DNA from: Janibacter sp. A1S7
GTDB taxonomy: Bacteria; Actinomycetota; Actinomycetes; Actinomycetales; Dermatophilaceae
DNA length: 64,000 bases
Direction of reading: 5' to 3'
NCBI RefSeq assembly: GCF_037198315.1
Contig: NZ_CP144913.1
Coordinates: 1,736,001 to 1,800,000 of the forward strand
Positions 1-64,000 of the stretch are shown here, piece by piece; position 1 is the stretch's first letter, and each line of letters begins with the position of its first letter. The notes under the pieces are model-generated. The model searched no databases. It worked only from the letters and a program-made list of their open reading frames with translations, and was not told the origin of the DNA. A program made the translations under genes and the position numbers.

Positions 1-24
1 CCCTTCGATGACAGGATCCATCCG

Positions 25-3000
25 GTGACTGACAGCGCCCTTCGTCCCGACGCCACCGAGTCCCTGCAGGAGGCCATGCGCGCGCAGGTCCTGCTCATGG
101 ACGGCGGCATGGGGACGATGCTCCAGCAGCAGGGGCTGTCGGAGGCCGAGTTCCGGGGAGAGCGCTTCGCGGACTGGGCCAACGACGTCCGGGGCAACAA
201 CGACCTCCTCTCGCTCACCCAGCCGGCGATCGTGAAGGACCTGCACCGTCAGTACCTCGACGCCGGCGCCGACCTGATCGAGACCAACACCTTCAACGCC
301 CAGCGCATCTCCCTCGCCGACTACGGGATGGAGGGGCTGGCCCGGGAGATCAACGTCGCCGCCGCGCGGCTGGCGAGGGCGGCCGCCGACGAGGCGATGG
401 CCGCCGACCCGTCGCGTCCGCGCTACGTGCTCGGGGCGATGGGGCCGACCGTGCGCACTGCCTCGATCTCCCCCGACGTCAACGACCCGGCCCATCGCAA
501 CATCACCTTCAGCCAGCTCGTGGAGGCGTACCGGGAGCAGGCCCTGGGTCTCGTCGAGGGCGGCGCCGACGTGCTGCTCATCGAGACGATCTTCGACACG
601 CTCAACGCCAAGGCCGCGATCTTCGCGATCGAGACCCTGTTCGAGGAGCAGGGGCGCCGCTGGCCGGTCATCGTCTCCGGCACGATCACCGACGCGTCGG
701 GGCGCACCCTCACCGGGCAGACCACCGAGGCCTTCTGGAACTCCGTCCGGCACGCGCAGCCGGTGGCCGTCGGCCTCAACTGCGCGCTCGGCGCCGAGGA
801 GATGCGCCAGTACCTCGTCGAGCTGGGCAGGGTCGCCGACACCTTCGTCTCGGCCTACCCCAATGCCGGGTTGCCGAACACCTTCGGCGAGTACGACCAG
901 GACCCGCAGTACATGGCCGAGCTCGTCTCGGAGTTCGCCACGTCCGGGCTGGTCAACATCCTGGGAGGCTGCTGCGGCACCAGCCCGGAGCACATCGCCG
1001 CCATCGCTGCCGGGATCGAGGGAGCCGTCCCCCGCGTCCCCGTCGAGGTCGAGCCGGCCCTGCGCCTGTCCGGGCTGGAGGCGTTCAACGTCACCAGCGA
1101 GTCGCTCTTCGTCAACGTCGGTGAGCGCACCAACGTCACCGGGTCGGCACGCTTCCGCAAGCTGATCGAGGCCGACGACTACCCGACCGCCCTGTCGGTG
1201 GCCCGCCAGCAGGTCGAGAACGGCGCCCAGGCCATCGACATCAACATGGACGAGGGGATGCTCGACGGAGTGGCCGCGATGGGCACCTTCGTCAACCTCG
1301 TCTCCTCGGAGCCGGACATCTCGAAGGTTCCGTTGATGATCGACTCCTCGAAGTGGGAGGTCATCGAGACGGGCCTGCAGCGCGCCCAGGGCAAGGCGAT
1401 CGTCAACTCCATCTCGATGAAGGAGGGCGTCGAGCCCTTCGTCGAGCAGGCGCGCCTGTGCCGCAAGTACGGTGCCGCCGTCGTCGTCATGGGCTTCGAC
1501 GAGGAGGGGCAGGCGGACAACCTGCAACGCCGCACCGAGATCGCCCAGCGGGCCTACACGATCCTCACGCAGGAGGTCGGGTTCCCCGCCGAGGACATCG
1601 TCTTCGACCCCAACATCTTCGCCCTGGCCACCGGTATCGAGGAGCACGCTGCCTACGGCACCGACTTCATCGAGGGTACCCGTTGGATCAAGCAGAACCT
1701 GCCGCACGTGCTCGTCTCCGGAGGGGTGTCCAACGTCTCCTTCAGTTTCCGCGGCAACAATGCCGTGCGCGAGGCCATCCACGCGGTCTTCCTGTACCAC
1801 GCGATCCGCGCCGGCATGGACATGGGAATCGTCAACGCCGGTGCCCTCGTTCCCTACGACACGATCGACGCCGAGCTGCGCGAGCGGATCGAGGACGTCG
1901 TCCTCAACCGGCGCGAGGACTCGACGGAGCGCCTGCTGGAGATCGCCGAGGAGTTCCGCGCTGATGGGCAGAAGGCCGAGGAGGCGAGCGAGGAGTGGCG
2001 CGGGCTCCCCCTTCGCGAACGCATCACGCACTCCCTCGTCAAGGGGATCGATGACCACGTGGTCGAGGACACCGAGGCCCTGCGCCAGGAGATCGAGGCC
2101 GCCGAGGGTGAGCCGATCGAGGTCATCGAGGGGCCGCTCATGGACGGCATGGGGGTCGTCGGGGACCTCTTCGGCGCCGGCAAGATGTTCCTGCCCCAGG
2201 TGGTCAAGTCGGCCCGGGTGATGAAGAAGGCCGTGGCCCACCTCATCCCCTACATCGAGGCGTCGAAGAAGCCCGGTGACGCAGACCGCTCCAAGGGGAT
2301 GGTCATCATGGCCACCGTCAAGGGCGATGTGCACGACATCGGCAAGAACATCGTCGGGGTCGTCCTCCAGTGCAACAACTACGACGTCATCGACCTCGGC
2401 GTGATGGTGCCGACGCAGAAGATCCTGGAGACCGCGCGCGAACACGACGCCGACATCATCGGCCTCTCCGGGCTGATCACGCCCTCCCTCGACGAGATGG
2501 TGGGCGTCGCCTCGGAGATGCAGCGCCAGGGGTTCGACATCCCGTTGCTCATCGGTGGCGCCACGACCTCGCGGGCGCACACGGCCGTCAAGGTCGACCA
2601 GCAGTACGACGGTCCCGTCGTCTGGGTCAAGGATGCCTCCCGCTCCGTCCCGGTGGTCAGCCAGCTGCTCTCACGGACCGGCAAGGAGCCGCTCCTGACG
2701 GAGGTCGCGGCCGACTACGACGCCCTGCGCAAGCGGCACGCGGCGAAGAACAACGACCGTCCGAAGCTGACGTACCAGGAGGCCCTGGAGGCACGCACGC
2801 CGATCGACTGGGGACAGGAGCAGGCCCACCTGTCCGGCGTCTCCCCCAGCCGCGTGGTCTTCGAGGACTACGACCTGGCCGAGCTGCGCGGGTACTTCGA
2901 CTGGCAGCCCTTCTTCAACGCCTGGGAGCTCAAGGGCTCCTTCCCGGACATCCTCAACAGCCCCACGACCGGCGAGGTGGCCCGCAAGCTCTACGACGAG

Positions 3001-3747
3001 GCGCAGGTGATGCTCGACCGGATCATCGAGGAGAAGTGGCTGACCGCGAAGGGGGTCATCGGGCTCTTCCCCGCGAACGCGATCGGCGACGACATCGAGA
3101 TCTACACCGACGAGTCCCGCTCCGAGGTCGCGCACACGCTGCACATGCTTCGCCAGCAGGGCAAGCACCGACCGGGCGTGCCCAACCGCAGTCTGGCGGA
3201 CTTCATCGCGCCCAGGCAGACCGGCCTCAAGGACTGGATCGGGGCCTTCGCCGTCACCGGTGGCCTCGGCGCCGCGGACAAGATCGCTGAGTTCAAGGCC
3301 GAGCACGACGACTACAACGCGATCCTGCTCGAGGCACTGGCCGACCGCTTCGCCGAGGCCTTCGCGGAGCGTCTCCACGAGCGGGTGCGCACGCAGTACT
3401 GGGGCTACGCCGCGGACGAGGACCTGGACAACGCGGCCCTGATCAAGGAGCGGTACGCCGGCATCCGACCGGCGCCGGGCTACCCGGCCTGTCCCGACCA
3501 CACGGAGAAGAAGACGTTGTGGCAGCTCCTCGACGTCGACGAGATCGGTATCGAGCTGACCGAGGGGATGGCCATGTGGCCGGGTGCAGCGGTCTCCGGC
3601 TGGTACTTCGGCCACCCCGATAGCCAGTACTTCGTCGTCGGTCGCATCGCGAAGGACCAGGTCGAGGACTACGCCCGGCGCAAGGGCTGGACCATCCGCG
3701 AGGCCGAGCGCTGGCTGGGACCGAATCTCGGTTATTCACCGGAGTGA
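25..3747 (+). CDS. metH: cobalamin-dependent methionine synthase
   Basis: Transfers methyl from 5-methyltetrahydrofolate via methylcobalamin to homocysteine, giving methionine in the cytosol. The 1240-aa protein has the full MetH module order: homocysteine-binding barrel (about 20-340) with zinc cysteines C253 and C316/C317, pterin-binding barrel (about 360-620), cobalamin cap and Rossmann domain (about 650-900) with the DxHxxG motif D768/H770/G773, and a C-terminal AdoMet reactivation domain. Length is normal for the family. The GTG start sits 7 nt after a CAGGAT sequence (12-17), possibly a -10 box of a leaderless transcript, but the upstream region is cut by the window edge, so a cobalamin riboswitch cannot be assessed. 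Confidence 0.97.
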
Positions 3748-3766
3748 GGCCGGCGGCCACCCCCCA

Positions 3767-3787
3767 CGCGCAGCAGCCCACTGCGCG
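3767..3787. terminator. candidate stem-loop between convergent genes
   Basis: Arms CGCGCAG and CTGCGCG form a perfect 7-bp stem around a 7-nt loop, in the short gap between metH and the convergent DUF1269 gene. There is no T-tract, so a terminator role is inferred from position only. Confidence 0.35.
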
Positions 3788-3853
3788 GCCGATTCCCGGT
3801 GGGGAACCGTCGTGCATGTGCGGGCGCTCGCCCGGGAGGTGGCCTACTCCGGC

Positions 3854-4351
3854 TCAGTCGTCACCGAACACGTTCCGAAGCGCCTCTTCCTGGTCGCCGG
3901 TGAGATTCGTGAAGATGAGTTCGGAAGGCTCATGTCCGGCGAACTCCTCCTTCACCCGGTCCAGGACCGCATCGCTGCTCATCAGGAACAAGGCCGACGT
4001 ACCCGGTGTGACCTGGTCGCGAACCCTGTCGATGAAGGAGTCGTCGATCCCGACATCCGACAACGAGCCGGCGAGTGCTCCCGTCGCAGCACCCACGGCG
4101 GCCCCCAGGAGTGGGACGAAGAAGATGAGGCCGAAGAGCAGGCCCCAGAACGAGCCCCCGAGCGCGCCGGTCCCTGTCGTCGACGTGCCTTGGCGGGTCT
4201 TGGGCTTCTTCTTGCCCTCCTCCCAGGAGACAGTGGCGACATCGATAACCGTCAGGAGATTCTTCTTCGTGAGGTCCTCCAGTGTTCGGACTGCGTCCTG
4301 GGCACCGTCGGTGTTGTCGAACTTCCAGACAGTGAGGGTGGGCTGGGCCAT
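3854..4351 (-). CDS. DUF1269-family membrane protein
   Basis: A 165-aa protein of unknown function. The N-terminal part resembles the DUF1269 family (start MAQPTLTVWKFDNTDGAQDA). A long glycine/alanine-rich hydrophobic stretch at about residues 58-97 could be one long or two tight membrane helices. The C-terminal part is soluble and resembles stress-protein-like alpha/beta folds. An upstream in-frame start exists, but I chose the ATG at 4351 because it has a good ribosome-binding site (TAGGAG, 7 nt away). It lies 110 nt downstream of the SulP gene on the same strand, with a perfect hairpin (4372-4390) between them, so it may have its own transcript. Confidence 0.75.
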   Translation of the reverse strand: MAQPTLTVWKFDNTDGAQDAVRTLEDLTKKNLLTVIDVATVSWEEGKKKPKTRQGTSTTGTGALGGSFWGLLFGLIFFVPLLGAAVGAATGALAGSLSDVGIDDSFIDRVRDQVTPGTSALFLMSSDAVLDRVKEEFAGHEPSELIFTNLTGDQEEALRNVFGDD

Positions 4352-4371
4352 CGACGTACTCCTACCATCTG

Positions 4372-4390
4372 GCGTCGCCAACGGCGACGC
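4372..4390. other. perfect intergenic hairpin
   Basis: GCGTCGCC and GGCGACGC form an 8-bp perfect stem with a 3-nt loop (AAC). It lies between the SulP stop codon and the DUF1269 gene. It could end or attenuate SulP transcription. No T-tract is seen. Confidence 0.35.
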
Positions 4391-4461
4391 GGGGCGTGTG
4401 CGACCCCAGCCTGCATGAGGAGGTGGAATCCCCTCATCACCCGTTATAGGTGAAATCAGGC

Positions 4462-6171
4462 TCATTCACGGTCTCGATCAGGCGATGCGCGCGAGGCGAT
4501 CGCGGCGTCGATCGAGGGGAACATCCGGGGCTCTGCACCCTCCGGATCGGCCTTCGCCAGCACGTCTCGTACCTGCCCGATGTTCGCGGCAAGCGCGAGA
4601 TCCGCACCCATCCGACGCAGGTCCGTCCTCAGTTGCGCGAGCATCTCAGCAGCGGTGATGTCGATGGAGGGAGTCGTTCGACCGTCGAGCACCACGAGGT
4701 CGAGGGCATCGTGGTCACGAGCCAGCTCCCGCACGGCGCTGCGGACATGGTCGGCATTGGCGAAGACGAGTGGCCCCTCGACGCGAATCACCAACACGCC
4801 CGGGGGCGCGGCGAAGTCCGGATTCCGGCTGATGTCGACCCACGGGGCATGCTGCGCGGTGTCGGTCGGAGCCAGCTGCGCCAGGTGCGGATCCGACGTA
4901 CGCGCGAGCAGCAGGACCAACGAGACGGCGATACCGATGGCCAACCCCGGCAGGGTGTCGAACACCAGAACTCCCGCGACCGTGGCAACAGCCGCAGAGA
5001 AGTCGGCGCGCGCCGTGAGCGAGTACGTCTTCGCCACCGAACCTGCCCGGAATCGCCACAACCGACGCAGGGAGGCCACGTCCACCAGTTCGATGACCGC
5101 CGCGATGACGATGGCCGCGAGACACGCTTCGGGCAGGTTCTCGAAGAGTCCGGTCAGGAACAGCAGAGTCAGCAGCGTCAGCACCGCCGTGGTCACTGTG
5201 GACAGCTGGGACTTGGCTCCTGCGGCTCCGTTGACCGCCGTCTTGGACAAGCTTCCGTTGACCACCATGCCGGACGCCATACCGGTTCCCAGGTTGGCGA
5301 CGCCCAAGCCAAGCAGTTCTCGGTTCGGGTCGATGTCGTAGCCGGCCTTCGCGGCATAGGTCTTGGCCGCACCCAGCCCCTCGGAGAACCCAACCAGCAT
5401 GACCCCGACCCCGCCGGCCAAGAGGGCCGAGACGTCCGATGCCGTGATGGCGGGCAGGCCGAGTTGCGGCAGGCCCGAGTCGATGTGTCCCACGATCTCG
5501 AGCCCATGATCGTCCAGGCCGAACATCGCCACCACACCGATTCCGGCCATCGCCACCAGGAGCGAACCGGGCACCAGCGGCAGGAACCGGCGCAGGAGCA
5601 GCAGGGTCACCAGGCTCACTGCACCGACCGCCAGGGCCAGCGGTTCGGTGTCGCCGAGGTGCCGGACCAGGTCCCACAACTTCTCGAAGAAGTTGCCCGA
5701 CCCCTTGTCCACGCCGAACAGCGAGGGCAGTTGTCCGACGATGATGGTCAGCGCCAAGCCGATGATGAAACCCTTGAGCACCGGTTCGCTGATGAAACCT
5801 GCGAGAAAGCCCAGCCGCAGGGCCCCGGCCACCACCGCGGCGATGCCCGTCGCCAGGGCCAGAGCGGTCGACAACGCAAGATAGGCACCGTGGTCCCCTG
5901 ACGGCGCGACCGTGGCGATCACTCCGGCGGAGAGGGCCGCGGTAGCTGACATCGGTGCCACCACCAGGTGTCTCGACGAACCGATGAGGGCGTACAGCAC
6001 CAGTGAGGGAACGGCCGCGTACAAACCGACGACCGGATCCACCCCGGCGATCGTGGCGTAGGCGAGGGACTCGGGAACGAGCACGGCCCACACCGTCAGT
6101 CCGGCGATCAGGTCCGGCCGCAACCACGCGCGTCGGTAACCTCGAAAGGAGACGGCCAGGTCCAGTGACAC
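4462..6171 (-). CDS. SulP-family anion permease with STAS domain
   Basis: Inner-membrane transporter of the SulP (SLC26) family, which moves sulfate, bicarbonate or other anions. The 569-aa protein has the N-terminal family signature (PDLIAGLTVWAVLVPESLAY), about 10-14 membrane segments over residues 15-410, and a C-terminal cytoplasmic STAS domain at about 455-560. Length is typical. It starts 5 nt after the stop of the bile-acid/arsenite-type transporter gene, so the two form an operon. The substrate cannot be told from sequence. No cys gene is next to it, so sulfate is possible but unproven. Confidence 0.88.
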   Translation of the reverse strand: MSLDLAVSFRGYRRAWLRPDLIAGLTVWAVLVPESLAYATIAGVDPVVGLYAAVPSLVLYALIGSSRHLVVAPMSATAALSAGVIATVAPSGDHGAYLALSTALALATGIAAVVAGALRLGFLAGFISEPVLKGFIIGLALTIIVGQLPSLFGVDKGSGNFFEKLWDLVRHLGDTEPLALAVGAVSLVTLLLLRRFLPLVPGSLLVAMAGIGVVAMFGLDDHGLEIVGHIDSGLPQLGLPAITASDVSALLAGGVGVMLVGFSEGLGAAKTYAAKAGYDIDPNRELLGLGVANLGTGMASGMVVNGSLSKTAVNGAAGAKSQLSTVTTAVLTLLTLLFLTGLFENLPEACLAAIVIAAVIELVDVASLRRLWRFRAGSVAKTYSLTARADFSAAVATVAGVLVFDTLPGLAIGIAVSLVLLLARTSDPHLAQLAPTDTAQHAPWVDISRNPDFAAPPGVLVIRVEGPLVFANADHVRSAVRELARDHDALDLVVLDGRTTPSIDITAAEMLAQLRTDLRRMGADLALAANIGQVRDVLAKADPEGAEPRMFPSIDAAIASRASPDRDRE

Positions 6172-6176
6172 CTTCG

Positions 6177-7025
6177 TCAGCCCCTTGCTGGTTCGTTGCG
6201 CTTACCGATCTCGCTGGCCATCAGGATCAGCACGATCGGAAGGGTCAGGGCAGCGACCAGGGTCTGGACGACCACGTCACCCCCGAGGGACGCAGCGATC
6301 ACCAGTGCGGCGGAGATGTTGCGCTGGGCAGCCGCGAGACCCAGCACCATCCGGTCCCCGCTCTCGTGTCCCAGTCCACCAACCCATCCGGCGGCGAGTC
6401 CCACCACGATGATCAGCACGGTGCCGATGAACACCCACGACCCGACCGACGCAAAGACCTCGCGCCACGTCACCAGGAGCGCGGAGACGATTCCCACGGA
6501 GAGGCCGACCGTCGAAGCCTGGTTGCACCCGGCGACCACGGCATCCGCAGCGTGCGGGTAGCGAGCCCGGACCAGGAGTCCCACCGCCAGCGGAACGAGC
6601 ATGAACAGGATCAAGGACTGGGCGATGTCCCGGGCCGAGACCTGCGCGCCGTCAACCGCGAGGGGGACGACGAGTGGCGCGAAGGCGACCGTCACGACCA
6701 TCAGCAGCACCATCGTTCCGACCGCCAGCGGCTGGCTTCCGTGAGAGAGCTTCGCCAGAGTCGGCAGGAAGGGGGCCCCGGCGCAGCAGCCGACGAGGAT
6801 CACGGCGGTGCTGGTCGCGTCCCCCATCGGCAGTAGGCGGCCGATCGCGATGGCCGCCGCCGGAACCACGATGAAGTTCGCGACGAGCGCCCCCACCACG
6901 AGCCGTGAGTCGCTCAGTGGTGCGGTGATCTCCCGCAGGCTCAGGCTCAGACCCATCCCGAGCATCCCGGCCACCACGAAACTCAGGATCCCCACCTGGG
7001 TGATCACGGTCAACACTTCTGTCAT
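6177..7025 (-). CDS. bile acid:sodium symporter (BASS) family transporter
   Basis: A 282-aa integral membrane protein with about nine or ten hydrophobic segments. It resembles the BASS/arsenical-resistance-3 superfamily: a repeated five-helix plan with polar breaks such as GCCAGAPFLPTLAKLS and AAQRNISAALVIA. It is probably a secondary transporter of an organic anion; the substrate is unknown. A TTG further upstream would extend it, but the ATG at 7025 lies 7 nt after the -10 box TAGATT, consistent with leaderless transcription. It is first in an operon with the SulP gene, and a 15-bp palindrome sits at the expected -35 position. Confidence 0.82.
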   Translation of the reverse strand: MTEVLTVITQVGILSFVVAGMLGMGLSLSLREITAPLSDSRLVVGALVANFIVVPAAAIAIGRLLPMGDATSTAVILVGCCAGAPFLPTLAKLSHGSQPLAVGTMVLLMVVTVAFAPLVVPLAVDGAQVSARDIAQSLILFMLVPLAVGLLVRARYPHAADAVVAGCNQASTVGLSVGIVSALLVTWREVFASVGSWVFIGTVLIIVVGLAAGWVGGLGHESGDRMVLGLAAAQRNISAALVIAASLGGDVVVQTLVAALTLPIVLILMASEIGKRNEPARG

Positions 7026-7032
7026 GGACGCG

Positions 7033-7038
7033 AATCTA
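7033..7038 (-). promoter_or_regulatory. -10 box of BASS/SulP operon
   Basis: TAGATT on the minus strand, 7 nt before the ATG at 7025. The spacing implies a leaderless mRNA. Confidence 0.55.
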
Positions 7039-7062
7039 GTGTTCGCGTTCCTCGCCAAGCAT

Positions 7063-7077
7063 CACCCGATTCGGGTG
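7063..7077. promoter_or_regulatory. 15-bp perfect palindrome, candidate operator
   Basis: CACCCGA-T-TCGGGTG is a perfect inverted repeat about 25 bp upstream of the BASS -10 box, covering the expected -35 region. A single central base makes it a poor hairpin but a good dimer-binding site. No regulator gene is adjacent. Confidence 0.5.
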
Positions 7078-7261
7078 GGCTTGGGATCACGCCCGGAATG
7101 GGCGTGGTCCTGACCCCAGTTCGTCCATCACCCTGTCGGGCATGCGGTGGCTGCGCTGCCCCGGGCTCGCGAAGATGACGAGCTCGTCGCCGCTGGCCCA
7201 CGTGCCCCCGTCCTCGTGCCGGCCCGTCGCCAGGAGCCCACGGCGGCAACCTCCGGCGTCG

Positions 7262-7267
7262 TAGGCT
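7262..7267 (+). promoter_or_regulatory. -10 box of PAC2-family gene
   Basis: TAGGCT, 7 nt before the GTG at 7275. Leaderless arrangement. Confidence 0.6.
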
Positions 7268-7274
7268 GGGGAAC

Positions 7275-8132
7275 GTGATCGAGATCGAGGACGTGCCTGA
7301 GCTCCATGACCCGGTGATGATCCTCGCCTTCGAGGGGTGGAACGACGCCGGCGAGGCCGCCACACGGGTCATCGAGCACCTCATCGAGCTGTGGGGCGCC
7401 GAGACCGTGGCCGCGATCGACCCCGAGGACTACTACGACTTCCAGGTCACCCGGCCCCGACTCACCAACCAGGGCCACGGACGCGGTATCCACTGGGACA
7501 CCACCCGCGTCCTGCTCGCCTCCCCCGACAGCCTCGGTCGCGACGTCCTGCTCGTCACCGGCGCAGAGCCCTCTTTCCGCTGGCGGGCCTTCACCACCGA
7601 GCTGCTCGACCTGGGAGTCACCCACGGCGTCGGGACGGTCATCTGCCTGGGTTCGCTCCTGGCCGATGTCGCGCACACGCGACCCATCCCGGTCTCCTCC
7701 TCCAGCCCCGACGAGATGACCTCGTACCGGTTCGAGCTCGAACCCTCGCAGTACGAGGGCCCGACGGGCATCACCGGGGTCGTCGCCGACGGTGCTCACC
7801 AGGCCGAGATGGTCTCGATCTCCTCGTGGGCCGCCGTCCCGCACTATGCCGCCCAGGTCCCCTGCCCCAAGGCGAGTCTGGCCCTGATCGGGCAGCTGGA
7901 GGACCTGCTCGACACGGTCATCGAGCACGGCGAGCTCGAGGAGGAGTCGCGCGCGTGGGAGCGGGGCGTCGACGAGCTCGCCACGAGCGACGAGGACATC
8001 GCCGAGTACGTCTCCGCGCTGGAGAGCGCCCAGGACACCTCCGAGCTGCCGGAGGCCAGCGGGGACGCGATCGCCAAGGAGTTCGAGCGCTACCTGCGTC
8101 GGCGTGGCGAGGACACCAACGGCCCCGGCTGA
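7275..8132 (+). CDS. PAC2-family protein
   Basis: A 285-aa protein of the PAC2 family (proteasome-assembly-chaperone-2-like fold), widespread in actinobacteria. The N-terminus (ELHDPVMILAFEGWNDAGEA) and the GTVICLGSLLADVAHTRPI region are typical of the family. The eukaryotic and archaeal relatives help assemble proteasomes. The bacterial role is not settled, and no proteasome gene is seen in this window. It converges on mshC, with stop codons 19 nt apart, in the conserved mshC neighbourhood. The GTG start is set by the TAGGCT box just upstream. The C-terminus (about 200-285) is acidic and probably partly disordered. Confidence 0.88.
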   Translation: MIEIEDVPELHDPVMILAFEGWNDAGEAATRVIEHLIELWGAETVAAIDPEDYYDFQVTRPRLTNQGHGRGIHWDTTRVLLASPDSLGRDVLLVTGAEPSFRWRAFTTELLDLGVTHGVGTVICLGSLLADVAHTRPIPVSSSSPDEMTSYRFELEPSQYEGPTGITGVVADGAHQAEMVSISSWAAVPHYAAQVPCPKASLALIGQLEDLLDTVIEHGELEEESRAWERGVDELATSDEDIAEYVSALESAQDTSELPEASGDAIAKEFERYLRRRGEDTNGPG

Positions 8133-8151
8133 GCGCCGAACCCCGGCTGGA

Positions 8152-9393
8152 TCACAGACGCACGCCCAGTAGCGCGTCCACCGCCCGGGCGAGGTCCCCG
8201 GGCGCGCTGGTGACATCGCCCCCGGAGCCGAGGGACTGCGCGCACCACGTGTCGACCGCGACAAGGGCGCTCGGCGTGTCCAGGTCGTCCGCGAGGGCGG
8301 CCCGCACGGCAGCGATCGTCGCCGCGGAGTCGGGTCCCCCGTCGGTCGACATGGCCGAGCGCCACCGCTCAAGGCGCGCCTGCGCGGCGGCCAGCAGCTC
8401 GTCGGTCCACTCCCACTCGGTGCGGTAGTGGCGGTCCAGCAGCGCCAGTCGGATGGCCCGGGAGTCGACACCGTCCTCGCGCAGGGTCGAGACGCGTACG
8501 AGGTTGCCCTTGGACTTGCTCATCTTCTCGCCGTCGTAGGCCACCATCGCCTGGTGGGCCGTGTGCGTGGCGAAGGGACGGTGGCCGGTGATCGCCTCGG
8601 CCTGGATGACCGACATCTCGTGGTGCGGGAAGACGAGGTCGGTACCGCCGCCCTGGACGTCGATCCGCTCCCCGAGATGCTCCATGGCGATCGCCGTGCA
8701 CTCGATGTGCCAGCCGGGTCGCCCGGGGCCGAGCGCTCCGCCCTCCCACGCGGGCTCGCCGGCTCGTTCGCCGCGCCAGAGCATCGGATCGAGCGGGTCC
8801 CGCTTGCCGACGCGCTCGGGGTCGCCACCACGCTCCGCGGAGAAGGCGAGCATCGTGTCGCGGTCGAGGTGGCTCAGTTCCCCGAGGCCACCGGCCGCCG
8901 CGAGGTCGAGGTAGGTGTCGCGGATGCCGTCCTCGACGACCTCGTAGGTCACGCCGCGGTCGACGAGAGCCAGCACCGTCTCGATGATCGTCGGCATCGA
9001 CTCGATGACACCCATGAAGTGGTCCGGCGCGATGACGTCGAGAGCGGTCATGTCCTCGAGGAAGAGGGCGATCTGCTCCTGCCCGAGGTCCCGCCAGTCG
9101 ATCCCGTCGCGCTCGGCGCGCTCGAAGAGGGGGTCGTCGACGTCGGTGACGTTCTGCACGTAGGTGACCTCACGGTTGCCGTCGCGCAGGGCGCGGTTGA
9201 CCAGGTCGAAGGTCACGTAGGTCGCCGCGTGGCCCATGTGCGTCGTGTCGTACGGGGTCACGCCACAGACATAGAGGGTCGCGCCGCCCTGCGGTTCCAC
9301 CGGTTCGACGCGTCGGCGCGCCACGTCGTGGAGGCGAAGGGGGACGGGGTCACCGGGGACCAGGGGAAGGTGGGGGGACGGCCAGGCTCTCAC
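8152..9393 (-). CDS. mshC: mycothiol biosynthesis cysteine ligase MshC
   Basis: ATP-dependent ligase that joins cysteine to glucosaminyl-inositol (1-D-myo-inositol 2-amino-2-deoxy-glucopyranoside), the third step of mycothiol synthesis in the cytosol. The 413-aa protein is a cysteinyl-tRNA synthetase paralogue. It has the class I signature THMGH at 51-55, zinc-ligand C43 in YVCGVTPYD, and the KMSKSKGN loop near residue 290. It lacks the anticodon-binding domain of true CysRS, giving the MshC-type length. The start is a GTG 7 nt after the box TAGGCT. It follows three conserved genes of unknown function on the same strand but seems to have its own promoter. Confidence 0.95.
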
Positions 9394-9400
9394 GCGGGAC

Positions 9401-9406
9401 AGCCTA
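9401..9406 (-). promoter_or_regulatory. -10 box of mshC
   Basis: TAGGCT on the minus strand, 7 nt before the mshC GTG. It lies just upstream of mshC, after the stop of the SCO1664-like gene. Confidence 0.6.
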
Positions 9407-9417
9407 CGAGGTGGTGG

Positions 9418-10206
9418 TCACAACGGTGGCCACGGGATCGCGGGCCACCCGGGCGAGGGCTGCGGATGGCTCCCGGCTGCCAGAAGGTCCTTCGTGCGCC
9501 GCCGCAACGCCGTCAGCTCCTCGGAGGTGATCAGGGCGAGCAGCTCCGATTCGACCGCATCCTCCTCCAGCGCTGTGGCCAGCCGCTGCAGGCGATGGGC
9601 GTCCTCCTCGGTCAGTACATCCCCCGCCCAGCCCCACAGCACCGTGCGCAGTTTCGGCTCGGCGTGCAGGCTCACCCCGTGGTCGATCCCCCACAGCCGA
9701 TCGCCCTGCACGAGGATGTGCCCGCCCTTGCGGTCGGAGTTGTTCAGCACCGCGTCGAGCACGGCCATCGACCGTAGTCGCGGGAGATCGGGGTGGGAGA
9801 GGACGACGGGAGCACCCCCGTCGTCCTCACCGGCGAGCACGACGAGGTTGCCCTCGGGCACCGTCTCCAGCGGCGTCACCACGACGGGGCTGGGCGTCTG
9901 CACGCTCGCCCGGCCGATCCACCGCTGCACCGATCCGGGACCGAGCGGTCCGTCGCGCAGCAGGGTTTCCGGGACGAGATCGAAGCCACCGAGCGCATCG
10001 ATCCGCGCTGCGGCCACCTCCCGCGCGGCGAGGGAGCCGTCGGGGAAGTCCCAGAGGGGCCGCTCCCCCGCGATCGGCTTGTACGCGACCGTCACCGGCG
10101 CGAGGTCGTCGCGACGGATCTCCGCGACCGTCACGATGTTGCTCGCCGACGGGTGACGTCCGAGGACGACGAGATCACCGTCGTCGAGCGCGTGGTCCCG
10201 ACCCAT
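9418..10206 (-). CDS. SCO1664-family protein (PI3/PI4-kinase-like fold)
   Basis: A 262-aa protein resembling the actinobacterial SCO1664 family, described as related to phosphatidylinositol 3/4-kinase catalytic folds. Visible features fit: a lysine strand (VAYKPIAGERPLWDFPDG), a catalytic-loop-like motif (DAVLNNSDRKGGHI), and WGIDHGVSLH, which resembles the metal-binding IDHG motif. Its substrate is unknown. The ATG at 10206 starts 5 nt after the DUF3090 stop and is preferred over an upstream in-frame start that would overlap that gene. It is the third gene of the operon phosphomutase-DUF3090-SCO1664, next to mshC. That arrangement is conserved in actinobacteria. Confidence 0.85.
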   Translation of the reverse strand: MGRDHALDDGDLVVLGRHPSASNIVTVAEIRRDDLAPVTVAYKPIAGERPLWDFPDGSLAAREVAAARIDALGGFDLVPETLLRDGPLGPGSVQRWIGRASVQTPSPVVVTPLETVPEGNLVVLAGEDDGGAPVVLSHPDLPRLRSMAVLDAVLNNSDRKGGHILVQGDRLWGIDHGVSLHAEPKLRTVLWGWAGDVLTEEDAHRLQRLATALEEDAVESELLALITSEELTALRRRTKDLLAAGSHPQPSPGWPAIPWPPL

Positions 10207-10211
10207 CGCGG

Positions 10212-10730
10212 TCAGCGCTTGTACCCATTGGCGCGGGGGCAGATGTGGCCGTCGGCGTCGACCGGGCCACCGCAGAAGGGGCAGGCCGGACGGCCGGCGC
10301 GCACCACGGTCTCGCACCGCCGGGCGAAGGCCCGCGCCTGTGCCGGCGAGAGCGACGCGCGCAGCGTGTTGACGACCGAGCCGTCCTCGACCTCATCGGG
10401 ATCCTGGTCGTGCGCCTCGATGATGACGACGTGCCGGTCCTCGTCCCACGACAGGGCGAGGGCACTGACCCGGAAGTCCTCCTCGATGGGCGTGTCGAGA
10501 GGCGCGTTGTCCGCTGCCGCGGCGGCGGCTGCGATGGTGGCCTCGAGCCCGGCGACCTGGTCGAGCAGCTCGCCGACGCGCTCCGCGAGCACCTGGGCGT
10601 GCACCTTCTCCAGGGCCAGCTGCACCCGACGCTCGCCGTCGCTGGCCTGGAGGAAGAAGGTCCGTTGCCCGGGCGGACCCACCGTGCCCACGATGAAGCG
10701 ATCCGGCGGGTTGAACTCGACGAGGCTCAT
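10212..10730 (-). CDS. DUF3090-family protein
   Basis: A 172-aa conserved actinobacterial protein of unknown function, starting MSLVEFNPPDRFIVGTVGPP. The middle has an alanine-rich helix, and the C-terminus ends in a small zinc-ribbon-like knuckle (CPFCGG with C150, C153 and C164). The ATG overlaps the stop of the phosphomutase-like gene by ATGA, so the genes are probably translationally coupled. As I recall, DUF3090, the SCO1664 family and the neighbouring phosphomutase family usually travel together beside mshC, which hints at a shared but undefined pathway. Confidence 0.88.
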   Translation of the reverse strand: MSLVEFNPPDRFIVGTVGPPGQRTFFLQASDGERRVQLALEKVHAQVLAERVGELLDQVAGLEATIAAAAAAADNAPLDTPIEEDFRVSALALSWDEDRHVVIIEAHDQDPDEVEDGSVVNTLRASLSPAQARAFARRCETVVRAGRPACPFCGGPVDADGHICPRANGYKR

Positions 10731-11440
10731 GACTGCGACCCTAGCCCGGTGCCGCCCCCGACCGTGGCGTCGCCCGCGCTCGACGCGTCCTTCGGGATCG
10801 CCGGCTGCAGCGTGGAGGTGCCGGTGTCGTTGGTGCGCAGGAGCATGGGTCGCGTGTCCGTGAAGTGGATGACGGACATCGACGCGGGGTCGACGTGCAG
10901 ACGCTGGAACTGGTCCAGGGGTGTGCCCACAGCGTGCGCGAGCACGGACTTGATGATGTCGCCGTGGCTGAAGGCGCCCCACACCGCATGCGGTCCGTGC
11001 TCGGCGGTGACCGCCGCATCGATCTCCGCGACGGCCGCGACGGCGCGCTGTGACATCTGCGCGATCGACTCGCCGGGGTAGTCGTCGCTGCTCGGGAAGG
11101 TCGCCTCGCTCGGTCGGTCCTGCACATCACGCCAGAGGGGCTCCTCGGCGAGCTCCTTGATCGGCCGGCCGGTCCAGGCGCCGTACCGGCACTCACCGAT
11201 CCCCTCGTGCACCTCCACCGTCAGCCCGTGGGCCGCTGCCAGCGGCTCGGTCGTCTCCAGGCACCGCTGCAACGGGCTGGACGCGAGGTGGACGAAGGGG
11301 GTCCCCGCCAGTCGGTCCACGAGGGCCGCGGCCTGATCGCGGCCCGTGTCATCGAGACCGATGCCCGGCAGCCAGCCGGCGAGCACGCCCTGGGTGTTGG
11401 CCGTCGAGCGGCCGTGTCGGATGAGGATGCAGTACGCCAC
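10727..11440 (-). CDS. histidine phosphatase (MSMEG_4193-like phosphomutase family)
   Basis: A 237-aa protein of the histidine phosphatase/phosphoglycerate mutase superfamily, with the phospho-acceptor motif LIRHGR (R8, H9, G10) at the very N-terminus and the second catalytic histidine region GAFSHGDIIK. The substrate is unknown. It heads the three-gene operon next to mshC. Two in-frame GTG codons lie 9 nt apart. I chose the one at 11440 because the -10 box TAGGGT is exactly 7 nt upstream, while the other overlaps the box. Confidence 0.88.
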   Translation of the reverse strand: MAYCILIRHGRSTANTQGVLAGWLPGIGLDDTGRDQAAALVDRLAGTPFVHLASSPLQRCLETTEPLAAAHGLTVEVHEGIGECRYGAWTGRPIKELAEEPLWRDVQDRPSEATFPSSDDYPGESIAQMSQRAVAAVAEIDAAVTAEHGPHAVWGAFSHGDIIKSVLAHAVGTPLDQFQRLHVDPASMSVIHFTDTRPMLLRTNDTGTSTLQPAIPKDASSAGDATVGGGTGLGSQS

Positions 11441-11447
11441 GTACGCC

Positions 11448-11453
11448 ACCCTA
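11448..11453 (-). promoter_or_regulatory. -10 box of phosphomutase-DUF3090-SCO1664 operon
   Basis: TAGGGT on the minus strand, 7 nt before the GTG at 11440. It decides the start of the operon's first gene. Confidence 0.6.
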
Positions 11454-11479
11454 GGCGCGGCACCTGCGAGGATGCTCGG

Positions 11480-12481
11480 GTGATCGTCGACCAGGCCCGT
11501 TACCGCGACGGTCGGCGCCTGCCCTGCGCCGACATCGGTGAGGAGCTCGCGGCCATTCGCGCGGAGCGCTCCGGGGACTTCCTGTGGATCGGGATGAAGG
11601 ACCCCTCGACCGAGACCTTCGCCGCGGTCTCCGACGGGCTGCGCCTGCACCCGCTGGCCATCGAGGACTCGGTCACCGGGGACCAACGGCCCAAGATCGA
11701 GCGCTACGGCGACGGGCACTTCGTCGTCCTGCGCCCGCTGCGCTACGTCGAGTCGACGTCCGATGTCGAGTCCGGCGAGCTGATGCTCTTCCTCGGGGAG
11801 AACTACATCGTGACGATCCGACGGGGGGCGGCCACTCCCCTCGCCGGTCTGCGCAGTCGTCTCGAGGACGCCCCCGACGCCCTGGAACGCGGCCCCTGGG
11901 GCGTCTTCCACGCGATCATCGACCTCGTCGTCGACAGCTACCTGGCGATCGAGGACGAGCTGCAGAGGGATCTCGAGGACATCGAGTCCCGTGTCTTCTC
12001 GCAGGAGGAGCAGGTGGGCAGCGAGGAGATCTACACCCTCAAGCGCGAGGTCCTGGAGTTCAAGCGGGCCGCACTCCCCCTGCAGCGACCGCTCACGCTG
12101 CTCGTCGGATCCGCGACCCCGGTCCCCGGGGAGGAGTTGCGCCTGCTCTTTCGTGACGTGAACGACCACCTGTCGCTCGTCATCGACAACACCGAGTCAC
12201 AGGACCGGCTGCTCACGGACGTCCTCAACGCCCACCTGGCTCAGGTCGGTGTGCAGCAGAACCAGGACATGCGCAAGATCTCGGCGTGGGCGGCCATGGC
12301 GGTCCTGCCGACGATGATCGCCGGCATCTACGGGATGAACTTCCAGCACATGCCCGAGCTGGACGCCAGCGTGGGCGTCGGGGGTCGCCAGATCTACTAC
12401 GGCTACCCGTTGGTCCTGCTGCTGATGGTCTCGGCCTGCACCGTGCTCTACCGATCGTTCAAGCGGTCCGGGTGGCTGTGA
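11480..12481 (+). CDS. corA: CorA-family magnesium/cobalt channel
   Basis: A 333-aa homopentameric inner-membrane channel for Mg2+ and Co2+. The N-terminal cytoplasmic domain starts VIVDQARYRDGRR, a long helical stalk follows, and two C-terminal membrane helices flank the GMN signature (G285-M286-N287). The C-terminus is basic (SFKRSGWL), as usual. The GTG at 11480 is chosen because it leaves a normal CorA N-terminus; the gap to the divergent phosphomutase gene is only 39 bp, so both promoters share this space. No clear ribosome-binding site is seen, and the possible -10 box is weak. Confidence 0.93.
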   Translation: MIVDQARYRDGRRLPCADIGEELAAIRAERSGDFLWIGMKDPSTETFAAVSDGLRLHPLAIEDSVTGDQRPKIERYGDGHFVVLRPLRYVESTSDVESGELMLFLGENYIVTIRRGAATPLAGLRSRLEDAPDALERGPWGVFHAIIDLVVDSYLAIEDELQRDLEDIESRVFSQEEQVGSEEIYTLKREVLEFKRAALPLQRPLTLLVGSATPVPGEELRLLFRDVNDHLSLVIDNTESQDRLLTDVLNAHLAQVGVQQNQDMRKISAWAAMAVLPTMIAGIYGMNFQHMPELDASVGVGGRQIYYGYPLVLLLMVSACTVLYRSFKRSGWL

Positions 12482-12583
12482 GCCGGTCGGCGCAGCACCG
12501 GCCCACGGGTGGTCCCTGACGCCTACCCGCGTGGGATGCTGGAGGCAAGGGATCGGCGCGTCATGGCTCGAGGAGGGCGGCCG

Positions 12584-13750
12584 ATGGCCACACCGCTCTT
12601 CACCAGGGGATTCATCGCCCTGTCCGTCTCCGAGTTGGGCTACTTCACGGCTGCGGGCATGGCCGTGTTCGCCCTGCCGCTCTACGTGACCGGGCCGCAC
12701 TTGGCCGGCGACGAGGTCGGTGCCGGCCTGGCCGTGGGGATCTTCGCCATCTCGGCACTGGCGCTGAGACCGGTCGCCGGTCGGTTGACCGACACGGTGG
12801 GGCGGCGGCCACTGCTCCTCGGCGGGGCGATGGTGGCGACGGCGTGCTTCGGCCTGCTCCCCCTCACGGACAGCCTGGCGCTGGTCCTGGTGGTTCGACT
12901 GCTGGCCGGTCTCGGGGAAGCGGCCTTCGTCGTCGCCGGGTTCGCGGCCCTGGCGGACCTCGCGCCACCGGAACGAATGGGTGAAGCACTGTCGTACAAC
13001 TCACTGGGGCTCTACCTCGGCATGGCCCTGGGACCGGTGCTCGCCGAAGCCCTGGTGCGCGCAGGTGGGTTCACCACGGTCTGGGTCGGTGCGGCCGGGA
13101 TCACCGCTCTGGCCGCCGCGGTCGCCTCTCTCGTCGGCGAAACCCGCGTAGCGGCGGCACCGGAGGAGGTGGCGCCCGGCTTCATCCACCGGCCTGCGCT
13201 CGCGGTCGCCCTCGGCTTCCTCGCCTCGCTGGCCGCGATGGGTGGCTTCATCGCGTTCGTGTCGCTGTACGCCACGAGTCTGGGGCTCGAGAACGCCAGC
13301 ATCGCGCTGTTCGTCTTCGGCGGCGTCGTCGTGCTGTGCCGGACGCTCCTGGCCCGGGTCCCGGACCGGGTGCCACCACTCACGCTCGGTGCTTCGTCCC
13401 TGGGAGCGATCGCGCTCGGGCTGATGATGGCCGCAGCAGTGCGTCACCCACTGGGACTGCTCGCGGGGATCGTCGTGATGGCCGTGGGAGTGGCATTCAG
13501 TACCCCCGCGTTCTTCTCGGCGATCTTTGCGACGGCGACGCCGTCGGAGCGCGGTGTCGCTTCCGCAACAGCGACCGCCGCCATCGACCTCGGGTTGGGC
13601 ATCGGGCCGATCGCCCTCGGCCTGGTGGCGTCGGGGTGGGGCATCCCGTGGGCCTTCGCCGCAGGGAGCGCCATCGCCGCACTCGGAGCGGTCTGGATCC
13701 TGACCCTGCGCCAGCGCGCCGATCAGCGGGAGGTGTCGTCCTCGTCGTAG
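12584..13750 (+). CDS. MFS transporter
   Basis: A 388-aa major facilitator with 12 hydrophobic segments. The family loop between helices 2 and 3 is visible as GRLTDTVGRRPLLL, with a matching region after helix 8. It resembles drug/sugar efflux permeases of the DHA type, and the substrate is unknown. Two upstream starts are possible, but the ATG at 12584 follows GGAGG by 8 nt and gives a compact cytoplasmic N-terminus. The 3' end overlaps the convergent acidic-protein gene by 28 bp, so either the two mRNAs overlap or termination lies inside coding sequence. Confidence 0.85.
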   Translation: MATPLFTRGFIALSVSELGYFTAAGMAVFALPLYVTGPHLAGDEVGAGLAVGIFAISALALRPVAGRLTDTVGRRPLLLGGAMVATACFGLLPLTDSLALVLVVRLLAGLGEAAFVVAGFAALADLAPPERMGEALSYNSLGLYLGMALGPVLAEALVRAGGFTTVWVGAAGITALAAAVASLVGETRVAAAPEEVAPGFIHRPALAVALGFLASLAAMGGFIAFVSLYATSLGLENASIALFVFGGVVVLCRTLLARVPDRVPPLTLGASSLGAIALGLMMAAAVRHPLGLLAGIVVMAVGVAFSTPAFFSAIFATATPSERGVASATATAAIDLGLGIGPIALGLVASGWGIPWAFAAGSAIAALGAVWILTLRQRADQREVSSSS

Positions 13751-14046
13751 TCCTCGTCATCGAGCCCGCCGTAGGACTGGTCCTCATCATCGTCGTCGTA
13801 CTCGTCCGAGTCGTCATCGTCGTCGGAGTCCTCGTCGACCATGAACTGCTCGTCCACGACGACCAACGGTGTCATCTCCCCCGTGGCGTCGTGGAGGGCA
13901 TCGTCGTAGGCCTCGAAGGCGTCGGCGAGGTCCTCGTAGGCCGCGACGACGGTGGGGTCGTCCTCGCCGCGGCGCTGGGACGAGGCCTCGAGGTGTCGCT
14001 CGAGGGCGGCGATCAGCTGGTTCAGGGCGGGGCGCGGGTCGCTCAT
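13723..14046 (-). CDS. small acidic conserved protein
   Basis: A 107-aa protein with an N-terminal helical half (PRPALNQLIAALERHLEASS) and a C-terminal half, from about residue 74, made almost wholly of Asp, Glu, Tyr and Ser. Similar actinobacterial proteins carry names such as 'primosomal protein', which I see no basis for. The conserved part could be a helical hairpin with a charged tail; the function is unknown. The ATG at 14046 lies 7 nt after the box TAGCGT. It is divergent from the DUF5703 gene by 38 bp, and that pairing looks conserved. Confidence 0.75.
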   Translation of the reverse strand: MSDPRPALNQLIAALERHLEASSQRRGEDDPTVVAAYEDLADAFEAYDDALHDATGEMTPLVVVDEQFMVDEDSDDDDDSDEYDDDDEDQSYGGLDDEDYDEDDTSR

Positions 14047-14053
14047 GGGGACG

Positions 14054-14059
14054 ACGCTA
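14054..14059 (-). promoter_or_regulatory. -10 box of acidic-protein gene
   Basis: TAGCGT on the minus strand, 7 nt before the ATG at 14046. Leaderless arrangement. Confidence 0.5.
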
Positions 14060-14084
14060 CCGCCATTGGGCCACAATGGTGCCG

Positions 14085-14291
14085 ATGCCCGAGTACGAGT
14101 TCCGCACAGTCGTCTTCCCACGGGGCGCCGCACGCGCCGCGATCCGTCAGGAGCTGGCCGACCACGCCGAGTACGGCCACTGGGAACTGCACCGCACGGT
14201 GGTCTACCTCGGTGGCGTCGAGAAGGCGTGGTTGCGCCGCAAGATCATCCGCGTCCCGCGACCGGACCACCTGCCCGTGAGGGTCCGCTGA
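14085..14291 (+). CDS. DUF5703-family small protein
   Basis: A 68-aa protein starting MPEYEFRTVVFPRGAARAAI and containing AEYGHWELHRTVVYLGG and WLRRKIIRV. This pattern matches the actinobacterial DUF5703 family of unknown function. It is basic and probably a small soluble beta-rich protein. The ATG lies 7 nt after CACAAT (14072-14077), a possible weak -10 box. It converges on the M20 peptidase gene, with only 4 nt between stop codons. Confidence 0.8.
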   Translation: MPEYEFRTVVFPRGAARAAIRQELADHAEYGHWELHRTVVYLGGVEKAWLRRKIIRVPRPDHLPVRVR

Positions 14292-14295
14292 CGCC

Positions 14296-15645
14296 TCAGC
14301 AGTCCTCGACGAGGCGCCGGAGCACCTTCGCGCCGAACTCGAGCGACTCCAGCGGCACCCGCTCGTCGACGCCGTGGAACATCGGCGCGAAGTCCAGGTC
14401 CGCGGGCAGGCGCAACGGTGCGAAGCCGTAGCCGGTCACGCCGATCGTCGACAGGGCCTTGTTGTCGGTCCCACCGGAGAGGCAGTACGGCAGGATCGCC
14501 GCCCCGGGGTCCTCGGCAAGCAGCGCGGATGTCATCCGCTCGACCAGGGCGCCCTCGAAGGGCGACTCGAGGGAGGTGTCCAAGTGGCCGACCTCGACGT
14601 CGACGTGCTCGCCGGCGAGCTCCCTGATCGTTGCCATCAGGTCGTCCTGGTGGCCAGGCAGGAAGCGGCAGTCGAGAGCGGCCGTGGCGTCCTGCGGGAT
14701 GACGTTGTGCTTGTACCCGGCATCGAGCATCGTGATGTTGGCGGTGTCCTGCAGGGCGCCGCGCACGAAGCCGGCGGCAGGCCCGATCCGCTCCAGCAGC
14801 TCCTCTGCGTCCTCGTCGCTGTAGCCCACCCCGGTGACCTCGGACAACCCGTCGAGCAGCCCGCGCACCGACGCGATGAACTCGCGCGGCCACTTGTGCG
14901 CATCGATGCGGGCGATGGCCTCCGCGAGGTGGACGATCGGGTTGTCACTCGTGGGGACCGAGCCGTGGCCGGCGGTTCCCCTGGCCCGCAGGTGGAGCCA
15001 GGCGATGCCCTTCTCCGCGGTCTGGAGCAGGTAGGCCCGGCGGGGATCCCCCTTCGCGTCCTCGACGGTCACGCTGTATCCACCGACCTCGCTGATCGCC
15101 TCGGTGACGCCCTCGAAGACCTCGGGGTGCTCCCGGACCATGAACTGGCTGCCGAGCACTCCCCCGGCCTCCTCGTCGGCGAAGAAGACGAAGAGCAGGT
15201 CCCTCGGCGGGACGGTGCCGGTACGTGCGAGGTGACGGACGTTGGCGAGCATCATCGCGACCATGTCCTTCATGTCCACCGCGCCGCGGCCCCAGAGGCA
15301 GCCGTCCGCCTCCACTGCTGCGAAGGGGGGATGCGTCCAGTCCTCGGCGTGGGCCGGGACGACGTCGAGGTGCCCGTGGATGCACAGGGCGCCCCGATCG
15401 CGGTCGGCGCCGGCGACGCGCACGGCGACCGTGGTGCGACGCTCCCGCGACTCGAAGACCTGCGGCTCCAGCCCGACCTCGCGCAGCAGGCCGACGACGT
15501 AGTCAGCGGCCTCCCGCTCGCCGGGTCCGTCCTGGCCGGGGCCGTAGTTGCTCGTGTCGATCCGCAGCAGCTCGCGGCAGATGTCCACGACCTCCTGCTC
15601 GGGCGCCGTGGGGGCACCTCCCGCTTGCGGGGGAATCTCGCTCAT
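14296..15645 (-). CDS. M20-family metallopeptidase
   Basis: A 449-aa di-zinc hydrolase of the M20/ArgE/DapE/carboxypeptidase G2 family. Ligand positions are visible: H92 and D94 in HGHLDVVPAH, bridging D124 in GRGAVDMKD, the catalytic pair E158/E159 in FFADEEAGG, and a late histidine in CLSGGTDNKAL-type context. It probably removes amino acids from dipeptides or acyl groups from amino acids; the substrate is not predictable. Full length, with a lid/dimerisation domain in the middle (about 205-320). The ATG lies 6 nt after the box TAGCCT. Confidence 0.88.
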   Translation of the reverse strand: MSEIPPQAGGAPTAPEQEVVDICRELLRIDTSNYGPGQDGPGEREAADYVVGLLREVGLEPQVFESRERRTTVAVRVAGADRDRGALCIHGHLDVVPAHAEDWTHPPFAAVEADGCLWGRGAVDMKDMVAMMLANVRHLARTGTVPPRDLLFVFFADEEAGGVLGSQFMVREHPEVFEGVTEAISEVGGYSVTVEDAKGDPRRAYLLQTAEKGIAWLHLRARGTAGHGSVPTSDNPIVHLAEAIARIDAHKWPREFIASVRGLLDGLSEVTGVGYSDEDAEELLERIGPAAGFVRGALQDTANITMLDAGYKHNVIPQDATAALDCRFLPGHQDDLMATIRELAGEHVDVEVGHLDTSLESPFEGALVERMTSALLAEDPGAAILPYCLSGGTDNKALSTIGVTGYGFAPLRLPADLDFAPMFHGVDERVPLESLEFGAKVLRRLVEDC

Positions 15646-15651
15646 GCCCGA

Positions 15652-15657
15652 AGGCTA
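15652..15657 (-). promoter_or_regulatory. -10 box of M20 peptidase gene
   Basis: TAGCCT on the minus strand, 6 nt before the ATG at 15645. Confidence 0.5.
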
Positions 15658-15688
15658 GTTGGTGCGGCGCCCGGCGTCGCGGTCGGCG

Positions 15689-16471
15689 TCAGTCGATCCC
15701 GGGCGTGAAGGTCTCGGGCAGGTAGGGATCCGCCCACGCGGCGACCAACTGGGCGACCCGGCGGGAGTCGACGGCACGTCGCAGCAGGTGGTCGGCACCG
15801 TCGAGGGCGATGAAGGACTTCGGGTGTCGGGCCGAGCGGAAGATGTCCCGGGCGTTGTCCAACTCCACGACCTCGTCCTGCGGCGAGTGCATGACCAGCA
15901 GCGGCCGCTCGAGGCCCGCGGCCGCACCCATGGGATCGAAGGCCTGCAGGTCGTCGACGAAGGCCTGGGATACCTTCAGGTGCCGGCCCCCCAGGACGAC
16001 ATCGGCACGACCGTCGCGCTCGACCTCGTCGAGGACCTCCTCGAAGAGGTGGGTCACGTGGGCGGGGTCGGACGGCGCCCCGATCGTGGCCACGGCGGCC
16101 ACCTCTGGGATCCGAGGAGCAGCCGGGATCACGGCAGCCCCGCCGAGAGAATGGCCCACGAGCAGTTGCGGGGCACCGTGCTCGGAGCGCATCCAGTCGG
16201 CGGCGCGGACGATGTCCGCGACGTTGGAGGAGAAGGTGGACTCCGCGAAGCGGCCACCGGAGTCCCCCAGGCCGGTGAAGTCGAAGCGCAGCACCGCCAG
16301 ACCCCGCTCGCACAGCTCCCGCGCGATCCGTCGGGTGGCGTGGTGGTTGCGTCCCCCGGTGAAGCAGTGGGCCACCAGGGCGTAGCCCTCGGGTTCCTTG
16401 TCCGGACGATCGAGGGTGCCGGCGAGGGCCTCACCCCCTGTCCCGGTGAAGGTGATCTCGTCGGAGTGCAT
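15689..16471 (-). CDS. alpha/beta hydrolase
   Basis: A 260-aa cytosolic alpha/beta hydrolase with the nucleophile elbow GHSLGG (S108), an oxyanion segment AHCFTGG, an acidic residue in HSPQDEVV and the catalytic histidine in DGADHLL. The sequence resembles the hydrolase half of the hydrolase-OsmC fusion family (RFDFTGLGDSGG, FSSNVADIVRAADW), but no OsmC domain follows, so this is the stand-alone form. The substrate is unknown. It lies upstream of the M20 peptidase gene on the same strand, with a separate promoter between them. Confidence 0.85.
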   Translation of the reverse strand: MHSDEITFTGTGGEALAGTLDRPDKEPEGYALVAHCFTGGRNHHATRRIARELCERGLAVLRFDFTGLGDSGGRFAESTFSSNVADIVRAADWMRSEHGAPQLLVGHSLGGAAVIPAAPRIPEVAAVATIGAPSDPAHVTHLFEEVLDEVERDGRADVVLGGRHLKVSQAFVDDLQAFDPMGAAAGLERPLLVMHSPQDEVVELDNARDIFRSARHPKSFIALDGADHLLRRAVDSRRVAQLVAAWADPYLPETFTPGID

Positions 16472-16560
16472 GGACGAAGGATGCCAAAGAGGGTCACAGG
16501 TCCGCAGCGAGGCGCCCCGACCCCTTGGCCGTCCCGCACGAGAGGTGCACTATTTGCAGC

Positions 16561-17043
16561 ATGTGGTCACGCCCCCTTCGCCGTCGTCGACGCCGCGCCG
16601 CAGAGCCCGAGCCGACCCGTACCCCCGTGCGGCTGACCTCCGAGACGCGGCTGACCGCGTCGCTGTCCTGCGAACGCACCTGGTACCTCATCGACATCGC
16701 GACCGGCGCCGGACTCGACGGCGCCGAGCACGGCCATCCGCTGACGCTGCCGACCGGGCACGAGGTGACCGTCACCGGTCACGACCGTCCCTGGACCCTG
16801 ACGTGGCGGGATCCGCACCCGGGCGTCGGCACGCTGGACAGCGGTGGGGCGATGGAGCTCAAGGAGTGGATCGACTCCTCGACGACGATCAGCCTCAGCC
16901 ACTTCGTCGTCCTGCCGGAGGGCAGCTCCTGGCGGGCCGTGCGCACCCACCAGGAGCTGCTGGACACGCGAGCCAGACTCCACGCCCGTGCCTGGGTCGA
17001 CCGGCTGGCCCGTCACGGGGCCGCCACCGTCGGGAGCGTCTGA
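16561..17043 (+). CDS. hypothetical protein
   Basis: A 160-aa protein with no family I recognise. It begins with an arginine cluster (MWSRPLRRRRRRAAEPEP), perhaps a nucleic-acid or membrane contact, then a predicted beta-rich region (LTASLSCERTWYLIDIATG) and a helical C-terminus. Codon use is like its neighbours, supporting a real gene. The ATG at 16561 is preferred over one 36 nt upstream; neither has a clear ribosome-binding site, and CACTAT (7 nt upstream) is a weak -10 candidate. A strong hairpin terminator follows the stop. Confidence 0.6.
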   Translation: MWSRPLRRRRRRAAEPEPTRTPVRLTSETRLTASLSCERTWYLIDIATGAGLDGAEHGHPLTLPTGHEVTVTGHDRPWTLTWRDPHPGVGTLDSGGAMELKEWIDSSTTISLSHFVVLPEGSSWRAVRTHQELLDTRARLHARAWVDRLARHGAATVGSV

Positions 17044-17074
17044 GCCACCTGGTGCCGGCGGGCTCCACCCGCAT

Positions 17075-17112
17075 ACGAACGAGACCCCCGGCGAACCGGG
17101 GGTCTCGTTCGT
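17075..17112. terminator. 17-bp perfect hairpin, bidirectional terminator
   Basis: A perfect 17-bp inverted repeat (arms 17075-17091 and 17096-17112, including GAGACCCCCGG / CCGGGGGTCTC) with a CGAA tetraloop. It lies between a plus-strand gene and the minus-strand tRNA, so it can end both transcripts. No long T-tract follows, which is common in high-G+C actinobacteria. Confidence 0.8.
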
Positions 17113-17115
17113 GTG

Positions 17116-17201
17116 TGTCCGAGGGGGGACTTGAACCCCCATGCCCTAATACGGGCACTAGCACCTCAAGCTAGCGCGTCTGCCAATTCCGCCACCCGGA
17201 C
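17116..17201 (-). tRNA. tRNA-Leu (anticodon GAG)
   Basis: Read on the minus strand, the gene folds as a class II tRNA of 86 nt including the discriminator base. The acceptor arms GTCCGGG/CTCGGAC pair with one G-T wobble, the anticodon stem is CTAGC/GCTAG with the loop TTGAGGT, giving anticodon GAG. There is a long variable arm, and the T-loop contains GGTTCAAGTCC. The leucine identity and the long variable arm agree. It reads CUC and CUU codons. Confidence 0.95.
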
Positions 17202-17247
17202 GAGTGGTGCTGACCGGCGGCGGGGGCCACCGGGGCAACGACGTGAA

Positions 17248-17253
17248 ACTTTA
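17248..17253 (-). promoter_or_regulatory. possible -10 box for tRNA-Leu
   Basis: TAAAGT on the minus strand in an AT-rich patch about 46 nt upstream of the tRNA, with TTCATC 17 nt further upstream as a weak -35. A short 5' leader would be removed by RNase P. Confidence 0.35.
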
Positions 17254-17335
17254 CACGGCGACCCGCCGGCGATGAAATCCGGGACGGGAGACCGGGCGGA
17301 CGCAGCATCTCCTCGACCGACTCGCGGGAACCTCC

Positions 17336-17341
17336 TAGGCT
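17336..17341 (+). promoter_or_regulatory. -10 box of PEBP-family gene
   Basis: TAGGCT, 7 nt before the ATG at 17349. GGGAG in the spacer could also act as a ribosome-binding site. Confidence 0.5.
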
Positions 17342-17348
17342 CGGGAGC

Positions 17349-17885
17349 ATGGACTTCACGCGACCGACCGCACCAGACCCCTACGAGATGCTCCCGGCCA
17401 CGGCCTCCTTCGACGTCACCAGCGAGGACTTCTCCGACGGCGGGACCCTCCCGGACGCCCAAGTCGCCTCGGGCGGCAACCGCAGCCCCCACCTGTCGTG
17501 GTCGGGTGCCCCGGAGGGCACCAAGAGCTTCGCCGTGTCGTGCTTCGACCCGGACGCCCCGACACCGGCCGGCTTCTGGCACTGGACCGTGGTCGACCTG
17601 CCCGCGGCCACGACCTCGCTCCCGGCGGATGCCGGCGGCGAGGGTGGTGCGAACCTCCCCGAGGGCGCCTTCATGACCACGACGGACAACGGCACGCGGG
17701 ACTTCGGCGGGGCCGCCCCACCGGAGGGCGACATGGTCCACCGCTATGTCTTCGCGGTGCACGCCCTGGACGTCGAGCCGGGTGGCCTGGGCATCGACGG
17801 CAGCGTCAGCTGCACGGTCGCGGCCTTCACCTATCTCGGTCACACGCTCGGCCGTGCCGTCATCACCGGGACCTACCAGTCCTGA
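17349..17885 (+). CDS. YbhB/YbcL-type PEBP-family protein
   Basis: A 178-aa member of the phosphatidylethanolamine-binding protein/Raf-kinase-inhibitor-like family (bacterial YbhB/YbcL type). Family motifs are clear: [39 protein letters not shown] and the late [13 protein letters not shown]. These form the anion-binding pocket (Asp and His residues). No signal peptide is seen, so it is cytosolic. The physiological ligand of the bacterial proteins is unknown. It converges on the TrmH-type gene, with 15 nt between stops. Confidence 0.92.
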
Positions 17886-17900
17886 GGCAGGGCCTGCGGG

Positions 17901-18710
17901 TCAGCGCACCCGCAGCTCCCACGCGGCCACGGCCCCCGCGGCCGCGACGTTCAGCGAGTCGACGACCCCGGTCATCGGGATGGTCACGGTCAGGTCGACC
18001 CGACCGAGGGTGCGACGGGCCAGCCCATCCCCCTCGGTGCCCAGGACGAGCGCCAAGCGATCGGGTGGATCGGCCGAGAGCTCGTCGAGCCCGATCGCGC
18101 CGGGCGCCAGCGCGAGCGCCGCGACAGTGAAGCCTGCTGCGCGCAGGTCCTCGATCCCGCCGGGCCAGGTCTCGATCCGCGTCCACGGGACCTGGAAGAC
18201 CGTGCCCATCGAGACCCGGATCGCCCGTCGGTAGAGCGGGTCGGCGCACCGCGGCGTCACGAGGACGGCATCGGTGCCCAGTGCCGCGGCCGAGCGGAAG
18301 ACCGCACCGACGTTGGTGTGGTCGACGGCGTCCTCGATCACGAGGACGCGACGGGCACCGTCGAGCACCTCGGCGAGCGAAGGGAGCTGCGGCCGGTGCA
18401 TCGACGCCAGCGCCCCGCGGTGCAGGTTGTACCCGGTGATCCCCTCGATGACCTCCGCCGTGCCGGTGTACACCGGCACGGCCTTCGCCTCGGCCTCCTC
18501 GACGACGTCGGCCAGGTCGCTCAACCACCGCTCCCCCATGAGGAAGGCGCGCGGCTCGTGCCCGGTGGCGAGGGCGCGGCGGATGACCTTCTCGCTCTCG
18601 GCGAGGTAGAGCCCCCCGGCAGGTTCGAGGAGACGGCGCATCCTGACGTCGGTGAGGCCGACGAAGTCACGCAGGCGCTCGTCCCCGGGGTCGGTGATGG
18701 TGATCGGCAC
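17901..18710 (-). CDS. TrmH/SpoU-family RNA 2'-O-methyltransferase
   Basis: A 269-aa SPOUT methyltransferase. The N-terminal substrate-binding domain ends near residue 105. The catalytic domain has the family motifs: VLVIEDAVDHTNVGAVFRSA (motif 1), LVLGTEGDGL (motif 2) and IPMTGVVDSLNVAAAGAVA (motif 3), which form the trefoil knot that binds AdoMet. The target is probably rRNA or tRNA ribose; which nucleotide cannot be told. The GTG start lies 6 nt after the box TAGCCT. An IS element is inserted 14 bp upstream of the start. Before that insertion the gene lay only 9 nt after a TSUP gene on the same strand. Confidence 0.9.
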   Translation of the reverse strand: MPITITDPGDERLRDFVGLTDVRMRRLLEPAGGLYLAESEKVIRRALATGHEPRAFLMGERWLSDLADVVEEAEAKAVPVYTGTAEVIEGITGYNLHRGALASMHRPQLPSLAEVLDGARRVLVIEDAVDHTNVGAVFRSAAALGTDAVLVTPRCADPLYRRAIRVSMGTVFQVPWTRIETWPGGIEDLRAAGFTVAALALAPGAIGLDELSADPPDRLALVLGTEGDGLARRTLGRVDLTVTIPMTGVVDSLNVAAAGAVAAWELRVR

Positions 18711-18716
18711 GGGAGC

Positions 18717-18722
18717 AGGCTA
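18717..18722 (-). promoter_or_regulatory. -10 box of TrmH-family gene, abutting IS element
   Basis: TAGCCT on the minus strand, 6 nt before the GTG at 18710. It overlaps the target duplication, so the -10 box survives, but everything upstream of it is now IS sequence. Confidence 0.45.
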
Positions 18723-18724
18723 GA
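18719..18724 (+). repeat. IS target-site duplication, left copy
   Basis: GCTAGA, identical to 19828-19833. It matches the NCTAGN hexamer known as the IS481 target, with a 6-bp duplication. Confidence 0.9.
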
Positions 18725-18736
18725 TGTACTGACCCG
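18725..18736 (+). repeat. IS left terminal inverted repeat
   Basis: TGTACTGACCCG, matching the complement of 19816-19827 over all 12 bases. Confidence 0.92.
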
Positions 18737-18845
18737 GGACGTTGGTTGAGTGATTGCGATCCGCTGATCTGATCAGTGGCGCGGAAGGACCTCCTGCGGT
18801 GGAGTGGAACTGCCAAGTCATCACTGCCACTCACAGGAGGCCCTC

Positions 18846-19832
18846 ATGTCCCACGCTAATGCCGCTCTGACGGTGCGTCACCGGCTCAAGGTCGCCCAGC
18901 TCGCCGTCGATCAGGGAGTGCCGATCAGTGAGGTCGCGGCCCGGTTCCAGTGCTCCTGGGCGACGGTCAAGCGCTGGGCCGACCGGTATTCAGCGGGTGA
19001 GTCGATGAGAGACCGCTCGAGCCGGCCGCACTCGCTGCCGGCCAAGACGTGCCCGTCGACGACCAAGCGGATCGTGTCGTTGCGGCTGCGCAAGCGCCTG
19101 GGCCCTGTCCAGCTCGCCGCACACGTGGGGGTTGCGCCCTCGACGGTGCACCGGGTGCTCACTCGGTGCCACCTCAACCGGTTGACGCACGTCGATCGCG
19201 CTACCGGTGAACCCGTGCGCCGATACGAGCACGAGCGTCCCGGCGACATGCTGCACGTGGACGTCAAGAAGTTCGGCAACATCCCCGACGGGGGCGGGTG
19301 GCGCTTCGTGGGCCGAGCCCAGGGCGGAAAGAACCGTGCAGCCACCCCGGGCAAGCCGAAGAGCAAGCACCGCAACCCGAAGATGGGCCACGCGTTCGTG
19401 CACACCGTCATCGATGACCACTCCCGAGTCGCCTACGCAGAGGTCCACGACAACGAAACCGCGGCCACCGCCACTGCTGTCCTGCGCCGAGCCGTCGCCT
19501 GGTTCACCGCCCGCGGCATCACCACCCACAGGGTGCTGTCCGACAACGGATCGGCCTACGTCTCGCACCTGTGGCGCGATGTCTGCGCCGAGCTCGGGAT
19601 CCAGCACTCCCGCACCCGACCCCGCCGTCCGCAGACCAACGGCAAAATCGAGCGCTTCCACCGAACCATGGCCGACGGGTGGGGATACGCCCGCTGCTAC
19701 ACCTCAGAGACCCAGCGACGCCAAGCTCTGTCAGCATGGCTCCACGAGTACAACCACCATCGTCCCCACACCGCCTGCGGGAACAAGCCGCCCATCACCC
19801 GCTTGATCAACCTGTCGGGTCAGTACAGCTAG
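18846..19832 (+). CDS. IS481-family transposase
   Basis: A 328-aa DDE transposase. The N-terminal helix-turn-helix (about 15-60, with VPISEVAARFQCSWATVKRW) binds the ends. A second winged-helix-like region follows (PVQLAAHVGVAPSTVHRVL). The RNase H-like catalytic core has D139 (HVDVK), D233 (LSDNGS) and E269 (KIERFHR), with the family's 35-residue spacing between the last two. The ATG at 18846 follows a strong AGGAGG (18836-18841). The reading frame runs through the right inverted repeat and ends on a TAG that belongs to the duplicated target, not to the element. No frameshift, so it is probably functional. Confidence 0.96.
   Translation: MSHANAALTVRHRLKVAQLAVDQGVPISEVAARFQCSWATVKRWADRYSAGESMRDRSSRPHSLPAKTCPSTTKRIVSLRLRKRLGPVQLAAHVGVAPSTVHRVLTRCHLNRLTHVDRATGEPVRRYEHERPGDMLHVDVKKFGNIPDGGGWRFVGRAQGGKNRAATPGKPKSKHRNPKMGHAFVHTVIDDHSRVAYAEVHDNETAATATAVLRRAVAWFTARGITTHRVLSDNGSAYVSHLWRDVCAELGIQHSRTRPRRPQTNGKIERFHRTMADGWGYARCYTSETQRRQALSAWLHEYNHHRPHTACGNKPPITRLINLSGQYS
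19816..19827 (-). repeat. IS right terminal inverted repeat
   Basis: CGGGTCAGTACA on the plus strand, the complement of the left repeat. It is also the last coding part of the transposase gene. Confidence 0.92.
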
Positions 19833-19833
19833 A
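19828..19833 (+). repeat. IS target-site duplication, right copy
   Basis: GCTAGA. Its central CTAG supplies a TAG stop on both strands: 19830-19832 for the transposase (+) and 19829-19831 for the TSUP gene (-). Confidence 0.9.
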
Positions 19834-20554
19834 TCAGGGTGCGGATGATGACGCCGAGGCTGGCCACGACGCAGAAGGCGAGCACGACGCGTCGCAGGGC
19901 CCCGGCGTCCAGTCGTGCACGCACCGGGCCCGCCGCCAGGTGCCCGGCGACGACGCAGGGCCACCACGTCAACCCGGCCCGTAGCTGCTCGGCGCTGACC
20001 TGCCCGGCCAGGGCCAGCCCCGCGAGACTCACACCGGTGCCGACGATGAAGAACACGGCCAGGGTGGCGCGCAGACGGTGCGGCGGCTCGTGCTGCATGG
20101 CCAGGGCCATGAAGGGCCCACCGATCGAGGCTGCCGTCCCGGACACGCCGCTGATCGCCCCGGCGGCCAGCATGCTGCCCCGTGTGGGACGCACGTCCAC
20201 GGCCCGCACCGAGACGGCCACCGTGACCAGGATGAGCACCCCGACGATCAGGGCGATGGCGTCGGCGGACGTCACGGCCACGATCACGACACCCAGCGGA
20301 GTCGCCAGCAACCGGGCCGCGAGCGACCAGCCCAGCGGTTGCCAGGAGACCACCCGTGGTCCGCCCGCGAGCTGGACGCACGGCAGGAAGATCGCGCAGA
20401 CCATCAGCGACACGGGCATCAGCTGCGGCTCGACCACGACGATCACCGGCGCCGAGACGACCGCGATGCCGAATCCGATGGAGGACTGGACGAAGGCCCC
20501 GGCACCGACGGCCAGACCGAGGGCGAGGATGGTCGGGTCGAGCCAGCCGATCAT
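19829..20554 (-). CDS. TSUP-family permease (TauE/SafE type), second of a pair
   Basis: A 241-aa membrane protein of the TSUP (sulfite exporter TauE/SafE) family with about seven or eight hydrophobic segments. The first repeat has LAVGAGAFVQSSIGFGIAVVSAPVIV and the second GAISGVSGTAASIGGPFMALAMQ, both typical. It may move sulfite, sulfoacetate or another organosulfur anion; the substrate is unknown. The ATG at 20554 overlaps the stop of the preceding TSUP gene (ATGA). Its stop codon TAG lies inside the IS target CTAG, so the IS insertion left the protein intact. Confidence 0.87.
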   Translation of the reverse strand: MIGWLDPTILALGLAVGAGAFVQSSIGFGIAVVSAPVIVVVEPQLMPVSLMVCAIFLPCVQLAGGPRVVSWQPLGWSLAARLLATPLGVVIVAVTSADAIALIVGVLILVTVAVSVRAVDVRPTRGSMLAAGAISGVSGTAASIGGPFMALAMQHEPPHRLRATLAVFFIVGTGVSLAGLALAGQVSAEQLRAGLTWWPCVVAGHLAAGPVRARLDAGALRRVVLAFCVVASLGVIIRTLI

Positions 20555-21324
20555 GGGAAGAAGACGAACTTGATCAGGCCGACCACGCCGACGACGACGA
20601 TCACGGCGCGCAGGACGTTGGGGTGCAGTCGGCGGCCGAAGCGAGCGCCGAGCACTCCCCCGACGATCGCGCCGACGGCGACCAGTCCGGCGATCCGCCA
20701 GTCGACGAGGTCGGGCTCGACGACGATGAAGACGAGCGACGCGACGGCGTTGACGATCGTGCCCAGGACGTTCTTCAGCCCGTTGAGTGCCTGCAGGCGC
20801 TCGGTCGACAGCGCTGAGAGCAGACCGATGAGGATGACGCCCTGTGCTGCCCCGAAGTACCCGCCGTAGACACCGGCGAGCAGGACCCCCGCCATGAGGG
20901 CCACGAGGTGCCAGAGCGGCACCGTGCCGCCCTCCCGGTGCTGACGCCTCGACCACGCCGACAGCCGCGGGCCGAGGACGACGAGCACGATGCCGACGGC
21001 GATCAGCACCGGGACGATGGCCGCGAAGGCGTCAGCCGGCAGGACGAGCAGGAGCAGGGCGCCGATGATCGCACCGACAACCGACATCGGGATCAGCTGG
21101 GCGACCTTGCGGCCCATACCCTTCATCTCGGGCAGGTACCCGAGGGTGCCGCTGATGCCACCGGCGACGAGACCGACCGAATTGGAGATGTTCGCCGTCA
21201 GCGGCGGTACGCCGAGGACGAGCAGGGTCGGGAAGGTCACCAGCGTCCCGGAGCCGACGACGGTGTTGATCCCGCCCGCCCACACTGCGGCGAGGACCAC
21301 CGCACCGATCTCGAGCCAGGACAC
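20551..21324 (-). CDS. TSUP-family permease, first of a pair
   Basis: A 257-aa TSUP-family membrane protein with about eight hydrophobic segments. Typical signatures are AGGINTVVGSGTLVTFPTLL, PPLTANISNSVGLVAGGISG and GVYGGYFGAAQGVIL. It is only distantly similar to the next gene, so the pair is not a fresh duplication; they could work separately or as a hetero-oligomer. The GTG start lies 6 nt after the box TAGGGT. Before the IS insertion this operon probably ran TSUP-TSUP-trmH. Confidence 0.87.
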   Translation of the reverse strand: MSWLEIGAVVLAAVWAGGINTVVGSGTLVTFPTLLVLGVPPLTANISNSVGLVAGGISGTLGYLPEMKGMGRKVAQLIPMSVVGAIIGALLLLVLPADAFAAIVPVLIAVGIVLVVLGPRLSAWSRRQHREGGTVPLWHLVALMAGVLLAGVYGGYFGAAQGVILIGLLSALSTERLQALNGLKNVLGTIVNAVASLVFIVVEPDLVDWRIAGLVAVGAIVGGVLGARFGRRLHPNVLRAVIVVVGVVGLIKFVFFP

Positions 21325-21330
21325 CCGGTC

Positions 21331-21336
21331 ACCCTA
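21331..21336 (-). promoter_or_regulatory. -10 box of TSUP operon
   Basis: TAGGGT on the minus strand, 6 nt before the GTG at 21324. Confidence 0.5.
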
Positions 21337-21398
21337 GACCGCGTCGAGTACCGGCGCGGACCGTGTCCGGAAGACCACCCGGTGGGAGATCGGGCAGG

Positions 21399-22184
21399 TC
21401 AGCCCCGCGCGCGGGAGGACCAGCGCTGCCCGTGCTGCTCCAGCACGAGGTCGAGGCCGAAGGTCTCGGAGAGGTTGGCCTCGGTCAACGTCATCCCGAT
21501 CGGCCCCTGCGCGACGACACGCCCCTCGCGCAGCAGGAGCACGTCGGTGAAGTGCGGCGGGATCTCCTCGACATGGTGGGTCACCATGACCACGGCGGGA
21601 GCCTCGAGGTCGGCGGCGATCTCGCCGAGGCGGGCGACGAGGTCCTCGCGGCCGCCGAGGTCCAGCCCGGCCGTGGGCTCGTCGAGGAGCATCAGCTCCG
21701 GGTCGGTCATCAGGGCCCGCGCGATCTGCACCCGCTTGCGCTCGCCCTCCGAGAGCGTCCCGAAGGGCCGCTGCGCCAGGTGGGCGACCCCGAGCGCGTC
21801 GAGCAGCTCACGGGCGCGCCCGTGATCGAGGTCCTCGTAGGTCTCCCGCCACCGACCCACGACTCCCCACGAGGCGGTGACGACGACGTCCTGGACCTTC
21901 TCCCCCTTCGGGATCCGCTCCGCGAGTGCTGCTGAGGACAGACCGATCCGCGGACGCAGGTCGAAGACATCGACCGTGCCGAGGACCTCGCCGAGGATGC
22001 CGACGACGCCGCTGGTCGGGTGCATGCGGGCGGCGGCCAGCTGGAGGAGCGTGGTCTTGCCGGCACCATTGGGTCCGAGGACGACCCAGCGCTGCCCTTC
22101 CTCGACCTCCCAGTCGACGTCGGCGAGCAGCGTGGTGTCGCCGCGCACCACGGTGGCACCGGCGAGGGCGAGGACATCACTCAT
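21399..22184 (-). CDS. ABC transporter ATP-binding protein (orphan)
   Basis: A 261-aa ABC ATPase with Walker A LGPNGAGKTT (about 36-45), signature LSEGERKRV, Walker B LMLLDEPTAGLD and the switch histidine in VMVTHHVEEIP. No permease gene is adjacent, so its partner is unknown. The sequence resembles the orphan molybdate/iron-type ATPases common in actinobacteria. The ATG lies 7 nt after the box TAGGGT. It is divergent from the next gene by only 38 bp, so the two leaderless promoters sit face to face. Confidence 0.88.
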   Translation of the reverse strand: MSDVLALAGATVVRGDTTLLADVDWEVEEGQRWVVLGPNGAGKTTLLQLAAARMHPTSGVVGILGEVLGTVDVFDLRPRIGLSSAALAERIPKGEKVQDVVVTASWGVVGRWRETYEDLDHGRARELLDALGVAHLAQRPFGTLSEGERKRVQIARALMTDPELMLLDEPTAGLDLGGREDLVARLGEIAADLEAPAVVMVTHHVEEIPPHFTDVLLLREGRVVAQGPIGMTLTEANLSETFGLDLVLEQHGQRWSSRARG

Positions 22185-22191
22185 GCCTCAG

Positions 22192-22197
22192 ACCCTA
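22192..22197 (-). promoter_or_regulatory. -10 box of orphan ABC ATPase gene
   Basis: TAGGGT on the minus strand, 7 nt before the ATG at 22184. Confidence 0.55.
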
Positions 22198-22209
22198 ACC
22201 GTCGGTCCC

Positions 22210-22215
22210 TATCAT
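22210..22215 (+). promoter_or_regulatory. -10 box of hypothetical gene at 22223
   Basis: TATCAT, 7 nt before the ATG at 22223. Confidence 0.55.
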
Positions 22216-22222
22216 CGGTGAG

Positions 22223-22978
22223 ATGCATGAACTGCCTGCCTCCGTCCGTGTCGCCCTGTGGGCCACCCACGCGTGGGCCGGCGGCACGGGGATGCCCGAT
22301 GCCCTCCGCAGGGCGCTTCCGGACGTCGACCACACACAGGGGCTGCAGGAGCAGCTCGACCTGTGGCGCGATCTCGGCGAGGCGGCCGTGCTCGTCGCAC
22401 TCCCGGGTCCCGGGCACACCGCCGGTCTGCCCAGGTGCGGCCCCGTCGCCACGCAGGCGGCGGTGGAGGCGGGCGAGGCCCTCTTCGTCCCGGGCCTGGG
22501 TGGCATGCTCGTCCCGGAGCACTCGACGTACGGCTCGACCGGCGCCACCGCCCATCGGATCGACTGGGTCGCCCACGACTGCGAGCCGGTACCGGTCCAC
22601 CGGATCGAGGCGCTCGACCACTCGCAGCTCGAGCGCCACCTGCGCCAGCGGATGCTCGCCGCCGTCGACGACCTCGAGGACATCGGCGGCCGCCCGTGGT
22701 CGAGCGATCTGGCCCACGACCTCGTCGACGACCGCCTCGGGGCCGACTGGTCCTTGCCGCCGCGACTCCCCGATCGGGCCCGCAGCGTGATCGGGATGGC
22801 CGCGACCCTCTCGGTCGCCGCCACGGTCGGTCTGGAGCACTCCGGGACGCTCTCCGCGGTCCACGAGCACACGCGGGCCAGCGCGCTGAGGTCACTGCAC
22901 CGCGATGCCGAGCAAGCGCTCGCCGACGCGACGAATGCCGCCTGCGCCACCCTCGCCGGCTGGGTGCCCGTACGGTGA
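22223..22978 (+). CDS. conserved hypothetical protein
   Basis: A 251-aa protein of no family I can name. It starts MHELPASVRVALWATHAWAG and has a middle segment AAVLVALPGPGHTAGLPR followed by GEALFVPGLGGMLVPE. The C-terminal half is helical and alanine-rich. No signal peptide or membrane segment is evident. Good actinobacterial codon use and a clean -10 box support a real gene. It converges on glgM with a 7-nt gap, but that does not prove a link to glycogen metabolism. Confidence 0.65.
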   Translation: MHELPASVRVALWATHAWAGGTGMPDALRRALPDVDHTQGLQEQLDLWRDLGEAAVLVALPGPGHTAGLPRCGPVATQAAVEAGEALFVPGLGGMLVPEHSTYGSTGATAHRIDWVAHDCEPVPVHRIEALDHSQLERHLRQRMLAAVDDLEDIGGRPWSSDLAHDLVDDRLGADWSLPPRLPDRARSVIGMAATLSVAATVGLEHSGTLSAVHEHTRASALRSLHRDAEQALADATNAACATLAGWVPVR

Positions 22979-22985
22979 CCTGCCG

Positions 22986-24182
22986 TCAGGAGTTGCCGAG
23001 CACCGAGGCGTAGACCTCCATGGTCCGCTCCCCGATGCTCGCCCAGGAGAACTGGTCCACGGCACGCTGTCGACCGGCCACCCCCCGCGCGGCGGCTCGC
23101 CGCGGCTCGGCGAGTGCCTCGGTGAGCGCGCCCGCGAGGTCGCGCTCGAACCGCGCCGGATCGAGGGGGGCACCGCTTCCGTCCTGCACCTGCTCGATGG
23201 GCACCAGCCACCCGGTCTCTCCGTCGACGACGACCTCTGGGATCCCTCCGGTGGCGGTGGCGACCACGGGCAGGCCGCAGGCCATCGCCTCGAGGTTGAC
23301 GATGCCCAAGGGCTCGTAGACCGAGGGGCAGGCGAACACCGTGGCCGCCGTGAGCAGGGCGATGACCTCGCGGCGGGGCAGCATCTGCGGGATCCAGACG
23401 ACGCCGTCACGCTGCTGACGCAGCTGCTCGATGAGCCCCTCCACCTCGGCGAGCAGCTCCGGGGTGTCGGGCGCTCCCGCGCACAGCACGACCTGGACCC
23501 CGGCCGGCAGGTCCTTCGCCGCACGCAGCAGGTGCGAGAGCCCCTTCTGCCGGGTGATCCGCCCGACGAAGACCACCGACGCTCGGTCGGGGTCGACCCC
23601 GTGACGACGCACGACATCGAGATCCTCACCGGGCTGCCACAGCCGTGAGTCGATCCCGTTGTGCACCACGTGCACCCGCGCCGGGTCGATGTCCGGGTAG
23701 CTGCGCAGGATGTCCGCACGCATCCCGGCGCTGACTGCGATGACCGCGGCTGCGGCCTCGTAGGCGGTGCGTTCCACCCAGGACGAGAGCCGGTAGCCAC
23801 CGCCGAGCTGCTCGGCCTTCCACGGCCGCAGCGGCTCGAGGCTGTGCGCGGAGACGACGTGCGGGAGGCCGTGCAGGAGCGCGGCGGTGTGGCCGGCGAA
23901 GTTGGCGTACCAGGTGTGGCTGTGCACCAGGTCCGCGCCACCGCAGTCCGCGGCCATGGCGAGGTCGACACCCATCGTCGTCAGTGCCGGGTTGGCCCCC
24001 GCCAAGGTGTCCGGCTCACGGTAGCCGGTCGTCCCCCCTTCGTCCCGGTGGTCGCCGAAGCAGCGCACGCGCACGTCCGTGTCGCCACGCTCGCGCAGGG
24101 CGCGACTGAGTTCAGCCACGTGGACCCCGGCACCGCCGTAGATCGCGGGCGGGTACTCCTTGGTCAGGATGTCGACTCGCAC
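22986..24182 (-). CDS. glgM: glycogen synthase / maltose-1-phosphate synthase (GT4, GlgA/GlgM type)
   Basis: A 398-aa GT4 retaining glucosyltransferase. Actinobacterial proteins of this size beside glgC correspond to mycobacterial GlgM (once called GlgA), which joins ADP-glucose and glucose-1-phosphate to give maltose-1-phosphate for the GlgE pathway, and may also elongate glycogen. The N-terminus [19 protein letters not shown] gives the acceptor-side loop. [11 protein letters not shown] and the E-x7-E motif EPLGIVNLE place the ADP-glucose site. The start is a GTG 6 nt after the box TACGCT. It is divergent from glgC by 56 bp. Confidence 0.9.
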
Positions 24183-24188
24183 CCGCCC

Positions 24189-24194
24189 AGCGTA
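24189..24194 (-). promoter_or_regulatory. -10 box of glgM
   Basis: TACGCT on the minus strand, 6 nt before the GTG at 24182. Confidence 0.45.
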
Positions 24195-24207
24195 GGCCGC
24201 GACGCAC

Positions 24208-24213
24208 TACATT
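24208..24213 (+). promoter_or_regulatory. -10 box of glgC
   Basis: TACATT, 25 nt before the ATG at 24239. The spacing leaves room for a short leader with the ribosome-binding site AAGGGAG. Confidence 0.45.
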
Positions 24214-24238
24214 CGTCAGCAAGCGAAGGGAGTGCCCG

Positions 24239-25498
24239 ATGCCTGGTGGAAAGCACCCGAAGGTCCTTGCGATCGTCCTCGCCGGCGGCGAGGGCAAGCG
24301 CCTGATGCCGCTCACGGCCGACCGGGCCAAGCCGGCGGTCCCCTTCGGCGGGATCTACCGCCTCGTGGACTTCGCCCTGAGCAATGTCGTCAACTCCGGC
24401 TACGCGAAGATCATCGTCCTCACCCAGTACAAGTCGCACAGCCTCGACCGGCACGTCAGCCAGGCCTGGCGCCTGGCCTCGCCGCTGGGCCACTACGTCG
24501 CCCCCATCCCGGCGCAGCAGCGCCGCGGCAAGAGCTGGTACACGGGCAGTGCGGACGCGATCTACCAGTCCTTCAACGCGATCGTCGACGAGCGTCCTGA
24601 GCTCGTCGTCGTGGTCGGGGCCGATCACGTGTACCGGATGGACTTCTCCGAGATGGTCGCCCAGCACCTTCGGACGGGCGCCGACTGCACCGTCGCCGCG
24701 ATCCGTCAGCCGATCGGCATGGCCGACCAGTTCGGCGTCATGGAAGTCGGTGACGACGCGCGACGCATCACCGCCTTCCGGGAGAAGCCGAGCAACCCGC
24801 AGGGCCTGCCCGATGCCCCGCACGAGGTCTTCGCGTCGATGGGCAACTACGTCTTCACCACCGAGGCGCTGATGGACGCCATCCATGCCGATGCGACGTC
24901 CTCCGACAGCTCCCACGACATGGGCGGCGACATCGTCCCCGCCCTCGTCGGCCAGGGCAGTGCCTACGCGTATGACTTCGCCGACAACACCGTCCCCGGG
25001 TCCACCGACCGCGACCGTGGCTACTGGCGGGACGTCGGCACGATGGACAGCTACTTCGATGCGCACATGGATCTGACGTCGATCCTGCCGGTCTTCAACC
25101 TCTACAACTACGACTGGCCGATCAACACCCACCTGGGCGCCTACCCCCCGGCGAAGTTCGTCCACGCCGACGGTGAGCGCGCCGGTGGCGCGACCAACTC
25201 GATCGTCTCCCCCGGCGTCGTCGTCTCCGGTGGGCACGTCGACAACTCGGTCCTCTCGCCCGGTGTCTTCGTGCACTCCTACAGCCGGGTCAGCGACAGC
25301 GTCCTCCTCGACGGGGTGGACATCGGTCGGCACGCCGAGCTGGACCGGGTCATCGTCGACAAGGGGGTGACGGTGCCTGCGGGGATGCACCTGGGCGTCG
25401 ACCACGACCTGGACCGGGCGCGTGGGCTGCACGTGACTGCATCAGGGATCACGGTCGTGGGCAAAGGGCATGTCTTCGACCCCCAGATCCGTCCCTAG
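24239..25498 (+). CDS. glgC: glucose-1-phosphate adenylyltransferase
   Basis: A 419-aa enzyme making ADP-glucose from ATP and glucose-1-phosphate, the committed step of glycogen synthesis. The nucleotide-binding signature [12 protein letters not shown] lies at about 17-28, with AKPAVPFGG next to it. The catalytic region ([13 protein letters not shown]) and the sugar-phosphate motif FREKPSNP follow, and the C-terminus is a left-handed beta-helix. Length is normal. It has a clear ribosome-binding site (AAGGGAG) and is divergent from glgM, so precursor supply and use are controlled from one intergenic region. Confidence 0.96.
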
Positions 25499-25579
25499 CA
25501 AGCCGGCCACGGGTGCGTTCCCAGCCATCCCCCGAGGGGTCAGGGTTTGATCGCCGGTCGAAGTGGGCATGATGGCCAC

Positions 25580-26347
25580 ATGACTTCTCTCGCACAGCAT
25601 GCCGATCGCCTCCTCTCCCTGCACCGGCAGGACCACCCGGTCGTGCTGCCGACCGTGTGGGACCCGTGGTCGGCGACCGCGATCGTGGACGCCGGCTTCG
25701 CGGCGATCACCGTGGGCAGCCACCCGCTCGCCGATGCGCTCGGACGCTCCGACGGGGAGGACCTCGACCTGGCCGAGGCTCTCGAGGTGGTCAAGCGGAT
25801 CACCGACGCCGTCGACGTCCCGGTCTCGGCCGACCTCGAGTCCGGTTACGACACCCCGGCCGAGGAGCTGGTGGACCGCCTCCTCGAGGCAGGCGCCGTC
25901 GGCGTCAACATCGAGGACACCGTCCACTCCGAGGGCCGCCTGAGGGGAGCGCAGGAGCACGCCGACTACATCGCGGCCGTCCGACAGCGCGCCGACGAGA
26001 CGGGCGTGCACGTCGTCGTCAACGGGCGCACCGACGTCTTCAAGACCACGCAGCCGATCGAGGACCGTCTCGGCGAGGCCATCCACCGGCTCACCCTGAT
26101 GGAGCAGGCAGGGGCGGACAGCCTCTACCCCGTGGCCCTCCCGGACGAGGCGACCTTGGTGCAGATCCTGCAGGCGGTCAACACACCGCTCAACGTCACC
26201 GCCCACCCCGTGGACGGCGCAGTCCCGGCCGGCCTCTCCCTCGCCGAGCTGACCGGGCTCGGAGTGCGCCGAGTGACCTTCGGACCCCTGCTGCAGGCCG
26301 CGCTCACCGACCACATCGCGACGTCCCTGGCGCGGTGGCGCGCGTGA
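25580..26347 (+). CDS. isocitrate lyase / PEP mutase superfamily protein
   Basis: A 255-aa TIM-barrel enzyme of the ICL/PEP-mutase superfamily. The metal and substrate segments are visible: TVWDPWSATAIVDAGFAAI, VSADLESGYD, GVNIEDTVHSEG and VNGRTDVF. The isocitrate-lyase loop KKCGH is absent; the equivalent loop is around the HSEGRLRG segment, so this is not a classical isocitrate or methylisocitrate lyase. A carboxy-lyase or oxaloacetate decarboxylase-like role is possible. The ATG at 25580 is chosen over an upstream in-frame codon because the family starts near MTSLAQHADRLL. Confidence 0.82.
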   Translation: MTSLAQHADRLLSLHRQDHPVVLPTVWDPWSATAIVDAGFAAITVGSHPLADALGRSDGEDLDLAEALEVVKRITDAVDVPVSADLESGYDTPAEELVDRLLEAGAVGVNIEDTVHSEGRLRGAQEHADYIAAVRQRADETGVHVVVNGRTDVFKTTQPIEDRLGEAIHRLTLMEQAGADSLYPVALPDEATLVQILQAVNTPLNVTAHPVDGAVPAGLSLAELTGLGVRRVTFGPLLQAALTDHIATSLARWRA

Positions 26348-26462
26348 CCTGCCTCGTCCCGGTGCGTGTGGACGCCACCCCGTGGGAACTCGGCCCGTGC
26401 GATCTCCACCCGGGTCACACCAGGACCGCAGCCACGCCAGTCGGCCACGGACGTGCCACCGC

Positions 26463-27167
26463 GTGAGCGCTCTACCCGGTGAGGGTCCGATCGTCGTCGT
26501 CCTGGACGTCGACTCCACCCTCATCCAGGACGAGGTCATCGAGCTGATCGCCGACCACGCGGGCACCCGGCAGGAGGTCTCCGCAGTCACCGAGGCCGCC
26601 ATGCGCGGCGAGCTCGACTTCGCCGGGAGCCTGCACGCCCGAGTGGCGACCCTGAAGGGACTGCCGGTGGGGGTGCTCGAGCAGGTCCGCGCCGCCGTGC
26701 GCCTCACCCCCGGCGCGCGCACCCTCGTCACGACCCTCACCGAGGCCGGCCACGTCGTGGGGATCGTCAGCGGTGGCTTCGTGGAGGTCGTCGGCCCGCT
26801 CGCCGAGCAACTGGGCATCGAGACCGTGCGAGCCAACACCCTCGAGGTCGTCGATGACCACCTCACCGGCGCCGTCCTCGGTGAGGTCGTCGACCCGGAC
26901 ACCAAGGCCGACTTCCTCACCCGCCTCGCGGCCGCCGCGGGAGTCGACATGGACCGCACGGTCGCGGTCGGCGACGGTGCGAACGACCTGCAGATGATGG
27001 CTGCCGCCCAGCTCGGTGTCGCCTTCTGCGCCAAGCCCACCGTGCGCGAGCACGCCGACGTCGCCATCGACGAGCGCGATCTGCGGCGCGTCCTCGACCT
27101 GCTGGGGATCGAGCCCGTGCCGCAGCAAGACGACGAGGGCGGCCACCCCCTCCTCGCACGAGCCTAA
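26463..27167 (+). CDS. serB: phosphoserine phosphatase
   Basis: A 234-aa HAD-superfamily phosphatase, last step of serine synthesis. The nucleophile motif VVLDVDSTL gives D15 and D17. The cap begins with the SerB-type E-rich segment TEAAMRGELDF, motif II is GIVSGGF, and the final motif is VGDGANDLQM. The usual N-terminal ACT domains of mycobacterial SerB2 are absent, so this is the short single-domain form. The GTG start has no clear ribosome-binding site; an upstream in-frame start would add a low-complexity tail. The stop codon lies in the first copy of an imperfect tandem repeat. Confidence 0.85.
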   Translation: MSALPGEGPIVVVLDVDSTLIQDEVIELIADHAGTRQEVSAVTEAAMRGELDFAGSLHARVATLKGLPVGVLEQVRAAVRLTPGARTLVTTLTEAGHVVGIVSGGFVEVVGPLAEQLGIETVRANTLEVVDDHLTGAVLGEVVDPDTKADFLTRLAAAAGVDMDRTVAVGDGANDLQMMAAAQLGVAFCAKPTVREHADVAIDERDLRRVLDLLGIEPVPQQDDEGGHPLLARA

Positions 27168-27238
27168 GCAGGTGCGAGCCACAACCGCAGGAGCCCAAGC
27201 GGTGCGGGCCACAACCGCAGGAGCCTACGCAGGTGCGG
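27160..27238 (+). repeat. imperfect 30/31-bp tandem repeat
   Basis: Two full units (27160-27190 and 27191-27220) and one partial unit (27221-27238). Each unit reads GAGCC(T/C)A(A/C)GC, GGTGCG, then CCACAACCGCAG, with few changes. The serB stop codon is inside unit 1, and fabI ends just past the array. Possible roles are a slippage product or a 3' processing/termination region between convergent genes. Confidence 0.75.
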
Positions 27239-27253
27239 AAGAAGGGCCGGTTC

Positions 27254-28009
27254 TCACAGGCCCATCGCGTGGACGCCGCCGTCGACGTGCAGGATCTCGC
27301 CCGTCGTTGCCGGGAACCAGTCGGAGAGCAGCATCGTGCACGCCTTGGCGGTGGGTACCGGGTCCCCGACGTCCCAGCCGAGCGGCGCCCGGTCGTCCCA
27401 GTTCTCCTCGAACTGCTCGAAGCCGGGGATCGACTTCGCCGCCGTGGTCTTGATCGGCCCGGCAGCGACGAGGTTGCAGCGCACGCCCTTCGGCCCGAGG
27501 TCGCGGGCGAGGTAACGGTTGGTCGACTCGAAGGCCGCCTTGGCCACGCCCATCCAGTCGTAGACGGGCCAGGCGTAGGACGCGTCGAAGGTCAGGCCGA
27601 CGACGGAGCCACCGTCGGCCATCCGCGGCAGCGCGGCGACGGCGAGGGCCTTGAGCGAGAAGGCGGAGACGTGGATCGCGGTGGAGACGTCCTCCCAGTC
27701 GGCCTCGAGGAAGTTGAAGGCACCCTCGGGCGCGAAGCCGATCGAGTGCAGCACCCCGTCGAGCGTCTCGGCGTGCTCACCGATGCGGTCGGCCAGGGCA
27801 GCGAGGTCGTCCTCGTTGGTGACGTCGAGCTCGACGACCGGGGCCTCCTGCGGCAGGCGCTTGGCGATGGTCTTGGTGATCTTGCTCGTGCGTCCGAAGC
27901 TGGTGAGGATGACCTGCGCGCCGTGCTCCTGCGCGAGCTTCGCGACGTGGAAGGCGATGGAGGACTCCATGAGGACGCCCGTGATGAGGAAGGTCTTGCC
28001 GGTCAGCAT
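27254..28009 (-). CDS. fabI: enoyl-[acyl-carrier-protein] reductase (InhA/FabI type)
   Basis: A 251-aa NADH-dependent enoyl-ACP reductase of the type II fatty acid synthase. It has the FabI-type nucleotide loop (GKTFLITGVLMESSIAFHVA), the segment HSIGFAP, and the catalytic tyrosine-lysine pair Y150 and K157 in VYDWMGVAK, with an aromatic F142 in TFDASYAW as in InhA. Length is typical. It lies 47 nt after fabG on the same strand, giving the fabG-fabI (mabA-inhA-like) operon. A ribosome-binding site (AAAGGCAG) precedes the ATG. Confidence 0.95.
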   Translation of the reverse strand: MLTGKTFLITGVLMESSIAFHVAKLAQEHGAQVILTSFGRTSKITKTIAKRLPQEAPVVELDVTNEDDLAALADRIGEHAETLDGVLHSIGFAPEGAFNFLEADWEDVSTAIHVSAFSLKALAVAALPRMADGGSVVGLTFDASYAWPVYDWMGVAKAAFESTNRYLARDLGPKGVRCNLVAAGPIKTTAAKSIPGFEQFEENWDDRAPLGWDVGDPVPTAKACTMLLSDWFPATTGEILHVDGGVHAMGL

Positions 28010-28056
28010 CTGCTGCCTTTCGTCAGGTGGGTGTGTTGTGGCGAGCGGTGGCCCAT

Positions 28057-28803
<747 letters not shown>

Positions 28804-28893
28804 TTACATCACCACGGGTGCGACGCTAGAGCACTACCGTCGAGTAGGCCCAAACGACCCTTGGCCCACCGGGGTACGCACAGGGTCCGGGCG

Positions 28894-28899
28894 TATCCT
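28894..28899 (+). promoter_or_regulatory. -10 box of DUF3099 operon
   Basis: TATCCT, 7 nt before the GTG at 28907. Confidence 0.55.
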
Positions 28900-28906
28900 T
28901 GACGAC

Positions 28907-29188
28907 GTGCAGCACTCCACCGTCCCGTCGGTCACGACCGCTCCGGTCACGCTCCATGAGGAGCAGGCCGGACGGATGCGGCAGTACCTGTGGACGATGG
29001 CCCTGCGGACTGCCTGCTTCATCGGCGCCTTCTTCTTCGACGGGTGGCTGCGGTGGACCTGCGTCGCGCTCGCGGTGGTGCTCCCGTACTTCGCCGTCGT
29101 GCTCGTCAACAGCGTCCGGCCGCGCGGCGTCTCGGAGATCGACACCCCGGCCGGTCAGCACCGGCAGAAGCAGCTGGGGCCATCATGA
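28907..29188 (+). CDS. DUF3099-family membrane protein
   Basis: A 93-aa actinobacterial protein of unknown function. Two hydrophobic segments at about residues 29-65 (ALRTACFIGAFFFDG and CVALAVVLPYFAVVLVN) form a membrane hairpin, followed by a conserved tail. The GTG start at 28907 is set by the TATCCT box 7 nt upstream. The stop overlaps the next start (ATGA). It is first in an operon that ends with a SURF1 homologue, which hints at respiratory membrane biogenesis. Confidence 0.82.
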   Translation: MQHSTVPSVTTAPVTLHEEQAGRMRQYLWTMALRTACFIGAFFFDGWLRWTCVALAVVLPYFAVVLVNSVRPRGVSEIDTPAGQHRQKQLGPS

Positions 29189-29397
29189 GCGAGGACCTGG
29201 TGTGCAGCCGCAAGGCGTGCCGAGGGGCCGCCACCCGCGCGGTGCTGTGGCGCAATCCCCGCATCCACGACGAGTCCCGCCAGAAGGTGTGGCTCGCCTG
29301 CGACGAGCACGAGCACGTGCTGCGTGACCACCTGTCGGTCCGTGGCTTCCCGGTCCGGACGTGCGGGATCGACGAGATCCCGGCTGACGCCGGCTGA
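29185..29397 (+). CDS. small cysteine-containing conserved protein
   Basis: A 70-aa soluble protein starting MSEDLVCSRKACRGAATRAV. Four cysteines (C7, C12, C39 and C60) and histidines near C39 (CDEHEH) suggest a small zinc-binding fold, but the spacing matches no motif I know. The function is unknown. Its ATG overlaps the DUF3099 stop (ATGA), and its TGA overlaps the SURF1 start (TGATG), so all three are translationally coupled. Confidence 0.75.
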   Translation: MSEDLVCSRKACRGAATRAVLWRNPRIHDESRQKVWLACDEHEHVLRDHLSVRGFPVRTCGIDEIPADAG

Positions 29398-30167
29398 TGC
29401 TGCGCCTGCTGCTGACCCCGAGGTGGCTCGGGTGGCTCGCTCTGGCCGTGCTGGTCGCGCTGGTGTGCACCTGGCTCGGTCAGTGGCAGTGGTCCCGGTA
29501 CGAGGACAAGGCCGCCCGGGCCGATCGCATCGAGACCCACTACGGGGGCGACCCCGTCCCCGTCACGGACGTGCTCACCACAGATCCCCTGCCGATCGAG
29601 CGCCAGTGGACCAAGGTCAGGGCCACCGGCGAGTACCTGCCCGACGAGCAGCTGCTCGTGCGCAACCGCCCCCTGGCGGGGACCTACGGGTACGAGGTGC
29701 TCGTCCCCCTTCGACTCGAGGGCGGTGAGCAGCTCATCGTCGACCGGGGCTGGGTGGTCAACAGTCCGAAGGGGGCCGACGTCGCCCCCGACGTGCCGCC
29801 CCCGCCCGAGGGCACCGTCACGATCACCGGGTGGGTGCTGGAGAGCGAGCCCGACCTGGACCGGGACATGCCCGCCGGGCAGGTCGCCAGCATCCACCTG
29901 CCGGAGGTCGCCCAGCGTGTCGACGGGCCGATCCTCGGCGGCTACGTCTCCCTGGAGTCCGAGGACCCCTCCGTGGCGCGTCCTGCTCCCCTCGAGGTGC
30001 CGGACACCGGCACCGGACCGCACATGGCCTACGCCATCCAGTGGTGGCTCGTCGGCCCGGCCGCCTTCATCTTCTACGGCATGGCGCTGCGCCGGGAGGC
30101 GCAGTCGGGCGCGGGCCACCTTCCCCGCGAGAAGAAGGTGCGCATCTGGGACGAGGAGGACGGCTGA
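29397..30167 (+). CDS. SURF1-family cytochrome c oxidase assembly protein
   Basis: A 256-aa SURF1-like protein, which helps insert heme A into cytochrome c oxidase. It has the family topology: an N-terminal helix (about 9-29, WLGWLALAVLVALVCTWLGQWQW), a large extracytoplasmic domain with QWTKVRATGEYL, and a C-terminal helix (about 208-230, AIQWWLVGPAAFIFYG) followed by a charged tail. Length is typical of actinobacterial SURF1. It is last in the DUF3099 operon. ctaA and ctaB, the heme A genes, are 18-20 kb away. Confidence 0.92.
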   Translation: MLRLLLTPRWLGWLALAVLVALVCTWLGQWQWSRYEDKAARADRIETHYGGDPVPVTDVLTTDPLPIERQWTKVRATGEYLPDEQLLVRNRPLAGTYGYEVLVPLRLEGGEQLIVDRGWVVNSPKGADVAPDVPPPPEGTVTITGWVLESEPDLDRDMPAGQVASIHLPEVAQRVDGPILGGYVSLESEDPSVARPAPLEVPDTGTGPHMAYAIQWWLVGPAAFIFYGMALRREAQSGAGHLPREKKVRIWDEEDG

Positions 30168-30171
30168 CCCG

Positions 30172-32082
30172 TCAGCCGACCTCGATACCGTCCCGCTCCG
30201 GAGCGAGCGCGGTGGTGACCGGGCCGTCGTACTGTGTCGCGTAGAGCGTGGCGTACAGACCGCCTTGCCCGAGCAGCTGCTCGTGCGTGCCCCGCTCGAC
30301 GATCCGCCCCCGGTCGACGACGAGGATCTGGTCCGCCGCGCGGATCGTCGACAACCGGTGCGCGATGACGATCGCGGTGCGGCCCTCGAGCGCGGAGTCC
30401 AGGGCGCGCTGGACCGCCACCTCGGACTCGCTGTCCAGGTGCGCGGTCGCCTCATCGAGGATGAGCACACCCGGGGACTTCAGCAGCAGGCGCGCGATGG
30501 CGAAGCGCTGCTTCTCGCCCCCGGACAGCCGGTGTCCGCGATCACCGACGACGGTGTCCAGACCAGCCGGCAGTGCCGCGACGAGCGAGCGGACCTGGGC
30601 GGCGTCGAGCGCAGCCAGCATCTCCTCCTCGGTGGCGTCCGGTCGGGCATAGGCCAAGTTGTTGCGGATGGTGTCGTGGAAGAGGTGCGCCTCCTGGGTG
30701 ACCATGCCGACGGTGTCCCCGACCGACTCCAGCGTCGCGTCCTGCAGGTCCACTCCCCCGATGCGCACGGCGCCGCTGGTCGGGTCGTAGAAGCGGGCGA
30801 CCAGTGAGGTGATCGTGCTCTTTCCGGCACCGCTCGGACCCACGAGCGCGATGAGCTGCCCGGGTTCCGCACGCAGGTCCACGCCCCGCAGCACCGGCTC
30901 GCCGCTCTCGCGGTCACCCGTCCGGCCGCCGTCCAGGGAGGGCAGGGAGATCTCGTCGGCGCCGGGGTAGGTGAAGTGCACGTCGTCCAGCTCCACCGCC
31001 AGCGCCTCGCCCTGCGGGAGGGCCCGGGCGTCGGGCTTCTCGGTGATGCTCGAGGGCATGTCGAGCAGCTCGAAGAGGCGCGCGAAGGAGACGAGCGCGG
31101 TGAGGATGTCGATGTGGACGTTGGACAGCGCGGTCAGCGGCCCGTAGAGCCGCGCGAGCAGCGCGGCGAGGGCGAGGAGGGTACCGACGGTCATCGTGCC
31201 CTCGACGGCCATGAGCCCGCCGAAGCCGTAGACCATCGCCGTCGCCAGCGACGCCAGTGCGGTGATCGTGACGAAGAAGAAGGCCCGGTTGACCGCGATC
31301 CGCACCCCGATGTCGCGCACCCGAGCCGCGCGCAGGTCGTACTCGGCCACCTCGCGCGAGGGCCGCCCGAAGATCTTCACCAGCAGCGCCCCGGCGACGT
31401 TGAACCGCTCGGTCATCTGCGTGCCGAGCTCGGCGTTGAGGTTCATCTGCTCCCGGGACAGGCCGGCCAGACGCCGTCCCATCAGCTTGGCCGGGATGAT
31501 GAAGAACGGGACGAGCACGAGCGAGGCGATCGTCAGCTGCCAGGACAGGGAGATCATCGCCGCGAGGATGAGCACGAGCGAGATGACGTTGCTGACCACG
31601 GACGACAGGACGGTCGTGAAGGCCTGCTGCGCGCCGATGACGTCGTTGTTGAGCCGGCTGACGAGGGCACCGGTCTGCGCGCGGGTGAAGAACGCGATCG
31701 GCTGGCCCAGCACGTGCTCGAAGACCTCGGTGCGCATGTGGTGGATCAGGCCCTCGCCGATGCGCGCGGAGAGCCACCGCTGCACCAGCGTGGTGACGGC
31801 CTCGACGACGGCGATGGCGGCGACGAGGAGCGCGAGGGTGATGACCACCTGCCGGTTGCCCGGGGTGACGCCGTCGTCGATGAGGCGCTGCAGCATCAGG
31901 GGCACGGCGACGACGGTGAGCGAACCGAGCGCGACGAGGACGAGGAAGGCGATGATCGTGCGCGTGAACGGCCTGGCGTAGCCGAGCACCCGCCGCGCGG
32001 TGCCGGGCGGCAGCGGCGTCGCGGCGATGTCGTCGCTGCGGCTCATCGAGCGCATCAGCGACCACGCGTTGGTCATCGACAC
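30172..32082 (-). CDS. ABC exporter, fused permease-ATPase
   Basis: A 636-aa half-transporter of the MsbA/LmrA type. The membrane domain has six helices (about 35-330). The nucleotide-binding domain has Walker A GPSGAGKST (about 413-421), signature LSGGEKQR, Walker B GVLILDEAT and switch IAHRLSTI. It works as a homo- or heterodimer; the substrate is unknown. The start is uncertain: GTG at 32082 has AGGAGG 6 nt upstream, while the ATG 6 nt later is too far from it and a more upstream codon has no such site. It converges on the SURF1 gene, leaving 4 nt. Confidence 0.88.
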   Translation of the reverse strand: MSMTNAWSLMRSMSRSDDIAATPLPPGTARRVLGYARPFTRTIIAFLVLVALGSLTVVAVPLMLQRLIDDGVTPGNRQVVITLALLVAAIAVVEAVTTLVQRWLSARIGEGLIHHMRTEVFEHVLGQPIAFFTRAQTGALVSRLNNDVIGAQQAFTTVLSSVVSNVISLVLILAAMISLSWQLTIASLVLVPFFIIPAKLMGRRLAGLSREQMNLNAELGTQMTERFNVAGALLVKIFGRPSREVAEYDLRAARVRDIGVRIAVNRAFFFVTITALASLATAMVYGFGGLMAVEGTMTVGTLLALAALLARLYGPLTALSNVHIDILTALVSFARLFELLDMPSSITEKPDARALPQGEALAVELDDVHFTYPGADEISLPSLDGGRTGDRESGEPVLRGVDLRAEPGQLIALVGPSGAGKSTITSLVARFYDPTSGAVRIGGVDLQDATLESVGDTVGMVTQEAHLFHDTIRNNLAYARPDATEEEMLAALDAAQVRSLVAALPAGLDTVVGDRGHRLSGGEKQRFAIARLLLKSPGVLILDEATAHLDSESEVAVQRALDSALEGRTAIVIAHRLSTIRAADQILVVDRGRIVERGTHEQLLGQGGLYATLYATQYDGPVTTALAPERDGIEVG

Positions 32083-32157
32083 CGGCGTCCTCCTTCTCCT
32101 GCGGTCACCCGGGGGCGACAACCGTCGAGCGGCCCCGGTGATTCCCGGGGCATCGTC

Positions 32158-32811
32158 TCAGCAGGAGTGCAGCACCCGCCGGACGACGAGGTCGGCGACG
32201 GCCCGGGAGTCGGCCAGCCCACCACGGACGAAGGGGGCGCCCCCCTCGTCGGCATAGGCGGCCACCTTGTCGTGGAGCACGCCCTCGGCGAGGACCGCAG
32301 GCACGACGGTGCGCCCGATGGCCGCGCCCAGCCGGGGCGCGCTGAGCGTCGTCGAGCTCCAGGTGCGCCTGGGGCCGTCGGCCACGAGGGAGGCCAGGCT
32401 GCGGGCCGCCTCGCCGGAGCTGGAGCCGCCGGCGACGAGCAGGGTCGGCGCACCGGGGTCGTGCCCGGCGGCGACGAGCCGCTCCTCGACGGCGGCGAGG
32501 AGCAGGCGGTCACCACCCAGCGGCGCGACCGCGCGCACCCGTGCGCCGTGCGCGGCCAGCGCACGGACGGCCGCCGGCACGTCGACGCGGGCGTGGAGGG
32601 CGGGGGTGATGAGCATCGGGACCACGGTGACCGCTCCGGAGAGCTCGCGGCCCAGCTCGGTCGGGGTGGGTCCGTCGTGCTCGATGTGGGCCAGCCGGGT
32701 CGGGCCGTGGCCGGCCGCGCGCAGCGGCCCGGCGACGCGCCGCCGCAGCCGCTCGAGGGTCGTGGCGTGGCGTCGGTCCGGGGAGCCGTGGGCGAGCAGG
32801 ACGGTCGTCAC
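32158..32811 (-). CDS. CbiX/SirB-like sirohydrochlorin chelatase
   Basis: A 217-aa protein of the CbiX/SirB chelatase family, which inserts Fe2+ (or Co2+) into sirohydrochlorin. The N-terminal VLLAHGSPD carries the metal-binding His, and a second histidine lies in LITPALHARVD. Two similar halves are visible. It starts at a GTG, with the cysH stop just upstream, as the third gene of the sir-cysH-chelatase operon. The context supports a ferrochelatase making siroheme for the sulfite reductase encoded two genes upstream. Confidence 0.85.
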   Translation of the reverse strand: MTTVLLAHGSPDRRHATTLERLRRRVAGPLRAAGHGPTRLAHIEHDGPTPTELGRELSGAVTVVPMLITPALHARVDVPAAVRALAAHGARVRAVAPLGGDRLLLAAVEERLVAAGHDPGAPTLLVAGGSSSGEAARSLASLVADGPRRTWSSTTLSAPRLGAAIGRTVVPAVLAEGVLHDKVAAYADEGGAPFVRGGLADSRAVADLVVRRVLHSC

Positions 32812-32815
32812 GCGC

Positions 32816-33553
32816 TCACGTGTGCAGACCGCACTCGACCTTGTCCTGCCCCGACCAGCGTCCGGCCCGCGCGTCCTCCCCCGGGGCGACCGGCCGGGTG
32901 CACGGGGCGCACCCGATCGAGGTGTAACCGCTCTGGCGAAGGGGGTTGAGGAAGACGTCCTCCTCGGCGACGAAGCGGTCGACGTCGGCCTGGGTCCAGC
33001 CGGCGATCGGGTTGATCTTGACCATCCCGCGCCGCTCGTCCCACCCGACGACGCCGATGTCGGTGCGGGTGGGCGCGTCCTCCCGACGCATGCCGGTCAC
33101 CCACGCGTCCCGGTCGGCCAGGGCGCGGTTCAGCGGCTCGACCTTGCGCATGGCGCAGCAGGCGTTGGGGTCACGGTCGTGCAGCCGCGGGCCGTGCTCG
33201 GCGTCCTGCTCGGCGACGGTGAGCAGTGGCAGGATCGTGCGGATGCGCACCGGGAGCATCTCGTCGTAGGCGTCCCGGGTCCCCAGCGTCTCGGCGAAGT
33301 GGTACCCGGTGTCGAGGAAGAAGACGTCGGTGCCGGTCAGCGTCGTGCCCACCAGGTGGACGAGCACCTCGTCGCCCATGGAGCTGGCGACGGTCAGGCC
33401 GCTGCCGAAGGTCTCGTCGGCCCAGGCGAGCGCCCGACGAGCCAGCTGCACCCTTCCTTCGTAGGTCCCGGACAGCTCCGACTCGAGGTGGGTGAAGCGC
33501 GCCTCCCCCCGGGCAGCGACGGCGCGCAGGTCGGCCGCGGCGACCGCGCTCAT
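32816..33553 (-). CDS. cysH: adenylyl-sulfate (APS) reductase, CysH family
   Basis: A 245-aa reductase that makes sulfite from activated sulfate using thioredoxin. The two cysteine pairs that hold a [4Fe-4S] cluster in APS reductases are present: NACCAMRK (about 130-133) and IGCAPCTRP (about 212-216). This points to APS rather than PAPS as substrate. The C-terminal ECGLHT gives the catalytic cysteine. The ATG overlaps the sir stop (ATGA). Together with sir and the chelatase it completes reduction to sulfide; no cysD/cysN gene is seen here. Confidence 0.93.
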   Translation of the reverse strand: MSAVAAADLRAVAARGEARFTHLESELSGTYEGRVQLARRALAWADETFGSGLTVASSMGDEVLVHLVGTTLTGTDVFFLDTGYHFAETLGTRDAYDEMLPVRIRTILPLLTVAEQDAEHGPRLHDRDPNACCAMRKVEPLNRALADRDAWVTGMRREDAPTRTDIGVVGWDERRGMVKINPIAGWTQADVDRFVAEEDVFLNPLRQSGYTSIGCAPCTRPVAPGEDARAGRWSGQDKVECGLHT

Positions 33554-35208
33554 CGCAGGTCGTCCTCGTCCGCGCGCCGCGCCCAGCCGTGGAAGGACTC
33601 CCCGTCCTCGCGCTGGTCGAGGTAGGTGCGGGCGAGCCGCTCGATGTAGTCCGGCAGGTCCTCCGCGGCGACCTTGAGGGAGCGGGCCTTGCGGGCCAGG
33701 GCGGTGTCCTCGGCCAGCGAGCCGCCGAGGAGGACCTGGAAGACCTCCTGGTGGGACCCGTCCTCCTTCTTCTCGAGCATGCCCTTCAGGCCGACGTCGC
33801 CGACCTGGCTGCGGGCGCAGGCATTGGGGCAGCCGTTGATGTGGATGCTGAAGGGGATGTCGATGTGCGGCAGGCGCTTCTCCAGCTCCTCGACCGTCCA
33901 GCGCGCGCGCTCCTTGGTGTCGGTCAGGGCGAGCTTGCAGTACTCCAGGCCGGTGCACGCGAGCACGTTGCGGCGCCACTCGCTCGGGTGGACGACGAGG
34001 TCGATCTCGCGCAGGTCCTGCGCGAGACGGTCCGCCTCCTGCGGTGGGACGTCGAGGATCAGGACCTTCTGGTGGGGGGTGAAGCGGATGCGCCGGCTCC
34101 CCACGCCCTCGGCGAGCTCGACCAGCCGGACCAGCCTGTCGCCACTCATCCGACCGGCGATCGGTGCTGCCCCGACCCAGACACGACCGTCGTGCTGCTC
34201 GTGGATCCCGACGTGGTCGCGGCGCGTCCCCGGTGCCACCGTCGCGGCCGGTCCGTCGAGGAGGCGGCGACCGAGGTAGTCGTTCTCCAGGACCTCGCGG
34301 AACTTCTGCGCGCCCCAGTCCTTGACGAGGAACTTCATCCTCGCCCGGTTGCGCAGCCGGCGGTAGCCGTGGTCGCGGAAGATCGAGGTGACGCCCTCCC
34401 AGACGGCGGGGACCTCCTGCACCGGGACCCACACACCCAGCCGTTGGGCGAAGATCGGCTGGACCGACAGCCCACCGCCGACCCAGACGTCGAATCCCGG
34501 CCCGTGCTCGGGGTGGTGGACGCCCACGAAGGAGACGTCGTTGATCTCGTGGGCGATGTCGTGGACCGGGGACCCGGAGATGGCCGTCTTGTACTTGCGC
34601 GGCAGGTTGGAGAACTCGGGGTTGCCGATCCAGCGACGCTTGATCTCCTGCATCGCGCTCGTCCCGTCGACGATCTCGTCCTTCTCGACCCCGGCCACGG
34701 GAGAGGCGATGATCGTGCGCGGGCAGTCGCCGCAGGCCTCCGTCGAGCCCAGGTCGACCGCCTCGAGTCGCCGCCAGATCTCGGGGACGTCCTCGATCCG
34801 CACGTTGTGCAGCTGGATGTTCTGCCGGTCGGTGATGTCGGCGCTGCCCTCGGCGAAGTCGTTGCTGATCTCGGCGATGGTGCGCACCTGCTGCGTCGTC
34901 AGCTGACCCCCGTCGCTGCGCACGCGCATCATGAACCGGTCGTCGGAGACGTCCTCCTCGCCGGTGTGGGTGCCGTCGAGACCGGGCTTGCGCTGCGTGT
35001 ACAGCCCCATCCAGCGGAAGCGACCGGTGAGGTCGTCGTGCGAGATCGACGCGAAGCCCTGCCGCGAGTACACGTCGATGATCCGCTGGCGGACGTTGAG
35101 GGCGTCGTCCTCCTGCTTGAACGCCTCGTTGTCGTTCAACGGGGTCCGGTCGCCGTCGGCCCAGGCGCCGGTGGCCTTGGTGCGGGTGGGTCGGGTCGTC
35201 ACAGTCAC
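33550..35208 (-). CDS. sir: ferredoxin-dependent sulfite (or nitrite) reductase
   Basis: A 552-aa siroheme/[4Fe-4S] enzyme of the nitrite/sulfite reductase family. It has two ferredoxin-like half-domains (about 55-130 and 290-350), the siroheme-contact segment STEACGDCPRTI, and the cluster cysteines CTGLEYC (about 415-421) and NGCPNACARS (about 457-462). Its operon with cysH and a siroheme chelatase argues for sulfite as the substrate. The GTG at 35208 lies 7 nt after the box TAGGCT; an ATG further upstream would overlap the promoter. A 15-bp AT-rich palindrome sits immediately upstream. Confidence 0.92.
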   Translation of the reverse strand: MTVTTRPTRTKATGAWADGDRTPLNDNEAFKQEDDALNVRQRIIDVYSRQGFASISHDDLTGRFRWMGLYTQRKPGLDGTHTGEEDVSDDRFMMRVRSDGGQLTTQQVRTIAEISNDFAEGSADITDRQNIQLHNVRIEDVPEIWRRLEAVDLGSTEACGDCPRTIIASPVAGVEKDEIVDGTSAMQEIKRRWIGNPEFSNLPRKYKTAISGSPVHDIAHEINDVSFVGVHHPEHGPGFDVWVGGGLSVQPIFAQRLGVWVPVQEVPAVWEGVTSIFRDHGYRRLRNRARMKFLVKDWGAQKFREVLENDYLGRRLLDGPAATVAPGTRRDHVGIHEQHDGRVWVGAAPIAGRMSGDRLVRLVELAEGVGSRRIRFTPHQKVLILDVPPQEADRLAQDLREIDLVVHPSEWRRNVLACTGLEYCKLALTDTKERARWTVEELEKRLPHIDIPFSIHINGCPNACARSQVGDVGLKGMLEKKEDGSHQEVFQVLLGGSLAEDTALARKARSLKVAAEDLPDYIERLARTYLDQREDGESFHGWARRADEDDLR

Positions 35209-35215
35209 GCCGCTC

Positions 35216-35221
35216 AGCCTA
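35216..35221 (-). promoter_or_regulatory. -10 box of sir operon
   Basis: TAGGCT on the minus strand, 7 nt before the GTG at 35208. The palindrome 35231-35245 covers the expected -35 region. Confidence 0.6.
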
Positions 35222-35230
35222 CGGCGCGAC

Positions 35231-35257
35231 TTATGCATTGCATAACCTGTCGTTATG
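35231..35257. promoter_or_regulatory. nested AT-rich palindromes, candidate sulfur-metabolism operator
   Basis: Two overlapping inverted repeats: TTATGCA-T-TGCATAA (35231-35245, perfect) and CATAAC-5 nt-GTTATG (35241-35257, perfect arms). They stand out as AT-rich in a GC-rich region, lie between the divergent -10 boxes at 35216 and 35243, and would block both promoters if a dimeric repressor bound. Confidence 0.65.
35243..35248 (+). promoter_or_regulatory. -10 box of truncated divergent gene
   Basis: TAACCT, 6 nt before the ATG at 35255. It has the same leaderless geometry as other genes here, which supports a real start codon. Confidence 0.45.
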
Positions 35258-35314
35258 TCCGTCTCGCCATCCGAGCGTCTCGGCTACCTCAGGCCGTCAC
35301 CACGTCATAGATGA
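35255..35314 (+). pseudogene. probable 5' remnant of a gene divergent from sir
   Basis: From the ATG at 35255 the frame reads MSVSPSERLGYLR in native-looking GC-rich codons, then runs into the island and stops after 19 codons. It has its own leaderless -10 box and the shared palindromic operator. The rest of the gene is not found on the other side of the island. By position it may have been the sulfur regulator or another divergent partner of sir, but 13 residues are too few to identify a family. Confidence 0.4.
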
Positions 35315-36422
35315 GGCCACCCACCCCCTCCTCACCGGCACGATGGATGTCTGGATGGCCGCCCCACAACTTCATTGTCTCCCGGGCGCACGCCCCGTAG
35401 TCCAGCGATGGTGGCGCCTTTGCCTTCGCGCCAGCCCGATAAGATTTGCACATCTGGACCACGCGCGCCTTGACACAATTAGCCCCTTGACCCAAGAGTG
35501 CCAGCCGCTCTGGACTGCCCAACCATGTAGCGCCGTCCTCGATTCTCTCGAAGAGGATTGGCAGCGCCCGCCTTAACAATTCTCCCTTTGTCCACCCGGC
35601 ATACGTCATCAAAGTATTCTGGATGCACCACCAAGAAGGCATGACTGGATTCCACCCTTCAGTATGGGGCCCAGTCGCGGTCTGTGTACTCAACTCCACC
35701 AACGATGCTTGTTCATCGATGGTCGGTGTACGGCCGTCAACTACTAGGCGTTCACCGAGGCTCAGCACCTCCTCCAACATGGTCAGCGCTTGGACGTCCG
35801 TCTCGCGCGTACTGGTCTGGGTCACCATGAACGGCCCAATCACCCGGAAGATCATTTCGAAGAGGCCATCCATCCACTGCTCAAGGATCAGCCCGCCACA
35901 CAGGCCAAGGTCGATCATTACATCGTCGGGCACCAAAGCATCACCAACAATGAGTCGACGAACTGATAATGGATCTGGCGCTATGGCAGCTCGGGGTGCC
36001 ACCTCCGCCGCCGAACCGAACCTGGTCGGCACGGCGAAGACAGGCACTTCACCCCTTCTCGCGTTCACCATGGAAACAAGTCCACGCTGAGCCCTCATGC
36101 TTACGGGATCCAACAGCCATGGATACCGCGTGGCAAGCGCAGCCACCTTGCACGTATCCACAACGCTTCCACCGCCCAGAGCAACGATGCCAAACTGGCC
36201 CAACGAGTTGCGAGCCAGTCGATCATGGATTTCTTGGACCCCGGCGACTGTCGCCGCCGCAGACTGCATGAGCACGAGCACGTCGCTGCGCACACCGCCC
36301 TCTTCGAGCAACCGACCGATCCGGTACAGATGTCCTGCTGTGCGCACACCCACGTCGGTCACAACAATCACGTGGTCGAAATCCGCGAGGCGGCCCACAT
36401 TATCGAGCGTTGAGTCTGCCAT
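35289..36422 (-). CDS. iron-type alcohol dehydrogenase homologue with altered metal site
   Basis: A 377-aa protein of the Fe-ADH/dehydroquinate-synthase-like fold. The nucleotide motif is GGGSVVD at 83-89, and VPTRFGSAAEVAP (131-143) matches the usual PTTAGTGSEVT region. In the metal site D185 of WMDGLFEM is in place, but the usual histidine four residues on is E189. The normal second HxxxH region has no clear histidine pair (WTKGELL, near 277-283). So metal binding or catalysis may be altered. It is last in a three-gene coupled operon (TGATG overlap) of low-G+C, foreign-looking DNA. Its substrate is unknown; acting on the product of the first gene is a guess. Confidence 0.7.
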   Translation of the reverse strand: MADSTLDNVGRLADFDHVIVVTDVGVRTAGHLYRIGRLLEEGGVRSDVLVLMQSAAATVAGVQEIHDRLARNSLGQFGIVALGGGSVVDTCKVAALATRYPWLLDPVSMRAQRGLVSMVNARRGEVPVFAVPTRFGSAAEVAPRAAIAPDPLSVRRLIVGDALVPDDVMIDLGLCGGLILEQWMDGLFEMIFRVIGPFMVTQTSTRETDVQALTMLEEVLSLGERLVVDGRTPTIDEQASLVELSTQTATGPHTEGWNPVMPSWWCIQNTLMTYAGWTKGELLRRALPILFERIEDGATWLGSPERLALLGQGANCVKARVVQMCKSYRAGAKAKAPPSLDYGACARETMKLWGGHPDIHRAGEEGVGGLIYDVVTA

Positions 36423-36619
36423 CAGCGCCGAGGTGACATTACATGCATTATCAGCATCCCAACGCCCACCACGACAAGGACCCAACCCAGTACCTGTCCG
36501 CCCGAGACAATTCTATCCACGCCAAGAATTGTGATAAGTAGGCAGCACAGGGCGAAAACATAGAATCGGATCATCGATGCAAATGACTGGTCCTGTTGAG
36601 CGCTTTCTGGAGTCTTCAC
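36422..36619 (-). CDS. small two-helix membrane protein of the island
   Basis: A 65-aa protein with a short polar N-terminus and two hydrophobic segments at about 17-33 (IRFYVFALCCLLITILG) and 43-60 (VLGWVLVVVGVGMLIMHV), ending SPRR. I recognise no family. The GTG start overlaps the stop of the cysteine-rich gene (GTGA), and its stop overlaps the start of the dehydrogenase-like gene (TGATG). Small membrane proteins next to bacteriocin genes are often immunity proteins, which is the leading guess; a maturation partner is the alternative. A longer frame exists upstream but would lie inside the previous gene. Confidence 0.6.
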   Translation of the reverse strand: MKTPESAQQDQSFASMIRFYVFALCCLLITILGVDRIVSGGQVLGWVLVVVGVGMLIMHVMSPRR

Positions 36620-37782
36620 GTCGGGTACACGCACGTTGAGCAAACTGCGTGTGCAGACGCGCAGCATGCATCAACAGCAGCGGGACACGAAGCCATCGCA
36701 CAGAGGATGCAGGTGAACCAGCCGCTGCACGACAGGCACCCGATGCAACTGACTGTTCCTGCCACACACTGCCACGTCGCTGCCCAGTCGCACTCCTCCG
36801 TCATGTGCTTCTCACCACAGGTATTGCCCGGGCCGCACGACAGATTGCACCCTCCACATGGGTCGCTCGCCATATTCAGGAGATCAGCGTCCTGCGGGAC
36901 AGGCACTGGGACATCTCCGTTGACGCTCACGGCCACATTTTCGAACGACGACAGGTCGCCCGACTCTAGTAGGTCCACGTGCATATGCTGCGCACGGGAT
37001 ACGAATCCATCGACCGGCTCGGTACGACGAGTGTGCGTAAGAAAGATCCGCTGTTCGTGCTGGTAGCACAACACCGTCCGCTCAATTACGCCGTTCGACA
37101 ACCTGTGCTCAACTCCCGACACTTCGATTGCCCCGGTGCCCGTCGACACACTGCCAGTTCCGTCTCCCGCTTGCTGCAATAGATCCTTGGAAACGCTGGA
37201 CAATTCGGAGGACTTAGCCTGTGACCCCAGTAGGGCGTGGGCACCGACTACATTCCTCATATCAGTTGAGGCGAAGGCTCGTTCAACCTCGTCAATCAAA
37301 TCGCGACCTTCGAGATACACCCCAGCCGACTTCGTAGTTGTTGTTGACGTGGGCTTGGCTGACGGCTTTGCCACTGCGTTGCTTGTTCGTGCCAACAACC
37401 CGATCCCCACGGCTGCTCCAAGACTACCGCGGATAAGTGCCCGCCGCTGAATGAGGGCCTTCCATGGAGAACCACTGAGAGCGTCGCCACCGAGAGCCGC
37501 AAGGATCCGCCAAGTGGTTCGCGTGTCAAGATGGCGCGAAAGCACGGGCGCAATCTGCCACCCCGTCCACGCTTGAATATCTCCTCCCTTCTCCACAACC
37601 AGCGTGGGCGCCCAAGGTGGATTCTTGCCCAAGGCTCGCTGTCGCCACTCCTGCATTGCGTGCGACCGCAAGGACATCACTTGGACGCGTTCGCCTGACC
37701 CCTCGGTGATCCTTCGTGCTATTCGGGAGCACTCCCCACACGACGCGTCGAAGCCCAGAAAAAGATTCGTCGTAGTGCCCAT
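36616..37782 (-). CDS. CxxC-domain/signal-helix/16-cysteine protein, halocin C8-like C-terminus
   Basis: A 388-aa protein with a striking layout. Residues 1-90 look like a thioredoxin/DCC-type domain with FDASCGECSR (C15, C18). Residues 112-138 form an internal signal-like segment: twin arginines R113-R114, a hydrophobic stretch, then NAVA-KP, a possible peptidase site. A Ser/Thr/Lys linker (139-151) and a mixed domain (152-300) follow. Residues 309-388 hold 16 cysteines in 80 residues (309, 312, 316, 322, 331, 339, 346, 349, 352, 358, 361, 366, 373, 374, 381, 384) with small hydrophobic spacers, resembling halocin C8-type bacteriocin domains. The ATG at 37782 follows AAGGGGA. Low G+C suggests transfer. 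A secreted, disulfide-rich toxin or peptide precursor is inferred. Confidence 0.7.
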   Translation of the reverse strand: MGTTTNLFLGFDASCGECSRIARRITEGSGERVQVMSLRSHAMQEWRQRALGKNPPWAPTLVVEKGGDIQAWTGWQIAPVLSRHLDTRTTWRILAALGGDALSGSPWKALIQRRALIRGSLGAAVGIGLLARTSNAVAKPSAKPTSTTTTKSAGVYLEGRDLIDEVERAFASTDMRNVVGAHALLGSQAKSSELSSVSKDLLQQAGDGTGSVSTGTGAIEVSGVEHRLSNGVIERTVLCYQHEQRIFLTHTRRTEPVDGFVSRAQHMHVDLLESGDLSSFENVAVSVNGDVPVPVPQDADLLNMASDPCGGCNLSCGPGNTCGEKHMTEECDWAATWQCVAGTVSCIGCLSCSGWFTCILCAMASCPAAVDACCASAHAVCSTCVYPT

Positions 37783-37863
37783 TTGGCTTTTCCCCTTGGC
37801 TCGGTTCAAGCGTGCCTGTACCACCATCACACGAGGCTGGAGGTCGCGCAACCGGAGAAGGTC

Positions 37864-39462
37864 TTACGCCAAGGCGATGAGTTCTCGATAGTCGGCGTTC
37901 CAGAAGTCCTCGATCCCGTCGGGCAGCAGCAGGATCCGCTCCGGCTGCAGGGCGTCGACCGCGCCCTCGTCGTGGGTGACGAGAACGACGGCGCCGGAGA
38001 ACGTCGACAACGCCCCGAGGATCTCCTCGCGGCTGGCCGGGTCGAGGTTGTTCGTCGGCTCGTCGAGGAGCAGGACGTTGGCGCTGGAGACGACGAGCAG
38101 TGCCAGGGACAGCCGGGTCTTCTCCCCGCCGGAGAGCACGCCGGCGGGCTTGTCCACGTCGTCGCCGGAGAAGAGGAAGGACCCCAGCACCTTGCGCACC
38201 TCGGTCTCGCCGAGATCCGGCGCCGCGGACTTCATGTTGGCCAGCACGCTGCGGTCGACGTCGAGGTTCTCGTGCTCCTGGGCGTAGTAGCCGAGCTTGA
38301 GCCCGTGCCCCGGCTCGACCTGGCCGGTGTCCGGTGCGTCGACGCCGGCGAGCATGCGCAGCAGGGTGGTCTTCCCGGCACCGTTGAGGCCGAGGACGAC
38401 GACCTTGCTCCCCCGGTCGATCGCCAGGTCGACGTCGGTGAAGATCTCCAGGCTTCCGTAGGAGCGCGACAGCCCCGAGGCACGAAGGGGGGTCCGCCCG
38501 CACGGTGCGGGGTCGGGGAAGCGCAACCGGGCCACCCGGTCGCTGGCCCGCTCCCCCTCGACGCCGGCGAGCATCTTCTCCGCCCGCTTGATCATCTGCT
38601 GGGCGGCGGTGGCCTTCGTCGCCTTCGCCCGCATCTTGTCGGCCTGCTCGAGCAGCGCGCCGGCCTTCTTCTGCGCGTTCTGCAGCTCGCGCTTGCGGCG
38701 GCGCTCGTCGGTCTCGCGCTGCTGGAGGTAGTTCTTCCAGCCCATGTTGTAGATGTCGAGCTCGCACCGGTTGGCGTCGAGGTGGAAGACGCGGTTGACG
38801 ACGACCTCGAGCAGCTCGACGTCGTGGCTGATGATGATCAGCCCGCCCTTGTAGTTCTTCAGGTGCTCCCGCAGCCAGGCGATGGAGTCGGCGTCGAGGT
38901 GGTTCGTCGGCTCGTCGAGAAGCAGGGTCTCGTTGCCGGAGAAGAGGATCCGGGCCAGCTCCACGCGCCGCCGCTGACCGCCGGAGAGGGTCTCGAGCGT
39001 CTGGTCGAGACGGTCCTCGTCGATGCCCAGGGCCGAGGCCATGCTCGCCGCCTCCGACTCGGCCGCGTAGCCGCCGACGGCCTCGAACTCCTCCTGCAGT
39101 CGCGCGAAGCGGGCCATCGCCCGCTCCAGGGTCTCCGGGTCGGCGCTCGCCATCCGCTGCTCCGCGGTCCGCCGCTCGGTGACGATGCGGTCGAGACCTC
39201 GGGCCGAGAGGATGCGTTCGCGTGCGGTCACGCTCAGGTCACCTGTCCGCGGGTCCTGCGGCAGGTAGCCGATGCCCCCACCGGAGGTGACCTCGCCCGT
39301 TGCCGCCTGCCCCTGACCGGCGAGCACCTTCGTCAGGGTCGTCTTGCCGGCGCCGTTGCGCCCGACGAGGCCGACCCGGTCACCCGGCGCGACCCGGAAG
39401 GTCGCGCCCTCGAGAAGGATCCGGGAGCCAGCGCGCAGCTCGATCCCGGTTGCTGTGATCAC
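37864..39462 (-). CDS. ABC-F family ATPase
   Basis: A 532-aa soluble protein with two ABC domains in tandem and no membrane part. Walker A motifs are GRNGAGKTT (about 36-44) and GLNGAGKTT (about 360-368), signatures LSGGQRRR and LSGGEKTR, with a charged linker between. ABC-F proteins act on ribosomes (translation factors or antibiotic resistance) and are cytosolic. This one looks like the housekeeping actinobacterial type, but a resistance role cannot be excluded. The start is a GTG 8 nt after GGAGAA. It lies next to the foreign island, with an 81-nt gap. Confidence 0.9.
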   Translation of the reverse strand: MITATGIELRAGSRILLEGATFRVAPGDRVGLVGRNGAGKTTLTKVLAGQGQAATGEVTSGGGIGYLPQDPRTGDLSVTARERILSARGLDRIVTERRTAEQRMASADPETLERAMARFARLQEEFEAVGGYAAESEAASMASALGIDEDRLDQTLETLSGGQRRRVELARILFSGNETLLLDEPTNHLDADSIAWLREHLKNYKGGLIIISHDVELLEVVVNRVFHLDANRCELDIYNMGWKNYLQQRETDERRRKRELQNAQKKAGALLEQADKMRAKATKATAAQQMIKRAEKMLAGVEGERASDRVARLRFPDPAPCGRTPLRASGLSRSYGSLEIFTDVDLAIDRGSKVVVLGLNGAGKTTLLRMLAGVDAPDTGQVEPGHGLKLGYYAQEHENLDVDRSVLANMKSAAPDLGETEVRKVLGSFLFSGDDVDKPAGVLSGGEKTRLSLALLVVSSANVLLLDEPTNNLDPASREEILGALSTFSGAVVLVTHDEGAVDALQPERILLLPDGIEDFWNADYRELIALA

Positions 39463-39575
39463 GGGGTTGTTCTCCTGCAGGGTCGAAGGGGGTCGGCGGT
39501 CAGTGTAGGTCGCGGTCCGTCGGGTCACCGCATTCGCTCGACGACGCGGGCCGGGGCTCCCGGCATCCCGCGTGC

Positions 39576-40136
39576 TCAGTCGTCGAGCGTGAAGCGCACT
39601 GCCCGGGACCGTCTCGCGGCATCCTCGAGGACGGACAGCCGTGGATCGGGCAGGTTCCACAGCGTTCGTCGCTCGAGGTCACCCAAGTGGGCCAGTCGCG
39701 GGTCGGTCAGCACCTGCTCGGCCAACGTCCGGTCGCCGCCCAGGACGAGGGCGTCCACTCGCCCGGGAGGCAGGTGCTTGCACGCGAGCTCGGCCACCGC
39801 GGAGACGACCGAGTCGGCCTGGTTGCCGCGTCGGCGGCTGTACCGCTGCTGGCTCCACCCACCGGCCTTGGTCCGCGACTGGACGTACCGGGTGCCGCAC
39901 GTGTGGGAGGTGAGCTCGCCCCCTTCGTCCACACCGACGGCGTGGCCGCCGCGACGCACGAGCACCAGACCGATGTGCTCGTGCTCGAACGTCTCCCCCA
40001 CGGCACGGGCACCGTCACCGCCGACGAGCAGCACACGGCCCGGCTCGACGGAGCGGGTGACGCCGTCGTGCCGGGCCGCGAAGCCATCGACCCACCGGTC
40101 GAGGCGATGCGCATCGACCTCGATGAGGCGGGTCAT
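39576..40136 (-). CDS. actinobacterial VLRF1 (Vms1-like) release-factor family protein
   Basis: A 186-aa protein of the VLRF1 family, related to eukaryotic Vms1/ANKZF1 and eRF1, thought to cleave peptidyl-tRNA on stalled ribosomes. The catalytic loop region GGWSQQRYSRRRGNQADS (residues about 102-119), with the conserved Gln, is clear. The ATG at 40136 gives MTRLIEVDAHRLDRWVDGF. The neighbours are an ABC-F ATPase, also ribosome-linked, and the SUF operon. The former could fit a rescue role, but functional linkage is only suggested by distance. Confidence 0.82.
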   Translation of the reverse strand: MTRLIEVDAHRLDRWVDGFAARHDGVTRSVEPGRVLLVGGDGARAVGETFEHEHIGLVLVRRGGHAVGVDEGGELTSHTCGTRYVQSRTKAGGWSQQRYSRRRGNQADSVVSAVAELACKHLPPGRVDALVLGGDRTLAEQVLTDPRLAHLGDLERRTLWNLPDPRLSVLEDAARRSRAVRFTLDD

Positions 40137-40149
40137 CGGGCGTGGATGA

Positions 40150-40479
40150 TCAGATGTTGAAGCCGAGGGCGCGCAGTTGCTCGCGCCCGTCGTCGGTGAT
40201 CTTGTCCGGGCCCCACGGCGGCATCCAGATCCAGTTGATCCGCATGCCGGCAACCAGGTCGGTCAGCACGGAGTCGACCTGGTCCTCGATGACGTCCTGC
40301 AAGGGGCAGGCGGCAGACGTGAGGGTCATGTCGATGACCGCATGGTTCTGCGGGTCGACGGTGATGCCGTAGACGAGGCCGAGATCGACGACGTTGATGC
40401 CGAGCTCGGGGTCGACGACGTCGCGCAGCGCCTCTTCGACGTCTGCGACGTTGGTGGGGGTCGGTGCCTGGGCGGTCAT
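40150..40479 (-). CDS. MIP18/SufT-family metal-sulfur cluster assembly factor
   Basis: A 109-aa DUF59 protein, an accessory factor in iron-sulfur cluster maturation. Family segments are VEEALRDVVDPELGINVVDLGLVYGI, the cysteine-bearing TSAACPLQDVIEDQV and the C-terminal WMPPWGPDKIT. It is the last gene of the suf operon; its ATG overlaps the sufU stop (ATGA) and has GGAGAG upstream. Such proteins often close actinobacterial suf operons. Confidence 0.93.
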   Translation of the reverse strand: MTAQAPTPTNVADVEEALRDVVDPELGINVVDLGLVYGITVDPQNHAVIDMTLTSAACPLQDVIEDQVDSVLTDLVAGMRINWIWMPPWGPDKITDDGREQLRALGFNI

Positions 40480-40945
40480 GCGGTCTCTCCTTCGGTTTCT
40501 TTCGCGATATCGACGCCGGCCTGGACGAGGGCGTCGGTGAGAGCCATCCAACTCAGCAGCGCGCACTTCACGCGCGCCGGGTACTGGGCGACGCCGGCCA
40601 GGGCGACACCGTCCCCGATGATCTCCTCGTCGCCGCTCTCCTGGCCGCGGCTGGTGAGCATCTGGCGCATGGCGGCGTGGATCTCCATGGCGTCCGCGAT
40701 CGACTCACCGGTCAGCTCGTCGGCCAGGATCGAGGTGCTCGCCATCGAGATCGAGCAGCCCATCGCCTCGTAGGAGATGTCGGTGATCGTCGCGTCCGGT
40801 CCGGTGCCGTCGAGGTGCACCCGCAGGGTGACCTCGTCGCCGCAGGTCGGGTTGACGTGGCTGACCTCGGCCAGGTGCCCCTCACGCAGGCCGTGCCCGA
40901 CCTGACGCTTCGAGTGGTCGAGAATCAGCTCCTGGTAGAGATTCA

Positions 40946-40946
<1 letters not shown>
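40476..40946 (-). CDS. sufU: SufU sulfur-transfer/scaffold protein
   Basis: A 156-aa SufU, the zinc-containing partner that accepts persulfide from SufS. The zinc ligands C35, D37 (NPTCGDEV), C64 (GCSISMAS) and C128 (VKCALLSW) are all present, and the SufU insertion relative to IscU is visible. Its ATG overlaps the sufS stop (TGATG). It is followed by the SufT-like gene in the same operon. Confidence 0.94.
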
Positions 40947-43008
<2,062 letters not shown>

Positions 43009-43057
43009 GTCTGTTCGTCCTTCGTATGTGGAGATGATTGGGGTGGGCCGGCGACCG

Positions 43058-43408
43058 TCAGACCGTGCGAGGCGCCTCGTCGGACAGTGCGACGAACACC
43101 TCGCCATCGATGACTCGCGTGGCGTGCACGACCACGGGGACCGTGGCCGGGAGACTGGTCGGTTTGCCGGACACGAGGTTGAAGCGCGAACCGTGCAGCC
43201 AGCACTCGATCTCGCACCCCTCGACCTCGCCCTCGGACAGCGACACACGACCGTGCGTGCACTCGTCGTCGATGCAGTGCACGCTGCCGTCCTCGGCGTG
43301 GATGATCGAGACGACCCGTCCCTGGATCTCCGCCTTGGCAGCGCCCACGTCCGGCAACTCGTCGAGCCGGCAGACGCGGATGAAGTCGGCCTCGGTCGCG
43401 GTGCTCAT
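43058..43408 (-). CDS. Rieske-type ferredoxin (non-heme oxygenase ferredoxin subunit family)
   Basis: A 116-aa Rieske [2Fe-2S] protein. The cluster ligands are C50 and H52 in ECTHGRVSLSEGE and C69 and H72 in CWLHGSRF. It resembles ferredoxin components of ring-hydroxylating dioxygenases, but no oxygenase gene is near. It sits inside the suf operon between sufD and sufC, an arrangement common in actinobacteria, so it probably supplies electrons for, or reports on, cluster assembly. Its ATG overlaps the sufD stop (ATGA). Confidence 0.93.
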   Translation of the reverse strand: MSTATEADFIRVCRLDELPDVGAAKAEIQGRVVSIIHAEDGSVHCIDDECTHGRVSLSEGEVEGCEIECWLHGSRFNLVSGKPTSLPATVPVVVHATRVIDGEVFVALSDEAPRTV

Positions 43409-44589
43409 GCCGTGGCCCCCGAGCTCGCCTCGAGCTCCTCGTCGATGGCGGCCATGACCTTCTCGCTGATCTCGTCGTCACCGATGCGCTGGACGATGCT
43501 GTTGAAGAACCCGCGCACGACCAGACGGCGGGCCAGCTCCTGCGGGACACCACGGGACTGCAGGTAGAACAACTGCTGGTCGTCGAAACGTCCGGTCGTC
43601 GAGGCGTGACCGGCGCCGACGATCTCTCCGGTCTCGATCTCGAGGTTGGGCACCGAGTCCGCCCGCGCCCCGTCGGTGAGGATGAGGTTGCGGTTGAGCT
43701 CGTAGGTGTCGGTCCCCTCCGCGGCAGCCCGGATGAGGACGTCGCCCACCCAGACGGTCTGCGCCGTCTCGCCCTGCAGCGCGCCCTTGTACTCGACGTT
43801 GCTGCGGCAGTGCGGCGCCTCGTGGTCGACGAAGAGACGGTGCTCCAGGTGCTGGCCGGCGTCGGCGAAGTACACGCCCAGGCCCTCGAAGGACCCACCG
43901 GGACCGGTGTAGGTCGCGTTGGTGTTCAGCCGCACGATGCCGCCACCGATGGAGATGGCGATGTGCCGCGCCGACGCGTCCCGGCCGACGACGACGTCGT
44001 GCTGGGCGAGGTGGTGGGTGTCGTCCTGCCAGTCCTGCACCGTGACGAGCGTGACCTTCGAGGAGTCCCCGGCAATCACGGTGACCAGCTCGTTGTAGTC
44101 GCTCGACCCGGTGTGGTTGAGCACGATCGTCGCCGAGGAGAACGCGCCGACGCGCACGACGAGGTGGCCGTTCACGGTCTGTCGCTCGGTTCCCTCCAGC
44201 GAGATGCGCACCGGCTCGGTGAGCTCGCTCTCCTTCGGCACGTCGACGAGGGAGATGCCCTCACCGTGGGTCGCCGCCAGCGCCGCCGGCCGGTCGATCG
44301 GCTTGGGCAGCGAGTCACGGCCCAGCTCCTCCACGGATGTCGTCGTGAGGGTGACGCCCTCCGGCAGGTGCGTGGTCCACTCGAGGGACGCGCCGCTCGC
44401 CTCGTCCGCGAGGAGGTTCGTCAGGCGACTGATCGGGGTGAACCGCCAGTCCTCCTCGCGACCCTCGGGCATCGGGAAGTCGGCAACCTCCCACGAGCGG
44501 ATCCGTTCGCCACGGGAGGCGTCCGGAACCATGGTCTCGCCGGAGTGGGTGTGAGCCTGTCGGCTCGGTGTGTCAGCCAGCAGGCTCAT
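43405..44589 (-). CDS. sufD: Fe-S cluster scaffold protein SufD
   Basis: A 394-aa SufD with the N-terminal helical region (FPMPEGREEDWRFTPI) and the parallel beta-helix core, ending with the SUF C-terminal segment SRGVPQELARRLVVRGFFN. It forms the SufBC2D scaffold complex. Its start overlaps the sufB stop (TGATG) and its stop overlaps the Rieske-type start. Confidence 0.96.
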   Translation of the reverse strand: MSLLADTPSRQAHTHSGETMVPDASRGERIRSWEVADFPMPEGREEDWRFTPISRLTNLLADEASGASLEWTTHLPEGVTLTTTSVEELGRDSLPKPIDRPAALAATHGEGISLVDVPKESELTEPVRISLEGTERQTVNGHLVVRVGAFSSATIVLNHTGSSDYNELVTVIAGDSSKVTLVTVQDWQDDTHHLAQHDVVVGRDASARHIAISIGGGIVRLNTNATYTGPGGSFEGLGVYFADAGQHLEHRLFVDHEAPHCRSNVEYKGALQGETAQTVWVGDVLIRAAAEGTDTYELNRNLILTDGARADSVPNLEIETGEIVGAGHASTTGRFDDQQLFYLQSRGVPQELARRLVVRGFFNSIVQRIGDDEISEKVMAAIDEELEASSGATA

Positions 44590-46010
44590 CAGCCAACGGC
44601 TCCTTCCATCTGGAGTTCAATGAGGCGGTTCAGCTCGAGGGCGTACTCCATCGGGAGCTCCTTGGCGATCGGCTCGACGAAGCCGCGCACGATCATCGCC
44701 ATCGCCTCCTCCTCGCTCATCCCGCGGGACATGAGGTAGAAGAGCTGGTCGGCGGAGACCTTCGACACGGTCGCCTCGTGGCCCATCTGCACGTCGTCCT
44801 CGCGGACGTCGACGTAGGGGTAGGTGTCCGATCGGCTGATCGTGTCGACGAGCAACGCGTCGCAGACGACGTTCGACTTGGAGTTCGTCGCCCCCTCGAG
44901 CACCTGCACCAGGCCCCGGTAGGAGCTGCGTCCACCGCCACGGGCGACGGACTTGGAGATGATCGAGCTGGAGGTGTTCGGCGCGGCATGGACCATCTTC
45001 GCGCCCGCGTCCTGGTGCTGGCCCTCGCCGGCGAGGGCGACCGAGAGGGTCTCACCCTTGGCGTACTCGCCCATGAGGAAGCAGGCGGGGTACTTCATCG
45101 TCACCTTGGAGCCGATGTTGCCGTCGATCCACTCCATCGTGCCGCCCTCCTCGACCGTGGTGCGCTTGGTCACGAGGTTGTACACGTTGTTCGACCAGTT
45201 CTGGATGGTCGTGTAGCGCACCCGGGCGTTCTTCTTCACGACGATCTCGACCACGGCGCTGTGCAGCGATGCAGTGGTGTAGATCGGTGCGGTGCAGCCC
45301 TCGACGTAGTGCACGGAGGAGCCCTCGTCCGCGATGATCAGCGTGCGCTCGAACTGGCCCATGTTCTCGGTGTTGATCCGGAAGTAGGCCTGCAGCGGGA
45401 TGTCCACGTGGACGCCCGGCGGCACGTAGATGAAGGAACCACCCGACCAGACGGCGGTGTTCAGCGCCGAGAACTTGTTGTCACCGGCCGGGATGACGGT
45501 ACCGAAGTACTCCCGGAAGAGGTCCTCGTGCTCGCGCAGACCGGAGTCGGTGTCGACGAAGATGACGCCCTTCTCCTCCAGGTCCTCACGGATCTGGTGG
45601 TAGACGACCTCCGACTCGTACTGGGCCGCGACGCCCGCGACGAGACGCTGCTTCTCCGCCTCGGGGATGCCGAGCTTGTCGTAGGTGTTGCGGATGTCCT
45701 CGGGCAGCTCCTCCCAGGAGCTGGCCTGGTTCTCGGTGGACTTCACGAAGTACTTGATGTTCTGGAAGTCGATGCCGGTGAGGTCGCTGCCCCAGGTGGG
45801 CATCGGCTTCTTGCCGAACAGGCGCAGCGACTTCAGGCGCAGGTCCCGCATCCACGTCGGCTCACTCTTGCGATCGCTGATGTCGAGCACGACCTCTTCG
45901 TTGAGGCCCCGCTTGGCCGACTCCCCGGCAGCATCGCTGTCGGACCAGCCGTACTCGTAGCGGCCGATGTCCTTGAGTCCTGGGTTCAGCTCTTCGATGT
46001 TGGTGCTCAT
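44589..46010 (-). CDS. sufB: Fe-S cluster assembly protein SufB
   Basis: A 473-aa SufB, the main scaffold where clusters form. It begins [20 protein letters not shown] and contains the family segments [56 protein letters not shown] and the C-terminal [20 protein letters not shown]. No intein is present, unlike many mycobacterial SufB genes. The ATG overlaps the sufR stop (ATGA) and has AGAGGT upstream. Confidence 0.97.
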
Positions 46011-46732
46011 CGGGTGGACCTCTCTGTGTGGGATCGCGTCCCCGGTGCGGGGACGAAGGTGGTGCAGACGTGATGGCCCTGGGCCAAGGTGGCCAGACGC
46101 TGGACGTGCACGCCGAGGAGGCGGCTGAAGGCGTCGGTCTCCGCCTCGCACAGCTCGGGGAACTCCGTGGCGACGTGTCGGACCGGGCAGTGCCCCTGGC
46201 ACAGCTGGACACCGACACTGCTGTCCTCGCCGACCGGGCGGGCGCTGGCAGCGTAACCCTCGAGCCCCAGTGCCTCGACCAGCGCCTGCGTGCGGGCGTG
46301 CGGATCGGGGCCCGCGGCGTCGAGCCGGTCGCGCACCCGTGCCTCGAAGCCGGCGACCCGCTCGTCGGCGAAGGCACGCACGGCGTCCTCACCGCCCCGC
46401 TCCCGCAGGAAGCGCATCACCTCGGTGGCCAGCTCGTCGTACTCGGAGGGGAGGTGATCGTGCCCGGAGTCGGCCACGACCCACTCACGGGCAGGGCGAC
46501 CGCGGCCCCGCTTGCCCTGGTGGGGTGCCCGGCTGGTGACCGAGGAGTCCTCGGCCAGCTGGTCGAGGTGGCGCCGTACGCCGGTGGCCGTCAGGCCGAG
46601 GTGGACGGCGATGTCAGCGGCGGTGATCGGGCCGTGCTCGCTGATCACCGCGAGCACCCGGTCGCGGGTGCTGGCATCACGGGTGTCGACGTCGCCCTGC
46701 GACGTCGAGAGGTCCCGCGGTGAATTAAGCAC
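46007..46732 (-). CDS. sufR: SufR iron-sulfur-dependent transcriptional repressor
   Basis: A 241-aa regulator with an N-terminal winged helix-turn-helix (about 24-75, [22 protein letters not shown]) and a C-terminal cluster-binding domain with C178, C182 and C195 (C-x3-C-x12-C), the SufR pattern. It senses Fe-S status and represses its own operon. It is the first gene of sufRBD-Rieske-CSU-SufT and overlaps sufB by ATGA. The GTG start lies 6 nt after the box TAACAT, which overlaps a TTACGTAA palindrome. Confidence 0.93.
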
Positions 46733-46738
46733 ACACCC

Positions 46739-46744
46739 ATGTTA
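46739..46744 (-). promoter_or_regulatory. -10 box of suf operon
   Basis: TAACAT on the minus strand, 6 nt before the sufR GTG. TTGTCT (46761-46766 on the plus strand as AGACAA) lies 16 nt upstream as a -35 box, so the promoter looks complete. Confidence 0.6.
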
Positions 46745-46749
46745 CGTAA
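46742..46749. promoter_or_regulatory. palindrome TTACGTAA at suf promoter, candidate SufR site
   Basis: An 8-bp perfect palindrome overlapping the suf -10 box. Position suits autorepression by SufR. It does not match the published SufR half-sites that I recall from other bacteria, so the assignment is tentative. Confidence 0.4.
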
Positions 46750-46805
46750 TTCTCCACAGGAGACAACACAGGCACCCCTAACCATGGGACCGCCCCGGCA
46801 TTGCC

Positions 46806-46811
46806 TAGACT
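46806..46811 (+). promoter_or_regulatory. -10 box of ABC transporter operon
   Basis: TAGACT, 8 nt before the GTG at 46820. It decides the start codon over an upstream in-frame ATG. Confidence 0.5.
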
Positions 46812-46819
46812 TGCCCACC

Positions 46820-47530
46820 GTGACCCGAGCCGTTGTCGTGGAGGACCTGCGCCGCGTCTTCGGTGACGTCATCGCCGTCGACGGGGCCACGTGGGGCGCC
46901 GACACGGGCGAGATCACCTGCGTTCTCGGCCCCAATGGCGCCGGCAAGACCACCACCATCGAATGCCTCGAGGGCCTGCTGCGGCCCGACTCCGGCAACT
47001 GCCGCGTCCTGGGCGTGACCCCGTGGCAGGCGGGTGCGGCCCACCGGGCCCGCGTCGGCGTCATGCTCCAGGACGGCGGCCTGCCCCAGAGCGTGAACGC
47101 CGGGCGACTGATGGCGCACCTCGCTCGCCTCCACACTGCCGACCGCGCAGCCGAACTGATCGAGCGTCTGGACATCACCCCCTTCGCCACCACCCCCATC
47201 CGTCGCCTCAGCGGCGGCCAACGGCAGCGGGTCGCGTTGGCGGCCGCCCTCGTCGGAGGGCCCCTGGTCGCCTTCCTCGACGAGCCGACCGCCGGGCTCG
47301 ACCCCCACGCCCGGTTGGAGGTGTGGGACCTGCTGCGGGACGAGGCCGAGGCAGGCGTCGGCCTCGTCGTGACCACGCACAGCTTCGAGGAGGCCGAGCG
47401 TCTCGCGGCGCGGGTCGTCATCCTCGACCGGGGGCGCGTCGTGGCCGACGGGGCACCGGAGCAGATCTCCGGCGGCGGCCGCCTCGAGGACGCCTACTTC
47501 TCACTCACCGGAGGCCCCCGTGACCGCTGA
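46820..47530 (+). CDS. ABC transporter ATP-binding protein
   Basis: A 236-aa ATPase of an ABC-2 type exporter. Walker A LGPNGAGKTTTIE (about 36-48), signature LSGGQRQR, Walker B VAFLDEPTAGLD and switch VTTHSFEEAER are all present. The GTG at 46820 is preferred, because an upstream ATG would extend into the sufR promoter. It overlaps the permease gene by 11 bp. This pair sits upstream of ctaA; similar pairs occur next to heme/cytochrome genes in actinobacteria, but a heme-related cargo is only a suggestion. Confidence 0.9.
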   Translation: MTRAVVVEDLRRVFGDVIAVDGATWGADTGEITCVLGPNGAGKTTTIECLEGLLRPDSGNCRVLGVTPWQAGAAHRARVGVMLQDGGLPQSVNAGRLMAHLARLHTADRAAELIERLDITPFATTPIRRLSGGQRQRVALAAALVGGPLVAFLDEPTAGLDPHARLEVWDLLRDEAEAGVGLVVTTHSFEEAERLAARVVILDRGRVVADGAPEQISGGGRLEDAYFSLTGGPRDR

Positions 47531-48287
47531 GACCGGGACCCACGTCCCCACCCCGGCTCGTCGACCGGCCCGTGTCGCCGCCCAGGCCCGCTTCGAGGCG
47601 GGCATCCTGGCACGCAACGGAGAGCAGCTGCTCGTCTCCCTCGTCCTGCCGGCCCTCGCCCTCGTGGCCCTCGTCACGACCTCGTACCCGGACCTGGCCG
47701 CGCCGCGGATCGCCGTGGTGGCTCCCGGTGTCCTCGCGCTGGCCGTCGTGTCCACGGCATTCACGGGCCAGGCCATCCAGACCGCCTTCGACCGCCGCTA
47801 CGGCGTACTGCGCATGCTCGCGACCACCCCCGTCGGCACCGACGGGCTCCTCGCGGGGAAGGCCCTGGCGATCTGCGCCGTGGCGGCCGTCCAGCTCGTG
47901 GTGCTCGGCCTGCTCGCCGTCGCCATGGGCTGGCAGCCCGATCTCGTGGGGCTGCTCATCGCCCCGGTGACGGCGGCGCTCGGGGTGTGGGTCTTCGTCG
48001 CCCTCGCCCTCTTCCTGGCCGGAGCCATGCGGGCCGAGGCCGTCCTCGCGGTCGCCAACCTCGTGTGGGTGCTCCTCGCCGGCCTGGGTGGCCTGCTGCT
48101 GCCCGCTGAGACACTCGGCAGCACGGCCGCCGCGGTCGTGCAGTGGCTGCCGTCGGCGGCCCTCGGTGACGCCTTCCGCGACCAGCTGGGGCACGGGGAC
48201 GTGCCACTGCTGCCGTGGCTGGTCCTGCTCGTCTGGGGCACCGCACTGAGCCTGCTCGTGGTGCGTACCTTCCGCTGGCGCGAGTGA
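47520..48287 (+). CDS. ABC-2 type transporter permease
   Basis: A 255-aa membrane protein with six hydrophobic segments, typical of ABC-2 permeases paired with drug- or lipid-export ATPases. A cytoplasmic N-terminus (HVPTPARRPARVAAQARFEA) precedes the first helix, and the C-terminus ends in FRWRE. The GTG lies within the end of the ATPase gene, so translation is coupled. The substrate is unknown. Confidence 0.87.
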   Translation: MTAETGTHVPTPARRPARVAAQARFEAGILARNGEQLLVSLVLPALALVALVTTSYPDLAAPRIAVVAPGVLALAVVSTAFTGQAIQTAFDRRYGVLRMLATTPVGTDGLLAGKALAICAVAAVQLVVLGLLAVAMGWQPDLVGLLIAPVTAALGVWVFVALALFLAGAMRAEAVLAVANLVWVLLAGLGGLLLPAETLGSTAAAVVQWLPSAALGDAFRDQLGHGDVPLLPWLVLLVWGTALSLLVVRTFRWRE

Positions 48288-48322
48288 CCGCCCCCGACGA
48301 CCGGCACCGACGACGCGCCACA

Positions 48323-48328
48323 TACCGT
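48323..48328 (+). promoter_or_regulatory. -10 box of ctaA
   Basis: TACCGT, 6 nt before the GTG at 48335. Leaderless arrangement. Confidence 0.4.
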
Positions 48329-48334
48329 GATGGG

Positions 48335-49243
48335 GTGTCCGAGTACCCCGCTGCCGCACGCACGTGGCTGCCCCGCCTGCTCCTGCTCAACCTGGTCGTC
48401 GAGATCGGCATCGTCCTCACCGGCGGCCTGGTCCGCCTCACCGGCTCCGGGCTCGGGTGCCCCACCTGGCCCCAGTGCGTCCCGGGGTCGTACGTCCCCA
48501 CCGTCGAGCAGGCCGAGGGGGTCCACAAGTTCATCGAGTTCGGCAACCGCACCCTCACCGGGGTCGTCGGTGTCGTCGCCCTCGTCCTGCTCATCGCGCT
48601 GTACCGCTGGGCCCGTGACCGCCCGGAGCTGATCCGCGGCACCTGGGTCGTCCTCGGCGGCGTCGCGGCACAGGCGATCGTCGGTGGCATCACGGTGCTC
48701 ACCGGCCTCAACCCGTGGATCGTCGGCTTCCACTTCCTGTGCTCCATGGTGATCATCGGCATCTCGGCATGGCTGCTGTGGCGCTACCGACAGAGCGCCG
48801 GCCCGACCCGGTCGCTGCTCCACCCACTGGTCGGGCGCACCATCTGGTTGCTGGGCACCGTGGCCGTCGTCGTGCTCGTGCTCGGCACCGTCGTGACGGG
48901 CTCGGGTCCGCACTCCGGCGACGCGGACACCCCGGCCCGCACCGGCTTCGACCCCCGCACGATCTCCTGGCTGCACGCCGACGCCGTCATGCTCTTCATC
49001 GGCATCGGCGTCGCCGTCTGGCTGGGTGCCAAGCTCACCGAGCGCGCGGACGGTCCTGCCCGCGCCTGGGCGGTCGTCCTCGTGGTCACCCTCGCCCAGG
49101 GTCTCGTCGGGTACGTGCAGTACCTCACGAAGCTGCCCGAGGTCCTCGTCCTGGCCCACATGTTCGGCGCGGCCGCGCTCGTCGTCGTCATCGCCCGAGC
49201 GATCGTGCTCTCCCGCACGACGGACCCCCTCGTGGCTGACTGA
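48335..49243 (+). CDS. ctaA: heme A synthase
   Basis: A 302-aa multi-helix membrane enzyme that oxidises heme O to heme A. It has the CtaA/COX15 signatures: GGLVRLTGSGLGCPTWPQC at the first loop, the heme-ligand region HKFIEFGNRTLT, and second-half counterparts (TVVTGSGPHSGD, SWLHADAVML). Eight helices are expected. The GTG is chosen as the first start leaving a normal N-terminus. It converges on ctaB, the preceding step of the pathway, across a 314-bp gap. Confidence 0.94.
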   Translation: MSEYPAAARTWLPRLLLLNLVVEIGIVLTGGLVRLTGSGLGCPTWPQCVPGSYVPTVEQAEGVHKFIEFGNRTLTGVVGVVALVLLIALYRWARDRPELIRGTWVVLGGVAAQAIVGGITVLTGLNPWIVGFHFLCSMVIIGISAWLLWRYRQSAGPTRSLLHPLVGRTIWLLGTVAVVVLVLGTVVTGSGPHSGDADTPARTGFDPRTISWLHADAVMLFIGIGVAVWLGAKLTERADGPARAWAVVLVVTLAQGLVGYVQYLTKLPEVLVLAHMFGAAALVVVIARAIVLSRTTDPLVAD

Positions 49244-49557
49244 CCCGAGCAGGCGGACGCGGGCTCGTCTGTGGCGCGTGTGTGCTCCGTCCGTGAACGG
49301 ATGCCCCGGATGTCGGGAGATGGCCGGGAAGTCTCACCGTGGTCGAGACACGACGCGGCCCATCCGCGGCGACCCAGTCACCACGAGGCGACCCGGCGGA
49401 GGTCTGCGCCCCGGGAGCGGACGAAGGGAGGGTGTGGGCCGGCTCAGGCCACAGCCCGGTCCGACACGACAAGGCGCAGCACAGTCCGAGGGGGCCGGGC
49501 CGTGCGCCAAGGCCCGCGCGCGTCCCTTCGTTCGTGGACGCAGGCCGGGAGGGTAAC
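49244..49557. other. 314-bp non-coding gap between ctaA and ctaB
   Basis: No convincing gene, tRNA or repeat array is seen. The gap between these convergent genes holds only short hairpins, such as CGGGCC-9 nt-GGCCCG at 49496-49516, which could terminate either transcript. Reading frames through it have low-complexity, arginine-rich content typical of GC-rich noise. Confidence 0.5.
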
Positions 49558-50508
49558 TCAGGCCAGGCCGGGTAGCGGCAGGTGTAGCAGCGGGTCGATG
49601 GCCACACCGAGGAAGAGCAGCGTCACGTAGGTGATCGAGAAGTGGAAGAGCCGCATCGGCTTGAGCACCTGCTGGCTGGCGCCCTTGCGGGCCGCCGACA
49701 TCAGCCGGTGCGCCTCGGCGACGAAGAGCCCACCCGAGAGCAGGGCCGCCCCGAGGTAGATCCAGCCCATGTCGGCCACGGGGACGAGCGCGAGCGAGGT
49801 GAGGACCATCAGCCAGGAGTAGGCGACGATCTGCTTCGCCACGGTGGTCTGCTCCTGCACCACGGGGGCCATGGGCACGCCCGCGGCGGAGTAGTCGTCG
49901 GTGAAGCGCATGGACAGCGGCCAGTAGTGCGGCGGCGTCCAGAAGAAGATCACGAGGAAGAGGATGATCGCCGGCCACTCGACCGAGTTGGTCACCGCGG
50001 ACCACCCGATGAGGGTCGGCATGCACCCGGCGATACCGCCCCAGACGATGTTCTGCGCCGTGCGGCGCTTGAGGATCATCGTGTAGCCGACGGCGTAGAG
50101 CAGGATCGCCGCGAGCGACAGGGCCGCGGACAACCAGTTGACCAGCAGTCCCAACCACAGCGTGGAGACGAGCGTGAGGACGAGCCCGAAGACCATCGCC
50201 CCTCGGGGCGTGGCCTCGCCGGTCACCAGGGGACGGTTGATGGTGCGGCCCATCTTCGCGTCGATGTCCCGGTCGTAGACCATGTTGAAGGTGTTGGCCG
50301 CACCGGCGCTGAGCGATCCGCCGACGAGGGTGAGGACGATCAGGCCCAACGAGGGGACGCCGCGCTGGGCGAGGAACATCACCGGCACCGTCGTGACGAG
50401 GAGCAGCTCGATGATCCGAGGCTTCGTCAACGCGACGTACGCACGCACGGTGCGCCGCCACGGACGGGTCGCCGGCGACAGGTCGCGCGTCGACTCGAGA
50501 GTGCTCAC
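49558..50508 (-). CDS. ctaB: protoheme IX farnesyltransferase (heme O synthase)
   Basis: A 316-aa UbiA-superfamily prenyltransferase in the inner membrane, adding farnesyl to heme B. The aspartate-rich motif [15 protein letters not shown] (NxxxDxxxD type) is present, with the second motif near [10 protein letters not shown]. About nine helices follow. The GTG at 50508 has AAAGG upstream and gives [11 protein letters not shown]; a longer frame upstream has no such support. It faces tkt across 172 bp. Confidence 0.94.
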
Positions 50509-50566
50509 GGACTGCCTTTGCCGAAGGGGGTGGGACGCGGTGGCGCGGTGCGCCGACCGTGCCGAC

Positions 50567-50572
50567 AGTCTA
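50567..50572 (-). promoter_or_regulatory. possible -10 box of ctaB
   Basis: TAGACT on the minus strand, about 58 nt before the ctaB GTG. It would leave a leader carrying the ribosome-binding site. Confidence 0.4.
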
Positions 50573-50634
50573 CCTGTGTCGAAAGGACCCTCGAGCCCGC
50601 CCCCGCACGTCGTGGCACACACCCACGGTCCCAC

Positions 50635-50640
50635 TAGTGT
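50635..50640 (+). promoter_or_regulatory. possible -10 box of tkt
   Basis: TAGTGT, 40 nt before the tkt GTG, inside an imperfect palindrome TCCCAC-TAGT-GTGGGA (50629-50644). The ribosome-binding site AGAAAGG is downstream. Confidence 0.4.
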
Positions 50641-50680
50641 GGGACGTGAGCACCCGACGATCTGCAGAGAAAGGTCCTCC

Positions 50681-52921
50681 GTGAGCACGGACACCGACAA
50701 CTCCCCCACGGCCCCCGCCAAGAAGTCGGCCGGTGCCGCGGCCCCCGCGGGAACCACCACGACGGTCACCTCGGCGAACCCCGCCGGTCCTGCGGGGACG
50801 TCCTCGCGCTCCAGCGACCTGCCCCGTCCGGTCGCGACGCAGGCCGGCTGGAGCGACCTGGATGTCCGTGCGGTCGACACCGGCCGGGTCCTGGCCGCGG
50901 ACGCGGTGCAGAAGTGCGGCAGCGGGCACCCCGGTACCGCGATGAGCCTCTCCCCCGCCGCCTACCTGCTCTACCAGCAGGTGATGACGCACGACCCGAG
51001 CGATCCGACGTGGCTGGGCCGCGACCGTTTCGTGCTGTCGGTGGGCCACTCCTCACTCACCCAGTACATCCAGCTCTTCCTCTCCGGCTACGGCATGGAG
51101 CTCAGCGACCTCGAGGCGCTGCGCACCTGGGGGTCCCTCACCCCCGGCCACCCCGAGGTCCACCACACGCCCGGTGTCGAGATCACCACCGGGCCGCTCG
51201 GCTCCGGCTTCGCCTCCGCAGTGGGCATGGCGATGGCCCAGCGCCGTCAGCGGGGCATGTTCGACCCGGACGCCGAGCCGGGCACCTCCCCCTTCGACCA
51301 CACCATCTGGTGCATCGCCTCCGACGGTGACCTCCAGGAGGGCGTCTCGTCCGAGGGCAGCTCACTGGCCGGTCACCAGGAGCTGGGCAACCTCAACGTC
51401 ATCTACGACGCCAACCATATCTCCATCGAGGACGACACCGACATCTCCTTCAGCGAGGACGTCGGTGCCCGTTACCGCGCCTACGGGTGGCACGTCATCC
51501 ACGTCGACTGGCGCCGGACCGGTGACGGCTCGGAGTACGTCGAGGACATCGACGCGCTCCTGGCGGCCTGCACGGCAGCGAAGGAGAACACCTCGGCACC
51601 CACGATGATCGTCCTGCACACGATCATCGGCTGGCCCGCCCCCACCAAGCAGGACACGGGTGCCGCCCACGGCGCCGCGCTCGGCGAGGACGAGGTCGCC
51701 GGCATCAAGCAGGTGCTCGGCTTCGACGCGGCAGTGGACTTCCCCGTCGAGGAGGCCGTGCTCGAGCACACCCGCGCGGTCGTCGCCCGTGGCCGGAGCG
51801 CCCACGCCGAGTGGGACGAGCGGATGACGGCCTGGCGTGCAGCCAACCCCGAGCGCGCCGCGCTGCTCGACCGCGTCGTCGACGCCAAGGTCCCCGAGGG
51901 CCTCGACGAGGCACTTCCCACCTTCGAGCCCGACGAGAAGGGCATGGCCACCCGCAAGGCCTCCGGCGAGGTCCTGACCGCCCTCGCCGACGTCATGCCC
52001 GAGCTGTGGGGCGGCTCCGCCGACCTGGCCGGATCGAACAACACCACGATGGACGGCCAGCCCTCCTTCATCCCCAAGGGCAAGCAGACCGACACCTGGT
52101 CGGGCCACGAGTACGGCCGCACACTGCACTTCGGCATCCGCGAGAACGGCATGGGCATGGCGATGAACGGCATCGCGCTCGAGGGCCTGACCCGCGTCTA
52201 CGGCGGGACGTTCCTCGTCTTCTCCGACTACATGCGCCCTGCCGTGCGCCTGGCCGCCCTCCAGCAGCTGCCGGTGACCTACGTGTGGACGCACGACTCC
52301 ATCGGCTTGGGTGAGGACGGACCGACCCACCAGCCGATCGAGCACCTGGCCGCCCTGCGCGCCATGCCGGGTCTGGACGTCGTCCGTCCGGGCGACGCCA
52401 ACGAGGTCAGCGTCTGCTGGGGCCAGGTCCTGAGGAACACCTCCACCGCGGCACTGGCTCTTTCCCGCCAGGGCACCCCGGTCATCGACCGCCGCGAGTT
52501 CGCGTCGGCGGCCGGGGCGGCGAAGGGCGCCTACGTCCTGGCCGAGTCCAGCAGCGACGTGCCGGAGGTGGTCCTCATCGCCACCGGAACCGAGGTCGCC
52601 GTCGCCATGGCGGCCCGCGCCACGCTCGAGGAGGCCGGCACCGGTACGCGCGTGGTGTCCATGCCCTGCCGGGAGTGGTTCGACCGGCAGCCGAGGGCCT
52701 ACCGCGACGAGGTCCTCCCGCCCGCCGTCCGGGCACGCGTCTCCGTCGAGGCCGCGACCCCCTTCGGCTGGCGCGAGGTCATCGGCGATGCCGGCGAGAG
52801 CGTCGGGATCGACCACTTCGGCGCCTCGGCGGACCACGCGACCCTGTACGAGAAGTTCGGCATCACGCCCGACGCCGTCGTCACGGCGGCCAAGGCGTCC
52901 ATCGACAACGCAAAGGGATGA
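50681..52921 (+). CDS. tkt: transketolase
   Basis: A 746-aa thiamine-diphosphate enzyme of the pentose phosphate pathway. The ThDP motif begins [16 protein letters not shown], with [14 protein letters not shown] near the N-terminus, and the C-terminal half carries [16 protein letters not shown] and [19 protein letters not shown]. The first 48 or so residues are an Ala/Thr/Pro/Ser-rich extension with no counterpart in most transketolases; the GTG start is supported by AAAGG 6 nt upstream and no later start codon is available. It heads the operon tkt-tal-pgi-zwf-opcA-pgl. Confidence 0.96.
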
Positions 52922-52927
52922 GTGAAC

Positions 52928-54061
52928 ATGGCAGGACATCTCCCGACCAAGCCCGCAGCGGTCGAGGCCCTGGACCGGGCCGGAGTGTCGGTCTGGCTGG
53001 ATGACCTCAGCCGCGAGCGACTCCGCTCGGGCAACTTGCAGGACCTCATCGACACCAAGGGGATCGTCGGGGTCACCACGAACCCATCCATCTTCCAAGC
53101 GGCACTGGCCCAGGGAGACGCCTATGACGAGCAGCTCAACGCACTCGCTGCCCGGGGCACGGACGTCGACGAGGTCGTCTTCGCCCTGACCACCGACGAC
53201 GTGCGCGACGCCTGTGACGTCTTCCGACCGATCCACCAGGCCACCGACGGCGTCGACGGCCGCGTCTCGATCGAGGTCGACCCGCGTCTGGCCCACGATG
53301 CCGAGCAGACCGTCACGGTCGCTCGCCAGCTGGCCGAGGCCGTCGACCGACCGCAGGTCTTCATCAAGATCCCGGCGACCGAGGCCGGGCTGCCCGCGAT
53401 CACCGAGACCCTCGCGGCGGGGATCAGCGTCAACGTCACGCTGATCTTCAGCCTCGAGCGCTACCGCGCGGTGATGAATGCCTTCATCGAGGGCCTCGAG
53501 CGGGCTCTGGACGCAGGCAGGGACCTGTCGACGATCCACTCCGTCGCCTCCTTCTTCGTCTCCCGGGTCGACTCGGAGGTCGACGGCCAGCTCGAGCGGA
53601 TCGGCACCGACGAGGCGCTCGCCCTGCGTGGCAAGGCCGGCGTGGCCAACGCCCGGCTGGCCTACCAGGCCTACGAGGAGGTCTTTGCCACGCCGCGGTG
53701 GCAGCGACTCCAGGACGAAGGGGGACGCCGTCAGCGCCCGTTGTGGGCCTCCACCGGTGTGAAGAACCCGGACTACCCGGACACGATGTACGTCACGGAC
53801 CTGGTCGCGGACAACACCGTCAACACCATGCCGGAGAAGACGCTGGACGCGACCATCGACCATGCCACGGTCACCGGTGACGCCGTCACCGGGTCCTATG
53901 CCGATGCCCGGGAGGTCCTGGACGCGCTCGCCGGCCTGGGCATCAGCTACACCGACGTCACCGACACGCTGGAGACCGAGGGCGTCGAGAAGTTCGAGAA
54001 GGCTTGGGAGGAGCTGCTCGACGGCGTGCGCGCCGAGCTCGGCAAGGCGGCCACGCGATGA
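52928..54061 (+). CDS. tal: transaldolase
   Basis: A 377-aa TIM-barrel enzyme that moves dihydroxyacetone units between sugar phosphates. The active-site lysine is in the [10 protein letters not shown] segment, with the N-terminal signature [10 protein letters not shown] and [13 protein letters not shown] downstream. The ATG at 52928 has AAGGGA 9 nt upstream; a GTG 6 nt earlier is too close to that site. It follows tkt by 6 nt, and its stop overlaps the pgi start. Confidence 0.96.
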
Positions 54062-55680
54062 CCAGTCTGGCCGTCCTGGCCTCCGGCGCCGCCGCCGACG
54101 CGGTGGGCGACCACGTCCCCGACCTGGTGTCGGACCGGGTGGCCAGCCGACTCTTCGAGCGTGATGCCGGCCTGTGGGGTGACGCCGCCCGGGGGGAAGC
54201 GGCCCAGCGTCTGTCCTGGGTCGGCCTCGGCCGCACCTCCCGACACCTCGTCGGTGAGATCGGCGCGTTGCGCGAGGCGTTGCGCGAGCAGGGCGTGGAC
54301 CGGATCGTGCTGTGCGGCATGGGCGGCAGCTCGCTCGCGCCCGAGGTCATCTGCGCGAGCGCCGGTGTCCCGCTGACGGTGCTGGACTCCAGCCACCCCG
54401 ACGTCGTGCGTGCCGCGACGACCGATGTGGCCCGCACGGCCGTCGTCGTCTCCAGCAAGTCCGGCTCGACCGTGGAGACCGACAGCCAGCGGCGCGTCTT
54501 CGAGCAGGCCTTCGCCGACGCAGGCATCGATGCCGCCGCACGGATCGTCGTCGTGACCGATCCGGGCAGCCCCCTCGAGGAGGATGCCCGCAGCAAGGGC
54601 CAGCGGGTCGTGACCGCGGACCCGGACGTCGGTGGACGCTACTCCGCCCTGACCGCCTTCGGACTGGTCCCCTCGGGGCTGGCCGGTGTCGACATCGAGG
54701 CACTGCTCGACGACGCCGAGGCGGTCACCGACCTGCTCGCCGAGGACGACGAGGCCAACCCGGGCCTGCGCCTCGGCGCGGCCATCGCGGGCACCCAACC
54801 ACCGCGCGACAAGCTCTACCTCGTCGACCACGGGACGAGCGCGCGTGGTCTCGGCGACTGGATCGAGCAGCTGGTCGCCGAGTCCACCGGCAAGCAGCAG
54901 CGCGGTCTGCTCCCCGTCGTCCTCGACGCACCCGGACCAACCTCGCTGCCGGCTGATGCCACCCTCTGCCGCCTGGTCGAGGTCGGCGAGGACGACCATC
55001 CCGCCCCGACCGTGGCCCCCTCCACCGTGGACGTCGGCGGCTCGCTGGGCGCCCAGTTCCTCCTGTGGGAGGTCGCCACCGCGGTGGCCGGCCGACTGCT
55101 CGGGATCAACCCCTTCGACCAGCCCGACGTCGAGAGTGCCAAGCAGGCCGCGCGTGAGCGGATGTCGGGGTCCGACACCGCCACGACTGCCGTGGACGCC
55201 GTGGACGGCCCGGTCGAGATCAGTCACCTCGGAGGCCAGTGGCTGGGCGGAGCGACCACGACCCAGGAGGCTCTCGAGGCCCTGCTCGCCCAGCTCGACA
55301 CCGAGCACGGGTACGTCGCCGTCATGGCCTACCTCGACCGGGCAGCCGATGCCCCCTTCGCCGAGGCGGTGGACGCGCTGGCTGCCCGCGTGCGGCGACC
55401 GACCACCCTCGGGTGGGGGCCTCGCTTCCTGCACTCGACCGGCCAGTACCACAAGGGCGGCCCCCGCACCGGGGTCTACCTGCAGATCACCGACGCACCC
55501 GCGCAGGACCTGCCCGTCCCCGGTCGCGACTTCACGCTCGGTGAGTTCATCCGCGCCCAGGCCGGTGGCGATGCTGCCGTGCTGGCCGACCACGGACGTC
55601 CGGTCCTCGTGCTGCACCTGAGCGACCACGACCGCGGGCTGGCCCTGGTCGGCGACGCGCTCCGGGGTGGCCGCGCATGA
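54058..55680 (+). CDS. pgi: glucose-6-phosphate isomerase
   Basis: A 540-aa SIS-domain isomerase. The two phosphosugar-binding segments are visible ([12 protein letters not shown] and [10 protein letters not shown]), with the C-terminal [19 protein letters not shown] near the active-site histidine and lysine. It is of the actinobacterial type often embedded between tal and zwf, and somewhat divergent from the classic E. coli Pgi. The ATG overlaps the tal stop (ATGA), and its stop overlaps zwf. Confidence 0.93.
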
Positions 55681-57218
55681 ACCCCGCCCGCGTCACCGCC
55701 GAGACCAATCCGCTGCGGGACCCGCGGGACAAGCGTCTGCCGCGCATCGCCGGCCCGTGCAGCCTGGTCCTCTTCGGGGTCACCGGGGACCTGGCCCGCA
55801 AGAAGCTGCTCCCGGCGATCTACGATCTGGCCAACCGCGGACTGCTGCCGCCGGGCTTCTCGCTCGTCGGCTTCGCCCGTCGCGACTGGGCCGACCAGGA
55901 CTTCGGCAAGGTCGTCCACGACTCCGTGCGCGAGCACGCTCGCACCCCCTTCCGGGAGGAGGTCTGGCGTTCGCTGTCCGAGGGCTTCCGGTTCGTCCCC
56001 GGGGTGTTCGACGACGACGCGGCCTTCGACCTGCTCGCCAGGACGGTGCACGAGCTCGACGAGGAGCGCGGCACCGGGGGCAACCACGCCTTCTACCTGT
56101 CCATCCCCCCGGACTACTTCTCCATCGTCTGCGAGCAGCTCCAGCGCAGCGGTCTGGCCACCCCCCAGGAGGACTCCTGGCGGCGTGTGGTCATCGAGAA
56201 GCCCTTCGGCCACGACCTGGCGAGCGCGCAGGAACTCAACGGGATCGTCGAAGCGGTCTTCCCGCCCGACGCGATCTTCCGGATCGACCACTACCTGGGC
56301 AAGGAGACCGTCCAGAACCTGCTCGCGGTGCGCTTCGCCAACCAGATGTTCGAGCCGGTGTGGAACAGCCACTACGTCGACCACGTGCAGATCACGATGG
56401 CCGAGGACATCGGCATCGGTGGACGAGCGGGCTACTACGACGACGTCGGGGCGGCCCGGGACGTCATCCAGAACCACCTGCTGCAGCTGCTGGCCCTCAC
56501 CGCCATGGAGGAACCGACGAGCTTCGACGCGGGGGCGTTGCGGATGGAGAAGGAGAAGGTCCTCGCGGCCGTCCGGGTCCCGGACGACCTCGGCGCCGCC
56601 ACCGTCCGCGGGCAGTACACGGCCGGCTGGCAGGGCGGTGAGAAGGTCAAGGGCTACCGGCAGGAGAAGGGGGTCGCCGACGGCTCCACCACCGAGACCT
56701 ACGCGGCCATGCGGCTGGACATCGAGACCCGCCGGTGGGCCGGGGTGCCGTTCTACCTGCGGACCGGCAAGCGGCTCGGCCGGCGGGTGACCGAGATCGC
56801 CGTCGTCTTCCGGCGCGCCCCCCACCTTCCCTTCACGGACACCGAGACCGAGGAGCTCGGCCAGAACGCCGTGGTCATCCGCGTCCAGCCGGACGAGGGG
56901 GTGACCATGCGCTTCGGCGCGAAGGTCCCGGGCAACCAGATGGAGGTGCGGGACGTAACGATGGACTTCGGCTACGGTCGCGCCTTCACCGAGTCCAGCC
57001 CGGAGGCCTACGAGCGGTTGATCCTCGACGTCCTGCTCGGGGACCCCCCGCTCTTCCCCCGCCACGAGGAGGTCGAGCTCTCCTGGCGGATCCTCGACCC
57101 GATCGAACGGTTCTGGACGAGACAGGGCACCGTCGAGGAGTACGCCGCCGGGACCTGGGGACCGGAGGCCGCCGACACGATGATGCAGCGTGACGGACGC
57201 ACCTGGAGGATGCCGTGA
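55677..57218 (+). CDS. zwf: glucose-6-phosphate 1-dehydrogenase
   Basis: A 513-aa enzyme that makes 6-phosphogluconolactone and NAD(P)H. The nucleotide loop is LFGVTGDLARKKLLPA (about 25-40), EKPFGHD precedes the active-site signature RIDHYLGKETVQN, and the remaining C-terminal barrel is complete. The ATG overlaps pgi, and the stop overlaps opcA. Confidence 0.97.
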   Translation: MNPARVTAETNPLRDPRDKRLPRIAGPCSLVLFGVTGDLARKKLLPAIYDLANRGLLPPGFSLVGFARRDWADQDFGKVVHDSVREHARTPFREEVWRSLSEGFRFVPGVFDDDAAFDLLARTVHELDEERGTGGNHAFYLSIPPDYFSIVCEQLQRSGLATPQEDSWRRVVIEKPFGHDLASAQELNGIVEAVFPPDAIFRIDHYLGKETVQNLLAVRFANQMFEPVWNSHYVDHVQITMAEDIGIGGRAGYYDDVGAARDVIQNHLLQLLALTAMEEPTSFDAGALRMEKEKVLAAVRVPDDLGAATVRGQYTAGWQGGEKVKGYRQEKGVADGSTTETYAAMRLDIETRRWAGVPFYLRTGKRLGRRVTEIAVVFRRAPHLPFTDTETEELGQNAVVIRVQPDEGVTMRFGAKVPGNQMEVRDVTMDFGYGRAFTESSPEAYERLILDVLLGDPPLFPRHEEVELSWRILDPIERFWTRQGTVEEYAAGTWGPEAADTMMQRDGRTWRMP

Positions 57219-58333
57219 TCGTCGATCTGCCCAGCGCGAGCACCGCGCAGGTGGCCCAGCGCCTGATCGAGGTCCGTGAGGACGTCGGCGCGATGGCCCT
57301 CAGCCGGGTACTCACCCTCGTCGTCGTCGTCCCGGAGGGGGACGCCGAGGACGCCCTGGCCGTGGCCAACACGGCCAGCCACCAGCACCCCGCACGGATC
57401 GTGTGCGTCATCCTGGCCAATGCCCGCGGCAAGGCACGGTTGGACGCCCAGATCCGGGTGGGTGGCGATGCCGGGGCCTCGGAGGTCGTCGTGCTGCGCC
57501 TGTACGGAGAGCTCGTCAGGCATGCCCGCAGCGTCGTGACGCCACTCCTGCTGCCCGACTCGCCCGTCGTCGCCTGGTGGCCGACCGAGGGCCCGAAGGA
57601 TCCCGGGGCCGACCCCGTCGGCGCCATGGCCCAACGCCGCATCACCGACAGCGCTGCCGGCGCCGGAGCCATCACCACCACGCTCAAGCGCCTGGCCCGT
57701 ACCTACACCTCCGGCGACACCGATCTGGCGTGGAGCCGGGTCACCCTCTGGCGGGGGCTACTCGCCACGACCCTGGATCGGGCCCCCTTCGAGCCGGTCA
57801 CTGCTGCCACCGTCGTCGGTGCGCAGGACTCGCCGTCGGCCGACCTGCTCGCCGGCTGGCTCCGGTACCGGCTGAACTGCCCGGTCTCCCTCGTCCGCTC
57901 GCGCACGGGCACCGGGGTGGTCAGTGTCCGCCTGCAGCGCGACTCCGGCCCCATCGACCTGGTCCGTCCGCTCCTGGGTGCCACCGCGACCCTCGACCAA
58001 CCCGGCCAACCCCGACGGGCCATCGCCCTCGCCCCCCGGTCCGACGCCGAGTGCCTCGCCGACGAGTTGCGCCGACTCGACGCGGACGAGGTGTACGAGG
58101 ATGCCCTGACCAAGGGTCTGCCCGAGCTGATCCGACGCAGGATGACGATGACCGAGGCCGTCGAGGAGCACCTCGTACCGTCACCGAGCGACGCCCGGCG
58201 CACCACCGAGCGTCTCGCCGAGGGGTCCAGGGGCACCATCCGCAACGCGATGGTCGACGCCGACCCCGAGTCCGCCGGCACGAGCACGGATGCCGTCAAG
58301 AACGCCGTGCGCGATCGACTCGACCAGGAGTAA
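57215..58333 (+). CDS. opcA: glucose-6-phosphate dehydrogenase assembly protein OpcA
   Basis: A 372-aa OpcA, needed for activity and redox control of glucose-6-phosphate dehydrogenase in actinobacteria and cyanobacteria. Recognisable segments are VVVPEGDAEDALAVANTAS, RIVCVILANARGKARLDAQI and SPVVAWWPTEGPKDP. It overlaps zwf by 4 bp (GTGA) and is followed by pgl after 2 nt, so all the oxidative-branch genes are coupled. Confidence 0.95.
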   Translation: MIVDLPSASTAQVAQRLIEVREDVGAMALSRVLTLVVVVPEGDAEDALAVANTASHQHPARIVCVILANARGKARLDAQIRVGGDAGASEVVVLRLYGELVRHARSVVTPLLLPDSPVVAWWPTEGPKDPGADPVGAMAQRRITDSAAGAGAITTTLKRLARTYTSGDTDLAWSRVTLWRGLLATTLDRAPFEPVTAATVVGAQDSPSADLLAGWLRYRLNCPVSLVRSRTGTGVVSVRLQRDSGPIDLVRPLLGATATLDQPGQPRRAIALAPRSDAECLADELRRLDADEVYEDALTKGLPELIRRRMTMTEAVEEHLVPSPSDARRTTERLAEGSRGTIRNAMVDADPESAGTSTDAVKNAVRDRLDQE

Positions 58334-58335
58334 CC

Positions 58336-59076
58336 ATGACCGCACCGCTACTCGTCATCCACCCCGGCCCCAGCCGGTTGATCACCCTGGCCGGCGGGCG
58401 CCTGCTCACCGCCGTGCAGGACGCCGTCGCCGCCCGGGGAGAGGCACACGTCGCCCTCACCGGCGGCTCCATGGGCTCGGCGGTCGTCGCTGCCCTGACG
58501 GACCACCCGGCCGGCGATGTCGTGGACTGGTCATGCGTGCACTTCTGGTGGGGGGACGAGAGGTACCTGCCGGCGGGTGATCCCGATCGCAACGACACCC
58601 AGAGCGACGATGCCGGCCTGCGCACGCTCACCGCCACCGCGGAGACCGTCCACCGGGTCCTCGGACCGGACGAGGCCGACTCCGCCGAGGATGCGGCGAG
58701 GCGCTACGAGGAGGAGCTGCGCACCCACGGGAACGGTGCCTTCGACGTCGTCCTGCTCGGTGTCGGCCCCGACGGCCACGTTGCCTCGCTCTTCCCCGGC
58801 CATCCGAAGCAGCAGGACACCTCCGGCATCGCCGTGGCGGTCCACGACTCGCCCAAGCCACCGCCGACGCGGGTGACGCTCACGGCGGAGTGCCTCTCCC
58901 GGTCACGTCAGGTGTGGTTCATCGTCTCCGGTCAGGACAAGGCCGAGGCCGTGGCGAAGGGGGTGGCCGGTGCGCCCGCCGAGGAGAGCAGCACGGGCCT
59001 GGTCCGTGGTCAGGAACGCACGGTCTGGCTGGTCGACGAGGCAGCAGCCTCGGGTGTGGGTCAGGTCAGCGGATGA
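58336..59076 (+). CDS. pgl: 6-phosphogluconolactonase
   Basis: A 246-aa hydrolase of the DevB/glucosamine-6-phosphate-isomerase-like family. Signatures are HVALTGGSMGSAV, the active-site region VHFWWGDERYLPAGDPDRN and LLGVGPDGHVASLFPGH. The ATG follows opcA by 2 nt and has CCAGGAGTAA upstream. Its last 11 bp overlap the convergent rbpA gene. Confidence 0.95.
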   Translation: MTAPLLVIHPGPSRLITLAGGRLLTAVQDAVAARGEAHVALTGGSMGSAVVAALTDHPAGDVVDWSCVHFWWGDERYLPAGDPDRNDTQSDDAGLRTLTATAETVHRVLGPDEADSAEDAARRYEEELRTHGNGAFDVVLLGVGPDGHVASLFPGHPKQQDTSGIAVAVHDSPKPPPTRVTLTAECLSRSRQVWFIVSGQDKAEAVAKGVAGAPAEESSTGLVRGQERTVWLVDEAAASGVGQVSG

Positions 59077-59416
59077 GACCGCGGTTGCGCAGCTCCCCGA
59101 GACGCTCCTCGAGGATGGCCTCACCCTCGGAGTCGGAGCGGCGTTCCTTCACATAGGCCAAGTGGGTCTTGTAGACCTCGGCCGTCGGTGCTGCCGGGGG
59201 GTTGTCCCTGTCACGACCGGCCGGTAGCCCACAGCGCTTGCACACCCACTCGGCCGGGATCTCCACGCCGTCGTCGACGGAGAAGGACGGAGTCATCTCG
59301 TGGCCGTTGGCGCACCAGTAGGAGACGAAACCCCGGGCAGCAGCCTCGCCGCGCTCTGCCTCCCCCATCGGGCCGGCGCCGATACGGCTGCCGCGGATTG
59401 CGTTGCCACCTGCCAT
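59066..59416 (-). CDS. rbpA: RNA polymerase-binding protein RbpA
   Basis: A 116-aa actinobacterial transcription factor that binds sigma A and the RNA polymerase beta' subunit and stabilises open complexes. The core domain has zinc-type residues C35, H39, C59 and C62 (CANGHEM and CKRCG), a basic linker, and a C-terminal sigma-interaction domain (TAEVYKTHLAYVKERRSDSEGEAILEERL). The ATG has AGGAG 6 nt upstream. Confidence 0.96.
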   Translation of the reverse strand: MAGGNAIRGSRIGAGPMGEAERGEAAARGFVSYWCANGHEMTPSFSVDDGVEIPAEWVCKRCGLPAGRDRDNPPAAPTAEVYKTHLAYVKERRSDSEGEAILEERLGELRNRGLIR

Positions 59417-59442
59417 GAGGAACTCCTAGATCGAGACGGGGA

Positions 59443-59688
59443 TCAGGCGTCGAAACGGTCGACGAGTCCGAGGCCGACGATCGAGGTGAACCACACCAGA
59501 CCGATGACGACCGTGAAGCGGGTGAGGTTGCGCTCCGCGACCGACGAACTGCCCAACGAGGCCGACATGCCGCCACCGAACATGTCGGAGAGGCCACCAC
59601 CCTTGCCCTTGTGCATGAGGATGAGCAGGATTTGGATCAGGCCGGTGATCACGAGGATCACCTGGAGTCCGATGCGGACGGCATTCAC
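59443..59688 (-). CDS. secG: preprotein translocase subunit SecG
   Basis: An 81-aa SecG with two membrane helices (about 4-23 and 52-74) and the conserved loop KGKGGGLSDMFGGG. It is part of the SecYEG channel in the inner membrane. The GTG has AAGGA about 8 nt upstream. It lies downstream of tpiA, a common actinobacterial order. Confidence 0.93.
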   Translation of the reverse strand: MNAVRIGLQVILVITGLIQILLILMHKGKGGGLSDMFGGGMSASLGSSSVAERNLTRFTVVIGLVWFTSIVGLGLVDRFDA

Positions 59689-59786
59689 TCGATCAGGTCC
59701 TTGTCGGTCGGGACGGTCGGTCGGTTCAAGCGGGCACCCGAGACGAGCACCCGGGTCAGGATACCTCCCCGGTCCGGCTGTCGGTG

Positions 59787-60578
59787 TCAGGCGGTCAGGT
59801 GCTGCTGGTATCGGCAGATCGAGGCGAAGTCCTCGGCCTCGAGGGAGGCACCGCCGACGAGCGCCCCGTCGACATCGGCGCCGGCCATGATCGAGGCGAT
59901 GTTGCCGGGCTTGACCGAACCGCCGTAGAGGACCCGAACGGTCTCTGCGGCACCGGTGGAGTACAGCCGCGCGATCGTGGCGCGGATGGCGGCACAGACC
60001 TCTTGCGCGTCCTCGGGCGTCGCGACCTCGCCGGTGCCGATCGCCCAGACCGGCTCGTAGGCGATGACGAGGTTCGCGGCCTGCTCCGGCGTGATGCCGG
60101 CGAGGCTGCCCTCGATCTGGCCCACGACATGGGTGACGTGCTCACCGGCCTGACGGACATCCAGGCCTTCGCCGACACAGACGATGGGCACGATCCCGTG
60201 GCGGAGGGCGGCGCCCGCCTTGCTCGCGACGACCTCGTCGGTCTCACCGTGGTCATGGCGTCGCTCGCTGTGCCCCACCACGGCATACCTGCAGCCGAGC
60301 TTGGCGAGGAAAGCGCCCGAGATGTCGCCGGTGTGGGCACCGGAGTCGTGGGGACTGAGGTCCTGGGCGCCGTACCCCATGAGCAACCGGTCACCCTCGA
60401 CGAGCGTCTGCACGGACCGCAGGTCGGTGAAGGGCGGCAGGACGACGACCTCCACGGCCCCGTAGTCGTGCTTGCCGTCCCGCAGGGTCCAGTCGAGCTT
60501 CTGCACGAGGTGGGTGCCCTGGAGGTGATCCAGGTTCATCTTCCAGTTGCCCGCCATCAGCGGCTTGCGGCTGGTCAT
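59787..60578 (-). CDS. tpiA: triosephosphate isomerase
   Basis: A 263-aa TIM barrel. The N-terminal [11 protein letters not shown] holds the catalytic Asn/Lys, the electrophile histidine is in VVGHSERRH, the base Glu is in [11 protein letters not shown], and GGSVKPGNI binds phosphate. The ATG follows pgk by 2 nt with GGAGAA upstream, so it is in the gap-pgk-tpiA unit. Confidence 0.97.
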
Positions 60579-60580
60579 GA

Positions 60581-61789
60581 TCAGTTCTCCTGCTGGTCGA
60601 GGACGGACAGGCCCGGCAGGTCCCTGCCCTCGAGGTACTCGAGGCTGGCACCACCGCCGGTGCTGATATGGCTGAAGTCGCCATCAGCGAAACCGAGTCG
60701 GCGCACGGCCGCGGCGGAGTCGCCACCCCCGACGACCGTGAGGGCACCCGACCCGGTCACGTCGGCCAGCGCTCGGGCGACGGCCCGGGTGCCGGCGGCG
60801 AAGGGCTCCATCTCGAAGGCACCCATCGGACCGTTCCAGAAGACGGTGCGGCAGTCCCCGAGCGTGTCCGCGAAGAGCTGACCGGACCTCGGGCCGATGT
60901 CCAGCCCCATCCTGTCGGCGGGGATCGCATCAGCCGCGACGACCTCGTGGTCCGCGTCCGCAGCGAAGTCGGTGGCCGCGACGACGTCGGTGGGCAGCAC
61001 GATCTCGACGCCGTCCCGCTCGGCACGCTCGAGGTACTCGCGCACGATCTCCAGCTGGTCCTCCTCGAGCAGGCTCGTGCCCACCTCGTACCCCTGGGCC
61101 TTGAGGAAGGTGAAGACCATGCCGCCGCCGATGAGGAGGCGGTCGGCCGTCCCGAGGAGGTTGTCGATGACGCCGAGCTTGTCACTGACCTTGGCACCGC
61201 CGAGGACGACCGCGTAGGGCCGCGTCGGGTCGCTCGTCAGGCGACGCAGCACCTCGACCTCGGTCTGGACGAGTCCGCCGACGACGGCCGGCAACCGGGT
61301 CGCGATGTCGTAGACGGAGGCCTGGGCACGGTGCACGACGCCGAAGCCGTCGGAGACGTAGACCTCGGCGAGGGAGGCGAGAGAATCGGCGAAGGCCTCC
61401 CGCTCGCTCGGGTCCTTGCTCGTCTCCCCCGCGTTGAAGCGCAGGTTCTCCAGCACCGCCACCCGGCCGTCGGCGAGGTCTGCGACGGTGCGGCGGGCGG
61501 AGTCGCCCACGGTGTCGGTGGCGAAGGCCACCTCGGCGCCGAGCAGCTCGCCCAGTCGTGTGGCGACCGGGGCGAGTGAGTAGCGCGAGTCCGGCTCCCC
61601 CTTCGGCCGACCCAGGTGGGCGCACACGATGACCCGTGCGCCCGCCTCGGCCAGACGGGTGATCGTCGGCAGCGAGGCCCGGATTCGTCCGTCGTCGGTG
61701 ATCGTCTCCCCGTCCAGCGGGACGTTGAGGTCGGACCGGACGAGGACGCGTCGGCCGCGCACGTCGCCGAGGTCAGCGATGGTCTTCAC
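60581..61789 (-). CDS. pgk: phosphoglycerate kinase
   Basis: A 402-aa two-domain kinase. The N-terminal motif [15 protein letters not shown] binds 3-phosphoglycerate, HLGRPKG follows, and the C-terminal nucleotide domain has [20 protein letters not shown] and [12 protein letters not shown]. The GTG has AAAGG 5 nt upstream and lies 40 nt after gap. Confidence 0.97.
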
Positions 61790-61829
61790 GGATGCCTTTC
61801 TTGCCGTCGATCGTGGGTCGGGGTGGGGA

Positions 61830-62897
<1,068 letters not shown>

Positions 62898-62952
62898 CTA
62901 TGGCCTGTCGGGGCCCGGTGCGGATCCGGGCCCGCACCGTGGCTGAGCTGCC

Positions 62953-63933
62953 TCAACCGTCGAGCATGTCCGAGGTGAGGGAGGCCTCGGTACCGGGGAT
63001 CCCCTGGTCGTCGGCGCGCTTGTCCGCCATGGCCAGCAACCGGCGGATGCGGCCGGCGACGGCGTCCTTGGTCATTGGGGGGTCGGCCCGCTGTCCGAGC
63101 TCCTCCAAGGAGGCCTCCTTGTGCTGCAGCCGCAGCTGGCCGGCCTCGCGCAGGTGGTCCGGGATGTCCTCACCGAGGATCTCCAGCGCGCGTTGGACCC
63201 GGGCTCCTGCAGCGACCGCTGCCCGCGCCGAGCGGCGCAGGTTGGCGTCGTCGAAGTTGGCCAGGCGGTTGGCCGTCGCCCGCACCTCCCGGCGCATGCG
63301 CCGCTCCTCCCAGGCCAGTACCGCGTCATGGGCGCCGAGACGGGTCAGCATGGCACCGATGGCGTCGCCGTCACGGATGACGACCCGGTCGACCCCGCGG
63401 ACCTCGCGTGCCTTGGACGAGATCCCCAGACGACGAGCGGCTCCCACGAGGGCGAGCCCGGCCTCGGGTCCGGGGCAGGTGATCTCGAGCGACGAGCTGC
63501 GCCCGGGCTCCGTCAGCGAGCCGTGCGCGAGGAAGGCACCCCGCCACGCGGCCTCGGCATCGCAGACCGCTCCCCCGACCACGCGGGGCGGCAGGCCCCG
63601 TACGGGTCGGCCCTCGGCGTCGACGAGGCCGGTCTGTCGGGCCAGCGCCTGGCCGTCGCTGGCCACGCGGACGATGTACCGACTACGGCGGCGCAGGCCA
63701 CCGGCAGCCAGCTGCATGATCTCGGTCTCGTAGCCGTAGAGCTCGATGATGTCCTTGCGCAGCCGACGGGCCGCACTGGCGGTGTCGAGCTCGGCCTCGA
63801 CCACGATCTGCCGACCGACCTTGTGCAGACCGCCGGCGAAGCGGAGCACACTGGCGACCTCGGCCTTGCGGCAGCAGGTCCGGGTGACCTGGAACCTGCT
63901 CAGCTCGTCCTTGACCTTGTCGGTCATCGCCAT
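62953..63933 (-). CDS. whiA: DNA-binding regulator WhiA
   Basis: A 326-aa WhiA with two N-terminal LAGLIDADG-like domains (about 1-210) and a C-terminal helix-turn-helix (about 240-310). In Streptomyces it controls sporulation septation with WhiB; in non-sporulating actinobacteria it is linked to cell division. The ATG at 63933 ([11 protein letters not shown]) follows GGAAGGA by 8 nt; a second ATG lies 6 nt later. It is downstream of yvcK, the conserved rapZ-yvcK-whiA order. Confidence 0.95.
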
Positions 63934-63967
63934 GGGGTCCGTCCTTCCGGGGTGGTGGCCAGCGCGT

Positions 63968-64000
63968 TCACGAGAGGATGTCACGATAGGCCGCCGCGAG
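63968..64000 (-). CDS. 3' end of YvcK-type UDP-GlcNAc-binding protein (partial)
   Basis: The last ten codons and the stop of a minus-strand gene that runs off the window, reading [10 protein letters not shown]. The position directly upstream of whiA fits yvcK. The identity rests on order plus this short C-terminus. Confidence 0.6.

What the first reader, a model, noticed from the sequence alone, without database searches (positions are those of the whole stretch)
35289..37782. Three-gene low-G+C island: cysteine-rich secreted-type protein, small membrane protein, altered Fe-ADH
Three minus-strand genes are chained by GTGA and TGATG overlaps, so they are made as one unit. Their G+C is visibly below that of the flanking sir and ABC-F genes, and no neighbour explains them. 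I know of no described system with this exact set. A testable model: the first gene is a disulfide-rich bacteriocin-like precursor carrying its own thiol domain, the second its immunity or export partner, the third a modifying or redox enzyme.
Basis: partly seen in the sequence, partly recalled or inferred. Interest (0 to 1): 0.86.

Follow-up and report, generated by a model that had tools for sequence, protein, structure and literature searches.

The report
Cysteine-rich precursor with daptide-like tail enzyme
A small, acquired three-gene cluster probably makes a cysteine-rich bacteriocin-like protein whose last amino acid, a threonine, is likely turned into a ketone by a relative of the daptide enzyme; it is a prediction from sequence that a simple mass measurement could test.

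Summary
The three overlapping minus-strand genes are real: island G+C is 0.589 against a mean of 0.702 elsewhere in the window, with foreign codon usage. They sit in a 2.6-kb insertion; in 14 of 14 sibling loci examined ABC-F runs directly into sir. Gene 1 and gene 3 recur together in four other loci, three of them with a small two-hydrophobic-segment gene between. Gene 1 has a thioredoxin-type CxxC domain, a Tat-like segment, a variable middle and a C-terminal domain with 13 invariant cysteines; its thiol domain also heads other cysteine-rich proteins, some annotated 'bacteriocin fulvocin C-related'. Gene 3 is not an ordinary Fe-ADH: it groups with daptide DapC/MpaC, which oxidatively decarboxylates a C-terminal Thr, and has the same E-R-W-K residues in place of the metal ligands. 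All 5 precursors beside this enzyme end in Thr; 1 of 25 counted relatives without it does. DapB, the daptide docking protein, was not found in the four trio genomes. Best reading: a disulfide-rich bacteriocin-like precursor, its thioredoxin domain serving as leader, given a C-terminal aminoacetone by a DapB-free DapC. The reaction, antibacterial action and role of gene 2 are inferred.

The parts
35303..37879 (.). Acquired island between ABC-F and sir; ends approximate within tens of bases
   Evidence: 14 of 14 sibling loci have ABC-F directly followed by sir; junctions printed, where the last codons of the window ABC-F also differ from the siblings; G+C 0.589
36616..37782 (-). Gene 1: thioredoxin-headed, cysteine-rich precursor, 388 aa, ends ...CVYPT
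   Evidence: four close full-length relatives at about 36-48% identity
37483..37782 (-). Gene 1 residues 1-100: thioredoxin-type domain with C15-x-x-C18 and a PTL motif
   Evidence: predicted E-H-E-H-E-E-H-H order, block pLDDT 56-87; profile of 16 relatives hits PDB thioredoxins, best E 0.0006; Foldseek top three are thioredoxins, best E 0.008, not significant alone
37369..37446 (-). Gene 1 residues 113-138: Tat-like hydrophobic segment (RRALIRGSLG...)
   Evidence: low-confidence helix 114-131; R-x-x-F/L-x-R/K pattern in the relatives, RR pair only in the window copy among the five; export route is inference
36871..37368 (-). Gene 1 residues 139-304: variable middle
   Evidence: residues 141-305 are 24-32% identical to the four relatives; partly beta in a low-confidence model
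36619..36870 (-). Gene 1 residues 305-388: cysteine-rich C-terminal domain, putative mature product
   Evidence: 13 cysteines invariant in the five relatives
36619..36621 (-). Codon of the C-terminal Thr388, predicted site of modification
   Evidence: Thr in 5 of 5 precursors beside the gene 3 sibling, 1 of 25 counted without it
36422..36619 (-). Gene 2: 65-aa protein with two hydrophobic segments; candidate immunity or partner protein
   Evidence: counterparts at the same place in 3 of the 4 other loci; 24% and 10% identical to two of them; weak sub-cutoff DUF7533 hit
35289..36422 (-). Gene 3: DapC-like relative of Fe-ADH without the metal ligands, 377 aa
   Evidence: best NCBIfam match daptide_DH NF041822, E 2.8e-45, 154.8 bits, under its 300-bit cut-off; tree
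35844..35858 (-). E189 and R193, in place of the first two metal ligands (Asp, His)
   Evidence: alignment (numbered 191 and 195 there)
35586..35630 (-). W265 and K279, in place of the other two metal-ligand histidines
   Evidence: alignment (numbered 267 and 281 there)

Best explanation
The island is a compact system for a modified, disulfide-rich, bacteriocin-like protein. Gene 1 is the precursor: its N-terminal thioredoxin-type domain acts as an oversized leader (recruiting the enzyme and/or handling the cysteines), a Tat-like segment takes the rest across the membrane, and the last ~80 residues are the cysteine-rich product. Before export, gene 3, a metal-free, NAD-type DapC relative, oxidises the beta-hydroxyl of the C-terminal Thr; loss of CO2 leaves an aminoacetone (ketone) end. 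No aminotransferase, methyltransferase or DapB is in the set, so the ketone is probably the end product and the precursor itself must recruit the enzyme. Gene 2 is probably producer protection or a membrane partner. Shown: gene order, insertion, recurrence of genes 1 and 3, domain make-up, grouping with DapC, active-site substitutions, link between Thr and enzyme. Inferred: the reaction, its timing, cleavage, antibacterial action, immunity.
For: Gene 3 and its four siblings match daptide_DH at 143-163 bits; the next NCBIfam model reaches at most 56. In an IQ-TREE tree the five form one clade (100/100) inside a group with the DapC-type rows (97/91), apart from ordinary Fe-ADHs. All five, and all 27 other DapC-type relatives aligned, carry E, R, W, K where the 6 ordinary Fe-ADHs carry the (recalled) metal-ligand positions. 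TfDapC works without added metal, and MpaC accepted none of seven replacements of the C-terminal Thr (PMC12338566, PMC10036551; passages). Precursors beside the enzyme end VYPT (three), GLPT, MGQT: 5 of 5, against 1 of 25 (Fisher p 4e-5, not corrected for relatedness). It holds both ways: the three strongest gene 1 relatives (E 7e-69 or better) sit beside the enzyme, and the four strongest enzyme relatives sit beside gene 1. DapB was found in 4 of 4 daptide-type genomes and 0 of 4 trio genomes. TfDapC was partly competent without DapB on an MBP-fused substrate.
Against: No experiment. Gene 3 scores under the daptide_DH cut-off. The five precursors are one family, so the shared Thr could be descent. 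MpaC gave no product without MpaB in E. coli; what replaces it here is not shown. One relative without the enzyme (L074) ends in Thr. Long but weaker gene 1 relatives (G111, the Rubrobacter plasmid, L071) do without the enzyme. No protease, transporter or proven immunity gene lies in the island. Gene 1 does not match the fulvocin-related model NF033852.
Confidence: 0.6

Rival explanations
1. The cysteine-rich precursor is real and exported, but gene 3 does something else (an internal residue or a small molecule) and the terminal Thr is inherited without function.
For: Sub-cutoff daptide_DH score; DapB not found; the five precursors are one family.
Against: The DapC-type E-R-W-K site is kept in all five, and Thr is kept while the three residues before it change (VYP, GLP, MGQ).
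Confidence: 0.2
2. Gene 1 is not a bacteriocin but a thiol, metal or cofactor-carrying protein whose C-terminus is modified for that purpose.
For: Thioredoxin-type domain; 13 invariant cysteines; no transporter or protease in the island.
Against: The same thiol domain heads proteins annotated as bacteriocin fulvocin C-related; the set is sporadic (found in 4 genomes in searches of 186, 394, 341 and 396 genomes, partly overlapping), and in this genome foreign and absent from siblings.
Confidence: 0.15
3. The genes are unrelated neighbours brought in together by chance.
For: Small island absent from the 15 siblings; gene 2 is poorly conserved.
Against: Genes 1 and 3 recur in the same order in four other loci with otherwise different surroundings.
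Confidence: 0.02

Closest known systems
Daptide biosynthesis (MpaB/MpaC, DapB/DapC)
   Same: Dehydrogenase group, loss of metal ligands, C-terminal Thr on the neighbouring precursor.
   Different: Precursor is a 388-aa thioredoxin-headed cysteine-rich protein instead of a short peptide with an RRE-bound leader; DapB not found; no aminotransferase, methyltransferase, daptide protease or ABC transporter in the island.
Bacteriocin fulvocin C-related proteins (NF033852)
   Same: N-terminal thiol domain with CxxC and a cysteine-rich C-terminus.
   Different: Gene 1 has no NF033852 match; the relatives held lack the enzyme and, with one exception, the C-terminal Thr.
Halocin C8 (ProC8)
   Same: One precursor whose C-terminal fragment is the active part (passage in PMC12893001; Tat export and cysteine content recalled).
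   Different: Archaeal; no dehydrogenase partner recalled; no match found here.
Micrococcin-type thiopeptides (TclP, TclS)
   Same: Dehydrogenases act on the C-terminal Thr of the precursor (PMC12724294, one passage).
   Different: A different enzyme family (recalled) and a short, heterocyclised peptide.
Iron-containing alcohol dehydrogenases (PF00465)
   Same: Fold and GGGS nucleotide motif.
   Different: All four metal-ligand positions are replaced.

Membership tests
Daptide system | DapC-type dehydrogenase | tested here: inconclusive
   Best NCBIfam model and same group in the tree, but 154.8 bits against the 300-bit cut-off
Daptide system | DapB (RRE) protein | tested here: not met
   NF041823: 0 of 4 trio genomes, 4 of 4 daptide-type genomes positive
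Daptide system | Precursor ends in Thr | tested here: met
   5 of 5 loci
Daptide system | Aminotransferase and methyltransferase in the cluster | tested here: not met
   None in the island; none shared by the five neighbourhoods at E 1e-8
Daptide system | C-terminal Thr oxidatively decarboxylated | not testable with these tools
   Needs mass spectrometry
Fulvocin C-related family NF033852 | Match to the family model | tested here: not met
   None for gene 1 or the G413 copy; two of the seven members of A5, not named by the tool, and L027 do match
Metal-dependent Fe-ADH | Asp and three His as metal ligands (recalled) | tested here: not met
   E, R, W, K at those positions
Thioredoxin-type proteins (N-terminal domain) | CxxC at the start of helix 1 and a Pro before the next strand | tested here: met
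   C15, C18, P59 invariant in 16 relatives; profile hits thioredoxins; order of strands and helices
Halocin C8-type bacteriocin | Sequence match to a halocin C8-type domain | tested here: inconclusive
   No match in NCBIfam or Pfam, but I did not check that such a model is in the libraries

The most novel reading that the evidence does not exclude
A new class of ribosomal natural product: a disulfide-rich protein bacteriocin capped by a C-terminal aminoacetone, in which a thioredoxin-type leader replaces the RRE docking protein. DapC-type enzymes would then be a general C-terminal-Thr tool used by daptides, by this class, and (L156) by a thiopeptide-like cluster.
Probability: 0.45. Interest if true: 0.87.

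Novelty: new variant of a known kind. Interest (0 to 1): 0.74.

Why it matters
If true, it would be a natural DapB-free route to a ketone handle on the C-terminus of a large, disulfide-rich protein; Dommaraju et al. reached protein labelling of this sort by engineering the daptide enzymes (PMC12338566; abstract, passages and sections 6 and 14 seen). It would also make thioredoxin-headed bacteriocin-like precursors a testable group and ask how a modifying enzyme is recruited without an RRE.

Tried and rejected
A search of genome contigs with gene 1 alone found no relative; the alignment found seven loci. The label 'fulvocin C-related' was dropped for gene 1: the plasmid proteins so annotated match only its first ~130 residues and gene 1 does not match the model. 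Phage or viral origin has no support: no gene 1 match in phages, one weak enzyme match in viral contigs. Of 12 plasmid records with a gene 1 match I fetched two; neither region holds the enzyme; the other ten were not looked at. The enzyme has two plasmid matches, both annotated mpaC. An ABC-F fragment also lies upstream of the G764 trio (L106 5259-5951); of the other loci only the window has an ABC-F there, so I treat it as chance. The gene 1 model is poor outside residues 1-98 (mean pLDDT 49.9), so the fold of the cysteine-rich part is not discussed.

Limits of the counts. The rows were copied by hand. I left out cut-off or broken genes and those with fewer than 4 Cys in the last 75 residues (L003/L034, L005/L035, L011, L072, L073, L118, L122); a piece of L005 is cysteine-rich and ends in Arg. 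L006, L021, L124 and L125 were not reported and are not counted. For several of the 25 the enzyme could be sought only within about 1.5 kb or up to a contig end. The genome searches scored only the best 4 or 5 candidates per genome. In the tree the label dapC is mine, given to all remaining rows; only L028 is annotated as such.

Literature. Listings seen: 'fulvocin C' (2 papers), 'daptide' (12 held, 8 listed), 'halocin C8' (19 held, 12 listed) and five combinations (two searches gave none). Passages read: PMC12338566 (plus abstract and sections 6 and 14), PMC10036551, PMC12893001, PMC6759562, PMC12724294. None of what I saw describes this gene set.

Full report
Observation. Island G+C is 0.589; 1126 same-length positions outside it have mean 0.702 and minimum 0.661. 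Codon-usage z-scores are -8.7, -12.6 and -9.0 against 24 long ORFs of the window.

Insertion. Nearly full-length ABC-F matches were found in 14 of 15 sibling genomes. In all 14 loci ABC-F runs directly into sir. The inserted piece is about 35303-37879; the last codons of the window ABC-F also differ from the siblings. No sibling has a gene 1 match.

Distribution. Gene 1 was searched in 186 genomes of the family (6 with a match, this genome included) and 394 of the class (16 with a match, this genome included). All four sit beside a gene 3 relative. In three of the four a small gene with two hydrophobic segments lies between; its sequence similarity is significant only between Nocardiopsis and G764, and 24% and 10% identity link the window copy to two of them. 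Longer but weaker gene 1 relatives without the enzyme exist (G111, a Rubrobacter radiotolerans plasmid, L071). Gene 3 as a profile in 341 and 396 genomes gave, after the sibling places (E 4e-133 or better), only matches at E 3e-44 or weaker. Of eleven regions then fetched, one is the G764 trio, L116 is unclear, and I read the others as daptide clusters from precursor-like ORFs next door; in the two of them where I searched and it lies in the same region, DapB is present (G378, G663). The five neighbourhoods held share, at E 1e-8, the trio, XRE-type regulators in two loci (33%) and ABC ATPases, plus antisense frames of these (the region around the G222 C38 pair starts at a contig end). The set has lower G+C than its flanks in 4 of 5 loci.

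Gene 1. The first 100 residues are thioredoxin-type: a profile of 16 relatives matches 52 PDB sequences at E up to 1, of which 50 are thioredoxins, TXNDC5 or protein disulfide-isomerases, best E 0.0006. C15, C18 and P59 are invariant in those 16, and the predicted order of strands and helices fits. Foldseek ranks thioredoxins first but none at E 0.001 or better. Pfam gives weak matches only: DCC1-like and thioredoxin in 4 of 16 each. A Tat-like segment follows; among the five only the window copy has the RR pair. The last domain has 13 invariant cysteines. Thiol domain (48-65%) and cysteine-rich domain (36-71%) are the conserved parts; the middle is not (24-32%).

Gene 3. Best NCBIfam match is daptide_DH, 154.8 bits, under the 300-bit cut-off; its siblings score 143-163. 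The five form a clade (100/100) in a group with the DapC-type rows (97/91), apart from ordinary Fe-ADHs; that trio and DapC are strict sisters is not well supported (84/69). E, R, W and K stand at the metal-ligand positions in the five and in all 27 other DapC-type relatives; the ordinary Fe-ADHs for comparison are 6 paralogues from these and related genomes, and the ligand positions are recalled. The model has pTM 0.71.

The link. MpaC, together with MpaB, oxidatively decarboxylates a C-terminal Thr, and none of seven replacements was accepted (PMC10036551, passages). TfDapC needs no added metal, prefers NAD, and gave minimal product without DapB on an MBP-fused substrate (PMC12338566, section 6). 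Here 5 of 5 precursors beside the enzyme end in Thr with different residues before it; of 25 counted relatives without it, 1 does (L074, Nonomuraea glycinis). The p value of 4e-5 ignores relatedness. DapB (NF041823) is absent in 4 of 4 trio genomes and found in 4 of 4 daptide-type genomes used as control (first try without a positive control).

Reading. Gene 3 most likely gives the cysteine-rich product an aminoacetone end before export, and the thioredoxin-type domain is the obvious candidate to present the substrate in place of DapB. The basic residues R and K in the former metal site could hold the carboxylate of the Thr (inference). Gene 2 as immunity is a guess from size, hydropathy and position. 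Antibacterial action is inferred from the fulvocin-related proteins that share the thiol domain.

Limits.

Noticed in passing
L156 (G833) 5145-5333, about 5930-6733 and 6925-8211, minus strand: A DapC-like dehydrogenase (L089) lies between an aminotransferase-like ORF (judged by eye) and a thiazolylpeptide-type precursor (NF033400) that ends ...CSVCST, so DapC-type enzymes may also act in thiopeptide clusters.
   Followed up: partly
L154 (G664) 6002-8514 and L155 (G222) 5496-8005: An aminotransferase-like ORF (by eye) is paired with a Fe-ADH relative that has the E-R-W-K site and a WYPxNT motif; no precursor seen.
   Followed up: partly
Loci listed: The CxxC thioredoxin-type domain heads several different C-terminal families in these bacteria (36 stretches, five of them the set described here), which looks like a common leader module.
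   Followed up: partly
L032 8254-9847 and L044 7535-9029: Two relatives ending YRPGKYC and YRPACN have a larger membrane-like protein (158 and 138 aa, by eye) beside them, perhaps the counterpart of gene 2.
   Followed up: no
L026 5543-9149 (Rubrobacter radiotolerans plasmid 3): A gene 1 relative sits downstream of an S8 serine peptidase and an Ig-like domain protein.
   Followed up: no
L030 6852-7549 and 12118-13042: Transposase-like fragments (by eye) lie on both sides of the G413 set, which would suit mobility.
   Followed up: no
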